Assembly: GCA_001817425.1 (NCBI GenBank)
Contig: MHII01000035.1
Location: forward strand, 904 to 42,959
From: Candidatus Buchananbacteria bacterium RIFCSPHIGHO2_02_FULL_39_17
GTDB taxonomy: Bacteria; Patescibacteriota; Patescibacteriia; Buchananbacterales; UBA6539
Length of the DNA stretch: 42,056 bases
Reading direction: 5' to 3'
Part shown: positions 1-42,056 of the stretch, piece after piece
Numbering within the stretch: the first letter of the stretch is position 1
How the letters are laid out: the number at the start of each line of letters is the position of its first letter
Made by a program: the position numbers and the translations under genes
Notes under the pieces: model-generated
What the model saw: the letters and a program-made list of their open reading frames with translations, nothing else
What the model was told of the DNA's origin: nothing
Database searches by the model: none

Positions 1-2
1 CT

Positions 3-362
3 TTCCTTGCGTTGGTTAAGTCGCTCTACACCGAGCAAGAGTCCGCGGTCCCGGCCAAGGCCGACAACGAGCAGGCGCCTGCGGTGAAGCCCGAAGGGCT
101 TAACCACCTCGGCGACTCGTTGCCGGAGTTGAAGGGTATTAAGGAAGCCCTTGAATCCGGCTCCGAAGCTCAAAACGTCAAGAAGGAGGTGTTGGCGATC
201 GAAGGCGCCGACGAATCCAAGACGCCTGTGGTCCCTTCCGATGAATCGGCCACCGATGGCTCTTCTGGTGTTGGCTCGGCTGATAAGTCCAAGCGCGCGG
301 CAAAGATCTCTCGGGATCGCAAGGATCCCAAAAAGCGTCGCGCCGCCGGCGACGACGAGTAG
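3..362 (+). CDS. 3' part of a GC-rich, low-complexity hypothetical protein
   Basis: The reading frame is open to the window edge, so the 5' end is missing; a TTG at 12 could serve as a start but nothing supports it. The visible product is about 119 residues, rich in Ala, Glu, Lys, Ser and Asp, without hydrophobic segments. It ends in a strongly basic then acidic tail (KRAAKISRDRKDPKKRR, then GDDE). The pattern suggests a disordered, charged protein. I do not recognise a family. Base composition is clearly more GC-rich than the rest of the window, with many GCC, AAG and TCC codons, so recent transfer or a different selection regime is possible. A strong terminator follows at 403-439. Confidence 0.6.
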   Translation, partial: FLALVKSLYTEQESAVPAKADNEQAPAVKPEGLNHLGDSLPELKGIKEALESGSEAQNVKKEVLAIEGADESKTPVVPSDESATDGSSGVGSADKSKRAAKISRDRKDPKKRRAAGDDE

Positions 363-402
363 TCAAAACGACGCCCAAGCGTCGTCAGACTCAAGAGTGA
401 TT

Positions 403-439
403 AAGAGCGAAACACGGATGTTTCGCTCTTCTTTTTTTT
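403..439 (+). terminator. Rho-independent terminator of the GC-rich gene
   Basis: A perfect 12-bp stem (AAGAGCGAAACA at 403-414, TGTTTCGCTCTT at 419-430) with a 4-nt loop is followed by C and eight T residues. It lies 40 bases after the stop at 362. Confidence 0.9.
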
Positions 440-485
440 GTCTAAAAATGATAAAATGTGTTAGATAATAAGTAAGTCAAGTAAA

Positions 486-540
486 CCCCTCTCCCTATTA
501 TCCCTCTCCCCTTAATAAGGGGAGAGGGGAAGGTGAGGGG
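486..540. repeat. CCCTCTCCCC-type palindromic repeat, copy 1
   Basis: An inner hairpin (CCCTCTCCCCTT / AAGGGGAGAGGG) lies inside outer CCCCT / GAGGGG arms. The same core, with CCCTCACC/GGTGAGGGG outer arms, recurs at 19522-19577 and, doubled, at 41735-41815. It behaves like a dispersed REP-like element and contains no ORF. Confidence 0.8.
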
Positions 541-604
541 ATGGCAATTTAGTTTAAACTTGCCTCGCTGGATTCACTTGCCCACTTGATTTACTATATT
601 TATT

Positions 605-1327
605 ATGCCTACTTTAATCAAAATCACCAATCTCACCAAAGACTATGTTAATGACGAAGTCGTCACCAACGTTTTAACGGGAGTTTCTTTTGAAATTAAC
701 GCCGGCGAATTTGTCGCCATTATGGGACCGTCTGGTTCGGGCAAGTCAACCTTGATGCATATCTTGGGTTTTTTAGATCGGTTAACTGACGGTTTATATC
801 AGTTTGAAGGCAAAGATGTCAGCGAATTTACTGATGATCAATTAGCCAGTTTGCGCAATAAAAAAGTCGGCTTTGTTTTTCAAAGCTATAATTTATTAGC
901 TAAAACCACAGTTTTGGATAATGTCAGATTGCCGCTGATTTATTCGGGCCGGCCGCAAAAAGAAATTAATGAGCTGGCGCAAAATGCGGTTTTAGCCGTT
1001 GGTTTGGTCCATCGGACCAACCATTTGTCCAATCAATTATCCGGCGGCGAATCCCAGCGGGTTGCCATTGCCCGGGCTTTAGTCAATGATCCAAAAGTCA
1101 TTTTTGCCGATGAGCCAACAGGTAATTTGGACTCTAGGTCCGGTAGCCAGATTATGGAGATTTTAGAAAATTTAAATAATGAAGGCCGGACGATTATTTT
1201 AGTCACTCATGAATTAGATACCGCTTCGCACGCGCGGCGGATTATTCGTCTGCGCGACGGCCAAATTGTTTCTGATGAACAAGTGGCGAATCGCCGGAGC
1301 GCCAAAGAAGGGGAACTTCGCAAGTAG
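605..1327 (+). CDS. ABC transporter ATPase, MacB/LolD type
   Basis: This is the cytoplasmic ATPase (240 aa) of a MacB-type exporter. All nucleotide-binding motifs are visible: Walker [10 protein letters not shown] (41-49), Q-loop Gln93, signature LSGGE (145-149), Walker B VIFADE (165-170), the family D-loop context EPTGNLD, and H-loop His202. The length is normal for MacB/LolD/FtsE-like ATPases. Two FtsX-fold permeases follow, giving a three-gene export unit. The substrate cannot be read from sequence; relatives export peptides, lipoproteins or antibiotics. The start follows TATATT (595-600) with only four intervening bases and no SD. Confidence 0.95.
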
Positions 1328-1346
1328 GAATTAGGAATTTAGCTTC

Positions 1347-1374
1347 TTAGCTTTTTAGGTACCTAAAAAGCTAA
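1347..1374. repeat. Perfect 28-bp palindrome in the ATPase-permease spacer
   Basis: TTAGCTTTTTAGGT and its exact reverse complement meet at GGTACC. The flanks contain related words (attaggaattt, ctaattccta), so the whole 75-bp spacer is of the repeated-word kind found between many genes here. With no T-run after it, it is not a typical terminator. Confidence 0.85.
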
Positions 1375-1402
1375 TTCCTAACATCCTAACTTCCTAATCC
1401 TT

Positions 1403-2644
1403 ATGTCTTTCCTCTATCTCCTCAAAAATTCGGTTAACAGCTTGCTGGCGCACAAAATGCGTTCGTTTTTAACCATGCTGGGCATGATTATCGGCATTGC
1501 CGCGGTTTTAATCATTATGTCCATTGGCGCCAGCGCGCAGGATTTGATTTTAGGCCAGATTAGGAGCGTGGGCTCAAATTTAATTGGTATTTTACCCGGC
1601 GCGTCTGATGAAAATGGGCCGCCCGCCACGGCTTTAGGCATTACCGTGACGACCTTAAAATTCGATGACGCCTTAGCTTTGGCCAAAAAAGAAAACGTGC
1701 CTCATGCCCTTGCCGTGGCGGCTTACGTCAAAGGTACCGGCACGATTAGTTGGCAAAACCGGAATGTGGATACGAGCATTACTGGGACAACGGCGAGTTA
1801 TTTAGATGTTGAGGATACGGAGGTGGAATTTGGTCGATTTTTTTCAACCGAAGAGGAAAACGATTATTCGCGCGTGGTTGTTTTAGGCAGTCAAACTTAC
1901 GATGATTTATTCGCCGGCCAAGATCCGATTGGCCAGACGGTCAAAATCAAACGCGAGCAATTTAAAGTCATTGGCGTGATGAAAGAGCGCGGCGCGGTCG
2001 CTTTTCAAAGCCAAGACAACCAAATATTTATTCCCGTCAAAACCGCTCAGAAAATTCTTTTAGGCATTAATCATCTTGGTTTTATTCGTCTGCGGGTTGA
2101 TGACACAAAAAATTTGGATGAAAGCACGGAAGCGATTAAAGCCACTCTCCGCGAACAGCATGAGATTAATGACCCGACTAAAGATGATTTCTCCGTGAGA
2201 AACGTCCAGCAGGCGCTTTCCGTTTTAACTGGCGTCACTGACGCGCTGAAGTTTTTTTTGGTGGCCATTGCTGCGATTGCTTTGATTGTCGGGGGCATTG
2301 GCATTATGAATATTATGTTAGTTTCCGTTAATGAACGGATTCGTGAAATCGGCTTAAGAAAAGCGCTTGGTGCGACCTCGGCTAATATTCAAATTCAATT
2401 TCTTTTGGAGACAGTGGTCATTGCTTTTGGTGGCGGTTTAATCGGCACGACCTTAGGCTTACTTTTGGCGGCCTTGGTCGCGGTCGTGGCTAACTATTTG
2501 GGCTATACTTGGCATTTTATTGTTACTATTGATTCTGTAATTTTAGCTTCAAGCGTTTCTATTATTATTGGTTTAATTTTTGGTCTTTATCCGGCGCGTA
2601 AAGCGGCAAAACTAGACCCGATTGAAGCGCTAAGATATGAATAA
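1403..2644 (+). CDS. MacB-type ABC transporter permease (first copy)
   Basis: This is a 413-aa inner-membrane permease with the MacB layout. One N-terminal membrane helix (about residues 20-45, MRSFLTMLGMIIGIAAVLII) is followed by an extracytoplasmic MacB_PCD domain of about 230 residues. A C-terminal FtsX domain with three helices begins near residue 280. The FtsX hallmark IMNIMLVSVNERIREIGLRK is present, and the protein ends in the usual ARKAAKLDPIEALRYE tail. It pairs with the upstream ATPase. The next gene encodes a second, diverged permease with the same plan, so the exporter is probably a heterodimer. Confidence 0.95.
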   Translation: MSFLYLLKNSVNSLLAHKMRSFLTMLGMIIGIAAVLIIMSIGASAQDLILGQIRSVGSNLIGILPGASDENGPPATALGITVTTLKFDDALALAKKENVPHALAVAAYVKGTGTISWQNRNVDTSITGTTASYLDVEDTEVEFGRFFSTEEENDYSRVVVLGSQTYDDLFAGQDPIGQTVKIKREQFKVIGVMKERGAVAFQSQDNQIFIPVKTAQKILLGINHLGFIRLRVDDTKNLDESTEAIKATLREQHEINDPTKDDFSVRNVQQALSVLTGVTDALKFFLVAIAAIALIVGGIGIMNIMLVSVNERIREIGLRKALGATSANIQIQFLLETVVIAFGGGLIGTTLGLLLAALVAVVANYLGYTWHFIVTIDSVILASSVSIIIGLIFGLYPARKAAKLDPIEALRYE

Positions 2645-2759
2645 TAAATTTAAAAGTCAAAAAGCAAAAGTCAAAAGTACAAGTCAAAAGTTAAAATTTT
2701 GCTACTTTTGAATTTTAAATTGCAATTTTGATTTTTGACTTATGACTTTTGACTTATTT
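2645..2759. repeat. AGTCAAAA/TTTTGACT word-repeat spacer
   Basis: Several copies of agtcaaaag are followed by inverted copies (tttttgactta, acttttgact), which could pair into a long imperfect hairpin. The related spacer at 13526-13640 uses the same words. The inverted copies run into the next ORF, supplying its first six codons if the upstream ATG is used. Confidence 0.75.
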
Positions 2760-4013
2760 ATGAGACTTCTTCCCCTAAAACTCGCCTTAGCTTCATTGAA
2801 GCGCAATCGCGGCCGATCCCTGCTGACGGTTTTAGGCATTGTTATTGGCATTATGGCGGTTATTACTGTGATGTCGGCGGGGGACAGTTTGCATGTTTAT
2901 TTAGTTGATCAAATTCAGACTTTTGGCACGGATTTAATTCAAACAGAAATTAAAGTGCCAAACACTGGCCACACTTCCACCCAAAATGTCCAAGGCTTAG
3001 CTATGGGCATTCAAGTGACCACTCTCACCTTGAATGACATGGCCGAGATTAATAAATTGCCAAACATCAAAAGCAGTTATGCCACGGTTTTAGGTCAAGA
3101 AGTGATTTCTTTTGAGAATGAAAATAAGCAGACTTTGATTTGGGGCGCTAGTGCCTCTTTTGACCAGATTGACGCTTCTGAAGTGGCTGAAGGCCGATTT
3201 TTTACTGATGAAGAAGATAAGGGTCTGGCTCAAGTCGTGGTTTTAGGCTCAACAGTCAAAGAAAAAATTTTTGGCGAAAAAATTGCTCTGGGCGAAATGG
3301 TCAAAATCGGCAAAATTAAATTTCGGGTGATTGGCGTGATGCAAAAACGCGGTTCAATTGCTTTTTTTGACATGGATAATATGGTTTATCTGCCGGTTCA
3401 AACCTTGCAAAAAAAATTAATGGGAATTAATCATGTGGTCTCAATTACTTCGCAAGTTTACGATAAAAATTTATTTGATGAGACTTCAGCGGAGATAAAC
3501 AGCCTTTTGCGCCAGCGCCATGATATTTCAACTGACAATAAAGATAAAGATGATTTTAATGTCATGACGATGGCGGAAGCATTGGATATTTATAATACGA
3601 TTTTTGGCGCTTTAAATTTGCTTTTAGCCGCGATTGCCGGCATCTCTCTTGTCGTCGGCGGCGTCGGCATTATGAATATTATGTATGTTTCCGTGACGGA
3701 GCGGATATATGAGATTGGTTTGCGTAAAGCCGTCGGGGCGACCAGCGCTAATATTTTATGGCAGTTTTTATGGGAAGCCATCGTGATTACTTTTTTTGGC
3801 GCGATGATCGGATTTTTATTTGGCGTGGCTTTGGCTTTTCTTATTGCCTTTGGTGCGTCAATTCTTGGCTTTAGCTGGCGTTTTGTTGTCTCGCCGCAAT
3901 CAGTAATGTTGGCGATTTCCGCTTCTTTGGGCATTGGTTTAATTTTTGGCGTTTGGCCGGCCTTAGCCGCGGCTAAACTAGAACCAGTCACCGCTTTGAG
4001 AAAATCAAAATAA
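2760..4013 (+). CDS. MacB-type ABC transporter permease (second copy)
   Basis: The product is 417 aa from ATG 2760. An ATG at 2742 is in frame, but the residues between come from the repeated tgacttttgactt spacer, so the later start is preferred. The architecture matches the upstream permease: an N-terminal helix ([20 protein letters not shown]), a MacB_PCD-like periplasmic domain, and a C-terminal FtsX domain with [20 protein letters not shown] and the closing [12 protein letters not shown]. The two permeases are clearly paralogous but diverged in the outer domain, as expected for a tandem duplication forming a hetero-oligomeric exporter. msrB begins 11 bases downstream. Confidence 0.94.
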
Positions 4014-4024
4014 TTTTTTATTTT

Positions 4025-4387
4025 ATGAAACTAAATAAACTTACGCCAGAAGAAGAGCGCGTGATTGTTTATAAAGGGACAGAAGCGCCGTTTTCTGGCG
4101 AATATGACAAACATTTTGCGCCGGGATTTTATGTTTGCAAGCGCTGTGGCACCAAACTTTTTTCGTCAAAAGATAAATTTGACGCTTATTGCGGCTGGCC
4201 GAGTTTTGATGATGAAATTCCCGGTGCGATTAAACGCGTGCCTGATTCTGATGGTATCAGAACCGAAATCCAATGCGCCAACTGCGGTGCGCACCTTGGC
4301 CATGTTTTTTTGGGTGAAGGGATGACGCCGAAAAACACTCGCCATTGCGTTAATTCAATTTCTTTGAAATTTGTTGACGAGAAATAA
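4025..4387 (+). CDS. msrB: Peptide-methionine (R)-S-oxide reductase MsrB
   Basis: MsrB reduces R-methionine sulfoxide in proteins, with thioredoxin or a similar donor. This 120-aa protein is one complete MsrB domain. It has two zinc-binding CxxC pairs (Cys38/Cys41 in CKRCGT, Cys84/Cys87 in CANCGA), the GWPSF motif (57-61), GAHLGHVF (88-95) and the catalytic Cys108 in RHCVNS. Cys56, just before GWPSF, can act as the resolving cysteine. It starts 11 bases after the second permease, so it may be co-transcribed with the exporter. It lacks a signal peptide and should be cytoplasmic. Confidence 0.97.
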
Positions 4388-4453
4388 TTGTGCTGTAATT
4401 TATTATACTAAATAGAGTATAGAATGTTTTTATAATTTAGGAGGGTAGAGACT

Positions 4454-4621
4454 ATGAGCGGAGGATGTTTCGGTTTAACTGATGAAGAGATCTTAAGAAT
4501 TGTTCGTGAAGAAATACCACAAAGCAGTAGTCAAGTGGTTATTGGGTATGTTGACGAAAAATTTGTAGAGATCATTGAACAGCTTCAGGAGAGACACGCA
4601 AAAGCTAAACAGCCTAAATGA
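4454..4621 (+). CDS. Small orphan protein (55 aa) with strong SD
   Basis: An AGGAGGG (4439-4445) sits nine bases before the ATG and fixes the start. The product begins MSGGCFGLTDEEILRIVREE and ends ERHAKAKQPK. It appears mostly helical and soluble, with acidic and Gln-rich stretches and no membrane helix. I do not recognise it. It belongs to a set of small genes in this window with strong SDs and their own terminators, unlike the neighbouring housekeeping genes. Confidence 0.75.
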   Translation: MSGGCFGLTDEEILRIVREEIPQSSSQVVIGYVDEKFVEIIEQLQERHAKAKQPK

Positions 4622-4668
4622 ATTGTTAGTGCCCAGTTTATCTTGATTAGCACTTGAATCTAAAATAA

Positions 4669-4707
4669 ATAGCCAGACCATATTGCTTGGTGGTACTGGT
4701 TTTTTTC
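4669..4707 (+). terminator. Probable terminator after the 55-aa gene
   Basis: An imperfect hairpin (AGCCAGACCA / TGGTACTGG) is followed by seven T residues, immediately before the rpsB promoter. The stem has bulges, so the call is moderate. Confidence 0.55.
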
Positions 4708-4736
4708 TTGACATTTTTTTCAAATTATTTTATATT
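4708..4736 (+). promoter_or_regulatory. Promoter of rpsB
   Basis: A consensus TTGACA (4708-4713), 17-bp spacer and TATATT (4731-4736). It places the transcript start near 4743, giving a leader of about 145 nt before rpsB. Confidence 0.8.
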
Positions 4737-4790
4737 ATATAAGTCTCTTGATTAACTCGATTAACTTAATTAACTAACTAAATTATACAT

Positions 4791-4875
4791 ACCGCTGTTC
4801 ATTATTGATTCCTCCCTGATGTGAAATCAGGGCCCCAATAAATGCGGTAGAAGTCCTGATCTCAGTCGGGAAAAA
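4791..4875 (+). promoter_or_regulatory. Structured rpsB leader, candidate S2 autoregulatory element
   Basis: Nested pairing is evident. ACCGC (4791-4795) pairs with GCGGT (4844-4848). Inside it TATTG pairs with CAATA, and the tip is a perfect CCCTGAT (4814-4820) / ATCAGGG (4826-4832) hairpin. A second small hairpin (CCTGA / TCGGG with a G-U pair) ends just before the purine-rich region upstream of the start codon. rpsB leaders in other bacteria often mediate feedback by S2; this one does not match a leader I know by sequence. Confidence 0.65.
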
Positions 4876-4887
4876 AGGAAAAAACTT

Positions 4888-5616
4888 ATGTCCAGTGTTC
4901 CGGATTTATTGACGTTATTGAAAGCGGGGGCGCATTTTGGCCATCAGCTTTCCAGACGCAACCCAAAAATGGAGCCCTATATTTTCACGAGCAAAGGCGG
5001 GTTTCATATTATTAATTTGGAAAAAACCCAAGAAATGCTGGCTGAAGCTGCGGCTTTTATTAAAAAGTTGGTGGCTAATGGCGGCATTATTTTATTTTTA
5101 GGCACCAAAAAACAGGCTCAGCCAATTATTACCCGCTATGCTAAAGATTGTAATATGCCTTTTGTTACTGAACGGTGGCTGGGCGGCACCTTTACTAATT
5201 TTTCAGAAATCACGCGGATGGTGAGGCGCTTTACCGAACTTAAAAAAAGGAAGGTTTTGGGTCAGCTGGAAAAATACACCAAGAAGGAACGGCTGGATTT
5301 TGATAAAGAAATTGAAAAAATGGAAAGGATGGTTGGTGGGATTGAGAACTTAAGCCGGATCCCTGACGCCATTTATGTTTGCGACGTTAAAAAAGAAAAA
5401 ACGGCCGTGGATGAAGCCATTAAAAAAAATATTCCCGTGGTGGCGATTTGTGACACTAATGTTAATCCGGACAAGATTAATTATGTCATTCCGGCTAATG
5501 ATGATTCGGTTAAGTCACTTGACTTGATTACTAGTTCAATCGCCCAGGCGGTCAAAGCAGGTTTAAAAGAAAAAGAAGAAAAGGTTAAAGAGGCCAAAGC
5601 AACGGTAAGTAAATAA
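4888..5616 (+). CDS. rpsB: 30S ribosomal protein S2
   Basis: This 242-aa protein has the S2 signatures: LLKAGAHFGHQ near the N-terminus, NPKMEPYIF, FLGTKKQAQPII, RWLGGTFTNF (about 96-105) and PVVAICDTNVNP near residue 190. S2 is one of the last proteins to join the 30S subunit and helps recruit S1 where S1 exists. The C-terminus is a short Lys/Glu-rich tail. A purine stretch (AAAAAAGGAAAAAA) precedes the ATG. tsf follows on the same strand after a 203-bp AT-rich spacer, the usual rpsB-tsf order. Confidence 0.98.
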   Translation: MSSVPDLLTLLKAGAHFGHQLSRRNPKMEPYIFTSKGGFHIINLEKTQEMLAEAAAFIKKLVANGGIILFLGTKKQAQPIITRYAKDCNMPFVTERWLGGTFTNFSEITRMVRRFTELKKRKVLGQLEKYTKKERLDFDKEIEKMERMVGGIENLSRIPDAIYVCDVKKEKTAVDEAIKKNIPVVAICDTNVNPDKINYVIPANDDSVKSLDLITSSIAQAVKAGLKEKEEKVKEAKATVSK

Positions 5617-5659
5617 ATTTATAGTAGGCCTCATTTATTATTTTTCTTAATATACTTAA

Positions 5660-5795
5660 GTTTAAATTGTAAATGATAAAATCCAAATATCAAATCAATC
5701 TCAAATTCCCAAATCCGAAAAAATTATTTTGTCATTTAGATTTTGAAATTTGTTTGACATTTGAGCTTTGGATTTAGGATTTACATTAAATTATC
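5660..5795. repeat. Long imperfect inverted repeat between rpsB and tsf
   Basis: Words such as aaatccaaatatcaaat and tctcaaattccc on the left face complementary words (aaatttgtttgacatttg, tttggatttagg) on the right. They could form an AU-rich hairpin of more than 40 bp with mismatches. The same vocabulary recurs in other spacers. Confidence 0.65.
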
Positions 5796-5819
5796 AATTT
5801 AATTATCTATAGTTAGAAT

Positions 5820-6617
5820 ATGTCAATTGATACAAAATTAATTACTAAACTTCGTGAATTGATCGGCGCCGGCATCGCTGATTGTAAAATTGCTTTAGAA
5901 GAAGTCAACGGTAATCTTGATCAAGCCGTGGAAATTTTGCGGAAAAAAGGCGCGATGAAAGCCGCGAAAAAGGCCGAGCGTTCAACTAATGAAGGGGTGA
6001 TTGCTTTTAGTCAGGCGGAAAATAAAATCGCCGTTGTTGGCTTGGCTTGTGAAACTGATTTTGTCGCTAAAAATCAGGATTTTATTAATACCGTCAATGA
6101 TTTTGCGAAAAAATTATTGACTACCGAGCAAGCGCAATTTAAGGATTGGGCTCATAAAAAGATTCAAAATGAATTGATTGTCAAAATTGGCGAAAACATT
6201 AAATTAGTTTTTGCCGAAGTAATTTCCGGTGGATTAATCGGCGCTTATTTGCACGCCAATAAAAAAGTTGCCGCGGCGGTAGTTTTAAACGTTGGAAAAA
6301 CAGAATTGGCAACGGATTTAGCGATGCAAATAACCGCGATGTCGCCTCGATATATTAAGCCGCAAGATGTTCCGGCTGAAGAACTGGAAAAAGAAAAAGA
6401 GATTTATCGCCAGCAGCTTAAAAATGAAGGCAAGCCTGAAACAATGTGGGAAAAAATCATTCCGGGGAAATTAAATAAATTTTACGAGGAAGTTTGTTTG
6501 TTGAACCAGGCATATATTAAAGATGATAAAATTAAAATTATTGATTTGATTAAACAAGAAAGTAAAAGTACTGGACAAGAAGTGGCAGTGCTTAGTTTTA
6601 AGCGTTACCAGATTTAA
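5820..6617 (+). CDS. tsf: Elongation factor Ts
   Basis: EF-Ts is the guanine-nucleotide exchange factor for EF-Tu. This 265-aa protein starts with a UBA-like domain (TKLRELIGAGIADCKIAL, then NLDQAVEILRKKG). It carries the conserved CETDFVAKN motif around residue 79 and the core dimer-type region ending with KIIDLIKQES. The length is normal for a two-domain EF-Ts. It forms the usual rpsB-tsf pair. The spacer has no convincing promoter, so it may rely on readthrough from rpsB. Confidence 0.98.
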   Translation: MSIDTKLITKLRELIGAGIADCKIALEEVNGNLDQAVEILRKKGAMKAAKKAERSTNEGVIAFSQAENKIAVVGLACETDFVAKNQDFINTVNDFAKKLLTTEQAQFKDWAHKKIQNELIVKIGENIKLVFAEVISGGLIGAYLHANKKVAAAVVLNVGKTELATDLAMQITAMSPRYIKPQDVPAEELEKEKEIYRQQLKNEGKPETMWEKIIPGKLNKFYEEVCLLNQAYIKDDKIKIIDLIKQESKSTGQEVAVLSFKRYQI

Positions 6618-6631
6618 TTTGGTAATACGGA

Positions 6632-6755
6632 GAACAATCTCTTTAGAGATTGCTTCTCCCGTCGTTTGCGAAAGACGGGATCATAATGACAGACATTATC
6701 ATGTCATTGCGAGGAGGAGTCCCGAACTTGCCGAGGGACGACAACAAAGCAATCC
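6632..6755. repeat. TCATTGCGAG...GCAATC dispersed repeat, copy 1
   Basis: It contains TGTCATTGCGAGGAGGAGTC, an inner hairpin (GTCCCG / CGAGGGAC) and the closing AAAGCAATCC, plus a left half with CAATCTC / GAGATTGC and CCCGTC / GACGGG hairpins. Related copies lie at 14914-15041 and 40656-40769. The in-frame extension it gives the next ORF is not considered coding. Confidence 0.75.
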
Positions 6756-6765
6756 TAATTCAATT

Positions 6766-7215
6766 ATGCTCAAAGATTTTAAAAAAATTTCATTTTTTAT
6801 TACTGTTTTTATTTTGGCCAGTACTTTAAGCGCTTGTAAAAAATCAACGCCGGTGCCGATTGAACAAGTAAACATTAATCCTGGCGTCGTCGAGACTGGC
6901 AATATTATTGATGCTTCGGGAAAAAATAGCCAGACCATTAATGTCGTGCCGGGGGACTTGATTTATTTAAAATTAATGGGAGAAGCAAAGAGCGGTAAGC
7001 AATGGACGGTCATTAGTCCAGCGCAGGGTGACTCCTTAAGTTTAAAAGAGCAAAAAGTTATTGGTTTAGATGACAAAGAAATTCTCGCCGGTAAATTTAG
7101 CAGTGAATGGTGGCTGAAAGTGGAAACCAAGGGCGAATTTGATTTACAATTTGATTACGGCAAGCTGACCAAAAAGGCAGAACAAATTTTTAAAATCAAA
7201 GTGATTAGTCAATAG
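6766..7215 (+). CDS. Lipoprotein, possibly chagasin/I42-like
   Basis: The start is taken at 6766, which gives a clean lipoprotein signal: MLKDFKK, a hydrophobic stretch and the lipobox LSAC with Cys near residue 23. The longer frame upstream runs through a dispersed repeat and would bury the signal. The mature part (about 125 aa) is probably all-beta. It contains VVPGDLIYLKL, then KQWTVI and later GEFDLQFDYGK, a layout reminiscent of chagasin-type cysteine protease inhibitors (an early beta strand, a W after the first loop). The canonical NPTTGY loop is absent, so that family is only a suggestion. A terminator follows. Confidence 0.75.
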   Translation: MLKDFKKISFFITVFILASTLSACKKSTPVPIEQVNINPGVVETGNIIDASGKNSQTINVVPGDLIYLKLMGEAKSGKQWTVISPAQGDSLSLKEQKVIGLDDKEILAGKFSSEWWLKVETKGEFDLQFDYGKLTKKAEQIFKIKVISQ

Positions 7216-7228
7216 TTTTTTTGAGAAA

Positions 7229-7266
7229 ACATTAAAGCCAGCGGCGCTTTAATGTTTTTTGTTTTT
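7229..7266 (+). terminator. Terminator after the lipoprotein gene
   Basis: A perfect 10-bp stem (ACATTAAAGC 7229-7238, GCTTTAATGT 7246-7255) with a 7-nt loop is followed by TTTTTTGTTTTT. Confidence 0.92.
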
Positions 7267-7267
7267 G

Positions 7268-7276
7268 TGCTATAAT
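7268..7276 (+). promoter_or_regulatory. Extended -10 promoter of gap
   Basis: TGC-TATAAT (7268-7276) directly follows the terminator T-run, with no good -35 hexamer. The transcript should start near 7283, about 33 nt before the gap ATG. Confidence 0.75.
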
Positions 7277-7315
7277 AGTAGCGGTAAATTTCTAATTAAT
7301 TAGCTTAAAAATTAT

Positions 7316-8329
7316 ATGATTACTCGCATTGCGATTAATGGATTTGGTCGAATTGGCCGGGCGGCCTTTCGGGCGGCCTTAGGCATGAAAGACGTTGAAA
7401 TTGTGGCGATTAACGACATTATGGATAATAAAATATTGACCCATCTTTTGCAGTATGATACGGTTTATGGCCAGTATCCAAAAGCCGTTTTGCCGATTAA
7501 GGAGGGGATTAAAATTGATAATAAGATTTATCCGGTCTTGGCGGAAAAAGAGCCGGCCAAACTGCCTTGGAAAAAATTTAAAGTTGATGCGGTCTTGGAA
7601 TGCACGGGGCGATTTACCGACAAAAAAGCCGCGGTGGAGCACTTGAAAGCCGGCGCTAAACAAGTGATTATTTCCGCGCCGGCTAAAGACGGCGCCACTC
7701 AAACTTTGGTTTTCGGCACTAAATTGACGGCGGATAATTTAAAAAGTAAAAAATATGATTCTGTTATTTCCATGGCGTCTTGCACGACTAATTGTATTTC
7801 GCCGGTCATTCAGGTTTTAGATACGCGTTTTGGCGTAGAAAAAGCGCTAATGACCACTGTTCATTCTTATACGGCGGATCAAAGTTTAGTTGATGGACCG
7901 CATCGTGATTTGCGCCGCGCCAGAGCCGCGGCCCATAATATCGTGCCGACCACGACTGGCGCGGCGATTGCCACGACTAAAGTCGTGCCGAATTTAAAAA
8001 ATCTTTTTGACGGCGTTGCGATTCGGGTGCCGACGATTTGCGGATCAATCTCGGATATTACGGCGGTTTTGAAGCGGAAAAAAGTGACGGTTAAGCAGAT
8101 TAACGATGAGTTTAAACAGGCCGCGAAAAATCCGCTTTATAAATCAGTTTTAGGGGTAACGAATAAGCCCTTAGTCTCCAGTGATTTCATTGGCTCTTGC
8201 TATTCGGCAATAGTTGATTTAGAATTTACTCGGGTGGTGGGCGGTAATTTGGTGAAAGTTTTTGCTTGGTATGACAATGAATGGGCGTATAGTTTACGGT
8301 TAGTGGAAATGGCGCGGCAAATCGGTTAA
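7316..8329 (+). CDS. gap: Glyceraldehyde-3-phosphate dehydrogenase, type I
   Basis: This enzyme oxidises glyceraldehyde-3-phosphate to 1,3-bisphosphoglycerate. The 337-aa protein has the Rossmann motif INGFGRIGR (8-16) and Asp34, which marks NAD preference. The catalytic Cys156 lies in SMASCTTNC, His183 in TTVHSYTADQ, and the substrate loop RAAAHNIVPTTTGAA is present. The C-terminal WYDNEWAYSLRLVEM is intact. No residue looks abnormal. The gene stands alone behind its own promoter. pgk (11322) and eno (13645) are nearby but in separate units, so the lower glycolytic genes are grouped without forming one operon. Confidence 0.98.
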   Translation: MITRIAINGFGRIGRAAFRAALGMKDVEIVAINDIMDNKILTHLLQYDTVYGQYPKAVLPIKEGIKIDNKIYPVLAEKEPAKLPWKKFKVDAVLECTGRFTDKKAAVEHLKAGAKQVIISAPAKDGATQTLVFGTKLTADNLKSKKYDSVISMASCTTNCISPVIQVLDTRFGVEKALMTTVHSYTADQSLVDGPHRDLRRARAAAHNIVPTTTGAAIATTKVVPNLKNLFDGVAIRVPTICGSISDITAVLKRKKVTVKQINDEFKQAAKNPLYKSVLGVTNKPLVSSDFIGSCYSAIVDLEFTRVVGGNLVKVFAWYDNEWAYSLRLVEMARQIG

Positions 8330-8385
8330 TCGCGATTGAAATAAATCTACTTGCCTAACTTCCTAATTTCCTAATTCCTAAAAAA

Positions 8386-8505
8386 ATGGATTGCGAAAAA
8401 TGCAATATGCCTTTGACTGATGAGAATAAATGCGATTGTGAGCCGGGCGTTTGCAATATTTGCTGCAGTTGTGAACCGGGGTGTGAGGGTTGCAATAAGC
8501 AGTAG
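8386..8505 (+). CDS. Cys-rich mini-protein (39 aa), metallothionein-like
   Basis: The short frame encodes a 39-residue protein with ten cysteines (positions 3, 6, 16, 18, 23, 26, 27, 29, 33 and 36), arranged as CxxC, CxC, CxxCCxC and CxxxCxxC. There is no signal peptide or hydrophobic segment. Cys density above 25 percent suggests binding of several metal ions, for instance a zinc or copper cluster. I cannot assign it to a known metallothionein family. No SD is visible. It follows gap by 56 bases and precedes a terminator, so it may be co-transcribed with gap. Confidence 0.7.
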   Translation: MDCEKCNMPLTDENKCDCEPGVCNICCSCEPGCEGCNKQ

Positions 8506-8529
8506 TCATTAAGAATTTAGAGGTTTATA

Positions 8530-8556
8530 AAATCCTGCTAAAAGCGGGATTTTTGT
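8530..8556 (+). terminator. Terminator after the Cys-rich gene
   Basis: An AATCCTGCT / AGCGGGATT stem (one G-U pair) with an AAA loop is followed by TTTTTGTT. Confidence 0.8.
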
Positions 8557-8566
8557 TATCCATTGA

Positions 8567-8603
8567 TCCGCCTTCGGTCGCCTAAGGCGACCTTCGGCGG
8601 GCG
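8567..8603. repeat. GC-rich CCGCC/GGCGG palindrome
   Basis: CCGCCTTCGGTCGCC is followed by TAA and GGCGACCTTCGGCGG, giving two paired blocks around a mismatch. Related GC-rich hairpins occur at 9122-9142, 12658-12690, 19112-19143 and 40885-41012. Confidence 0.7.
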
Positions 8604-8675
8604 AGACGAGGCGTGTTTCTGGTTGAAAAGATTAACAAGCCCTGATGCTTGGCCTCGGGGGTATACCGAACGTTC

Positions 8676-8737
8676 TTGACAGATTTGTTTGTTGTGTTAA
8701 TATATTAATAAATTAACATATTAATATATTGATATAT
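8676..8737 (+). promoter_or_regulatory. Promoter and palindromic operator of the YerC-like gene
   Basis: TTGACA (8676-8681) is followed at 16 bp by TAATAT (8698-8703). From 8696 to the start codon the DNA is a run of inverted and direct copies of TTAATATATTAA-type words (attaatatattaat, ttaacatattaata, atattgatata). These cover the -10 and the transcription start, as expected for an autorepressor's operator. Confidence 0.75.
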
Positions 8738-9029
8738 GAAGGGAAAACATTTAGGAAAGAATAATGAAACTTTTGAGCTTTATAAAGCCATTTTAAAGCT
8801 TAAAGGTCTTGACGAATGTAAACGGTTTTTTCGGGATTTATGTACGTTAGAGGAAATTATAGAAATCTCCAAGCGCTGGCAGGCGGTTCGGCTTTTGGCT
8901 CAAGATAAGTCCTATTTGGAAATTGCCAAAAAAACCGGTTTAAGCACGACCACGGTGGCTCGAGTGGCTTATTGGCTTTACTCTGGCACTGGCGGCTATA
9001 AATTAATGCTGAGACGAATCAAAAATTAA
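8736..9029 (+). CDS. YerC/YecD-family TrpR-like transcription regulator
   Basis: This 97-aa DNA-binding protein has the TrpR-superfamily all-helical plan. An N-terminal helix pair (ETFELYKAILKLKGLDECKRF) leads to LCTLEEIIEISKRWQAVRLL and a helix-turn-helix near residues 66-85 (SYLEIAKKTGLSTTTVARV), then WLYSGTGGYKLML. The length matches YerC/YecD proteins, which resemble TrpR but do not obviously bind tryptophan. The start overlaps the end of an AT-rich palindromic array, consistent with autoregulation. Downstream lie a terminator-like hairpin and hisG, another amino-acid-related gene, but a regulatory link is only inference. Confidence 0.92.
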   Translation: MKGKHLGKNNETFELYKAILKLKGLDECKRFFRDLCTLEEIIEISKRWQAVRLLAQDKSYLEIAKKTGLSTTTVARVAYWLYSGTGGYKLMLRRIKN

Positions 9030-9065
9030 AAATTATGAAAAAATTTTTAAGCAAAAATTTAATCC

Positions 9066-9107
9066 ATCACCAAATTATCTCGCCGTAGTCGAGGTGATTT
9101 GGTATTT
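9066..9107 (+). terminator. Terminator after the YerC-like gene
   Basis: CACCAAATTATCTCG pairs with CGAGGTGATTTGGT (two mismatches) around a 6-7 nt loop and ends in ATTTTTG. A separate CCCCGCC / GGCGGGG hairpin follows at 9122-9142. Confidence 0.7.
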
Positions 9108-9121
9108 TTGAAATATCAACT

Positions 9122-9142
9122 GACCCCGCCTACGGCGGGGCT
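9122..9142. repeat. CCCCGCC/GGCGGGG hairpin upstream of hisG
   Basis: ACCCCGCC, TAC, then GGCGGGG, followed by CTTTGCTT. It may be a weak terminator or a copy of the short GC-rich palindrome family. It lies in the 160-bp gap before hisG, for which I see no clear promoter. Confidence 0.55.
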
Positions 9143-9189
9143 TTGCTTATGGTGAGCAAAATCAAGTTCTTTGAAAAAGGAGAAAGAAA

Positions 9190-10152
9190 ATGAATAAACA
9201 GCAGCTAAAAATATTTTTACCTGATGGTTCACTGCAAGATGTCGTTGAGCAATTGTTTCGCGATGCCGGTTTGCCGGTGTCTTACGGAAAAAAACGCAGC
9301 TATCTTGGTTCTCTGTTGTCCGTGTATCTTAAAGAGATGATCGATGTTGTGGTCAGCCAGTTTCGGCCGTGGGATATGCCATTTTACATCGCTATTGGCA
9401 GCGCTCACTTGGCGGTTACTGCTGATGATATGATTTGGAACGCCGGATTGCTTGAGGATGAGCGAATCACTGTTTTAGATCACTATCCAATCGCTCGACA
9501 AGGTTATTCTAAAACTAGGCTGGTGATCGCGGTTCCTAATGATTCGCCCATTCAGCGCTACAAACAACTTACGATCAGTCGTCCAATGATTCCGGGAACT
9601 GACAGGAAATCTTTGGTTACAGAGTATTACGAGGGCGCGATTATTTGGGCGCATAAAGAACGTATGGATTTGGAAATCATCAACTGTCATGGCAAATTGG
9701 AAGCTTTCCGGCATTTTGAGTTAGCCGACGCTATCTTGGAAAATACAGAAAGCGGCGACACCTTACTTGAGAATCACTGGCGGGTTATCTATCAGATTAT
9801 GGAATCGCAAACTTGCCTGATTGCTAACACAAAAGCTCTAGCTGACAAAACTCTGGGTTCGGCGATTAAAATCATTAAGCGTATGCTGGCGTCGGTGATT
9901 GCCGCTCGTAAATACTTTATAATTGAATTTAATGTAACGAAAAAGGCCTTTAAAGATGTAAAAACGATTCTATTAGGTTATTCAGGCTATTTGGAAAAAG
10001 GGCAGAGTCCAACGATTTCAAATCTGCTCAACGGTGATTTTGAGATTAAAGTAGTGATTCCGTGCCATAAACTTGAAGACTTACTTGATCGATTGGATCG
10101 GCGCGGGGTTTCATCAATTGTCACCAAAAAGTGTGACCACTATATCCCTTGA
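9190..10152 (+). CDS. hisG: ATP phosphoribosyltransferase-like protein, long HisG form
   Basis: HisG joins ATP and PRPP in the first step of histidine synthesis. This 320-aa protein follows the long-form plan. It starts with LKIFLPDGSLQDVVEQLF, followed by a DVVVSQFRPWDMPFYIAIG segment (52-70), TRLVIAVPNDSP (109-120) and the PRPP-binding stretch ENTESGDTLLEN (184-195). A C-terminal ACT-like regulatory domain contains SPTISNL. The catalytic domain is fairly diverged, with an insert around residues 85-108. An AGGAG seven bases before the ATG fixes the start. No other his gene is in the window, so it may be a remnant, a scavenging enzyme, or a repurposed PRPP or nucleotide sensor. Confidence 0.8.
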   Translation: MNKQQLKIFLPDGSLQDVVEQLFRDAGLPVSYGKKRSYLGSLLSVYLKEMIDVVVSQFRPWDMPFYIAIGSAHLAVTADDMIWNAGLLEDERITVLDHYPIARQGYSKTRLVIAVPNDSPIQRYKQLTISRPMIPGTDRKSLVTEYYEGAIIWAHKERMDLEIINCHGKLEAFRHFELADAILENTESGDTLLENHWRVIYQIMESQTCLIANTKALADKTLGSAIKIIKRMLASVIAARKYFIIEFNVTKKAFKDVKTILLGYSGYLEKGQSPTISNLLNGDFEIKVVIPCHKLEDLLDRLDRRGVSSIVTKKCDHYIP

Positions 10153-10227
10153 GAATAAGTATGTTTTTTCAGGAAATTGACCTTTGAAAAATCATTTGCT
10201 AAAGTGTCAAAAAATGGAGGAGGGCAA

Positions 10228-10488
10228 ATGAGACAAGAAACGTTCACAAAAAAGCTGATTCAATTTTGTGTGCCTTCGGTAAAAGCAGGTGACGCCCGGC
10301 GACTTGTTAGTCAGTTTTTGTCGGTAAAACCGTGGTCAAGATCGTCAGATTTAGGCCACACTGACAGCTATATTATTACTTTCATTTGTGATCAAATGAC
10401 AGTAAACGATTTGCTGACAAAGCTGGCAAAACAATTAGAGATTGCTGAATTTGTAGTGACAGATACAGTTTTAGTCAAATTTGTTTAG
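10228..10488 (+). CDS. Small protein (86 aa) downstream of hisG
   Basis: A strong GGAGGAGGG six bases upstream selects ATG 10228; the frame is open to 10177, but that region has no signal. The product starts MRQETFTKKLIQFCVPSVKAG and ends with alternating strand and helix (SYIITFICDQ, then VNDLLTKLAKQLEIAEFVV, then VLVKFV). This could be a ferredoxin-like or ACT-like fold, but that is a guess from pattern only. It is 75 bases from hisG and shares its terminator, so the two are probably one transcript and may interact. I do not recognise a family. Confidence 0.75.
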   Translation: MRQETFTKKLIQFCVPSVKAGDARRLVSQFLSVKPWSRSSDLGHTDSYIITFICDQMTVNDLLTKLAKQLEIAEFVVTDTVLVKFV

Positions 10489-10508
10489 ATCGAAATTAGG
10501 CTCTTTTC

Positions 10509-10549
10509 GGTGGTCACTTTTTAATAAGCTCAAGGTGACCACTTTTTTA
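10509..10549 (+). terminator. Terminator of the hisG unit
   Basis: A perfect GTGGTCAC (10510-10517) / GTGACCAC (10535-10542) stem with a 17-nt loop, followed by TTTTTTATT. Confidence 0.88.
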
Positions 10550-10560
10550 TTATGGTTTCG

Positions 10561-10600
10561 CCCGAATACCCAAAGCTCTGCTTTGGAGTCGGGTTTATTT
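10561..10600 (+). terminator. Second hairpin with T-rich tail
   Basis: CCCGA / TCGGG outer and CCAAAGC / GCTTTGG inner stems are followed by TTTATTTTAT. It lies directly before the next promoter and may be a bidirectional insulator. Confidence 0.6.
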
Positions 10601-10602
10601 TA

Positions 10603-10611
10603 TGATACAAT
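10603..10611 (+). promoter_or_regulatory. Extended -10 promoter of the 126-aa lipoprotein
   Basis: TGA-TACAAT (10603-10611) predicts a start near 10618, about 11 nt before the ATG at 10629. Confidence 0.55.
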
Positions 10612-10628
10612 ATGAGAGTGATTATCTT

Positions 10629-11009
10629 ATGAAAAAAATTTATTTTATTTTTATTATTTTTGGTTTAATTTTAGCCGGCTGCAATCTAAAGCAAAATTAC
10701 ACGATGCAGTATGGTTTTAGCAATGAAATCATTACCGAGAGTAAATTTGAAGAAACGTCAGATGGATTTAAGTTAAAAATTCCTTTTGCTGATTTTGGTT
10801 GCGAAATAAAAAAAACAAAAGCGGTGTTAGAAAGAAAAGAAAAAACTTTTACCATTACTATTTTTGACAATCAAGCGGCGAAACGTTGCAGTGAAAAATT
10901 TTTTGCCGAAGTCACTGGTATTCCAAAAGGCGAATACTGGCTAAAAGTTATTTATCTAAAAGAAACAGGGCAACAAGAAGTTTTTTCTCAAGTATTGGTC
11001 ATTGATTAA
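10629..11009 (+). CDS. Small lipoprotein (126 aa)
   Basis: The ATG at 10629 gives a textbook lipoprotein signal: MKKIYFIFIIFGLI followed by lipobox LAGC with Cys18. The upstream in-frame start would add nine residues before the signal and overlap the promoter. The mature protein (about 109 aa) looks all-beta: FKLKIPFADFGCEIKKTKAVLERKEKTFTITIFDNQ, then YWLKVIYLKETGQQEVFSQVLVID. It contains two further cysteines (CEIKK and RCSEKF) that could form a disulfide outside the cytoplasm. I do not recognise a family. It precedes a frameshifted YfiM-like gene. Confidence 0.8.
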   Translation: MKKIYFIFIIFGLILAGCNLKQNYTMQYGFSNEIITESKFEETSDGFKLKIPFADFGCEIKKTKAVLERKEKTFTITIFDNQAAKRCSEKFFAEVTGIPKGEYWLKVIYLKETGQQEVFSQVLVID

Positions 11010-11023
11010 CATTAATTTAGCTA

Positions 11024-11261
11024 ATGATTCATCAAGATAAAATCAAACACTTTTTGGCATCTTTTACTTTAACCGTAGCAATTTTTTTATCCACCAAATA
11101 TTATCGTTTTAATTTTGGGGATAATTAAAGAAATCATTGATCATTATTTTAAAAAAAATACAATCAAACAATCATTGGCTGACGGTGTCGCTGACAGCTT
11201 AAGCGTTTTAACCGGTTTAGCGGTTTGTAACGTTTTGTTGATTATCTTTCCCGCAAACTAA
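11024..11261 (+). pseudogene. Frameshifted YfiM-like (DUF2279-type) small protein
   Basis: The first frame starts at ATG 11024 with QDKIKHFLASFTLTVAIF and hits a stop at 11126-11128. The other frame carries the matching second half from about 11079: LILGIIKEIIDHYF, then SLADGVADSLSVLTGLAV, ending at 11261. Joined, the two give about 79 residues with the DKxxHF...KE..D...D..AD pattern of YfiM-type small envelope proteins. The shift must lie between about 11079 and 11126, in a stretch with TTTTAATTTTGGGG runs. It may be true decay or a sequencing error at a homopolymer. Confidence 0.65.
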
Positions 11262-11282
11262 AAAAATTAGATTATTTTTTCC

Positions 11283-11311
11283 TTGGCGGGGATTTTATTT
11301 TATGTTATAAT
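11283..11311 (+). promoter_or_regulatory. Promoter of pgk
   Basis: TTGGCG (11283-11288), 17 bp, TATAAT (11306-11311), with an extended TG at 11303-11304. The predicted start at about 11318 leaves only about four leader bases before the ATG at 11322. Confidence 0.8.
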
Positions 11312-11321
11312 AAAGGGTGTT

Positions 11322-12554
11322 ATGAAGTTAAAATCAATTCGGGAAGTAAAGCATTTAACTGGTAAAAAAGTGTTACTCCGTGTCGCTTACGACGTACCAT
11401 TAGAAGAGAAGGGAAAATCTTGGATCGTGGTTGATGACCGGCGAATTGCGGAAACTTTGCCTACCATTAAATATCTTTTAAAAAAGCGTTGCCGAATTGT
11501 TATTGTTTCTTGGTTGGGCCGGCCGGGGGGAAAAGTGATTGAAAAATATCGGCTAGATCCGGTGGCGAAAAAATTGTCTGAACTTTTAAAAAAACCAGTG
11601 AAGAAATTAAATGATTGTATTGGGCCAAAAATTTTTGCCGAAATCCAAGCCTTAAAACCGGGCGAGATTATTATGCTGGAAAATGTCCGTTTTTATTCGG
11701 CGGAAGAAGAAAACAGCAAAATGTTCGCTGGGCTCTTAGCTTATGGCTTTGATTTAATCGTTTTTGATGCTTTTGCCCAAGCTCATCGGGTTCACGCTTC
11801 AACTACAGGCATTACCAAGTTTTTGCCCACTTATGCCGGTTTTTTGGTGGAGAAAGAAATCAACTCTCTAAATCAAATTATTAAAAAGCCGAAGCGGCCA
11901 TTGGTGGCCATTATCGGCGGCGCAAAAATCTCTGACAAAGTTGCTGTCCTTGAAGAATTAGTGAAAATGGCGGACAAAATTTTAATCGGCGGCGGAGTGG
12001 CCAATATTTTTTTGAAAGCCATTGGCGTGAGCGTGGGTCATTCTTATTTGCAGGATAATTTTATTGACCAGGCAAAAAGAAAAAAAGTAAATTTTGTCAA
12101 ATTAGCAAGAAAAATTTATCAGCGGCATAAAAATAAAATTGTTTTACCGACTGATTTTATTTCCGCCAATAAAATGGATCAGGGGGCGCTAGTTGAAATG
12201 GTTGATGCCAAACAAAATCAGAAAATTAATCCCCGTTTTATGTTTTTGGATATCGGTCCCGGGACAATTGCCAGATATTTAACGGAAATTAAAAAAGCGA
12301 AAACGATTTTTTGGAACGGCCCAATGGGGGTTTTTGAAATTAATAAATTCGCTTTTGGCACAAAAAAAATCGCCGAAGCCGTAGCCCGAAGCCAATCAGT
12401 CAGCGTGTTAGGCGGCGGCGACACAGAAAGCGTAGTTAAAAAATATAATTTAGAAGGCAAGTTTAGTTACGTATCCACTGGCGGTGGAGCCAGCCTGGAA
12501 TTTTTAGCTGGCAGAGAACTGCCAGCGTTGAAAAATATTCAGAAAGCAAGATAA
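11322..12554 (+). CDS. pgk: Phosphoglycerate kinase with unusual 3-PG site
   Basis: PGK transfers phosphate from 1,3-bisphosphoglycerate to ADP. ATG 11322 is preferred because the longer frame runs through the promoter. The 410-aa protein keeps DDRRI (38-42), LGRP (65-68), LENVRFY, HRVHAST, IGGAKISDKV, FWNGPMGVFE and LGGGDTESV. The usually conserved RVDxNVP motif reads RVAYDVP (Ala22, Asp24), and the usual SHLGRP His is Trp64. Those positions contact 3-phosphoglycerate in known PGKs, so substrate handling may be altered. Basic residues of the site (R20, R41, R67, the R of LENVRF and of HRVHA) are kept. Moderately diverged but complete. Confidence 0.96.
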   Translation: MKLKSIREVKHLTGKKVLLRVAYDVPLEEKGKSWIVVDDRRIAETLPTIKYLLKKRCRIVIVSWLGRPGGKVIEKYRLDPVAKKLSELLKKPVKKLNDCIGPKIFAEIQALKPGEIIMLENVRFYSAEEENSKMFAGLLAYGFDLIVFDAFAQAHRVHASTTGITKFLPTYAGFLVEKEINSLNQIIKKPKRPLVAIIGGAKISDKVAVLEELVKMADKILIGGGVANIFLKAIGVSVGHSYLQDNFIDQAKRKKVNFVKLARKIYQRHKNKIVLPTDFISANKMDQGALVEMVDAKQNQKINPRFMFLDIGPGTIARYLTEIKKAKTIFWNGPMGVFEINKFAFGTKKIAEAVARSQSVSVLGGGDTESVVKKYNLEGKFSYVSTGGGASLEFLAGRELPALKNIQKAR

Positions 12555-12739
12555 GATATAAAATTTAGAATTTTTAATTTTGATTTCCCGCAACCGGGAT
12601 CCTCGGTTTTTCACCAAATCATAGATTTGGGAAAAATCGGGACAATATTTTAATATTCCCCGCCGGAGGCGGATCCGCCTTGGGCGGAGAAATTCACTCA
12701 AAATTCAAATTTAATAATTAAAAATTAATTTATAAACTT
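12555..12739. repeat. Hairpin-rich spacer between pgk and the SIMPL gene
   Basis: An excellent hairpin spans 12603-12641 (CGGTTTTTC-A-CCAAATC / GATTTGG-G-AAAAATCGG). It is followed by a GC-rich palindrome near 12658-12690 (CCGCCGGAGGCGGATCCGCC then GGGCGG) and by ATTTTTAATTTTGA / TCAAAATTC words at either end. No coding frame is credible. Confidence 0.7.
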
Positions 12740-13525
12740 ATGGACAACGAAACAAAAAATTTGAAGCTTCAGCCTCCATTTTGGGGTTTAGTTTTAGCCA
12801 CAGTAGTAGTTATATTTTTAGTCGTTTTTTTGGGAGTACTGACGAGAAATGAGTTTAAAAAGTATGATTACATCGGGCGCGAAAGTCAGCAGACTTATAC
12901 GATTACCATTGACGGTGAAGGTAAGGTGACAGCGATTCCTGATATTGCCCAAATTTCTTTAGGCATTCAAACTGATAAATCAACCGTGGTCCAAGCCCAA
13001 CAGGAAAATACCGATAAAATGAATAAGATCATTGCGGAATTGAAAAAGACGGGCATTGACGCTAAAGACATTAAAACAACTAATTACAGTATTTATCCCC
13101 GCTATGACTGGATAAACGGGACGCAAATTTTGCGCGGTTATACGGTCAGCCAGAATGTTTCTGTAAAAATCAGAAATTTGGAAAAAGTCGGGTCTATCGT
13201 TGATCAAGCCGGCAATCTGGGGGCGAATGAAGTCGGTGGTTTAAATTTTACCATTGATGAACCGGAAAAATTGCGCCAAGAAGCCAGAGAAATTGCCTTA
13301 GCTAATGCGAAAGAAAAAGCCGAAGCTTTGGCCAAGGTCGCCGGGGTGAAACTAGGTAAGCTTGTTTCCTTTAGCGAAAGCGGTCTTACCCCAATGCCGA
13401 TTTATCGCGATTATGCTTTGAAATCATTGGAAGCAGGGCTCGGCGGAGAAGCGCCGGCACCCGCTGTTGAACCGGGGAGTCAAGAGATTATTGTTGACGT
13501 GATGGTGACTTATGAAGTGTTATAA
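12740..13525 (+). CDS. SIMPL-domain (DUF541) envelope protein
   Basis: This 261-aa protein has one N-terminal membrane helix (about 17-36, LVLATVVVIFLVVFLGVL) and an extracytoplasmic SIMPL domain. The signatures are ITIDGEGKVTAIPDIAQISLGI near residue 56 and a long helix of Gln/Lys (VQAQQENTDKMNKIIAELKKTGI). IKTTNYSIYPRYDW, GYTVSQNVSVKIRN and AREIALANAKEKAEALAKVAGV follow. The domain usually forms oligomeric envelope assemblies of unclear function (BP26 and relatives). A short acidic/proline segment separates the last strand (EIIVDVMVTYEVL). It sits between pgk and eno with no obvious functional tie. Confidence 0.93.
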   Translation: MDNETKNLKLQPPFWGLVLATVVVIFLVVFLGVLTRNEFKKYDYIGRESQQTYTITIDGEGKVTAIPDIAQISLGIQTDKSTVVQAQQENTDKMNKIIAELKKTGIDAKDIKTTNYSIYPRYDWINGTQILRGYTVSQNVSVKIRNLEKVGSIVDQAGNLGANEVGGLNFTIDEPEKLRQEAREIALANAKEKAEALAKVAGVKLGKLVSFSESGLTPMPIYRDYALKSLEAGLGGEAPAPAVEPGSQEIIVDVMVTYEVL

Positions 13526-13640
13526 AGTCAAAAGTCAAAATTCAAAAAGCAAAAGTTAGGAAATCATTTTTAGTGGCATCTTAAAACTTTTGACTTTTGA
13601 CTTGAAATTTTGACTTATAACTTTTAACTTTTGAATTATT
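13526..13640. repeat. AGTCAAAA/TTTTGACT word-repeat spacer, second copy
   Basis: Left words agtcaaaagtcaaaattc face right words acttttgacttttgactt and tttgactt. It is the same inverted-repeat type as 2645-2759 and precedes eno. Confidence 0.75.
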
Positions 13641-13644
13641 TTTT

Positions 13645-14907
13645 ATGTTTGGACCAAAGATTAAATCAATTCGTGCTCTGGAGATTTTAGATTCGCGCGG
13701 CAATCCGACGATCCGGGTTAAAGTTGAATTAAACAACGGCAGTGTTGGCGTTTCGTCAGTGCCGTCTGGCGCGTCAACCGGCAGTCATGAAGCGCTTGAG
13801 CTTCGCGATGGCGATAAAAAGCGTTACGGCGGTAAAGGCGTTTTAAAAGCGGTTAATAATGTTAATAAAATTATCGCGCCAAAATTAATTGGCCAAGACC
13901 CGATAAAGCAGCGCCAAATTGATAAATTGATGATTAGTTTAGACGGCACGGAAAATAAATCAAAATTAGGCGCGAATGCGATTTTAGGCGTGTCATTGGC
14001 AACCGCCCAAGCCGGAGCGATGAGTTTAGGTTTACCTTTGTATAAATACTTGCGCAAAATTTTCAAGTTAAAATATCGTCAATGGCACTTGCCTTATCCA
14101 ACGATGAATATCTTAAACGGCGGCGCTCATGCCGATTGGTCGCTTGATTTGCAGGAATTCATGATTGTGCCACAGCAAAAAAATTTTAGCGAACGAGTGC
14201 GCGCCGGCGCTGAAGTTTTTGCCGCTTTGGGGAAAATTTTGAAAGCGAAAAATTACCCGACCTTAAAAGGCGACGAGGGCGGTTATGCGCCGAAGTTAAA
14301 AGGCAATGAACAAGTCTTTGGTTTAATTATCCAAGCCATTAAAAAAGCGGGCTATCTGGCCGGCCGCCAAGTAAAACTCGCCATTGATCTGGCGGCATCG
14401 GAATTTTATAATTCAGAAAAGCAAGTTTATGAATTGAAAGCCGACAAAAAAAATCTAACCGCGAGCCAAATGATTGAACTGGAAAAAAATTGGCTAAAAA
14501 ATTATCCGATTATGTCCATTGAAGACGGTTTGGCCGAAGATGATTGGTTAAATTGGCAATTGTTGACCAAGCAATTGGGCAGAAAAATAAATTTAGTTGG
14601 CGACGATTTATTTGTCACTAACGTCAAAAGGTTAAAACAAGGCATTAAGAAAAAAATTGCCAATACCATATTAATTAAGTTAAATCAGATTGGTAGTTTA
14701 TCGGAAACGATTGATGCGATTGAATTGGCTCATAAAAATAAATATCAAACCTCAATCTCCCATCGGTCTGGCGAAACCGCTGATACCTTCATCGCCGATT
14801 TGGCGGTGGCGGTTAATTCAGAATTTATCAAAACCGGCTCGCTTTCACGTAGCGAGCGAGTGGAAAAGTATAATCGGCTGCTGGAGATTGAACAAGAATT
14901 GAAGTAG
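13645..14907 (+). CDS. eno: Enolase
   Basis: Enolase dehydrates 2-phosphoglycerate to phosphoenolpyruvate. The 420-aa protein begins IKSIRALEILDSRGNPTIRV and has the flexible loop PSGASTGSHEALELRD (39-54). MNILNGGAHADWSLDLQEFM, KGDEGGYAP, the metal ligands in AIDLAASEF, SIEDGLAEDDW and GDDLF follow. The catalytic-lysine region IKLNQIG and the closing SHRSGETADTFIADLAVA...KTGSLSRSERVEKYNRLL are intact. The usual NGGKHAD is NGGAHAD here; otherwise residues are standard. It completes the lower-glycolysis trio with gap and pgk. Confidence 0.98.
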   Translation: MFGPKIKSIRALEILDSRGNPTIRVKVELNNGSVGVSSVPSGASTGSHEALELRDGDKKRYGGKGVLKAVNNVNKIIAPKLIGQDPIKQRQIDKLMISLDGTENKSKLGANAILGVSLATAQAGAMSLGLPLYKYLRKIFKLKYRQWHLPYPTMNILNGGAHADWSLDLQEFMIVPQQKNFSERVRAGAEVFAALGKILKAKNYPTLKGDEGGYAPKLKGNEQVFGLIIQAIKKAGYLAGRQVKLAIDLAASEFYNSEKQVYELKADKKNLTASQMIELEKNWLKNYPIMSIEDGLAEDDWLNWQLLTKQLGRKINLVGDDLFVTNVKRLKQGIKKKIANTILIKLNQIGSLSETIDAIELAHKNKYQTSISHRSGETADTFIADLAVAVNSEFIKTGSLSRSERVEKYNRLLEIEQELK

Positions 14908-14913
14908 TTATTA

Positions 14914-15041
14914 CTGTCATTGTGAGGAGGAGTCCCGACGTAAAGTCGGGACCGACGACAAAGCAATCTAACGCTTTGCATTATTCTGAACTTGTTTCAG
15001 AATCTTTACGAGGTGGATCCTAAAATAAATTCAGGATGACA
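14914..15041. repeat. TCATTGTGAG...GCAATCT dispersed repeat, copy 2
   Basis: TGTCATTGTGAGGAGGAGTC, a TCCCGAC / GTCGGGA hairpin and ACAAAGCAATCT match copy 1 at 6632. Its right side adds TTCTGAA / TTCAGAA and a closing TCAGGATGACAA. It lies between eno and the next promoter. Confidence 0.75.
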
Positions 15042-15053
15042 AATTAAAAAAAG

Positions 15054-15079
15054 AAAAACCCAATAAAACAAGGGTTTTT
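15054..15079. terminator. Bidirectional terminator-like hairpin
   Basis: AAAAACCC (15054-15061) / GGGTTTTT (15072-15079) with a 10-nt loop has an A-run on the left and a T-run on the right. Confidence 0.65.
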
Positions 15080-15083
15080 ATCA

Positions 15084-15112
15084 TTGACAAATAATATTTT
15101 TTGATATATAAT
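15084..15112 (+). promoter_or_regulatory. Full-consensus promoter of the 86-aa membrane protein
   Basis: TTGACA (15084-15089), 17 bp, TATAAT (15107-15112). The leader is about 39 nt, with an AAGGAGGGC SD before the ATG. Confidence 0.9.
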
Positions 15113-15157
15113 AGTTCATTAGCTTGCAATCAAACTTTATAAGGAGGGCAGAAGAAG

Positions 15158-15418
15158 ATGTTGCGGCAAAGACAGCAGGAAAGAGAACAAAAAATTATTA
15201 TTATTGCTTTGATCATTACCTTACTCATTTCATCGTTTCTCAGTTGGTTTATTAATGAATGGTGGCAAATAGGAAAATTAGGACACGAAAAGTTAAGGCA
15301 GTTACCGCCGCCATCAACGGCGGAAAAACAACTAACTTATAAGTATCTATCCGGTATGCGCGGACCAGATAGTTTTTACCGCGAATTAACTGCTTGTAAG
15401 GGAAAAAGAGAAAAATAA
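15158..15418 (+). CDS. Small single-pass membrane protein (86 aa)
   Basis: The start is set by AAGGAGG about ten bases upstream. A charged N-terminus (MLRQRQQEREQK) leads into one hydrophobic helix (about 13-33, IIIIALIITLLISSFLSWFI). The rest is a hydrophilic part with PPPSTAEKQLTYKYLSG and a basic tail. I do not recognise a family. It is monocistronic, with a perfect promoter and its own terminator. This is the pattern of several small genes in this window and suggests strong expression. Confidence 0.8.
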   Translation: MLRQRQQEREQKIIIIALIITLLISSFLSWFINEWWQIGKLGHEKLRQLPPPSTAEKQLTYKYLSGMRGPDSFYRELTACKGKREK

Positions 15419-15460
15419 TAGGCAGTTTGCCGAATAAAAATCTTTACCCCGCACTAAACC

Positions 15461-15497
15461 CCGCACTAAATTAATATTCTAGTGCGGACTTTTTTTA
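15461..15497 (+). terminator. Terminator of the 86-aa gene
   Basis: CCGCACTA (15461-15468) / TAGTGCGG (15480-15487) stem followed by ACTTTTTTT. The left arm is duplicated just upstream (CCCCGCACTAAA twice in tandem). Confidence 0.9.
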
Positions 15498-15512
15498 TTA
15501 GTTAAAATTGGC

Positions 15513-15518
15513 TATAAT
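15513..15518 (+). promoter_or_regulatory. -10 element for the flippase gene
   Basis: TATAAT preceded by TTGGC; no good -35. The predicted start near 15525 puts the transcript's 5' end right at the left arm of a long inverted repeat. Confidence 0.6.
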
Positions 15519-15528
15519 TAAACCATTG

Positions 15529-15656
15529 CCCGGTAGTGAAACTTTGATTGATTACCGTCGGCAATAAATTAAATACAATTAGGATAAATCACGAAGAAAA
15601 AAATAAAATTTATAATCTGATTAAATAATTTAAAATATCAAAGTTCTACTACCGGG
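15529..15656 (+). promoter_or_regulatory. Flippase leader closed by a 20-bp inverted repeat
   Basis: The 20-base arm at 15529-15548 (starting CCCGGTAGTG) is complementary, with two mismatches, to 15637-15656 (ending ACTACCGGG). The right arm ends one base before the flippase ATG, and no SD is present. The 88-nt interior is A/U-rich. In RNA, the 5' end would pair with the start region and could gate translation. A small mobile palindrome is the alternative. Confidence 0.7.
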
Positions 15657-15657
15657 T

Positions 15658-17097
15658 ATGACCCAACCAAATTTAGCTAAAAATACCACTTATTATACCG
15701 CCGCCTTAACCGTCCAGAAAATTCTGGCGTTTATTTATTTCTGGTTTATTTCCAATAGTTTATTTCCCGGGCAACTTGGCCAGTATGTTTTTGCCCTTTC
15801 TTTTACCACGCTGTTTTCCATTTTTATTGATTTAGGGCTTTCGCCAATTTTAACCCGTGAAGCCGCTAAAAACCAAGTCCAAGCCAACCAATATTTAAAA
15901 AACGTTTTAGGCCTAAAAATTCCTTTGGCGATTTTGACCTTAATTGCGGCTTGGTTTTTTATTAATGTCACCGGCAAACCAGCGGAAGTCCGGCTTTTAA
16001 TCTACTTGGCGAGTCTGGTCATGCTGTTGGATTCTTTTTCTTTGAGTTTTTGGGTGATTTTCCGCAGCCAGCATAATTTAAAATATGAAAGTATCGCGAC
16101 GATTCTGGTCCAAATTATTATTTTTGTTTTAGGCTTAATCGCTTTAAAAACTACCGGTGAAGTTAAAAATTTAATTTTAGCGCTCTTGGCTGCCAGTTTA
16201 TTTAATTTTTTCTTAGCGATAATTCTTTTAAAATTTAAATTAAAATTTAATTTGGCTCCACGATACGACCAGGCCATCATCAAACACTTTTTAAAAATTG
16301 TGCCGGCCTTTGCTTTGGCCGGTATCTTTGTTAAAATTTATAATGCTTCTGATTCGGTTTTATTGAGTTATTTGGCGTCAGATGAGGCGGTTGGTTTTTT
16401 TGCCGTACCGGCCAAGGTGGTTTATGCTTTGCAGCAAGTCATCCCCGCCGCTTTTGCCGCTGTCATTTTTCCGGCTTTCAGTTATTATCACTTAAAAGAC
16501 AAAACCCAATTAGCCAAAACTTTTAATAAAGCTTTTAATTATTTAACCATTGTCAGCCTGCCGATTGCCTTTGGCTTAATCATCACTTTACCCCAAATTA
16601 TTAATCTATTTTGGCCAAGCTATCAACTCGTGATTCCCACTTTTTTCGTCATGGGTTTAGCTATTCCTTTTATTTTTCTGGCGTTTCCTACGGGGTATCT
16701 TTTAAACGCCTGTGACCGACAAAAAAATACGACTCTTAACCGAGGGATTATCACGGCCCTAGCTGTCATTTTAAATATTATTTTAATTCCAAAATTTTCT
16801 TTTTTTGGCGCGGGTATTACTTTTTTAATCACTAACGTTGTTTTATTATTCTTGGATTTTTTCTGGGTAGCAAAAACTATTAAATTGGAATGGCTGAATC
16901 TTTTTAAAATATTAGCAAAAACTATTTTGGCTTGCTTGGTTATGGCCCTAGTCATAATTCTACTTTTACCTTACTTCCATTTAGTAATCTTAATTGGTTT
17001 TGGCGTTATGGTTTATTTTCTTGCTTTATATTTTATTAAAGGATTTAGCTTAGATGAATTAGGTGATATTATTAATAAGGCACGAATCAAGAATTAA
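15658..17097 (+). CDS. Wzx-like polysaccharide flippase (MOP superfamily)
   Basis: This 479-aa integral membrane protein has about 12-14 hydrophobic helices and few charged loops. The N-terminus (NTTYYTAALTVQKILAFIYFW) and the FSTLFSIFIDLGLSPILTREAAKN-like segment are typical of Wzx/RfbX and related lipid-linked sugar flippases. It would move undecaprenyl-linked repeat units across the membrane. Glycosyltransferases follow at 17155, 18422 and 19614 and a Wzy/ligase-like protein at 21454, supporting a surface-polysaccharide role. The exact substrate is unknown. Translation starts directly after a long inverted repeat. Confidence 0.9.
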   Translation: MTQPNLAKNTTYYTAALTVQKILAFIYFWFISNSLFPGQLGQYVFALSFTTLFSIFIDLGLSPILTREAAKNQVQANQYLKNVLGLKIPLAILTLIAAWFFINVTGKPAEVRLLIYLASLVMLLDSFSLSFWVIFRSQHNLKYESIATILVQIIIFVLGLIALKTTGEVKNLILALLAASLFNFFLAIILLKFKLKFNLAPRYDQAIIKHFLKIVPAFALAGIFVKIYNASDSVLLSYLASDEAVGFFAVPAKVVYALQQVIPAAFAAVIFPAFSYYHLKDKTQLAKTFNKAFNYLTIVSLPIAFGLIITLPQIINLFWPSYQLVIPTFFVMGLAIPFIFLAFPTGYLLNACDRQKNTTLNRGIITALAVILNIILIPKFSFFGAGITFLITNVVLLFLDFFWVAKTIKLEWLNLFKILAKTILACLVMALVIILLLPYFHLVILIGFGVMVYFLALYFIKGFSLDELGDIINKARIKN

Positions 17098-17154
17098 GAA
17101 TTACGAATTAGAAAAAATTATTCTTAATTCATAATTCCAGATTCATAATTCTAT
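17098..17154. repeat. GAATTAAG/CTTAATTC word-repeat spacer
   Basis: gaattaagaattacgaatta on the left faces ttcttaattcataattcc on the right, able to form an A/U hairpin. The 88-bp spacer at 18334-18421 is built from the same words. Confidence 0.7.
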
Positions 17155-18333
17155 ATGATTAAAAAAACTTTACTCGTTACCCTTGATTTTCCGCCTCATC
17201 TCGGCGGGGTGGCGTCTTTTTACTATAACGTCTGCAAACGTCTGCCACCGGATAAAATCGTGGTTTTAGCGCCAGACGGCAAAGGAGCGGATGATTTTGA
17301 TCACTGCGAGCATTTCCCGATTATCAGAAAAAAACTTTTAAACCAGTTTCCTCAATCCTGGCCGCGAGGCTTGGCCGGGATTTTGAAATTAGCGGCGACG
17401 GTCAGATGGGTGAGTCTGATTAGAGGCATTAGCCAAGTGGTAAAAAATCATCACATTGAGCTTATGATTGCCGGTCAAGTTTTGCCGATTGGCACCCTTG
17501 CCCTGATTTATTACCAGCGCCGAAAAATTCCTTATATTATTTTTGCCCATGGCCTTGATATTTTATTGCCGCAAAATTATTTACGAAAAACCGTTATCCT
17601 TAAAAAAATTCTTAGCCGCGCCAAAGCGATCATTGCCAACAGTCACTTTACTAAAGATGAAATCATTAAATTAGGCGTTAAGGCGGAAAAAATTATAGTG
17701 ATTAATCCCTGTCCGGACAATACGCCAGCAATGCTTTCCGAATGGAAAGCTCAAGAATTACGGGAAGAGCATGAATTAATTGGTAAAAAAATTCTCTTGA
17801 CCGTTGGTCGCTTAGTTGAACGCAAAGGCCACGATTTAGTGATTAAAGCTTTACCGGAAATAATTAAATCCGTGCCTAATTTAATTTATTTAATCGTTGG
17901 TGATGGCCCAAACCGAAAAAATTTAGAGCACTTGGTTAATGAAAATAGTCTTCGCGATTATGTTAAATTTATCGGCGTGGCCAGTGAAAAAGAGCTGGCT
18001 TGTTTTTATCATCTCGGTAATGTTTTTGTCATGCCCGCGCGCCAGCTTCAGAATGGCGATGTTGAAGGTTTTGGCATGGTTTATTTAGAAGCCAATTCTT
18101 TTGGGAAACCGGTCATTGGCGGCAAAAGCGGGGGAGTGACTGAAGCCATTATTGACGGTCAAACTGGTCTTTTAGTTAACCCCGATAATGTTAATGAGCT
18201 TATTAAGGCCGTAATTAAACTTTTGACTGATATGGCCTTAGCGGAACGGCTAGGATTACAAGGTCTTGAAAGAGTAACTAAAGATTTTGATTGGCAAACT
18301 CAAGTTGAAAAAATTAAAGAAATTTTAAAATAG
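17155..18333 (+). CDS. Glycosyltransferase family 4 (GT-B fold)
   Basis: This 392-aa cytoplasmic glycosyltransferase has a GT-B two-domain plan. The N-terminal acceptor domain opens KKTLLVTLDFPPHLGGVASFYYN, with the glycine-rich loop that contacts the donor. The C-terminal domain begins KKILLTVGRLVERKGHDLVIKAL (about 208-230) and carries GDGPNRKNLE, FVMPARQ and the E(x7)E-type motif EGFGMVYLEANSFGKPVIGG. It probably adds one sugar from a nucleotide sugar to the lipid-linked intermediate. It lies between the flippase and a GT2 gene, separated by word-repeat spacers. Confidence 0.93.
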   Translation: MIKKTLLVTLDFPPHLGGVASFYYNVCKRLPPDKIVVLAPDGKGADDFDHCEHFPIIRKKLLNQFPQSWPRGLAGILKLAATVRWVSLIRGISQVVKNHHIELMIAGQVLPIGTLALIYYQRRKIPYIIFAHGLDILLPQNYLRKTVILKKILSRAKAIIANSHFTKDEIIKLGVKAEKIIVINPCPDNTPAMLSEWKAQELREEHELIGKKILLTVGRLVERKGHDLVIKALPEIIKSVPNLIYLIVGDGPNRKNLEHLVNENSLRDYVKFIGVASEKELACFYHLGNVFVMPARQLQNGDVEGFGMVYLEANSFGKPVIGGKSGGVTEAIIDGQTGLLVNPDNVNELIKAVIKLLTDMALAERLGLQGLERVTKDFDWQTQVEKIKEILK

Positions 18334-18421
18334 CAGGAATTATGAATCACGAATCAAGAATTAAGAATAAAAATAACTAAATTCATAATTCCTAATTCTT
18401 AATTCATAATTATAAAGTTTT
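18334..18421. repeat. GAATTAAG/CTTAATTC word-repeat spacer, second copy
   Basis: aggaattatgaatcacgaatc and aagaattaagaa face attcataattcctaattct and taattcataatt. The next gene starts directly after it with GTG and no SD. Confidence 0.7.
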
Positions 18422-19102
18422 GTGCCCCAAGTTAGCATCATTATTCCTGTTTATAACGCAAAAAATACTTTAGAGTATTGCCTCCAAAGTATTTTTAACC
18501 AAACCTATAAAAATTTTGAAGTCATCGTGATTAATGACGGCTCAACTGATAGCAGCTTAAAAATTTTATCTCAATATCAGGATAAAATCACTTTAGTTAA
18601 TCAGCCAAATCAAGGCGCGGCTAAAGCTAGAAATGTCGGGGCAAAATTGGCGCGCGGTGAGTATTTAATATTTTGCGACGCTGATATTTTTCTCAAACCA
18701 AACACCTTACAAATAATGTTAGAAACACTCCAAAAAAATCCAGAAACTTCATATACCTACAGCGCCTTTAAATTCGGCTTTAAAACTTTTAAGCTTTGGC
18801 CATTTTCCGCCAAAAGGTTAAAACAAATGCCGTATATTCATACCACCTCTTTAATCCGCGCCAAAAATTTCCCCGGCTTTGATAAAAATCTTAAACGTTT
18901 TCAGGATTGGGATTTATGGCTGACCATGCTAAAAAGAGGAAAAAAGGGGATTTACATTCCGGAAGTTCTTTTTACTGTCAAATCCGGCGGCACGATGTCA
19001 AGCTGGCTGCCCAAATTTTATTATCGCTTTTTTCCTTTCAGTAAAAAGGTGAGGGAGTATTACGAGGCGGAAAAAATTATTAAACGAAAACACCATCTCT
19101 AA
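18422..19102 (+). CDS. Glycosyltransferase family 2
   Basis: This 226-aa GT-A enzyme starts at GTG 18422, because the family N-terminus PQVSIIIPVYNAKNTLEYCLQSI follows at once. The nucleotide-binding VINDGSTDSSLKIL, NQGAAKARNVG and the metal-binding DAD-type motif (FCDADIF, near residue 80) are present. Further on, FQDWDLWLTMLKRG gives the likely catalytic acidic region. The C-terminus is basic (KIIKRKHHL) with no membrane helix. It probably acts in the same polysaccharide pathway as its neighbours. Confidence 0.92.
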   Translation: MPQVSIIIPVYNAKNTLEYCLQSIFNQTYKNFEVIVINDGSTDSSLKILSQYQDKITLVNQPNQGAAKARNVGAKLARGEYLIFCDADIFLKPNTLQIMLETLQKNPETSYTYSAFKFGFKTFKLWPFSAKRLKQMPYIHTTSLIRAKNFPGFDKNLKRFQDWDLWLTMLKRGKKGIYIPEVLFTVKSGGTMSSWLPKFYYRFFPFSKKVREYYEAEKIIKRKHHL

Positions 19103-19163
19103 GTCAAAAGTCCCCGCCCGAGACGGGTCCGCCTTTGGCGGAAAAAGTCAAAAATCAAAATTT

Positions 19164-19515
19164 ATGAAATATAAACATCAACCGGGAAAATACCAAATTT
19201 CCCTTAAAGCTTTATTAAAAAACAACCAAGGCCGATATTTAATTTTAAAATCAATGCCTAATAGTCCTCATTTTGTCGGCTATTATGATTTGCCCGGCGG
19301 CCGGATCCGGTTTCTTTATCGCAATACCACTATACTAATGACGATCTGATTTTTTATATTTTATTTGAGGCAAAATATTCAAAGGGTAAGATTAACTTTC
19401 TCCTGAACATATTTCTTACCGCTGGGTAAAAATTAACAAAACAAATATTAAAAAATTTTTTCATCCGGTTTTACAACAATTAATCCTTAATTATCTTAAG
19501 TGGAATAAGAAATAA
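19164..19515 (+). pseudogene. Degraded Nudix hydrolase
   Basis: The frame opens as a Nudix protein (YQISLKALLKNNQGRYLILKS, then GYYDLPGGRI) but stops at 19349. The Nudix box (GX5EX7REUXEEXGU) that should follow LPGGRI is absent, apparently removed by a deletion after GGCCGGATCCGG. Further Nudix-like segments continue in other frames: YTNDDLIFYILFEAKYSKGKINF, then PEHISYRWVKINK and a C-terminal helix ending at 19515. At least one more shift separates these two, near 19400. With the catalytic box missing it cannot be an active hydrolase. Confidence 0.75.
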
Positions 19516-19521
19516 TTATTT

Positions 19522-19577
19522 CCCTCACCGCCAACCCCTCTCCCCAAATAATGTTGGGGAGAGGGTAGGGTGAGGGG
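19522..19577. repeat. CCCTCTCCCC-type palindromic repeat, copy 2
   Basis: CCCTCACC, then CCCCTCTCCCCAA / TTGGGGAGAGGG, then GGGTGAGGGG. It is the cleanest of the three copies, with nested inner and outer arms, and it follows the nudix remnant. Confidence 0.85.
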
Positions 19578-19613
19578 CCATTAAAATTTTTAGATATTAG
19601 ATTTTATATATCT

Positions 19614-20393
19614 ATGCCAGATCTGTCTATTATTATCGTTTCCTGGAACGTCAAAAATTTACTGAAAAAATGCCTGGAATCAATTTTTCGCAATCAAGGC
19701 GATCTCACCTTGGAAGTGATTATAGTTGACAATGCTTCACGTGATGGCACGATGGAAATGGTAAAAACTAATTTTCCGCAAATCAAGATGATTAGCAACG
19801 AAAAAAATTTCGGTTTTGCCGCGGCCAATAACCAAGGGATTAAACAAACTAAAGGGGATTATCTACTGCTTTTAAATCCAGATACGGAAATTGTCGGCAG
19901 TGCCTTAAAAACCGCCATTGACTTTATGAAAAAAAATCAATTAATCGGCGCTTGCGGCATTAAACATCTTAATCCAGACGGCAGCCTTCAACCATCGGTA
20001 CGACGTTTTCCCACTTTTTTAGCAATTTTTTTAATTTTAACCAAACTGGTAAAAATTTTCCCGCGCTTGCCGGCAATCAATAGATATCTGGCCAAGGACT
20101 TTAATTACAGCCAAGCCCAAAGCGTTGACCAAGTCGCGGGATCGTTTTTTTTGATCAGCAAAAAAGTTACGGAAAAAATCGGACTTTTAGACGAGGATTT
20201 TTTTATCTGGTTTGAAGAAGTGGATTTCTGCCAGCGGGTGATTAAAGCGGGCTGGCAGGTCTGGTACACGCCCAACGCTTCAATTATCCATTATGGCGGC
20301 CAAAGCTTTAAACAACAATTTACCTTGAAAAAACAATGGCTTTTCTTTAAAAGTGCCTTATATTATTTAAAAAAATACGGCTTTAGAAATTAG
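19614..20393 (+). CDS. Glycosyltransferase family 2, rhamnosyltransferase-like
   Basis: This 259-aa GT-A protein begins DLSIIIVSWNVKNLLKKCLESI and has the nucleotide-binding EVIIVDNASRDGTMEMV. NFGFAAANNQGI, the DxD-type NPDTEIV (around residue 88) and the acceptor-side FFIWFEEVDFCQRVIKAGW follow. That set is characteristic of WbbL-like rhamnosyltransferases and relatives, though the sugar cannot be fixed from sequence. A basic and hydrophobic C-terminus (LKKQWLFFKSALYYLKKYG) may contact the membrane. It is the third transferase of the polysaccharide region. Confidence 0.93.
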   Translation: MPDLSIIIVSWNVKNLLKKCLESIFRNQGDLTLEVIIVDNASRDGTMEMVKTNFPQIKMISNEKNFGFAAANNQGIKQTKGDYLLLLNPDTEIVGSALKTAIDFMKKNQLIGACGIKHLNPDGSLQPSVRRFPTFLAIFLILTKLVKIFPRLPAINRYLAKDFNYSQAQSVDQVAGSFFLISKKVTEKIGLLDEDFFIWFEEVDFCQRVIKAGWQVWYTPNASIIHYGGQSFKQQFTLKKQWLFFKSALYYLKKYGFRN

Positions 20394-20435
20394 GCCTAAA
20401 AAATAGCTTATTTTAGCTAATAATATTAAAAATTC

Positions 20436-20626
20436 TTGACTTTTTTCCCAAGATAGTATAAAGTATTAAATATATTGAAATTCAATAAATAAGGAGAAAA
20501 AAGCAAGCTTTCCTTATGGAAGCGGAAAGGAGGCACCTTACTAAAACCAAGGGTGATGACGTAGGCCCAGTGAAATGCTCCCGAGACGTAACAAATCAAC
20601 AACAGTAATGCATGGAGGAAATCTGT
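20436..20626 (+). promoter_or_regulatory. Promoter region and leader of the 42-aa secreted peptide
   Basis: TTGACT (20436-20441) and TATAAA (20457-20462, short 15-bp spacer) may form a promoter. The following leader of about 150 nt is GC-richer than its surroundings and could fold: CTTTCC / GGAAAG near 20508-20535, and GGAG / CTCC enclosing CACCTT / AAGGGTG at about 20530-20580. It also holds a 30-codon frame (20516-20608) without a well-placed SD. It matches no riboswitch that I can recognise. Confidence 0.45.
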
Positions 20627-20755
20627 ATGAAGAAGGTACTCTTGTTGCTGACCATCCTTGCGGTGGCAACAATATTAATCGAAATGAACACCATGACGGC
20701 CTTCGCGGAGCCCACCATTCCGGCCACGGGCATCATCGTGGCCAATTGGGTCTAA
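20627..20755 (+). CDS. Tiny secreted peptide precursor (42 aa)
   Basis: GGAGGAAAT upstream fixes ATG 20627. The product is a signal peptide of about 27 residues (MKKVLLLLTILAVATILI, then ending TAFA) followed by a mature peptide of only about 15 residues (EPTIPATGIIVANWV). The predicted signal peptidase site is after AFA. Codon use (GCC, ACC, ATC, GTG) is GC-richer than that of neighbouring genes. I know no family. A secreted 15-mer could be a signal, a toxin or a lipid-surface peptide, but nothing here decides that. Confidence 0.7.
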   Translation: MKKVLLLLTILAVATILIEMNTMTAFAEPTIPATGIIVANWV

Positions 20756-20769
20756 AGCACATCGATACG

Positions 20770-20839
20770 GCCTCACTCAATGGTTAAAGCGATGAACCCC
20801 GAACTCTTTCGCTTAAGACCTATGAGTGAGGCTTTTTTT
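20770..20839 (+). terminator. Terminator with an inner hairpin
   Basis: A perfect GCCTCACTCA (20770-20779) / TGAGTGAGGC (20823-20832) stem encloses a second AAGCGA / TCGCTT hairpin and is followed by seven T residues. The T-run merges into the next -35 box. Confidence 0.9.
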
Positions 20840-20866
20840 GACAAATAACAAATTTCTTGCTATAAT
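20838..20866 (+). promoter_or_regulatory. Full-consensus promoter of the 80-aa gene
   Basis: TTGACA (20838-20843), 17 bp, TATAAT (20861-20866) with an extended TGC. It overlaps the end of the preceding terminator. Confidence 0.92.
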
Positions 20867-20917
20867 CTCAATAAATAAGTGATGGGCCGAATCATGTGAA
20901 ATGAGGAGGAAGGAGAT

Positions 20918-21160
20918 ATGGCGAAAATGCAGGAAACGATCTTTTTTTCTAAACCCGTTGACATTTCGGCAGTGGCCAACGCCTTAAATCTGCAGAAGGG
21001 AGGCAATGGCGAACCAGAAGGACTTTTATTTGATTTGAACGGACGATTAATGGCAATTTGCCTGCCGCCGAACAATAGGCTTGATTTTCAAGAAGGATAC
21101 GCCGCGGGAGTCGAGATTTACAATCCGGTATTTCTTTCTGGAGCCCAGGCTCTTGCTTAA
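20918..21160 (+). CDS. Small soluble orphan protein (80 aa)
   Basis: GAGGAGGAAGGAG directly upstream selects ATG 20918. The product (MAKMQETIFFSKPVDISAVA to FLSGAQALA) is soluble, without signal or membrane helix. It may be alpha/beta: a helix at DISAVANALNLQ, then GLLFDLNGRLMAICLPP as two strands. I do not recognise it. It sits within a cassette of tiny SD-led genes set into the polysaccharide region and has one of the strongest promoters in the window. Confidence 0.75.
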   Translation: MAKMQETIFFSKPVDISAVANALNLQKGGNGEPEGLLFDLNGRLMAICLPPNNRLDFQEGYAAGVEIYNPVFLSGAQALA

Positions 21161-21172
21161 ACCCTCTACCAA

Positions 21173-21300
21173 CGAAAGGAGGGATCACCCATAATGTCAA
21201 ATGACATTAGCGTTCGTCTGGTAAAAGCTGGTCGATGCCACTCCGGACGAGCAAGTACGGAAAGGAGGTGATCCAACAATCTGATTTGGAAAGGAGGGAT
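21173..21300 (+). promoter_or_regulatory. Three extended anti-16S (SD) sequences in tandem
   Basis: AAAGGAGGGATCACC (about 21175), AAAGGAGGTGATCC (21261-21274) and AAAGGAGGGAT (21290-21300) lie within 125 bases. The middle one is complementary over all 14 bases to the usual 3' end of 16S rRNA. The last two have no convincing ORF after them. Confidence 0.65.
21194..21271 (+). CDS. Possible 25-aa peptide behind an extended SD
   Basis: AAAGGAGGGATCACC precedes ATG 21194 by about five bases. The frame gives MSNDISVRLVKAGRCHSGRA and five more residues, ending in the next SD-like sequence, which overlaps its stop. It is short and basic, with no family. The SD is strong evidence for translation, but the length leaves real doubt. 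Confidence 0.4.
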   Translation: MSNDISVRLVKAGRCHSGRASTERR

Positions 21301-21345
21301 TTCGCACCTTTTAAAATATATTTGGGTTTATACCCCCCCCCGAAG

Positions 21346-21403
21346 GCCCCCACTTCATATCTTTTCATCTAAGTATCGTTAATATGAAGCGGGGGCTATT
21401 TTT
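21346..21403 (+). terminator. Terminator closing the small-gene cassette
   Basis: GCCCCCACTTCATAT (21346-21360) / ATATGAAGCGGGGGC (21382-21396) has one mismatch, a 21-nt loop and a TATTTTTTG tail. Confidence 0.92.
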
Positions 21404-21429
21404 TGTTTGTTTTTTGCTTCAACTTAAGC

Positions 21430-21435
21430 TAAAAT
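21430..21435 (+). promoter_or_regulatory. -10 element for the wzy-like gene
   Basis: TAAAAT with a weak TTGTTT 17 bp upstream. The predicted start is near 21442. TTGAGGATAAA between it and the ATG supplies an SD. Confidence 0.5.
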
Positions 21436-21453
21436 AATTATTGAGGATAAAAT

Positions 21454-22956
21454 ATGGAATTTAATTTCTTCGGTAAAACTTTCCAGTGGATATTTCTCTT
21501 GATTATCTTGGCCGAACTTTTATCTTTGACTGTCTATTTACTGCCGCCGCTTAATCAAGCGGCTTTTTTTATTATTTTAGGTATCACTTTAATTTTAGCT
21601 TTAATCAAGCTGGATTACGGAATTTATATTGTATTAACGGAATTATTCATTGGCGGACATGGCCACCTTTTTGCCATTGATATTAATGGTTTAACAATTT
21701 CAATTAGAATAGGGTTATTTTTAATGATTTTAATGGCTTGGGTTGTAAAATCTCAAATCTCAAATCTCAAATCTCAAAATTACACCTCAAAAATCAAAAC
21801 TAAAAGCTATAAGTTAGAAGCTAAAAGCTTAATATATTTTCTACTATTTATTACCATATTAATTGGTATAATCAATGGCTTACTAAATAACAATCCGGCA
21901 AATGTTTTCTTCGATACCAATGCTTGGTTTTATTTTGCGTTGTTGCCGGTGTTTTTGACTACCCTTAAAGAAAAGCAAAAAATAGAAAATATTTTACAAA
22001 TTTTGACTGGTGCCACAACTTATTTATCCCTAAAAACAATTGCCGTTTTATTTTTGTTTGCCCAAAATTTTGCCGGCATTGGTGGCTGGTTTTATCATTG
22101 GATTCGCGCCAGCGGGGTCGGGGAGGTAACCTATATTTCCGGTACGCTTTTTCGAATTTTTTTCCAATCTCAACTCTATGTTTTAATTGGATTTTTTATT
22201 GTTTTAACTTTTTTAATTAATCAGTTAAAAATTAAAGACTGGAAAAAAATCTTGCCTCCGATTCTTTATCTTTATTTGACCAGTTTGGTGATTTTTATCA
22301 GCCAGTCCCGGAGTTATTGGGTTGGAGCGGCAGCGGCTTTAATTTTTTTAATTATTCTTGGAACTTGGCGGTTAAAAATTAAATTAAAAAAAATCGCTTT
22401 GTTAATTACGGCGATCGCTGTTGTCTTAATCAGTCAGTTTTACTTAATTGAGTTTATTACCGGTAATTATGCCGGCAATTTAGTCGCCCAACGTTTCAAA
22501 AATTTACCCCAAGAAGCCGCCGGTATCAGCCGCTTAAACCAGTTAAAACCTTTAAGCCAAGCGATTTTTCAAAAATTAATCTTTGGCTGGGGCTTTGGCA
22601 AAACTTTGACTTATGAAAGCCGCGATCCCAGAGTTCTCCAAACTCATCCGGACGGAATTTACACGACCTATGCCTTTGAATGGGGATATTTAGATATCTG
22701 GTTAAAATTGGGTTTATTTGGTTTAGTTGCTTATCTTACCTTAATTAGTTATCTTTTTTACTTAGGAATTCAAAAGTCAAAAGTCAAAAGTCAAAATAGC
22801 AATTCAAAATTCAAAATTATTAATGTGGGATTACTAATTGGCTTAATCGCTCTAGTCATCACTAACATTTTTTCACCTTATTTAAACCATCCGCTTGGAA
22901 TTGGCTATATTATACTAGTGACAGCAATCTTTAATGAACATAAATTAGAATTTTGA
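21454..22956 (+). CDS. O-antigen ligase/polymerase-like membrane protein (Wzy/WaaL type)
   Basis: This 500-aa protein has about 11-12 membrane helices and a large external loop near residues 330-410. That loop contains FGWGFGKTL and QTHPDGIYTTYAFEWGYLDIWLKLGLFG, the loop-helix pattern of the Wzy_C/O-antigen ligase family. It would polymerise or ligate glycan repeat units outside the membrane. Two internal stretches are built of heptamer repeats: TCTCAAA four times (21751-21778) and AAAAGTC three times (22772-22792). They encode Lys/Ser/Gln-rich loops (KSQISNLKSQN and QKSKVKSQNSNSKFK). They look like spacer words that entered the coding frame. Confidence 0.88.
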   Translation: MEFNFFGKTFQWIFLLIILAELLSLTVYLLPPLNQAAFFIILGITLILALIKLDYGIYIVLTELFIGGHGHLFAIDINGLTISIRIGLFLMILMAWVVKSQISNLKSQNYTSKIKTKSYKLEAKSLIYFLLFITILIGIINGLLNNNPANVFFDTNAWFYFALLPVFLTTLKEKQKIENILQILTGATTYLSLKTIAVLFLFAQNFAGIGGWFYHWIRASGVGEVTYISGTLFRIFFQSQLYVLIGFFIVLTFLINQLKIKDWKKILPPILYLYLTSLVIFISQSRSYWVGAAAALIFLIILGTWRLKIKLKKIALLITAIAVVLISQFYLIEFITGNYAGNLVAQRFKNLPQEAAGISRLNQLKPLSQAIFQKLIFGWGFGKTLTYESRDPRVLQTHPDGIYTTYAFEWGYLDIWLKLGLFGLVAYLTLISYLFYLGIQKSKVKSQNSNSKFKIINVGLLIGLIALVITNIFSPYLNHPLGIGYIILVTAIFNEHKLEF

Positions 22957-22966
22957 ATTTTTAAAA

Positions 22967-23917
22967 TTAAAAATATTTTAATATCTTGCCGACTAAATCT
23001 TTTTGGCCGCGCAAAAAATCTTTGCCGGTCATTTTTTTTTTACCCTCTAACTGGACGGTTTTAAGTTCAACCGCGCCTTGACCACACTTAACCGCCAAAC
23101 CGCTATTTGGTCCTAAAAACACCTCACCCGACTTCAGATTAGCCTTAAAATCACCCTCTGAAACGCTTAAATTTGCGATTTTCAGGCGCTTTTGACCTAA
23201 ATGCGTAAAAATCCCTGGCCAAGAGGAAAAGGCTCGTTTTTGGCGGTCTAAAAAATCAGCTGATTTTTGCCAGTCAACCTGCCCATCTTGACGCTTAATG
23301 ATTTGAGTAAAACTGGCTAAAGATTCATTTTGATTGATGAACTTAATTTTGCCTTCAAGATAAAGGGGGATTGTCTCAATTAAAATTTTTGACCCCACTT
23401 CAGCTAATTTCCGGCTAAGAGTTTCGTTATTATCGTTTTTATCAACCGCGACTACCTCCTGGTTCAAAATCGGTCCGGCATCAACCACCTCCGTCATTTT
23501 AATAATACTCACTCCGGTTTTTTCCTCGCCGTTTAAAATCGCACCTTGGATCGGCGAAGCGCCACGATATTTTGGCAGAAGCGACGGATGCAAATTTAAA
23601 AAGCCATAAACTGGCTTTTTTAAAATTTCAGCCGGAATAATCATGCCGTAAGCGACTAAAATCGCTAGATCAACTTTATCTTTTTCAAAAATTTTTTTTA
23701 ATTCAATTTTATTTTTTGGCTGAGCGATTTTTAAACCATTGGACAAGGCTAGTTCTTTAACCGGCGGGGAAGTAAGCTTTTGTTTCCGGCCAAGAGGCTG
23801 ATCCGGCTGGGTAATAATTAAATTAGGCTTAAATCCATTTTTGATTAAGCTTTCTAAAACTATGCCTGCGAATTCCGGCGTGCCAAAAAAGACGATTTTA
23901 GATTGAAAAAAAACCAT
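22967..23917 (-). CDS. fmt: Methionyl-tRNA formyltransferase
   Basis: Fmt formylates initiator Met-tRNA. The 316-aa protein opens KIVFFGTPEFAGIVLESL. The catalytic triad region is visible: Asn108 and His110 in FLNLHPSLLPKYRGASPIQ, and Asp146 in EVVDAGPIL. The C-terminal OB-like tRNA-binding domain follows (QVDWQKSADFLDRQKRAFSSWPG). It is downstream of def on the minus strand across an 80-bp palindromic spacer, the usual def-fmt pairing. Its stop lies ten bases from the convergent wzy-like stop, leaving no room for a separate terminator. Confidence 0.97.
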   Translation of the reverse strand: MVFFQSKIVFFGTPEFAGIVLESLIKNGFKPNLIITQPDQPLGRKQKLTSPPVKELALSNGLKIAQPKNKIELKKIFEKDKVDLAILVAYGMIIPAEILKKPVYGFLNLHPSLLPKYRGASPIQGAILNGEEKTGVSIIKMTEVVDAGPILNQEVVAVDKNDNNETLSRKLAEVGSKILIETIPLYLEGKIKFINQNESLASFTQIIKRQDGQVDWQKSADFLDRQKRAFSSWPGIFTHLGQKRLKIANLSVSEGDFKANLKSGEVFLGPNSGLAVKCGQGAVELKTVQLEGKKKMTGKDFLRGQKDLVGKILKYF

Positions 23918-23997
23918 AAATAATTTTGAATTTTTAAATTCGAATTTCGATTCAATATTTTAATATTCGAAATTGAATCAAAATTAAAAATTGGAAT
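23918..23997. repeat. AAATTCGAATTT-type palindromic spacer between def and fmt
   Basis: Nested words (gaatttttaaattcgaatttc, gattcaatattttaatattcgaaattgaatc, caaaattaaaaattgg) are self-complementary. The spacer at 38168-38266 uses the same set, including TTGAATATTCAA. Confidence 0.7.
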
Positions 23998-24537
23998 TTA
24001 AAAATTGTTAGTCATACTTTCTAATATCTCCTTTCCTTTCGTAATCTCTTTCGTTTTGTCAATAAATAAAACCCCATTTAAATGATCAACTTCATGCTGA
24101 ATCACCCGGGCAAAAAATCCGGTAGCTTTAAATTTAATTTTTTTACCTTCCTGATCTAAAGCTTTAACTTTAATTTTTAACGATCTTTTTACCAAGCCAA
24201 AAACTTCAGGGATACTCAAACAACCTTCTTCGCCCAATTCTTTATGAAAAGAACGCCGAGTAATTTTTGGATTAATCAAAACTACTAATGACACTTCCCG
24301 CTGATTGGGATAACGCGGATTATCAGATAATATTTCAATTAGAGCAATCCTTTTAGAAACTCCAATTTGCGGCGCAGCCAAACCAACCCCTGCGTTTTCT
24401 CTCATGGTTTTTGCCATATTTAAAATTAACTGCTTAATTTCCTGATTTTGCAGTTCCTTTTGCTTAAGTTCTCGAGCTTTTTCCCTTAAAATTTGAGAGG
24501 GATAAATTTCCAATGGTAATGGTAATGTCTTGATCAT
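23998..24537 (-). CDS. def: Peptide deformylase
   Basis: Def removes the N-formyl group from new proteins. The 179-aa metalloenzyme shows all three motifs: GVGLAAPQIG (50-59), EEGCLSIP with metal ligand Cys106, and QHEVDHLNG with His148, Glu149 and His152. The N-terminal Pro-rich start (LPLPLEIYPSQILREKA) is normal. With fmt directly downstream, it provides the formylation-deformylation cycle. The insertion near SDNPRYPNQREVSLVV is slightly long but common. Confidence 0.98.
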   Translation of the reverse strand: MIKTLPLPLEIYPSQILREKARELKQKELQNQEIKQLILNMAKTMRENAGVGLAAPQIGVSKRIALIEILSDNPRYPNQREVSLVVLINPKITRRSFHKELGEEGCLSIPEVFGLVKRSLKIKVKALDQEGKKIKFKATGFFARVIQHEVDHLNGVLFIDKTKEITKGKEILESMTNNF

Positions 24538-24598
24538 AGTAATAATTAATTGTCAAAACTAATAATATTATACATTATACCTTAATCATTATAAATTA

Positions 24599-24736
24599 TC
24601 ATAATTCCTTCTCTATCTCCAAAATCTTTTTTTCTAGCTGACTATAAGCTAATTGATCTTTTTTGAGATAAGCTTCAAGCTGCAGGGTGAGATAATGTTT
24701 TAGTTGATCGATGACCAAATCTTTTTTGTTGACCAT
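24599..24736 (-). CDS. Small helical protein (45 aa) upstream of def
   Basis: A short minus-strand frame encodes MVNKKDLVIDQLKHYLTLQL and a continuing amphipathic helix ending LEKKILEIEKEL. Heptad-like spacing of Leu/Ile suggests a coiled coil. There is no SD, membrane helix or known family. It sits 61 bases upstream of def in the same direction, so it could be co-transcribed. Preservation of a clean frame in this AT-rich gap supports it, but its small size limits certainty. Confidence 0.5.
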   Translation of the reverse strand: MVNKKDLVIDQLKHYLTLQLEAYLKKDQLAYSQLEKKILEIEKEL

Positions 24737-24761
24737 TGGTTTTTATTTTAATGATGAAACG

Positions 24762-24795
24762 AAAATCCCCAATTTTTTTGGGGAAAATTACTGGA
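24762..24795. terminator. Hairpin with A/T tails upstream of the def unit
   Basis: AATCCCC / GGGGAAAA around AATTTTTTT. It could act as a terminator for minus-strand transcription entering the unit, or be part of its leader. The remaining bases to 24872 show nothing else. Confidence 0.45.
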
Positions 24796-24872
24796 AAAAT
24801 TTATTATAACGCTCTAAATTTTTTCTGTCAACCCGCTTAAATTCTCCAATCCTGTGAAAAATTATAACTTAA

Positions 24873-24901
24873 TTGACTTTTTTAAAATAATCAGCTAAGA
24901 T
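24873..24901 (+). promoter_or_regulatory. Promoter of the 64-aa membrane protein
   Basis: TTGACT (24873-24878), 17 bp, TAAGAT (24896-24901). The leader is about 54 nt, with GAGGAAAGGAG before the ATG. Confidence 0.75.
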
Positions 24902-24961
24902 CATTTATGCCTCATTCGCGGCAATTTTTGATCTTTATAACTTTTGAGGAAAGGAGAAAAA

Positions 24962-25156
24962 ATGTCAACAACGATCTTTTCCACACTTATCTTTCTTCTC
25001 ATTTTTGCCTTTTACCTTGTGATTAATGTCGGTCTTTATCGGTATTTTTTTGAAAAAAGATCATCAAAAACTAAAAAGTTTTTGAAAATCTTGGGCGGTT
25101 TACCATTATTAGCCCTACTGGCTCATCTTTTAAACGACAAAACCTTGCCCGGATAA
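24962..25156 (+). CDS. Small membrane protein (64 aa)
   Basis: The AAGGAG at 24951-24956 selects ATG 24962 rather than the GTG/ATG-like codon at 24944. The product has one long N-terminal hydrophobic helix (IFSTLIFLLIFAFYLVINVGL), a basic stretch (FEKRSSKTKKFLK) and a weaker second hydrophobic segment (LPLLALLAHLL). This predicts one or two membrane passes. I do not recognise a family. It is another single-gene unit with near-consensus promoter, SD and terminator. Confidence 0.75.
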   Translation: MSTTIFSTLIFLLIFAFYLVINVGLYRYFFEKRSSKTKKFLKILGGLPLLALLAHLLNDKTLPG

Positions 25157-25224
25157 TGACAAGGGTAAAAATGATGATGCCGATGACGGCAGTGATCTTT
25201 GATTTATTCCATTCTTTTTTTCTG

Positions 25225-25247
25225 GCCAACCTCCGTTGGCTTTTTTT
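25225..25247 (+). terminator. Terminator of the 64-aa gene
   Basis: GCCAAC (25225-25230) / GTTGGC (25235-25240), loop CTCC, followed by seven T residues. Confidence 0.85.
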
Positions 25248-25288
25248 ATTTGCTTTTTTTATTAAAAAATTCTATCTTTATAGATAAT

Positions 25289-25582
25289 ATGTCATTAAAA
25301 CCCCAGACAACAAAAATTAATCGTGGCCCCCAGCATTTTAAAGATATTTTAAGTCAAAAATCGACCACCAGACCGCCAGCTTATCCTTGGCAGGAATTGG
25401 CTTTACAGATTATTGAGCAGTTAAATATTCCATCGAAAAAACGAAATTCTGTTTTTAAAGTCTGCAAGCAAAATCCGCGAGATTACATAGTTAAATGTTT
25501 AAACGAAACTAAAGAATTAGCAAAAACTGGTGAACCATGGCGATATTTTTTTAAATTGGTAAATAAAAAAACTGGCTCTTGA
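25289..25582 (+). CDS. Hypothetical protein (97 aa), basic and helical
   Basis: ATG 25289 is chosen because the longer frame begins inside the preceding terminator and would add an unrelated hydrophobic stretch. The product starts MSLKPQTTKINRGPQHFKDI. Its conserved-looking core is PWQELALQIIEQLNIPSKKR, then FKVCKQNPRDYIVKCLNETKEL and PWRYFFKLVNKK. It is basic, helical and soluble. The PWQ...KK.R...K.CK..P......ETKEL layout could be a nucleic-acid-binding helical domain, but I cannot name a family. It converges with the LigB-like gene. Confidence 0.7.
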   Translation: MSLKPQTTKINRGPQHFKDILSQKSTTRPPAYPWQELALQIIEQLNIPSKKRNSVFKVCKQNPRDYIVKCLNETKELAKTGEPWRYFFKLVNKKTGS

Positions 25583-25621
25583 TTTATTTGCCAGCTTGGT
25601 TTATCTGATTTACTAAAATAA

Positions 25622-26419
25622 TCAAACTAACCGAAAATTGCAAATCAAATAACCAACGCCAAACGGCCCTTCATAAGATAAAACTTCCGGTTTGATATTT
25701 AAAGATTCAGTCATACCGGCCAAAATAATAATTGAACGCAAGCCGCATTCTGCGGCTTCTTTAATTAATCCTGAATCAAGCACTAACAAGCCATTAAAGT
25801 TTTTAGCTTTAATTAAATCCACAACTTTTTTATCAAATTCTTTGCCTTGGGCTGAATAACCGGCTGGCGCATCTTTGGTTAAAGTGTGAGCTAAATCTCC
25901 AGAAGCAATGACCGCAATCCGTTTATTGAGTTTGGCTAATTGACGATAAAGGAACTGGCCGAATTCAAAATGTTTTTGATAATTAAGGCCGGAATAGGTA
26001 ATAGGTACAATCGGCAAATTTTTTAAATGTTTGGTCAGAAAATAAAGTGGTACGGCAAAACCATGATCAATTTCCGGCTCACTGATCATAACCATCGGCG
26101 CTGCCTGATTGCTCTCATCTGATGCCCGAATTTCCTGAATGGTCATAAAATCACTGCGGAATTTCAGCTCCAAACTAAAATCGCCGAATTCTTTAAAATT
26201 CGCCGCATAATCCGGATTTAAATTAATATTAAAATACTCCGGCGAGACTTTGCCGTGCGGTGAAATTAAAACCAGGCTTTCGGGTTTGGCGGCATAAAGC
26301 TCCTGCTCTAATTTTTTAAACGCTTCCTCGGTTTTTTTCAACTTGACTAAATTATCCTTACCAATCTCCGGGATTAAAACCGGCGGATGAGGAGTAATCG
26401 CCGCAAAAACTAAAGGCAT
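25622..26419 (-). CDS. LigB/MEMO-like class III extradiol dioxygenase family protein
   Basis: This 265-aa protein belongs to the LigB/MEMO fold. The N-terminus AAITPHPPVLIPEIG places a metal-ligand-type His at position 11. LVLISPHGKVSPEYFNI carries the second conserved His, followed by EIDHGFAVPLYFLTKHL and later VIASGDLAHTL. The close, VLSYEGPFGVGYLI, is typical of AmmeMemoRadiSam system protein B and LigB-like enzymes. Whether it cleaves an aromatic ring or acts as a MEMO-like protein in radical-SAM modification cannot be told. No AMMECR1 or radical-SAM partner is nearby. Confidence 0.88.
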   Translation of the reverse strand: MPLVFAAITPHPPVLIPEIGKDNLVKLKKTEEAFKKLEQELYAAKPESLVLISPHGKVSPEYFNINLNPDYAANFKEFGDFSLELKFRSDFMTIQEIRASDESNQAAPMVMISEPEIDHGFAVPLYFLTKHLKNLPIVPITYSGLNYQKHFEFGQFLYRQLAKLNKRIAVIASGDLAHTLTKDAPAGYSAQGKEFDKKVVDLIKAKNFNGLLVLDSGLIKEAAECGLRSIIILAGMTESLNIKPEVLSYEGPFGVGYLICNFRLV

Positions 26420-26464
26420 AATAAATAATTCAAAAGTTAAAAATCAAAAATCAAAATTTTGGTT

Positions 26465-26498
26465 GGTCGCCGCTTGCCTACATAGGTAGGCGGCGACC
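26465..26498. repeat. GC-rich hairpin upstream of the LigB-like gene
   Basis: GGTCGCC...GCCTAC / GTAGGC...GGCGACC with an ATA loop and small asymmetry, flanked by word-repeat DNA (tcaaaaatcaaaa, gagatttgagatttg). Confidence 0.7.
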
Positions 26499-26528
26499 TT
26501 CATTATTTTTGAGATTTGAGATTTGATT

Positions 26529-27875
26529 TTATTCCAAGTCTTCGCCTAGCAGATGAACATCAACTGCCTGTTTGCTCGTCATAACTATATTATCCCACTT
26601 ATAACCAAATTTGACAAATGCCGTTTCGGTTTTAATCCAGCGCCGATTGCCGTCAGAAATCACGTAAACTTTATTGTTATTATCGGCTTTAATTAATTCG
26701 CCGTCTTTAAATTTAACTGGCTCACCGTCAGGATATTTTCCCAGTTCTTCAGCGCTGACTTGGGTTAAAATTTTATTTTTAAAATTAACCGCCATTATCT
26801 CGCGAGAATAAATCGGCTGTTTCACGCCGCTTTCAACATAATAAACCCCACCGCTTAATTTATTCTGCAAAAGCGCACCGGTTGGATAAAGACTATCGCT
26901 CGTAATTTCCTGGCCATAGGTATAACCGGATAAATCGGCGATGGATGCCTCAAGCACCTCGTCCGAATTAAATCCTAAACGCTGAAAAACTTCCGGCGAG
27001 GTGATATAGCGCAAAGTCGTATCAACTAAAAGATAAATCTTTCCTTCCGGCGTTTTTAAAAGCGAATAATTATGAAATTTAATTTCTGGCGCGGTTTCAT
27101 ATTTTTCCAAATCCAAGCGGGGGACAACTAAAATCTTTTTAGGGTCAAATCGGGAAATCAGAATGCCCCAGGAAGTAATCAGCCGGCGCGTCCCCGATTC
27201 AATCAGCCAAACCGCCGGGCTGTCATTGGCTTTAAGTAAAGACCCGTCCGGATAATTTCTGCCAAAATATTCTTGGTAAAGCTGATAAAATCTTTTGTTG
27301 CCCGAGTAATGCGGCGTGTAATTATAAAAACCAGCAGTTGCCTGATTGACCGGTGTAATCTGATAACCATCAATCTCATACTGTTGTCCCGCCTGATAAG
27401 TCCAAAGATTAGGCTGATTTAAGTATTGCCGAAACTGCCAAGCCGCGCCATCAACTTGCTTGCCAAAACTCAAAGTCTTGGGACTACAAACCCCGTCATC
27501 AGGACAACGATAGCCCATAGCTTTATCTAACTGATTTTGGCTGGGATCAAGGTCGGTAATTAAACTCTGCTCTTTCTGCAAGGTGGCTAAAAGCACGCGG
27601 GGATTAATCTGACTTTCTTGAGCCGCTTGCCAAATAATTTCCGCCGCTTTTTTATTAACTCCTTGATAGTCAGGCAAAATTAATTTAGCTAAAACACTAT
27701 TTTTATTTTCCAAAAAATACTGAATTTCACTTAGAGAGAGTGAATGATAATCAGTTAATTCCTCGTTTGTAAGAATAAAGTGCGGATTAAAAAAATAATT
27801 AGCCGCGCTTACTGGCAAGTAGCTAATGGCAAATAGCAGATAACTTGTAGCAACGAATTTAAATATTTTTCTCAT
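26529..27875 (-). CDS. Secreted protein with four beta-rich repeats and a lysozyme-like N-terminal region
   Basis: ATG 27875 gives a clean signal peptide (MRKIFKFVATSYLLFAISYL, ending VSA); an ATG 21 bases upstream only adds MRVVNCF. The 448-aa product has an N-terminal region (about 30-200) with AAQESQINPRVLLATLQKEQSLI, the helix pattern of transglycosylase-like domains, and GAAWQFRQYLNQP. Four repeats of about 55-60 aa follow (VWLIESGTRRLI, IYLLVDTTLRYI, VYYVESGVKQPI, VYVISDGNRRWI). Such repeats occur in secreted wall-associated proteins. A role in cell-wall remodelling or surface binding is likely; activity is not proven. Confidence 0.8.
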   Translation of the reverse strand: MRKIFKFVATSYLLFAISYLPVSAANYFFNPHFILTNEELTDYHSLSLSEIQYFLENKNSVLAKLILPDYQGVNKKAAEIIWQAAQESQINPRVLLATLQKEQSLITDLDPSQNQLDKAMGYRCPDDGVCSPKTLSFGKQVDGAAWQFRQYLNQPNLWTYQAGQQYEIDGYQITPVNQATAGFYNYTPHYSGNKRFYQLYQEYFGRNYPDGSLLKANDSPAVWLIESGTRRLITSWGILISRFDPKKILVVPRLDLEKYETAPEIKFHNYSLLKTPEGKIYLLVDTTLRYITSPEVFQRLGFNSDEVLEASIADLSGYTYGQEITSDSLYPTGALLQNKLSGGVYYVESGVKQPIYSREIMAVNFKNKILTQVSAEELGKYPDGEPVKFKDGELIKADNNNKVYVISDGNRRWIKTETAFVKFGYKWDNIVMTSKQAVDVHLLGEDLE

Positions 27876-27936
27876 GAAACAATTTACAACCCTCAATTAT
27901 AATAATATTATACCATAGATAGACTCAAATAATGAA

Positions 27937-27965
27937 TTGACTTTTAAAAAGCACCGTGATAAGAC
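27937..27965 (+). promoter_or_regulatory. Promoter of the 72-aa membrane protein
   Basis: TTGACT (27937-27942), 17 bp, TAAGAC (27960-27965) with an extended TGA just upstream. Confidence 0.7.
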
Positions 27966-28001
27966 TAGAATAGTAAATCTCGAAAAACGGAGGGTAGGAA
28001 A

Positions 28002-28220
28002 ATGGAAAAATTAATGGTTTTCTTGACAGTATTGGCCTGGATTTTTGGCACCTTAGCCACAATTATCACTCTACATCGAATGTACCGGACGGCCAAATGG
28101 GGGGCGAAATATGGTCATCTAATGACTGAACATCAAAAGGATATCGCTGGCCGCCATTTTGCTTTTGGCTTACCGCTGATTATCGCTATCGTCTGTTGGG
28201 CCTTTATTATTATCTTTTGA
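28002..28220 (+). CDS. Small two-helix membrane protein (72 aa)
   Basis: A GGAGGGTAGG lies just upstream of ATG 28002. The product has an N-terminal helix (LMVFLTVLAWIFGTLATIITL) and a C-terminal helix (FGLPLIIAIVCWAFIII). They are joined by a basic, His-rich loop (HRMYRTAKWGAKYGHLMTEHQ, then DIAGRHF). Both termini probably lie on the same side. I do not recognise a family. It is a single-gene unit with its own promoter and terminator. Confidence 0.78.
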   Translation: MEKLMVFLTVLAWIFGTLATIITLHRMYRTAKWGAKYGHLMTEHQKDIAGRHFAFGLPLIIAIVCWAFIIIF

Positions 28221-28267
28221 AAAAAAAGGTATTGTTAAGCTCTATCTAAAGGTAGATGATGATCAAT

Positions 28268-28304
28268 GAGGGGTATATGTTTAATCAAACCCCTCTCTTT
28301 TTTT
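28268..28304 (+). terminator. Terminator of the 72-aa gene
   Basis: GAGGGG (28268-28273) / CCCCTC (28290-28295) with a 16-nt loop and a TTTTTTT tail. Confidence 0.82.
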
Positions 28305-28332
28305 ACAAAAATTAGCAATTAATGAAAAAGTT

Positions 28333-28341
28333 TGCTAAAAT
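28333..28341 (+). promoter_or_regulatory. Extended -10 giving a leaderless thpR transcript
   Basis: TTGC-TAAAAT: the hexamer ends at 28341 and the ATG is at 28348, where transcription is expected to begin. No SD is possible. Confidence 0.65.
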
Positions 28342-28347
28342 ATTATT

Positions 28348-28902
28348 ATGAAAAAACGGGTTTTTATTGCGATTAATTTACCGCTAGCAATCAAAGAAGA
28401 ACTAAACAAATTAATTTCGCGAACAAAAAAAATCAACTCAAGCCAGTCCATCCGTTATGTTAAAGCGAAAAATATTCATTTAACTTTACACTTTCTAGGT
28501 TATTTAAATGAAGACCAAATTAATCAGGTCAAAAATGTTTTGAAGAGTCTGGCTAAAGATTTCCAAGAAACGGTTTTAATCACCAAAAAAATTGATGCTT
28601 TTCCGAATTTAAACCAGCCGCGAGTGATTTTTTTAAGTTGCCCAGAGAGGGCAGGGGAGAATCTAATTAAGCTCCAGAAAAATTTAGGGGAAAATTTAAA
28701 AAAAATCGGAATTATTCTTGATCATCGGCTTTGGCAACCTCATTTAACTTTAGCCAGAATTTTCGGCCATTGCCAATTTAAAACTCAAAATTTAATCATA
28801 CCGAAATTGGAAATACCGGTTAATAGCCTTGAACTAATGGAAAGCCAATTAAGCCCCTTTGGCGCGGAATATAAAGTTTTAGCCAGCTACACATTAAAAT
28901 AA
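28348..28902 (+). CDS. thpR: RNA 2',3'-cyclic phosphodiesterase (2'-5' RNA ligase family)
   Basis: This 184-aa protein of the 2H phosphoesterase superfamily carries both HxTx motifs: HLTL at 44-47 and HLTL at 132-135. The N-terminal RVFIAINLP and PFGAEYKVLASYTL at the end match ThpR/LigT. It hydrolyses or joins 2',5' or cyclic phosphate RNA ends, possibly in tRNA processing. The gene follows a leaderless-type promoter and is separated from the next gene by a word-repeat spacer (28903-28995). Confidence 0.94.
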   Translation: MKKRVFIAINLPLAIKEELNKLISRTKKINSSQSIRYVKAKNIHLTLHFLGYLNEDQINQVKNVLKSLAKDFQETVLITKKIDAFPNLNQPRVIFLSCPERAGENLIKLQKNLGENLKKIGIILDHRLWQPHLTLARIFGHCQFKTQNLIIPKLEIPVNSLELMESQLSPFGAEYKVLASYTLK

Positions 28903-28995
28903 ATTTTCAATTATCAATTACCAATTTTCAATGAATTAAATTTCCAATTAATTATAAATAGTGTTTGAAATTAGAAATTAAAAATTATTTAAAAT

Positions 28996-29139
28996 ATGAG
29001 AGACCATTCCGGCAGAAAATACAATAAAACCAAAGTCACTCGCTTCCGGAGTAAAAGCACTTTTAGGGCTGACAATCCGCAAAAAATTGCTCGCTTTAAA
29101 TTCAGCCAACCTTTGCCGCGGCCAAAAAAATTAATTTAA
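28996..29139 (+). CDS. Small basic protein (47 aa)
   Basis: The frame MRDHSGRKYNKTKVTRFRSK continues STFRADNPQKIARFKFSQPLP and ends RPKKLI. It is strongly basic (about a third Arg or Lys), without hydrophobic segments, suggesting nucleic-acid or ribosome association. It ends one base before the next start codon, so it is probably translated with the WecG-like gene. No family is recognised. Confidence 0.6.
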   Translation: MRDHSGRKYNKTKVTRFRSKSTFRADNPQKIARFKFSQPLPRPKKLI

Positions 29140-29140
29140 T

Positions 29141-29893
29141 ATGACGAAAGTTGAAATTCTTGGCGTTAAAATTGATAATTTATCCCTACAAGAAATTTTA
29201 GAAAAAGTCAGCCAATTTTTAGAATCAAAAAACCAGCATTTTATTGTCACCCCGAATCCGGAATTTTTAGTCGCCGCCGAAAAAGACAAAAATTTTAAAG
29301 AAATTTTAAATTACGCGGATATTGTTTGCGCTGACGGGATTGGTTTAATTTATGCCGCAAAATTTTTAGGAAAAATTTTATGGCGGACCACTGGCGTTGA
29401 TTTACTCTGGGCAATTTGTCATTTGGCTGAACAAAAAAATTGTTCAATCTATTTTTTAGGCGCGGCGGAAGGTGTAGCCGAAAAAACCGTTGCCGTTTTA
29501 AAAAAATATTTTCCTCATCTTATTATCGCCGGCGCCCAGAGCGGGGGATTAATTGCTGATCCAAAACAAATTGAATCTCGCTTAATCTATGAAATTTCCA
29601 AAACTAAACCAAAAATAATTTTTGTTGCCCTTGGTCAGGTTAAACAGGAAAAATGGATTTTTTACCACTTGGATAAATTGCCGTCGGTAAAAGTCGCCAT
29701 CGGCGTCGGCGGCGCCTTTGATTATTTAGCCGGCGAAGTCAACCGCGCTCCAGAAATAATTAGAACCTTAGGCTTGGAATGGCTTTATCGCCTGATTAAT
29801 CAACCAGGTCGTTTAAAAAGAGTTATAAACGCCGTCGTAATTTTTCCTTTTTTAATAATAAAATCAAAAATTTTTCCAAAAAATATTGACTAA
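29141..29893 (+). CDS. WecG/TagA/CpsF family glycosyltransferase
   Basis: This 250-aa GT26-type enzyme has the family markers. TPNPEFLVAAEKDKNFKEIL is followed by DIVCADGIGLIYAAKFLG with the catalytic Asp, then RTTGVDLL, IYFLGAAEGVAEKTV and IFVALGQVKQEKWI. The C-terminal GVGGAFDYLAGEVNRAPEII is followed by LEWLYRLINQPGRLKRV, the membrane-binding tail. Such enzymes add ManNAc, ManNAcA or glucose to undecaprenyl-linked GlcNAc. It probably belongs with the polysaccharide functions upstream, although it lies beside gltX. Confidence 0.95.
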   Translation: MTKVEILGVKIDNLSLQEILEKVSQFLESKNQHFIVTPNPEFLVAAEKDKNFKEILNYADIVCADGIGLIYAAKFLGKILWRTTGVDLLWAICHLAEQKNCSIYFLGAAEGVAEKTVAVLKKYFPHLIIAGAQSGGLIADPKQIESRLIYEISKTKPKIIFVALGQVKQEKWIFYHLDKLPSVKVAIGVGGAFDYLAGEVNRAPEIIRTLGLEWLYRLINQPGRLKRVINAVVIFPFLIIKSKIFPKNID

Positions 29894-29900
29894 ATTTTCT

Positions 29901-31334
29901 ATGCCTAAACAAGTGGTTACCCGTTTTGCCCCCAGCCCGACTGGTTTTTTGCATGTCGGCGGCTTAAGGACCGCTCTTTATAATTTTTTATTTGCCCAAA
30001 AAAATCAAGGCCGATTTTTATTCAGAATTGAAGACACGGATCAAAAAAGAGCAGTTCCGGGCGCGATGAATGACTTAAAAAAAATCCTTAAATCATTTGG
30101 CTTAAAATGGGATAATAAAAAAATCATTATCCAATCAAAACGATTAAAAATTTACCAAAAATTTGGCAAACAACTGATTACCCAAAAAAAAGCTTACTAT
30201 TGTTTTTGCCCCGAAGAACGATTGGCTGAATTAAGAAAAAATCAAATTGCTCAAAATTTGCCGCCTCGCTACGATGGTTTGTGCCGCAACTTAGAAAAAA
30301 CGGAAATTGAAAAAAAATTAAAAAGTGACTTGCCTTATGTTATTCGCTTTAAAATACCGCAAACTGGCATTACTGAATTTAACGACCTGATTCGGGGCAA
30401 AGTCAGTTTTGACAATAAAATTTTAGACGATCAAATTTTGATTAAATCAGACGGCTTTCCCACTTATCACTTAGCTTCCGTCACTGATGACCACGAAATG
30501 AGAATTACCCACGTTATTAGGGGAGAAGAGTGGCTGCCCTCAACACCCAAGCATATTTTGCTTTATGAGGCTTTGGGCTGGGAAAAGCCGGAATTTGCGC
30601 ATTTACCCCTGCTTTTAAATCCAGATCGATCAAAACTCTCTAAACGTCAAGGTGATATCAGTGTTGAAGAATATCTGAAAAAAGGCTATTTGCCCGAGAC
30701 TTTGCTTAATTTTATTTTACTTTTAGGTTGGAATCCCGGAACCAACCAGGAAATATTTAGTTTAAAAGAAATGATTAAAATTTTTAGCCTGGAAAAAATT
30801 AATAAAGCCGGCGCCGTGTTTGATCTCCAAAAATTAGATTGGCTAAACGGTTATTATCTCCGTCATCTGTCATTAAAAGAATTAGCCAAATTGTCTCAAC
30901 CATTTTTTAAAGCCGCCGGCATTAAAAAAGGACTAAAGACGCTTGAGCCAGTCGTTGCCACTGAACAACAACGAATTAAAAAATTAGAGGAAATCGTGAT
31001 GGCCACTGAATTTTTCTTTCAAGAACCGACTTACGACAAAAAACTACTTCTCTGGAAACAAATGTCATCTGAACAAGCGGCGAAAAATTTAAAAATTTTA
31101 TTGGCTGAATTAAATTTAATTGCAGAAAACGATTGGCAGCAAAAAAAATTAGAAAATAAAATAACAAATTTCATTAATGATCAAAAACTATCAATAGGGG
31201 AGATGCTCTGGCCGATGCGCGTCGCCCTAACTGGCCGCCAAGCCAGCCCGGGTAATTTTGAGGTGGCCGCAATTTTAGGCAAGAAAAAAACTCTTGAACG
31301 GATCAAATATGCCATTGCTCTTCTTGAAAAATAA
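29901..31334 (+). CDS. gltX: Glutamyl-tRNA synthetase
   Basis: GltX charges tRNA-Glu (and perhaps tRNA-Gln if an amidotransferase exists). ATG 29901 is preferred over a TTG at 29886 that overlaps the previous gene. The 477-aa class I enzyme has TRFAPSPTGFLHVGGLRTAL (HIGH-equivalent HVGG at 18-21), FRIEDTDQKR, YHLASVTDDHEMRITHVIRG and the KMSKS-equivalent SKLSKRQGD. The anticodon-binding helical domain ends with the family WPMRVALTG. It is intact and of normal length. Confidence 0.97.
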   Translation: MPKQVVTRFAPSPTGFLHVGGLRTALYNFLFAQKNQGRFLFRIEDTDQKRAVPGAMNDLKKILKSFGLKWDNKKIIIQSKRLKIYQKFGKQLITQKKAYYCFCPEERLAELRKNQIAQNLPPRYDGLCRNLEKTEIEKKLKSDLPYVIRFKIPQTGITEFNDLIRGKVSFDNKILDDQILIKSDGFPTYHLASVTDDHEMRITHVIRGEEWLPSTPKHILLYEALGWEKPEFAHLPLLLNPDRSKLSKRQGDISVEEYLKKGYLPETLLNFILLLGWNPGTNQEIFSLKEMIKIFSLEKINKAGAVFDLQKLDWLNGYYLRHLSLKELAKLSQPFFKAAGIKKGLKTLEPVVATEQQRIKKLEEIVMATEFFFQEPTYDKKLLLWKQMSSEQAAKNLKILLAELNLIAENDWQQKKLENKITNFINDQKLSIGEMLWPMRVALTGRQASPGNFEVAAILGKKKTLERIKYAIALLEK

Positions 31335-31343
31335 TCAAAAACC

Positions 31344-31352
31344 TGCTATAAT
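31344..31352 (+). promoter_or_regulatory. Extended -10 of the EnvC-like gene
   Basis: TGC-TATAAT, with the hexamer ending eight bases before ATG 31360. The transcript would start at or just before the ATG. Confidence 0.7.
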
Positions 31353-31359
31353 ATAATTA

Positions 31360-32625
31360 ATGCTAAAAAACAAAAATCAAAAGTTAAAAAAGGGGATAAT
31401 CCTTAGTTTATCCTGGCTGATAATTAGCTTGGTGGCGGCTAATTTTTTTATTATTTTACCGTTAAAAGCATCAGCCCAACAAAATGATATCAAAGAAATC
31501 AGCCAAAAAATTGACGAGCGCAAAAAAGAAATTGACGCCCTGCAAAAACAAATTGACAGCTACACTGAAAAAATCAAAGAGAAACAAGGTGAAACCAAAA
31601 ATTTAAAAAACCAAATCGCCATTATTGATAACCAAATCGCCAAAATTAATCTTGATATTGAAGCGACTCAAAAAAGAATTGAACAGACAAATTTAGAAAT
31701 CCAGAATTTAAACCTGCAAATTAAGGATCTAGAGAAAAAAATTGACGCCCATAAAGAAAAAATCGCCGAATATTTAAGACTAATTTATGAGCAAGATCAA
31801 GTGAGCTATTTAGAAATATTGCTGACCAATGAAACATTTTCTGATTTTTTTAATCAAGTCCGCTACACCCAACAAATTCATACTAATTTAAAAGTTGCCT
31901 TGGATAAATTAAAAACTGACCAGCAAAATTTACAGCTGCAAAAACAAAGCTGGGAAGAAAAGGCCAAATTGGAAGAAAAACTTAAAGATGAATTGCAGCA
32001 AAAAAAAGCTGAACTCCAAGAGAAAAGTTCCGCTCAAGAATTTTTATTAGTCCAAACTAAATTAACTGAACGCCAGTACCAATCTAAAGCCTATCAGCTT
32101 CAGCTCGAGCAGCAACAAATTAATTCCGACATTGTCACTTTAGAAAAAGAAGTCAGGAAAAAACTAGAACAGCTAAAAGAAGAAGAGCGCTTTCAAAGTT
32201 TTGGTCCGGCTAAATTCTCTTGGCCAGTTAACCCGGGGCGGGGGATCAGTGCCTATTTTCACGACCCGGATTATCCTTTCCGTTATATTTTTGAGCACCC
32301 CGCCATTGATATCCGAGCCAGCCAGGGCACGCCAATTAAAGCCCCGGAATCCGGCTATGTCGCCCGGGTTAAATTTAAGGGTGATAAAAGTTATGGTTAT
32401 ATCATGTTAATTCATAATGAAGGTTTTTCCACGGTTTACGGCCATATCTCAAAAGTCTTAGTCAAAGAAGATGAATTTGTCAGCAAAGGCCAAACGATTG
32501 GCTTGACCGGTGGCCTGCCCGGCACACCCGGCTCTGGACCCTTAACCACTGGCCCACATCTTCATTTTGAAGTCAGGCTTAACGGCATTCCCATTAACCC
32601 TTTAGAATACCTGCCTGCATCCTAA
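31360..32625 (+). CDS. EnvC-like murein hydrolase activator with M23 domain
   Basis: This 421-aa envelope protein opens with a signal or anchor (GIILSLSWLIISLVAANFF, then KASAQQ). A long coiled coil follows (about 45-285; KEIDALQKQIDSYTEKIKEK and more heptads). The C-terminal LytM/M23 domain has HPAIDIRAS (HxxxD), a central YGYIMLIHNEGFSTVYGHIS and HLHFEVR (HxH). The Zn-ligand residues are present, so it may be an active endopeptidase, unlike E. coli EnvC. This is the plan of proteins that regulate septal wall splitting. Confidence 0.93.
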   Translation: MLKNKNQKLKKGIILSLSWLIISLVAANFFIILPLKASAQQNDIKEISQKIDERKKEIDALQKQIDSYTEKIKEKQGETKNLKNQIAIIDNQIAKINLDIEATQKRIEQTNLEIQNLNLQIKDLEKKIDAHKEKIAEYLRLIYEQDQVSYLEILLTNETFSDFFNQVRYTQQIHTNLKVALDKLKTDQQNLQLQKQSWEEKAKLEEKLKDELQQKKAELQEKSSAQEFLLVQTKLTERQYQSKAYQLQLEQQQINSDIVTLEKEVRKKLEQLKEEERFQSFGPAKFSWPVNPGRGISAYFHDPDYPFRYIFEHPAIDIRASQGTPIKAPESGYVARVKFKGDKSYGYIMLIHNEGFSTVYGHISKVLVKEDEFVSKGQTIGLTGGLPGTPGSGPLTTGPHLHFEVRLNGIPINPLEYLPAS

Positions 32626-32630
32626 CCAAC

Positions 32631-33029
32631 ATGAAACAAACTGAAACTTTCTTAACCCTTTTTGTTTGCCTTTTGATTACCATAACCGTGGTTATTTATG
32701 TCTATTTTTATGATCAACTAAAAACTTTTGGCCAACTGATGGTGATTTTTTCGCCAATTTTCATTTTCGCTTTCGCGGGCACATTAATTGCCAGACGCGA
32801 CCAAAAAATTATTAAAAGACTTAGACAAAATAATCAATTGTCAAAAACCGTTGAATTAAATTGGTTTTTAGCCTTTAAGCACGATTTGGCTTTATATTTA
32901 ACCCCTTTAATTATTTTACTGCTGCCGATTATTTTTGACCAAAAACCAACTTTAATTACTATTTTTCAGGCAATTATTATTTATTTAGTTCTAATTTATC
33001 TAAGATATATCTATTGGCGCGAAATCTAA
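32631..33029 (+). CDS. Membrane protein with two hydrophobic hairpins (132 aa)
   Basis: It starts five bases after the M23 gene stop. Hydrophobic segments at about 8-29 (LTLFVCLLITITVVIYVYFY), 36-53 (LMVIFSPIFIFAFAGTLI), 85-105 and 107-127 predict four passes. The middle loop is basic (ARRDQKIIKRLRQNNQ). I do not recognise a family. Co-transcription with the M23 protein suggests an envelope role. Confidence 0.8.
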   Translation: MKQTETFLTLFVCLLITITVVIYVYFYDQLKTFGQLMVIFSPIFIFAFAGTLIARRDQKIIKRLRQNNQLSKTVELNWFLAFKHDLALYLTPLIILLLPIIFDQKPTLITIFQAIIIYLVLIYLRYIYWREI

Positions 33030-33288
33030 TTAATCAAAATCATTAGCTAAGAAAAAAGGCCTGGGAGTACCAGAACTTTTTATATCCTTAACTAATAACA
33101 GAAAAGGTCATCGGGCAGGGGAGGACAAATATTAGTTATCAAAAAATTAGGCTTTGAGGAACTTTATATTTTAAATATAAAAAATATACTTGATAAGAAG
33201 AGAGAAGTGAAATAATTAAATGATATTGAGTCGCACAATATATGTTATACGACTCTTTAACAATATTTATTTTAAACATAAAATAAAA
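33030..33288. other. AT-rich gap between convergent genes
   Basis: No coding frame is credible. One TATACGAC word (in reverse orientation relative to the left arm of the inverted repeat that follows) occurs at 33247-33254. A GGGCAGGGGAGGACA stretch near 33113 is the only GC-rich part. I see nothing else. Confidence 0.5.
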
Positions 33289-33345
33289 GTCGTATAGCTG
33301 TATTTAGCGAACACAAAATTGTGTCGCTAAATACAGCTATACGAC
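33289..33345. repeat. Perfect 22-bp inverted repeat with a tight loop
   Basis: Arms 33289-33310 and 33324-33345 are exact complements (outer GTCGTATAGC, inner TTTAGCGA). An inner CACA / TGTG pair and a 4-nt loop continue the stem. It lies between convergent genes. Without a T-run on either side it is not a standard terminator. Confidence 0.85.
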
Positions 33346-33396
33346 ATATTTAGATAAAAATTTATTTAAATATAACCCCCTATAAAATAGCTAACA

Positions 33397-34254
33397 CTAC
33401 TTCAAAAAAACCTTTTCTCCGAGTCGTAAATCAATATATTGAAGCTTTTTGGGATCTTTAACCTTTTCCAACAAAATTCTAGTTAACAAATGAATCTGAT
33501 TTTTGGGGTTATCATTAGTCAAAAACTTGGCTTGCCAGCCGTCCCGGGTCACCAAATTTACCTCAGAAAAATCGGATTTTAGAAATTCATAATAAGAAAC
33601 CTCAAAATCAGGGCTTAAATCCGCCTCCTTATGCAAGGCAACGAGATATTCAACTAAATCTTGATTAATGGCATTTTGACCAATCTTAACCGGTGCCTGA
33701 CTTTGATCATAAATAATTGGGTATTGGCCTAAAGTTAAGGCCGGCCGAATCACTTGAGTCTCACCCGACGTCTTTTTAATAATTAAATCGTTATTTTCTA
33801 CCGCTTTAATCACTTTGCCGGTTAAGTCCAGATAATACTTATTTTCGCCACTGATCCAAATTAAAGTTGAAACTTTTTCTTTAATTTTAATACGCAGAGT
33901 GTCAAAATATTTTTTATCAATTTCTAAATCTTCAAAAAGATAATTTTTATTTAAAACCACCATGGCTTGCCACTTACTAAAAAATAAAATATTTTTTTGG
34001 CTAAAAATAAAAAAACGTTTTTTTTCTAATTGATGTAAAATTAAATTTTGGATATCATCTTGGTTAATGAATTCAGTGCCAAAAACTTCAATATTCTTTA
34101 TCTGCCAATCCGGCAAACGACTAAAAGAAAAAACCCCTAAAAAAAATAAAACCATTAATATTAAAACTAAAAGCCATTTTTTTTTGGCTTTTTTTTTCCT
34201 TCTTTGAGGAAAATAAGGATTAAAGTAAGATTTTTTTTGATAATCTCGCCGCAT
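33397..34254 (-). CDS. ftsQ: FtsQ/DivIB-like cell division protein
   Basis: This 285-aa bitopic membrane protein has a very basic cytoplasmic start (FPQRRKKKAKKK) and one helix (about 28-46, WLLVLILMVLFFLGVFSF). A POTRA domain opens IKNIEVFGTEFINQDDIQNLIL. An FtsQ-type beta domain with LRIKIKEKVSTLIWIS, KYYLDLTGKVI and a final LQYIDLRLGEKVFLK follows. FtsQ links early and late division proteins at the septum. It is last of the alr-ddl-ftsQ group, a common wall/division gene order. Confidence 0.9.
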   Translation of the reverse strand: MRRDYQKKSYFNPYFPQRRKKKAKKKWLLVLILMVLFFLGVFSFSRLPDWQIKNIEVFGTEFINQDDIQNLILHQLEKKRFFIFSQKNILFFSKWQAMVVLNKNYLFEDLEIDKKYFDTLRIKIKEKVSTLIWISGENKYYLDLTGKVIKAVENNDLIIKKTSGETQVIRPALTLGQYPIIYDQSQAPVKIGQNAINQDLVEYLVALHKEADLSPDFEVSYYEFLKSDFSEVNLVTRDGWQAKFLTNDNPKNQIHLLTRILLEKVKDPKKLQYIDLRLGEKVFLK

Positions 34255-34300
34255 CGTAATAAAAATATATCTTTGAGATTTGAAATTTGATTTTTGAGAT

Positions 34301-35449
34301 TTATTTATACCAGTCTTTCTTCGGCTGATAAGAAGTTGCTAATTGATTTTTTTCTTGTTGTTTTGCCAAACCTAATTTAATTAGTTCATCTAATAATTTG
34401 GCGTAGGGTAAGCCCGAAGCGGCCCAAAGCTTTGGATACATTGAAATTGAAGTAAAGCCAGGAATCGTGTTAATTTCATTTAAATAAATCTGATAACCTT
34501 TTTTGGTGACAAAAAAATCAACCCGAGCCATGCCGGACAAATCAAGACAAATAAACGCCTTAATGGCCATGGCCTGAATTTTTCTAATTGTTTTTTTTGT
34601 CAACTTGGCCGGAATAATAGCTTGAGATTTACCATCAACATATTTAGCGTCGTAATCATAGAATTTATTGGAAGAAATAATTTCGCCCGGAACAGAAACT
34701 TTGGGCGAATCATTGCCTAAAACCGAGACTTCAATTTCCGCTATCCCACCTCTCCCCTCTTCCACGATGATTTTGCGGTCATATTGGCTGGCATCATTAA
34801 TACCTAAAATTAATTCTTGCTGATTATGACATTTGCCAATGCCGATACTGGAGCCGGAATTGGCCGGTTTAGTAAACATCGGATATTTTAAATTTTTTTC
34901 TAAACGGCTGATGATTTTTTTACGATTTTGCCGCCAAGCCAAAACTAAAAACCAATCGTATTTTACCACCGGTAATCCGGCTTGTTTAAATAGCTGTTTT
35001 TGGATAATTTTATCCATCCCAACCGCTGAACCTAAAACATTAGTGCCGACATAAGGCAAATCAGCCATTTCTAAAAGTCCTTGCAATTTACCGTCTTCAC
35101 CGTAAGTGCCATGAATCATGGGGAAAATCACATCAACCGAAGTTATCTCCGGTTTTTTTTCTGAAACTGGCGTTAAACCTTTTTCTTTAACTTTGACTAA
35201 ATGTTTTTCTGTCGGATCAGGCGGCAAAACTGATTTAAACGGCAATTTTTTTATTCCGGATTTTAAAAATTTAATCGCGGCACTGCCCGCAATCCATTGG
35301 CCTTGTTTGGTAATGCCAATTGGTATAATTTCGTATTTTTTGCGATCTAAAGCTTTCATCACTGATTGGGCGGAAACAATGGAAACTTCATGTTCACCGG
35401 AACGGCCACCGAAGATCACACCAACTCTTATTTTTCTTTTTTTAGACAT
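34301..35449 (-). CDS. ddl: D-alanine-D-alanine ligase
   Basis: Ddl makes the D-Ala-D-Ala dipeptide of peptidoglycan. The 382-aa ATP-grasp protein starts [20 protein letters not shown]. It has [32 protein letters not shown], the catalytic-loop YDYDAKY region, ARVDFFV and the metal-binding [19 protein letters not shown]. The last is the D-Ala ligase marker (EINTxPG). It ends with a basic tail ([13 protein letters not shown]). It lies six bases after alr and would use its product, so the frame breaks in alr matter for its supply. Confidence 0.97.
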
Positions 35450-35455
35450 AATAAT

Positions 35456-36584
35456 TCATTTGACTACCACTCTTGATAAAACCGGATTAATCCGGGTCAC
35501 CACTTCATAATTAATCGTACCAATTTTTTCAGCCAAATCTTCAGCAGTAATTGCCTCTCTCCCCTCTTGACCAATTAAAATCACGTTTTCGCCTGCCTTA
35601 ACTGATCTGACGTTTGAAACATCAACCATCATTAAATTCATGCAAATCCGGCCGACAACCGGACATTTTTTGTTTTTAATTAACACTATTCCCCTATTAG
35701 ACAAATGCCGATCATAACCTTCCCAATAACCAACCGGCAAAACCGTGATTGTCATTGATCGCTTAGCCGTAAAAGTGTTGCCATAACCGATTTTCGTTCC
35801 GGCCGGCACGATCTTAACTTGTAAAATTTTGGTTTTCCAGTTTAAAACTGGCTTTAATCTTAACCAAGGATATTTTTTAAAGCAATTTTTTTAGTCTGCC
35901 TTGACGGCCAAAGCCCGTAAAGACCCAAACCCAATCTAATCAAATTAAAATGTGCCTTTGACTCAACTAACGCCGCCGCACTACAGGCAAAATGTTTAAA
36001 AGGAATTTTAATGTTTGATTTTTCCAATTTTTCTAAAACCCAATTGAAATTATTTAATTGCCAATTGGTATAATTTTGATCTTCTTCACTTGAGGCAAAA
36101 TGACTGTAAACACCTTCAATTTTTGAATTGGGTAATTTCTTCACTTGTTGGATAAAATTGACTGCCTCTTTAGGCAAAATTCCAATCCGAGTTGTGCCCG
36201 TATCAATCTTAACGTGGATTTTAGCAATCTTTTTTTAAGTTAATGGCAGTTTTAGAAATCAGCTTAGCATAATTAAAATCGTAAACCGGTAAATCAATAT
36301 TTTTTTTAATCCCCTCTTTTAAATAACGGTTTTGCGCATAGTTTAAAACAAAAATTCGATTTCTAAAATTTTTTTCGCGTAAAGCCAAAGCTTCACCCAA
36401 AACTGACCACGCCTAGCCATTTGACCTTGGGACTGACAATTTTTGCGGTTTGAATCATGCCGTGGCCATAAGCATTGCTTTTGATAATTGGCATAATCCC
36501 AACTGATTTGCCGACTAATTTTTTAAACTGACTTAAATTGTGTAAAATTGCTGATTGAGAAATTTCCACCCAAGAATTATACAT
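35456..36584 (-). pseudogene. alr: Alanine racemase broken by three frameshifts
   Basis: Together the three frames cover a complete alanine racemase (about 376 aa). The first (from 36584) has the PLP-lysine motif IIKSNAYGHG and runs to WLGVVSFG. The second continues GEALALREKNFRNRIFVLNY. The third runs from IAKIHVKIDTGTTRIGILPK to IRLGLGLYGLWP. A last shift leads into KIVPAGTKIGYGNTFTA, with the catalytic Tyr, and GRICMNLMMVDV. The breaks fall at a TTTTGGG run (near 36395), a run of seven A (near 36230) and a run of six A (near 35877). All residues needed for activity are still encoded, so homopolymer sequencing errors are as likely as true decay. Confidence 0.85.
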
Positions 36585-36622
36585 TAATTTTTGCTAATTT
36601 TACTAATTTTTTTGGGTTTAAG

Positions 36623-36651
36623 TTGACAAAATTTGATAGATATGGTATGAT
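36623..36651 (+). promoter_or_regulatory. Promoter of the 54-aa membrane protein
   Basis: TTGACA (36623-36628), 17 bp, TATGAT (36646-36651) with an extended TGG. It is divergent from alr. Confidence 0.85.
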
Positions 36652-36702
36652 GATATCTTTCCATGGTAGAAACTATTGAAAAAACAAAAAGGAGGAAGAA
36701 CC

Positions 36703-36867
36703 ATGATGACAATATTACGTGATAACAGCGGTTTTTTGCTCTCAGTTGTAGCTGGCTTTGCAGGTGTGGAGCTTAAAGGACCATTCACCAGTATCCTGCT
36801 GTTTGGTGCAACTTTTCTCTCTTGCTGGCTCATTAATGAACTGAAAAAAAGACTCTGGCATAATTAA
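36703..36867 (+). CDS. Small membrane protein (54 aa)
   Basis: AAGGAGGAAG about eight bases upstream selects ATG 36703 (an ATG directly follows at 36706). Two hydrophobic segments are visible (GFLLSVVAGFAGVEL and TSILLFGATFLSCWLI), then a basic end (ELKKRLWHN). It is probably one hairpin in the membrane. I do not recognise a family. It is another single-gene unit with a strong promoter, SD and terminator. Confidence 0.75.
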   Translation: MMTILRDNSGFLLSVVAGFAGVELKGPFTSILLFGATFLSCWLINELKKRLWHN

Positions 36868-36890
36868 ACCGTGATTCTGCCACTGTCTCG

Positions 36891-36926
36891 CGCCTGGACT
36901 TAATCAAGTTTCAGGCGATTTTTTTT
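36891..36926 (+). terminator. Terminator of the 54-aa gene
   Basis: CGCCTGGACTT (36891-36901) / AAGTTTCAGGCG (36906-36917), loop AATC, then a T-run. It overlaps the 3' end of the convergent serS. Confidence 0.85.
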
Positions 36927-38167
36927 GGCTCAATTTTTTTAAAGCCACAAAATTTTTGTAAAACTTTTGGAATTTTCACGCTGCCGTCTTTTTGCTGGAA
37001 TTGTTCTAAAATGGCCGGCACTAATCTTGAAGTGGCTAAACCAGAAGCATTTAGGGTATGGACAAATTCATTTTTGCCTGTTTTTTTATTTTTAAAGCGA
37101 ATATTGCCGCGCCGCGCCTGATAATCCAAGGCATTGGAAACACTGCTGACTTCTTTATAAGTGGCCATGCTCGGCAGCCAAACTTCAACATCAATCGTTT
37201 TAGCCATCGCGACTGAGGCATCAGCTGCCGCCAATTGTACGGTTTGGAAATATAAACCTAAACCACTGACTAATTTTTCGGCATTTTTTAATAATTCAGC
37301 AAAAGATTGCCAAGATTGTTCTGGTTTAGAAAAATGAAACATCTCAATTTTATTAAATTGATGGCCGCGCACCATCCCCCGCTCTTCTTTACGGTAACTG
37401 CCAGCTTCACGCCGAAAACAAGCGGAATAAGCAAAATATTTCAGCGGCAAATCAGACTCGTCTAAGATTTCATCGCGATGATAATTGCCAATCATCATTT
37501 CTGAAGTGGCGTTTAAACAAAGGCCATCTTTGGTCCAATACAAATCATCTCTAAATTTTGGCAGATGCCCAGAAGTAAAAGCTGATTGTTCGGTTAACAT
37601 AAACGGCGGTAGTAAAAAAGTATAATCATTTTTCCGATGAAAATCAATAAAATAATTTAGCAAGGCCCATTCTAAAATCGCGCCGTTTCCCCGATAAACC
37701 CAAAAGCCTGAACCACTAATTTTCGCGCCTCGCTGATAATCAATCACGTCAAGCGCAGTAGCTAACTCAATATGGTCTTTCGGCTTAAATTTGAAATTTG
37801 GCTTTTTGCCAAAGATTTTTAACATCTGATTATTTTCTTTGCCACCGGGTTTAACCTCTTCGCTTGGGAGATTAGGTAAAGCTGAAAGTTTTTCTTTCAA
37901 ATCGTTTTCCACTACCCTGATTTTATCGTTTAATTTCTTGATTTTTTCGCCGATCGTTTTCATTTTCGCGATAATTTCGGCATTAGGCTTGGTTTTTGAA
38001 TACTTGTTTCTTTCAGCTTTGAAAATTTCAACCTCTTGGAGCAATTTTCGGCGCTCATCATCAAGGGCAATAATGCCATCCAAATCCAAATCCTGGGCCG
38101 CTATTCGCTTTAAAAGTGCCTTTTTAACCGCCTCTTTTTCGCTACGGATTTTATTGATATCTAACAT
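36911..38167 (-). CDS. serS: Seryl-tRNA synthetase
   Basis: This 418-aa class II synthetase begins MLDINKIRSEKEAVKKALLK and has the N-terminal tRNA-binding coiled coil (about 30-105). Motif 2 is visible as CFRREAGSYRKEERGMVRGHQFNKIEMF and the serine-site region as VWLPSMATYKEVSSVSNALDYQARRGNIRF. Motif 3 is LNASGLATSRLVPAILEQ. The length is normal. It is last on the minus strand after the cytidylyltransferase, separated by a palindromic spacer. Confidence 0.98.
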   Translation of the reverse strand: MLDINKIRSEKEAVKKALLKRIAAQDLDLDGIIALDDERRKLLQEVEIFKAERNKYSKTKPNAEIIAKMKTIGEKIKKLNDKIRVVENDLKEKLSALPNLPSEEVKPGGKENNQMLKIFGKKPNFKFKPKDHIELATALDVIDYQRGAKISGSGFWVYRGNGAILEWALLNYFIDFHRKNDYTFLLPPFMLTEQSAFTSGHLPKFRDDLYWTKDGLCLNATSEMMIGNYHRDEILDESDLPLKYFAYSACFRREAGSYRKEERGMVRGHQFNKIEMFHFSKPEQSWQSFAELLKNAEKLVSGLGLYFQTVQLAAADASVAMAKTIDVEVWLPSMATYKEVSSVSNALDYQARRGNIRFKNKKTGKNEFVHTLNASGLATSRLVPAILEQFQQKDGSVKIPKVLQKFCGFKKIEPKKIA

Positions 38168-38266
38168 ATTTTATTAAATTCGAATTTTGAATTTTTAATT
38201 TTGAATCAATTTTGAATATTCAAATATTAGAATATTGAATCAAAATTCGAGTTTCAAAATTCAAAA
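38168..38266. repeat. AAATTCGAATTT/GAATATTCAA palindromic spacer
   Basis: taaattcgaattttgaattt and ttttgaatcaattttgaatatt face complementary gaatattgaatcaaaattcg and tttcaaaattcaaaat. It is the same type as 23918-23997. Confidence 0.7.
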
Positions 38267-38653
38267 TTATTTTAATTTAGATGATTTATAAATCTCTGGC
38301 TTATATGATTTTAATCTAATAATTTTTATTTTAGAAAATTTTCTACTTAAACCAGCAGTAAAACTAATTTGATCATAGCCAAGGCAAATTACATCTGGTT
38401 TTTCTTTTTTTACGAAAAAGTAAGGATCCTTCAAATGGCCTAAAATCACTTTATCGGCTATCCCCTGCTTTCTAATTACCGCCAAACGCTGTTTCTCATC
38501 CAAGGTCGGCAGTTTGCCTTTTATTTTTTTTACGGTTTTATCGCGGGCGACAACAATAATTAAATAATCGCCAAATTTTTTTGCCTGTTTGAAAAAATCC
38601 AAATGGCCGGGATGTAAAACATCAAAAGTCCCAAAAACCATCACTTTAATCAT
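38267..38653 (-). CDS. Cytidylyltransferase-like nucleotidyltransferase
   Basis: This 128-aa HxGH-superfamily enzyme has VFGTFDVLHPGHLDFFKQAKKFGD (HPGH at 14-17), VVARDKTVKKIKGKLP and RLAVIRKQGIADKVILGH. It resembles glycerol-3-phosphate cytidylyltransferases and archaeal FAD synthetase (RibL). The exact substrate is undecided: the ISSTRT-like C-terminal motif of TagD is not evident (IRLKSYKPEIYKSSKLK instead), which leans toward RibL-like. It starts six bases after the MgtC-like stop, so the two are one operon. Confidence 0.9.
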   Translation of the reverse strand: MIKVMVFGTFDVLHPGHLDFFKQAKKFGDYLIIVVARDKTVKKIKGKLPTLDEKQRLAVIRKQGIADKVILGHLKDPYFFVKKEKPDVICLGYDQISFTAGLSRKFSKIKIIRLKSYKPEIYKSSKLK

Positions 38654-38659
38654 GGATGA

Positions 38660-39013
38660 TTATTTACTTGATAAATGTATTACTTTACGTAGATGATCGC
38701 TGCCGAAAAGATAAAGAACAAGTAACGCTAGCAGTGTCGTTAAAATCGCCGCGGAATAATAACCGCTGCCAACGGCTAAACCAATGGCGGAAACAATCCA
38801 GATGGTCGCCGCGGTCGTTATACCTAAAACCTCATCGCCGACTTTCAAAACTAAACCCGCACATAAAAAACCAATGCCGGTAATTACTCCCGCAGCAATC
38901 CGGCTGGGATCGGCGTCAAACTGCTGGGAAACAATCATCACTAAAGTTGAACCTAAACCAACTAAAATATTAGTCCGTAATCCCGCCGGCTTATGTTTAA
39001 ATTCACGTTCCAA
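38660..39013 (-). CDS. MgtC/SapB-family membrane protein, start codon unclear
   Basis: The frame from TTG 39013 gives 117 aa with the MgtC core: EREFKHKPAGLRTNILVGLGSTLVMI, then GVITGIGFLCAGLVLK, GITTAATIWIVSAIGLAVGSG and a last helix. The family's first helix is still encoded upstream in frame (QIFFRLFTIAILAGLIGL, up to about 39079). No ATG, GTG or TTG begins it before a stop at 39089-39091. Either translation starts at a rare codon, the 5' end was altered by the neighbouring spacer words, or the protein is truncated. MgtC-type proteins are tied to magnesium and acid stress. Confidence 0.85.
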   Translation of the reverse strand: MEREFKHKPAGLRTNILVGLGSTLVMIVSQQFDADPSRIAAGVITGIGFLCAGLVLKVGDEVLGITTAATIWIVSAIGLAVGSGYYSAAILTTLLALLVLYLFGSDHLRKVIHLSSK

Positions 39014-39122
39014 ACCAATTAAACCGGCAAGAATAGCAATGGTGAAAAGTCGAAAAAAAATTTGACCAAGAGTAAGTATAGGAAAGAATTAAGAATTAAG
39101 AAATTTTGGTATTAGCGATTTG

Positions 39123-40604
39123 TTATTTTTCCGGTCTTAACAAGGGAAACAATACCACGTCGCGCAAATTATTCTGCTTAGTTAAGAGTGTAACCAAGCG
39201 ATCTAAGCCCATCCCCCACCCCGAAATCGGCGGCGCGCCGTGCTCTAAAGCCAAAACAAATTCATCATCTTTGCCGTGAGCTTCCGCGTCCCCGGTGGCT
39301 TTGGCTTTGGCTTGTTTCGCAAACCGCTCTTTTTGGTCAATCGGGTCAACTAATTCCGAATAGGCATTCACGATTTCCCAGCCGGAAATCACCAGCTGGA
39401 ACCGATCAACAATTTCTGGATTTTGATCGTTTTTCCGAGCCAAGGGCGACAAGTCAGCTGGCTGATATAAAACAAAGGTCGGCGGCGTAATTTTATCGCG
39501 GCAAACTGTTTTATACAAAGCGTCAATCAAATTCCCTCGCCCCAATTTTTCTATGCCGTCAATTTTAATTTTTTTGGCAATAATTGCCGCGCGTAATTTT
39601 TCGGCGGTTTCAAATTTATCAAGATCAAGTCTGCTTTCTTTTTTTATTAGTTCAACAAAACTGGCTTTTGGCCACGGCGGCTTAAAATCAATTTCTTGTT
39701 CTTTTCCGCTTTGGTCTTTAATCGTTAATTTAGTTTTGCCAAAAAGTTTTTTTAACAAATAAACAAAAAGTTCTTCGGTAAATTTCATATTATCTTCAAA
39801 ATTCCAATAAGCGACATAATGTTCCGCCAAAGTAAAATCCTGCAAATGAGACGGATCCATACCTTCGTTGCGAAAGCACCGACCAATCTCAAAAATTTTT
39901 TCAAAGCCGCCGATGATCGCTTCTTTTAAATAGGTTTCCGGCGCAATGCGCAAATAAACGTCAAGATCCAGGGCCTCATAATGAGTTTTAAACGGTTTAG
40001 CTAAAGCCCCCGAAGGATTATTGACCAAAATCGGTGTTTCTATCTCAATAAACCCGTTTTGCCAATAAAACTCCCGCAGAGTTTTAATCAACTCGCTGCG
40101 GAATAAAAAGCGCTGATAAGTTTCATTATTAGCGATTAGATCCAAATAGCGCTGGCGGTATTTTAATTCCATATCTTTTAGGCCATGCCACTTTTCCGGC
40201 ATTGGCCTAAATGCTTTACCTAAAAACTGATAAGTTTTGATTAAAATTGATAGCTCGCCTTTTTGGGTTTTGAAAACTTCACCGACAACGCCGATAAAGT
40301 CACCGGGGTCAAAAATCTGACTAAAAATTTTAAAATTTTCCTTACCAACCTCATCCTCTTTCAAAACCAGCTGAATTCTACCCGTAATATCCAAAATATG
40401 GCAAAAAATAATTTTGCCCATCCCCCGAATCGTCAAAAGCCGCCCCGCAGTTTGGACCTTTGCCCCAAGCTTAAACCCCAAAATTTCACTGACATTATGT
40501 TTTTTTTCAAACCGTTCGGGATAGGGATTAATCCTGGCGGCTCTGATTTTTTTTAATTTTTCCAGACGAATCTGGTATTCATCCTGATAATTTGCTTTTG
40601 CCAT
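39123..40604 (-). CDS. lysS: Lysyl-tRNA synthetase, class II
   Basis: This 493-aa class II LysRS has an N-terminal OB-fold anticodon domain (about 50-150; VQTAGRLLTIRGMGKIIFCHI and GDFIGVVGEVFKTQKGELSI). Motif 2 is FEIGRCFRNEGMDPSHLQDFT. The C-terminal motif 3 is PPISGWGMGLDRLVTLLT followed by NNLRDVVLFPLLRPE. An EHGAPP-type acidic stretch precedes motif 3 as usual. It heads the minus-strand group, behind a near-consensus promoter with almost no leader. Confidence 0.98.
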   Translation of the reverse strand: MAKANYQDEYQIRLEKLKKIRAARINPYPERFEKKHNVSEILGFKLGAKVQTAGRLLTIRGMGKIIFCHILDITGRIQLVLKEDEVGKENFKIFSQIFDPGDFIGVVGEVFKTQKGELSILIKTYQFLGKAFRPMPEKWHGLKDMELKYRQRYLDLIANNETYQRFLFRSELIKTLREFYWQNGFIEIETPILVNNPSGALAKPFKTHYEALDLDVYLRIAPETYLKEAIIGGFEKIFEIGRCFRNEGMDPSHLQDFTLAEHYVAYWNFEDNMKFTEELFVYLLKKLFGKTKLTIKDQSGKEQEIDFKPPWPKASFVELIKKESRLDLDKFETAEKLRAAIIAKKIKIDGIEKLGRGNLIDALYKTVCRDKITPPTFVLYQPADLSPLARKNDQNPEIVDRFQLVISGWEIVNAYSELVDPIDQKERFAKQAKAKATGDAEAHGKDDEFVLALEHGAPPISGWGMGLDRLVTLLTKQNNLRDVVLFPLLRPEK

Positions 40605-40613
40605 AATGATATT

Positions 40614-40642
40614 ATTTTACTAAAAAAATGGTTTTTGGTCAA
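40614..40642 (-). promoter_or_regulatory. Promoter of lysS with near-leaderless start
   Basis: On the minus strand: TTGACC (40642-40637), 17 bp, TAAAAT (40619-40614). The expected start near 40607 leaves about three bases before the ATG at 40604. Confidence 0.8.
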
Positions 40643-40655
40643 AGCCGATTTTCCT

Positions 40656-40769
40656 GGTCATTGTGAGAAGGAGATTCCTCGGTTCCCTGAAGCGACCTTG
40701 GAACAGGCTCCGCAATCTCGAGATTGCTTCACTTCCCCTCGACGCTGCTCGGGATCGTTCGCAATGACA
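40656..40769. repeat. TCATTGTGAG...GCAATGAC dispersed repeat, copy 3
   Basis: GTCATTGTGAG at the left end and TTCGCAATGAC at the right end are inverted. Inside lie CGCAATCTCGAGATTGCTTC and smaller hairpins (TTCC...GGAA). It is related to copies at 6632 and 14914 and lies just upstream of the lysS promoter. Confidence 0.78.
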
Positions 40770-41029
40770 CTGGTAATAATTTTTGAGATTTGAGACCTGC
40801 CCGCCAATGCCTGCCCCAAAAAATTTCAGTGAAACAATTTAGGTTTATTCGGACTGAAATTTATTATTAAATATTTAAGAAAGGCGATGGCCCGCCCGCC
40901 TTTGACTTCGCCTGTGTCTAAAAATATTACAAGAAAACAAGATTAAACTCTAAGAATGACAATATAATTAATATTCAACGGTCAAAGGCGAAGTCGGGTG
41001 CGGCAGGCGGGTTTGATTTTTGAGATATT
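40770..41029. other. Non-coding stretch with facing GC-rich repeats
   Basis: GCCCGCCTTTGACTTCGCC-like words near 40892-40918 face GGTCAAAGGCGAAGTCGGG near 40979-40998 and GGCAGGCGGG, giving a stem around an AT-rich interior of about 60 nt. TTTCAGTGAAAC / GGACTGAAAT near 40825-40860 can also pair. No coding frame is credible. Confidence 0.6.
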
Positions 41030-41062
41030 AAAAAAATCCCCTAAACCGATTGGTTCAGGGGA
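41030..41062 (-). terminator. Minus-strand terminator closing the hairpin array
   Basis: Read on the minus strand: CCCCTGAACC, AATC, GGTTTAGGGG, A, then seven T residues. The stem is 10 bp with one G-U pair. It sits two bases from the first hairpin unit, which implies that the array is transcribed leftward and ends here. Confidence 0.85.
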
Positions 41063-41063
41063 A

Positions 41064-42056
41064 GATGGGACACCCGGTTAATAGTTCTGGGTAACAAACT
41101 CAACATAGTCCCATCAAAATTTTAGAGCGAGACATCGTGCCCATAGTCCACAAACACGTAAAACTTAGTCTCGCAAAATTTCAGGCCGCTGTTTTTTATA
41201 AAATAGACACCATCCCTGTAGACGATAAGCCATCATACCGCTAGTCTACTTTACAAAAACAGCGGCAAAAAGAGCAAACCCCCATCAGAAGCCCCGGCTT
41301 TCTAACGGGGAGTAAGGCCGGGTCAACCCTATTATAGTTCCAGACATTCAGCAGTTAGACCCAGCGGAAAAACGATTAGTGAGTGAGTCAATCCAATTCT
41401 AGTTTATGAACACTCAACGGCTAGGCCCACTCACCAAAATCAAGGCAATGGCAGGACACTTTGCGATAGTCTATAAAAAGACAATCTTCTCCTAGTCCTG
41501 TCGTTAAATATTAAAAAGAAAGTAGTGGGCGGGACAACCTCTTCCTAGTAGAACAAACACACCATAGTCTCGTCCACTTACACAGAAATATCTTTAAGGA
41601 TACAGGATTTGCCTAGTCTAAAAAGACAGGAACATATTAGTATCCTCATTGAAAAAGAACTTCAAGGGCACATAGATGAACTAGTAAAAACAACCGTCAC
41701 GTAGTACCCTCTTTGAAGAGATTAACTCTGTTTTCCCTCTCCCATAAGGGAGAGGGTGGGGTGAGGCGCCCAAACTCCGTGACCTCACCCTAACCCTCTC
41801 CGTAATCGGAGAGGGTTTTTGTTAATCACTTTAAAGAAGGTGGGTGGGACACCCAAATACTAGCTTTTTAGCAAACCGTGCATAGTCCCACCCAAACAAG
41901 ATAATTATCGGCTAACTCACGTCTGCAGCAAAATCTTAAAATGAAGATTCACTAATTATTTAGAATCAGCCGAGAAAGAGCAAAAAGATATTGCCCGATT
42001 AAGACACACACCCTATAGTTAAGCAAACCTATCCTAGTCAAAACCAAGCAACGCTC
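41064..42056 (-). ncRNA. Array of about twelve covarying hairpin elements (candidate long RNA)
   Basis: Units start near 41064, 41127, 41186, 41320, 41379, 41450, 41525, 41598, 41660, 41842, 41908 and 41991, mostly 59-75 bp apart. The stem arms differ in sequence between units yet pair within each: GATGGGAC/GTCCCATC, GCGAGAC/GTCTCGC, GGCAGGAC/GTCCTGTC, GTGGGCGGGAC/GTCTCGTCCAC, GGATAC/GTATCC, GGGTGGGAC/GTCCCACCC. On the minus strand each good unit reads: arm, ACTAD, 14-21 bases often with a central TTTG or TGT, ACTAK, 8-9 bases, GTC, arm. No protein frame is credible. Copy 3 of the CCCTCTCC repeat interrupts it at 41735-41815. The unit at 41908 is divergent and the last has a weak stem. Strand is inferred from the terminator. 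Confidence 0.7.
41735..41815. repeat. CCCTCTCCC-type palindromic repeat, copy 3 (doubled)
   Basis: CCCTCTCCC / GGGAGAGGG, then GGGGTGAGG facing CCTCACCC, then CCCTCTCCG / CGGAGAGGG and TTTTTG. It separates array units 9 and 10, whose start-to-start distance is stretched to 182 bp. Confidence 0.85.

What the first reader, a model, noticed from the sequence alone, without database searches (positions are those of the whole stretch)
41064..42056. Array of about twelve hairpins with different but self-complementary stems and a fixed internal motif layout
Seen in sequence: units of 43-80 bp, mostly 59-75 bp from start to start. On the minus strand each is arm, ACTAD, 14-21 bases (often TTTG or TGT in the middle), ACTAK, nearly always 9 bases, GTC, arm. 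The arms change completely from unit to unit while keeping complementarity, and unit 3 (41186-41265) has an arm of about 24 bp. Only the two ACTA boxes, their spacing and the closing GTC/GAC are shared. Tandem copies that covary within one locus imply selection on structure. I know of no named RNA or recombination site with this layout. Possible roles: a multi-domain RNA, a set of protein-binding hairpins, or folded single-stranded DNA sites for a recombinase.
Basis: partly seen in the sequence, partly recalled or inferred. Interest (0 to 1): 0.93.

Follow-up and report, generated by a model that had tools for sequence, protein, structure and literature searches.

The report
Guide-RNA array missing its effector gene
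The hairpin row at the end of this window is a TIGR stem-loop array, a recently described CRISPR-like store of paired 9-letter RNA guides, here in an ultra-small Patescibacterium in whose assembled genome no matching Tas protein could be found.

Summary
On the minus strand the window holds 11 units (41064-42045) of the form: variable palindromic arm, CUA, 9 nt, UG, linker, CUA, 9 nt, UG, arm. Arms covary, shuffled sequence almost never gives such a unit, and the plus strand gives none. A covariance model of these units, run on 93 relatives, hit only one other genome, G004, where the units sit beside a gene that NCBIfam calls a TIGR-Tas RNA-guided endonuclease (above cut-off; its family profile's best PDB match is the 331-residue protein 9mty, probably TasR). 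The layout matches the stem-loop TIGR arrays of Faure et al. 2025 (PMC12045711): dual 9-nt spacers, box C CUA for CCA, box D UG, palindromes in place of edge repeats. It is therefore a new member of a known kind, not an unnamed RNA or an integron site. Unusual: the array lies between greA and lysS, adjacent genes in relatives that lack it; no Tas was found in this 96%-complete genome by four searches; and two strain haplotypes share flanking units while the middle units differ. In related arrays, duplicated units keep stems and linkers while most guides are replaced. No target was found. Likely: tigRNA precursor for a Tas acting in trans, or an orphaned remnant.

The parts
41998..42045 (-). 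unit 1 (RNA 5' end); spacers GGATAGGTT / TAGGGTGTG; arms weak beyond GAC/GTC
   Evidence: CM hit 33.7 bits; identical in haplotype C21
41908..41973 (-). degenerate unit: outer stem TCGGCT/AGCCGA around a one-spacer mini-hairpin GATTC-TA-N9-T-GAATC (41946-41967)
   Evidence: read from sequence; not found by the models
41843..41893 (-). unit 2; spacers TGCACGGTT / GTATTTGGG
   Evidence: second box C and last box D are changed in haplotype C21
41735..41816 (.). MITE-like palindromic repeat inside the array; a relative lies at C6:33467-33551 and a different one at the same place in haplotype C21
41664..41712 (-). unit 3; spacers CGTGACGGT / GTTCATCTA
41596..41648 (-). unit 4; spacers ATATGTTCC / GGCAAATCC; closing TAC/GTA instead of GAC/GTC
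41528..41575 (-). unit 5; spacers TGGTGTGTT / GGAAGAGGT; replaced by another unit in haplotype C21
41450..41502 (-). unit 6; spacers GGAGAAGAT / TCGCAAAG (8 nt); identical in haplotype C21
41382..41432 (-). unit 7; spacers GCCGTTGAG / GAATTGGAT
41317..41365 (-). unit 8; spacers ACTGCTGAA / TAATAGGGT; closing GTC/GAC inverted by covariation
41186..41266 (-). unit 9 with long arm (12 perfect bp outermost, about 24 bp in all); spacers GCGGTATGA / CAGGGATGG
41126..41176 (-). unit 10; spacers AGTTTTACG / TGGGCACGA
41064..41116 (-). unit 11 (RNA 3' end); spacers TGTTGAGTT / TTAACCGGG
41037..41062 (-). rho-independent terminator directly after the last unit (11 bp stem, T7)
39123..40604 (-). lysS (lysyl-tRNA synthetase); greA precedes it directly in relatives without the array

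Best explanation
This is a TIGR (Tandem Interspaced Guide RNA) array of the stem-loop type. It is transcribed on the minus strand as one precursor that ends at the terminator 41062-41037, and each hairpin is one guide unit (tigRNA): the palindromic arm closes the unit, CUA is box C, UG is box D, and the two 9-nt stretches are spacers A and B. By analogy with TasR, a dimer of a Nop-domain Tas protein would hold the two box C/D pairs and present spacer A to one strand and spacer B to the other strand of an about 18-bp DNA target. The clade of Tas found next to such units in related Patescibacteria carries GIRHR where an active RuvC motif I would have its aspartate, so binding rather than cutting is likely. 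In this genome no tas was found, so either the array works in trans with a Tas encoded in the unassembled 4% or on a mobile element, or it is a remnant. Shown: anatomy, covariation, strand, terminator, tas beside homologous arrays, absence of detectable tas here. Inferred: transcription, processing, DNA binding, inactive RuvC.
For: Units, spacer lengths and covariation. A model built only from this genome's 13 units hits, among 93 relatives, only G004 besides itself. There the units flank an ORF that matches NF052498 'TIGR-Tas system RNA-guided endonuclease' (E 4.8e-33, 114.9 bits, cut-off 100) and Pfam Transposase_20. A profile of 20 such proteins finds 9mty (331 aa, the length the paper gives for TaTasR) best in the PDB, E 6.8e-26, then IS621. 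R1 hits 49 places in 113 kb of loci chosen by Tas alone, against none for R2 in 26 lysS loci. Arrays and Tas co-occur in 18 of the 22 array-bearing genomes of 381 (Fisher p 3.5e-17; partly circular because R2 was trained on Tas loci). Units lie on the same strand as tas. Stems of units in other genomes show 6 G-U versus 1 A-C on that strand. [quoted passage not shown] Buchananbacteria. Ca. Buchananbacteria is also among the closest lysS hits here (72%).
Against: No Tas or IS110-type protein in the genome by NF052498, PF02371, a 20-member Tas profile or a search with the G004 Tas. No spacer target in the own genome, and chance-level matches in viral contigs (controls 78-79). Only a minority of units in other genomes keep exactly the CUA/UG boxes. 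G-U versus A-C counts inside the window alone do not settle the strand (3:4:5).
Confidence: 0.93

Rival explanations
1. Orphaned remnant: the array belonged to a TIGR-Tas system whose tas gene was lost, and it is now decaying without function.
For: No tas found; degenerate hairpins and a MITE-like insertion inside the array; unit 2 has two altered boxes in haplotype C21; unit 1 has weak arms.
Against: Ten of eleven units still have near-perfect arms, spacers of 9 (once 8) nt and intact boxes, and the terminator is intact, so any loss would be recent. Arrays on contig stretches without tas occur in genomes that do have tas elsewhere (G209, G142, G159).
Confidence: 0.4
2. Array working in trans: the Tas protein is encoded in the unassembled part of the genome, or on a virus or plasmid of the same cell, and uses this array.
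For: Genome 96% complete in 38 contigs; G209 and G142 have one tas locus and further arrays on other contigs; integrity of the units.
Against: Direct evidence is missing; both sides of the greA-lysS junction are assembled and the two bubble arms contain no tas.
Confidence: 0.5
3. Folded single-stranded DNA sites for a recombinase (integron attC-like), or an IS110 bridge-RNA-like element.
For: Variable arms with few fixed internal bases recall attC; IS110 transposases share the Nop-type RNA-binding domain with Tas (PMC12045711).
Against: No IS110-type protein in the genome; exact 9-nt dual spacers and tas-linked homologues fit TIGR; there are no cassettes between units. No attC model was run.
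Confidence: 0.03

Closest known systems
Stem-loop TIGR arrays with TasA or inactive-RuvC TasR (Faure et al. [quoted passage not shown]
   Same: Tandem hairpins, variable palindromes in place of edge repeats, two spacers of 8-12 nt flanked by box C and D, variable linker, occurrence in CPR bacteria.
   Different: No tas gene found beside the array or in the assembled genome; sits between the housekeeping genes greA and lysS; two haplotypes with different middle units.
Dual-repeat TIGR arrays (TaTasR, SpTasH, FpTasA)
   Same: Dual spacers of about 9 nt, UG and C.A boxes, terminator at the end.
   Different: Constant edge and loop repeats within a locus there; here arms and linkers differ in every unit.
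IS110 bridge RNA (IS621)
   Same: Internal loop with two guide segments bound by a Nop-type domain; the Tas profile also finds IS621.
   Different: Bridge RNA is a single two-loop RNA in a transposon; here there is a row of one-loop units and no transposase.
Integron attC sites
   Same: Hairpins whose arms vary but keep complementarity.
   Different: attC has R/L boxes in the stem and separates gene cassettes (own knowledge); neither is seen here.

Membership tests
[quoted passage not shown]
   9-nt spacers in 13/13 and 11/13 units (8 nt in the rest), boxes CUA and UG
TIGR stem-loop array (array component) | Variable but palindromic sequences in place of edge repeats | tested here: met
   93.7% of stem cells paired, 93 double changes; per-unit arms
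TIGR stem-loop array (array component) | Homologous arrays lie next to tas genes | tested here: met
   G004 and many loci chosen by Tas
TIGR-Tas system (array plus effector) | tas gene encoded beside the array | tested here: not met
   Neighbours are lysS and greA; no tas in either bubble arm or in the assembled genome
TIGR-Tas system (array plus effector) | Array transcribed and processed into single units bound by Tas | not testable with these tools
   Terminator present; no RNA data
TIGR-Tas system (array plus effector) | Spacers A and B pair with opposite strands of one DNA target | tested here: inconclusive
   No target above chance
Known Rfam family | Match at the curated gathering score | tested here: not met
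   0 matches in the window; below-threshold chance matches only
IS110 element | IS110-type transposase (Transposase_20 domain) | tested here: not met
   PF02371 none in the genome
Integron attC array | Integrase and cassette genes between sites | not tested
   No cassette-sized gene lies between units; integrase and attC models not searched

The most novel reading that the evidence does not exclude
A stand-alone chromosomal TIGR array that serves a Tas in trans and whose guides are exchanged within one population: two co-occurring haplotypes share flanking units but carry different middle units, and in related arrays duplicated units keep stem, boxes and linker while the 9-nt spacers fall to near-chance identity. 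This would point to a guide-replacement process in a system with no known adaptation machinery.
Probability: 0.3. Interest if true: 0.78.

Novelty: new member of a known kind. Interest (0 to 1): 0.5.

Why it matters
TIGR arrays were described in 2025, and neither their natural targets nor how guides are gained is known (PMC12045711 discussion). This array gives a case with no tas found and two natural haplotypes in one assembly, and the related arrays give duplicated units in which stems persist while guides change. Both make the open question of how such arrays expand and swap guides testable by read mapping in existing metagenomes.

Tried and rejected
Plus strand as the RNA strand: first assumed because units 5 and 6 have G-U pairs on that strand; rejected because the box identities (UG, CUA), the terminator and the strand of neighbouring tas genes all point to minus. 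Rfam: nothing. Targets: 18-mers spacer A + revcomp(B), the geometry that fits the reported 8-nt 3' overhangs, and the opposite geometry gave only a 14-base match at E 7 in the own genome. Four exact scans of viral contigs gave 1, 4, 0 and 0 hits, and two mis-paired controls gave 2 and 0, so this is chance level. PADLOC: no model matches these Tas. AlphaFold of the G004 Tas could not be run because the queue was full. G at position 7 of the window's spacers (17 of 25, p 8e-4 uncorrected) was not seen clearly in other arrays, so it is not interpreted.

Full report
Observation. The stretch 41064-42045 holds 11 hairpin units that a covariance model recognises. Aligned, each reads on the minus strand: arm, CUA, spacer A (9 nt), UG, linker (5-12 nt in the window), CUA, spacer B (9 nt, 8 in one window unit), UG, arm. 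The C of the first CUA pairs with the G of the last UG in every one of the 13 aligned units. The arms covary: 20 double-change cells against 6.3 in shuffles, and slid partners pair in only 30-38% of cells. A strict scan finds 10 units on this strand and none on the other, and at most 1 in each of 500 shuffles.

Extent. The window is cut at the contig end. Contig C21 begins inside the same array, carries its own version of the part near greA (1-573), and continues into greA. Both contigs share units 1 and 6 exactly, while between them C35 has units 5, 4 and 3 and C21 has two others; unit 2 is shared with five changed bases. I read this as two strain haplotypes that broke the assembly. The order greA, lysS on one strand is kept in relatives with gaps of 87 and 379 bp and no array, so the array is an insertion at a conserved gene pair.

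Identity. A model made only from this genome's units, run on 93 relatives, hit one other genome, G004, in three places. That locus lies beside a 464-residue ORF which NCBIfam names TIGR-Tas system RNA-guided endonuclease above its cut-off. From this I was led to Faure et al. 2025 (PMC12045711). [quoted passage not shown] box C is CCA and box D is UG in TasR arrays; arrays typically end in a terminator; and a CPR clade of TasR with inactive RuvC goes with stem arrays. Every anatomical point is met here. The terminator lies at 41062-41037 on the minus strand.

Independent support. Twenty Tas homologues chosen by protein alone form one family whose profile finds 9mty (331 residues) first in the PDB. 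Loci chosen by Tas contain 49 R1 hits, and those units read on the same strand as tas once the RNA strand is taken as the reverse of the model. Twenty-six lysS loci from other genomes contain none. In 381 genomes of the class 37 have a Tas-family hit, 22 have arrays and 18 have both; because R2 was trained on Tas loci this count is partly circular, whereas the R1 result is not. All 20 proteins have an H or similar where the RuvC motif I aspartate would be (GIRHR or a close variant), which agrees with the inactive clade; this reading rests on sequence alone, since no structure could be predicted.

No effector found. NF052498, PF02371, a search with the G004 Tas and a 20-member profile all find nothing in this genome, although NF052498 finds Tas in 37 other genomes. 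Completeness is 96%, so absence is likely but not proven. Arrays on contig stretches without tas occur in G209 and G142, which have a tas locus elsewhere, so a distant tas is not unusual. G194, G322 and G336 also have array hits and no Tas hit, with one or two units each.

Guide turnover. In G004 a block of about 330 bp is duplicated. One unit pair keeps 16 of 18 spacer bases, two others keep 7 and 6 of 18; in one of these the non-spacer positions are 34 of 38 identical and the stem changed on both sides, GCGGAAC/GTTCCGC to GCGGGAC/GTCCCGC. In G209 ten copies of one unit frame are 97% alike in the arm while the adjacent spacers are 26% alike, the level of chance. Guides therefore change much faster than frames. 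Whether by replacement or by diversifying selection is open; the haplotypes of the present array show the same kind of change.

Targets. None found in the own genome or, above chance, in viral contigs.

Verdict. New member of a known kind (the array), with an unexplained lack of a detectable effector, so the complete TIGR-Tas system is not claimed for this genome. Confidence in the identity of the array 0.93. Function in this cell is unresolved between trans use (0.5) and remnant (0.4).

Noticed in passing
L027:10815-11500 (genome G004): Duplicated 330-bp block of TIGR units in which stems and linkers persist but most spacers are replaced; one stem shows a compensatory change between copies.
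   Followed up: partly
L186:3200-8081 (genome G209): Very long TIGR stem-loop array on both sides of tas, built of roughly 225-bp multi-unit periods with conserved arms and unrelated spacers; further arrays on two other contigs (L179, L180).
   Followed up: partly
window 41735-41816: MITE-like palindrome inside the array; a relative at C6:33467-33551 and a different palindrome at the same position in haplotype C21.
   Followed up: no
window 41064-42045, spacers: Spacers are poor in C (12-13%) and often have G at position 7 on the RNA strand; not clearly seen in other arrays.
   Followed up: partly
L027:10907-10955 and 11238-11286; window 41713-41725: G004 has a hairpin without boxes (CTCTTTCCAGA...AGAGATTAAC) repeated between units; a similar GAGATTAAC stretch borders the palindrome in the window.
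   Followed up: no
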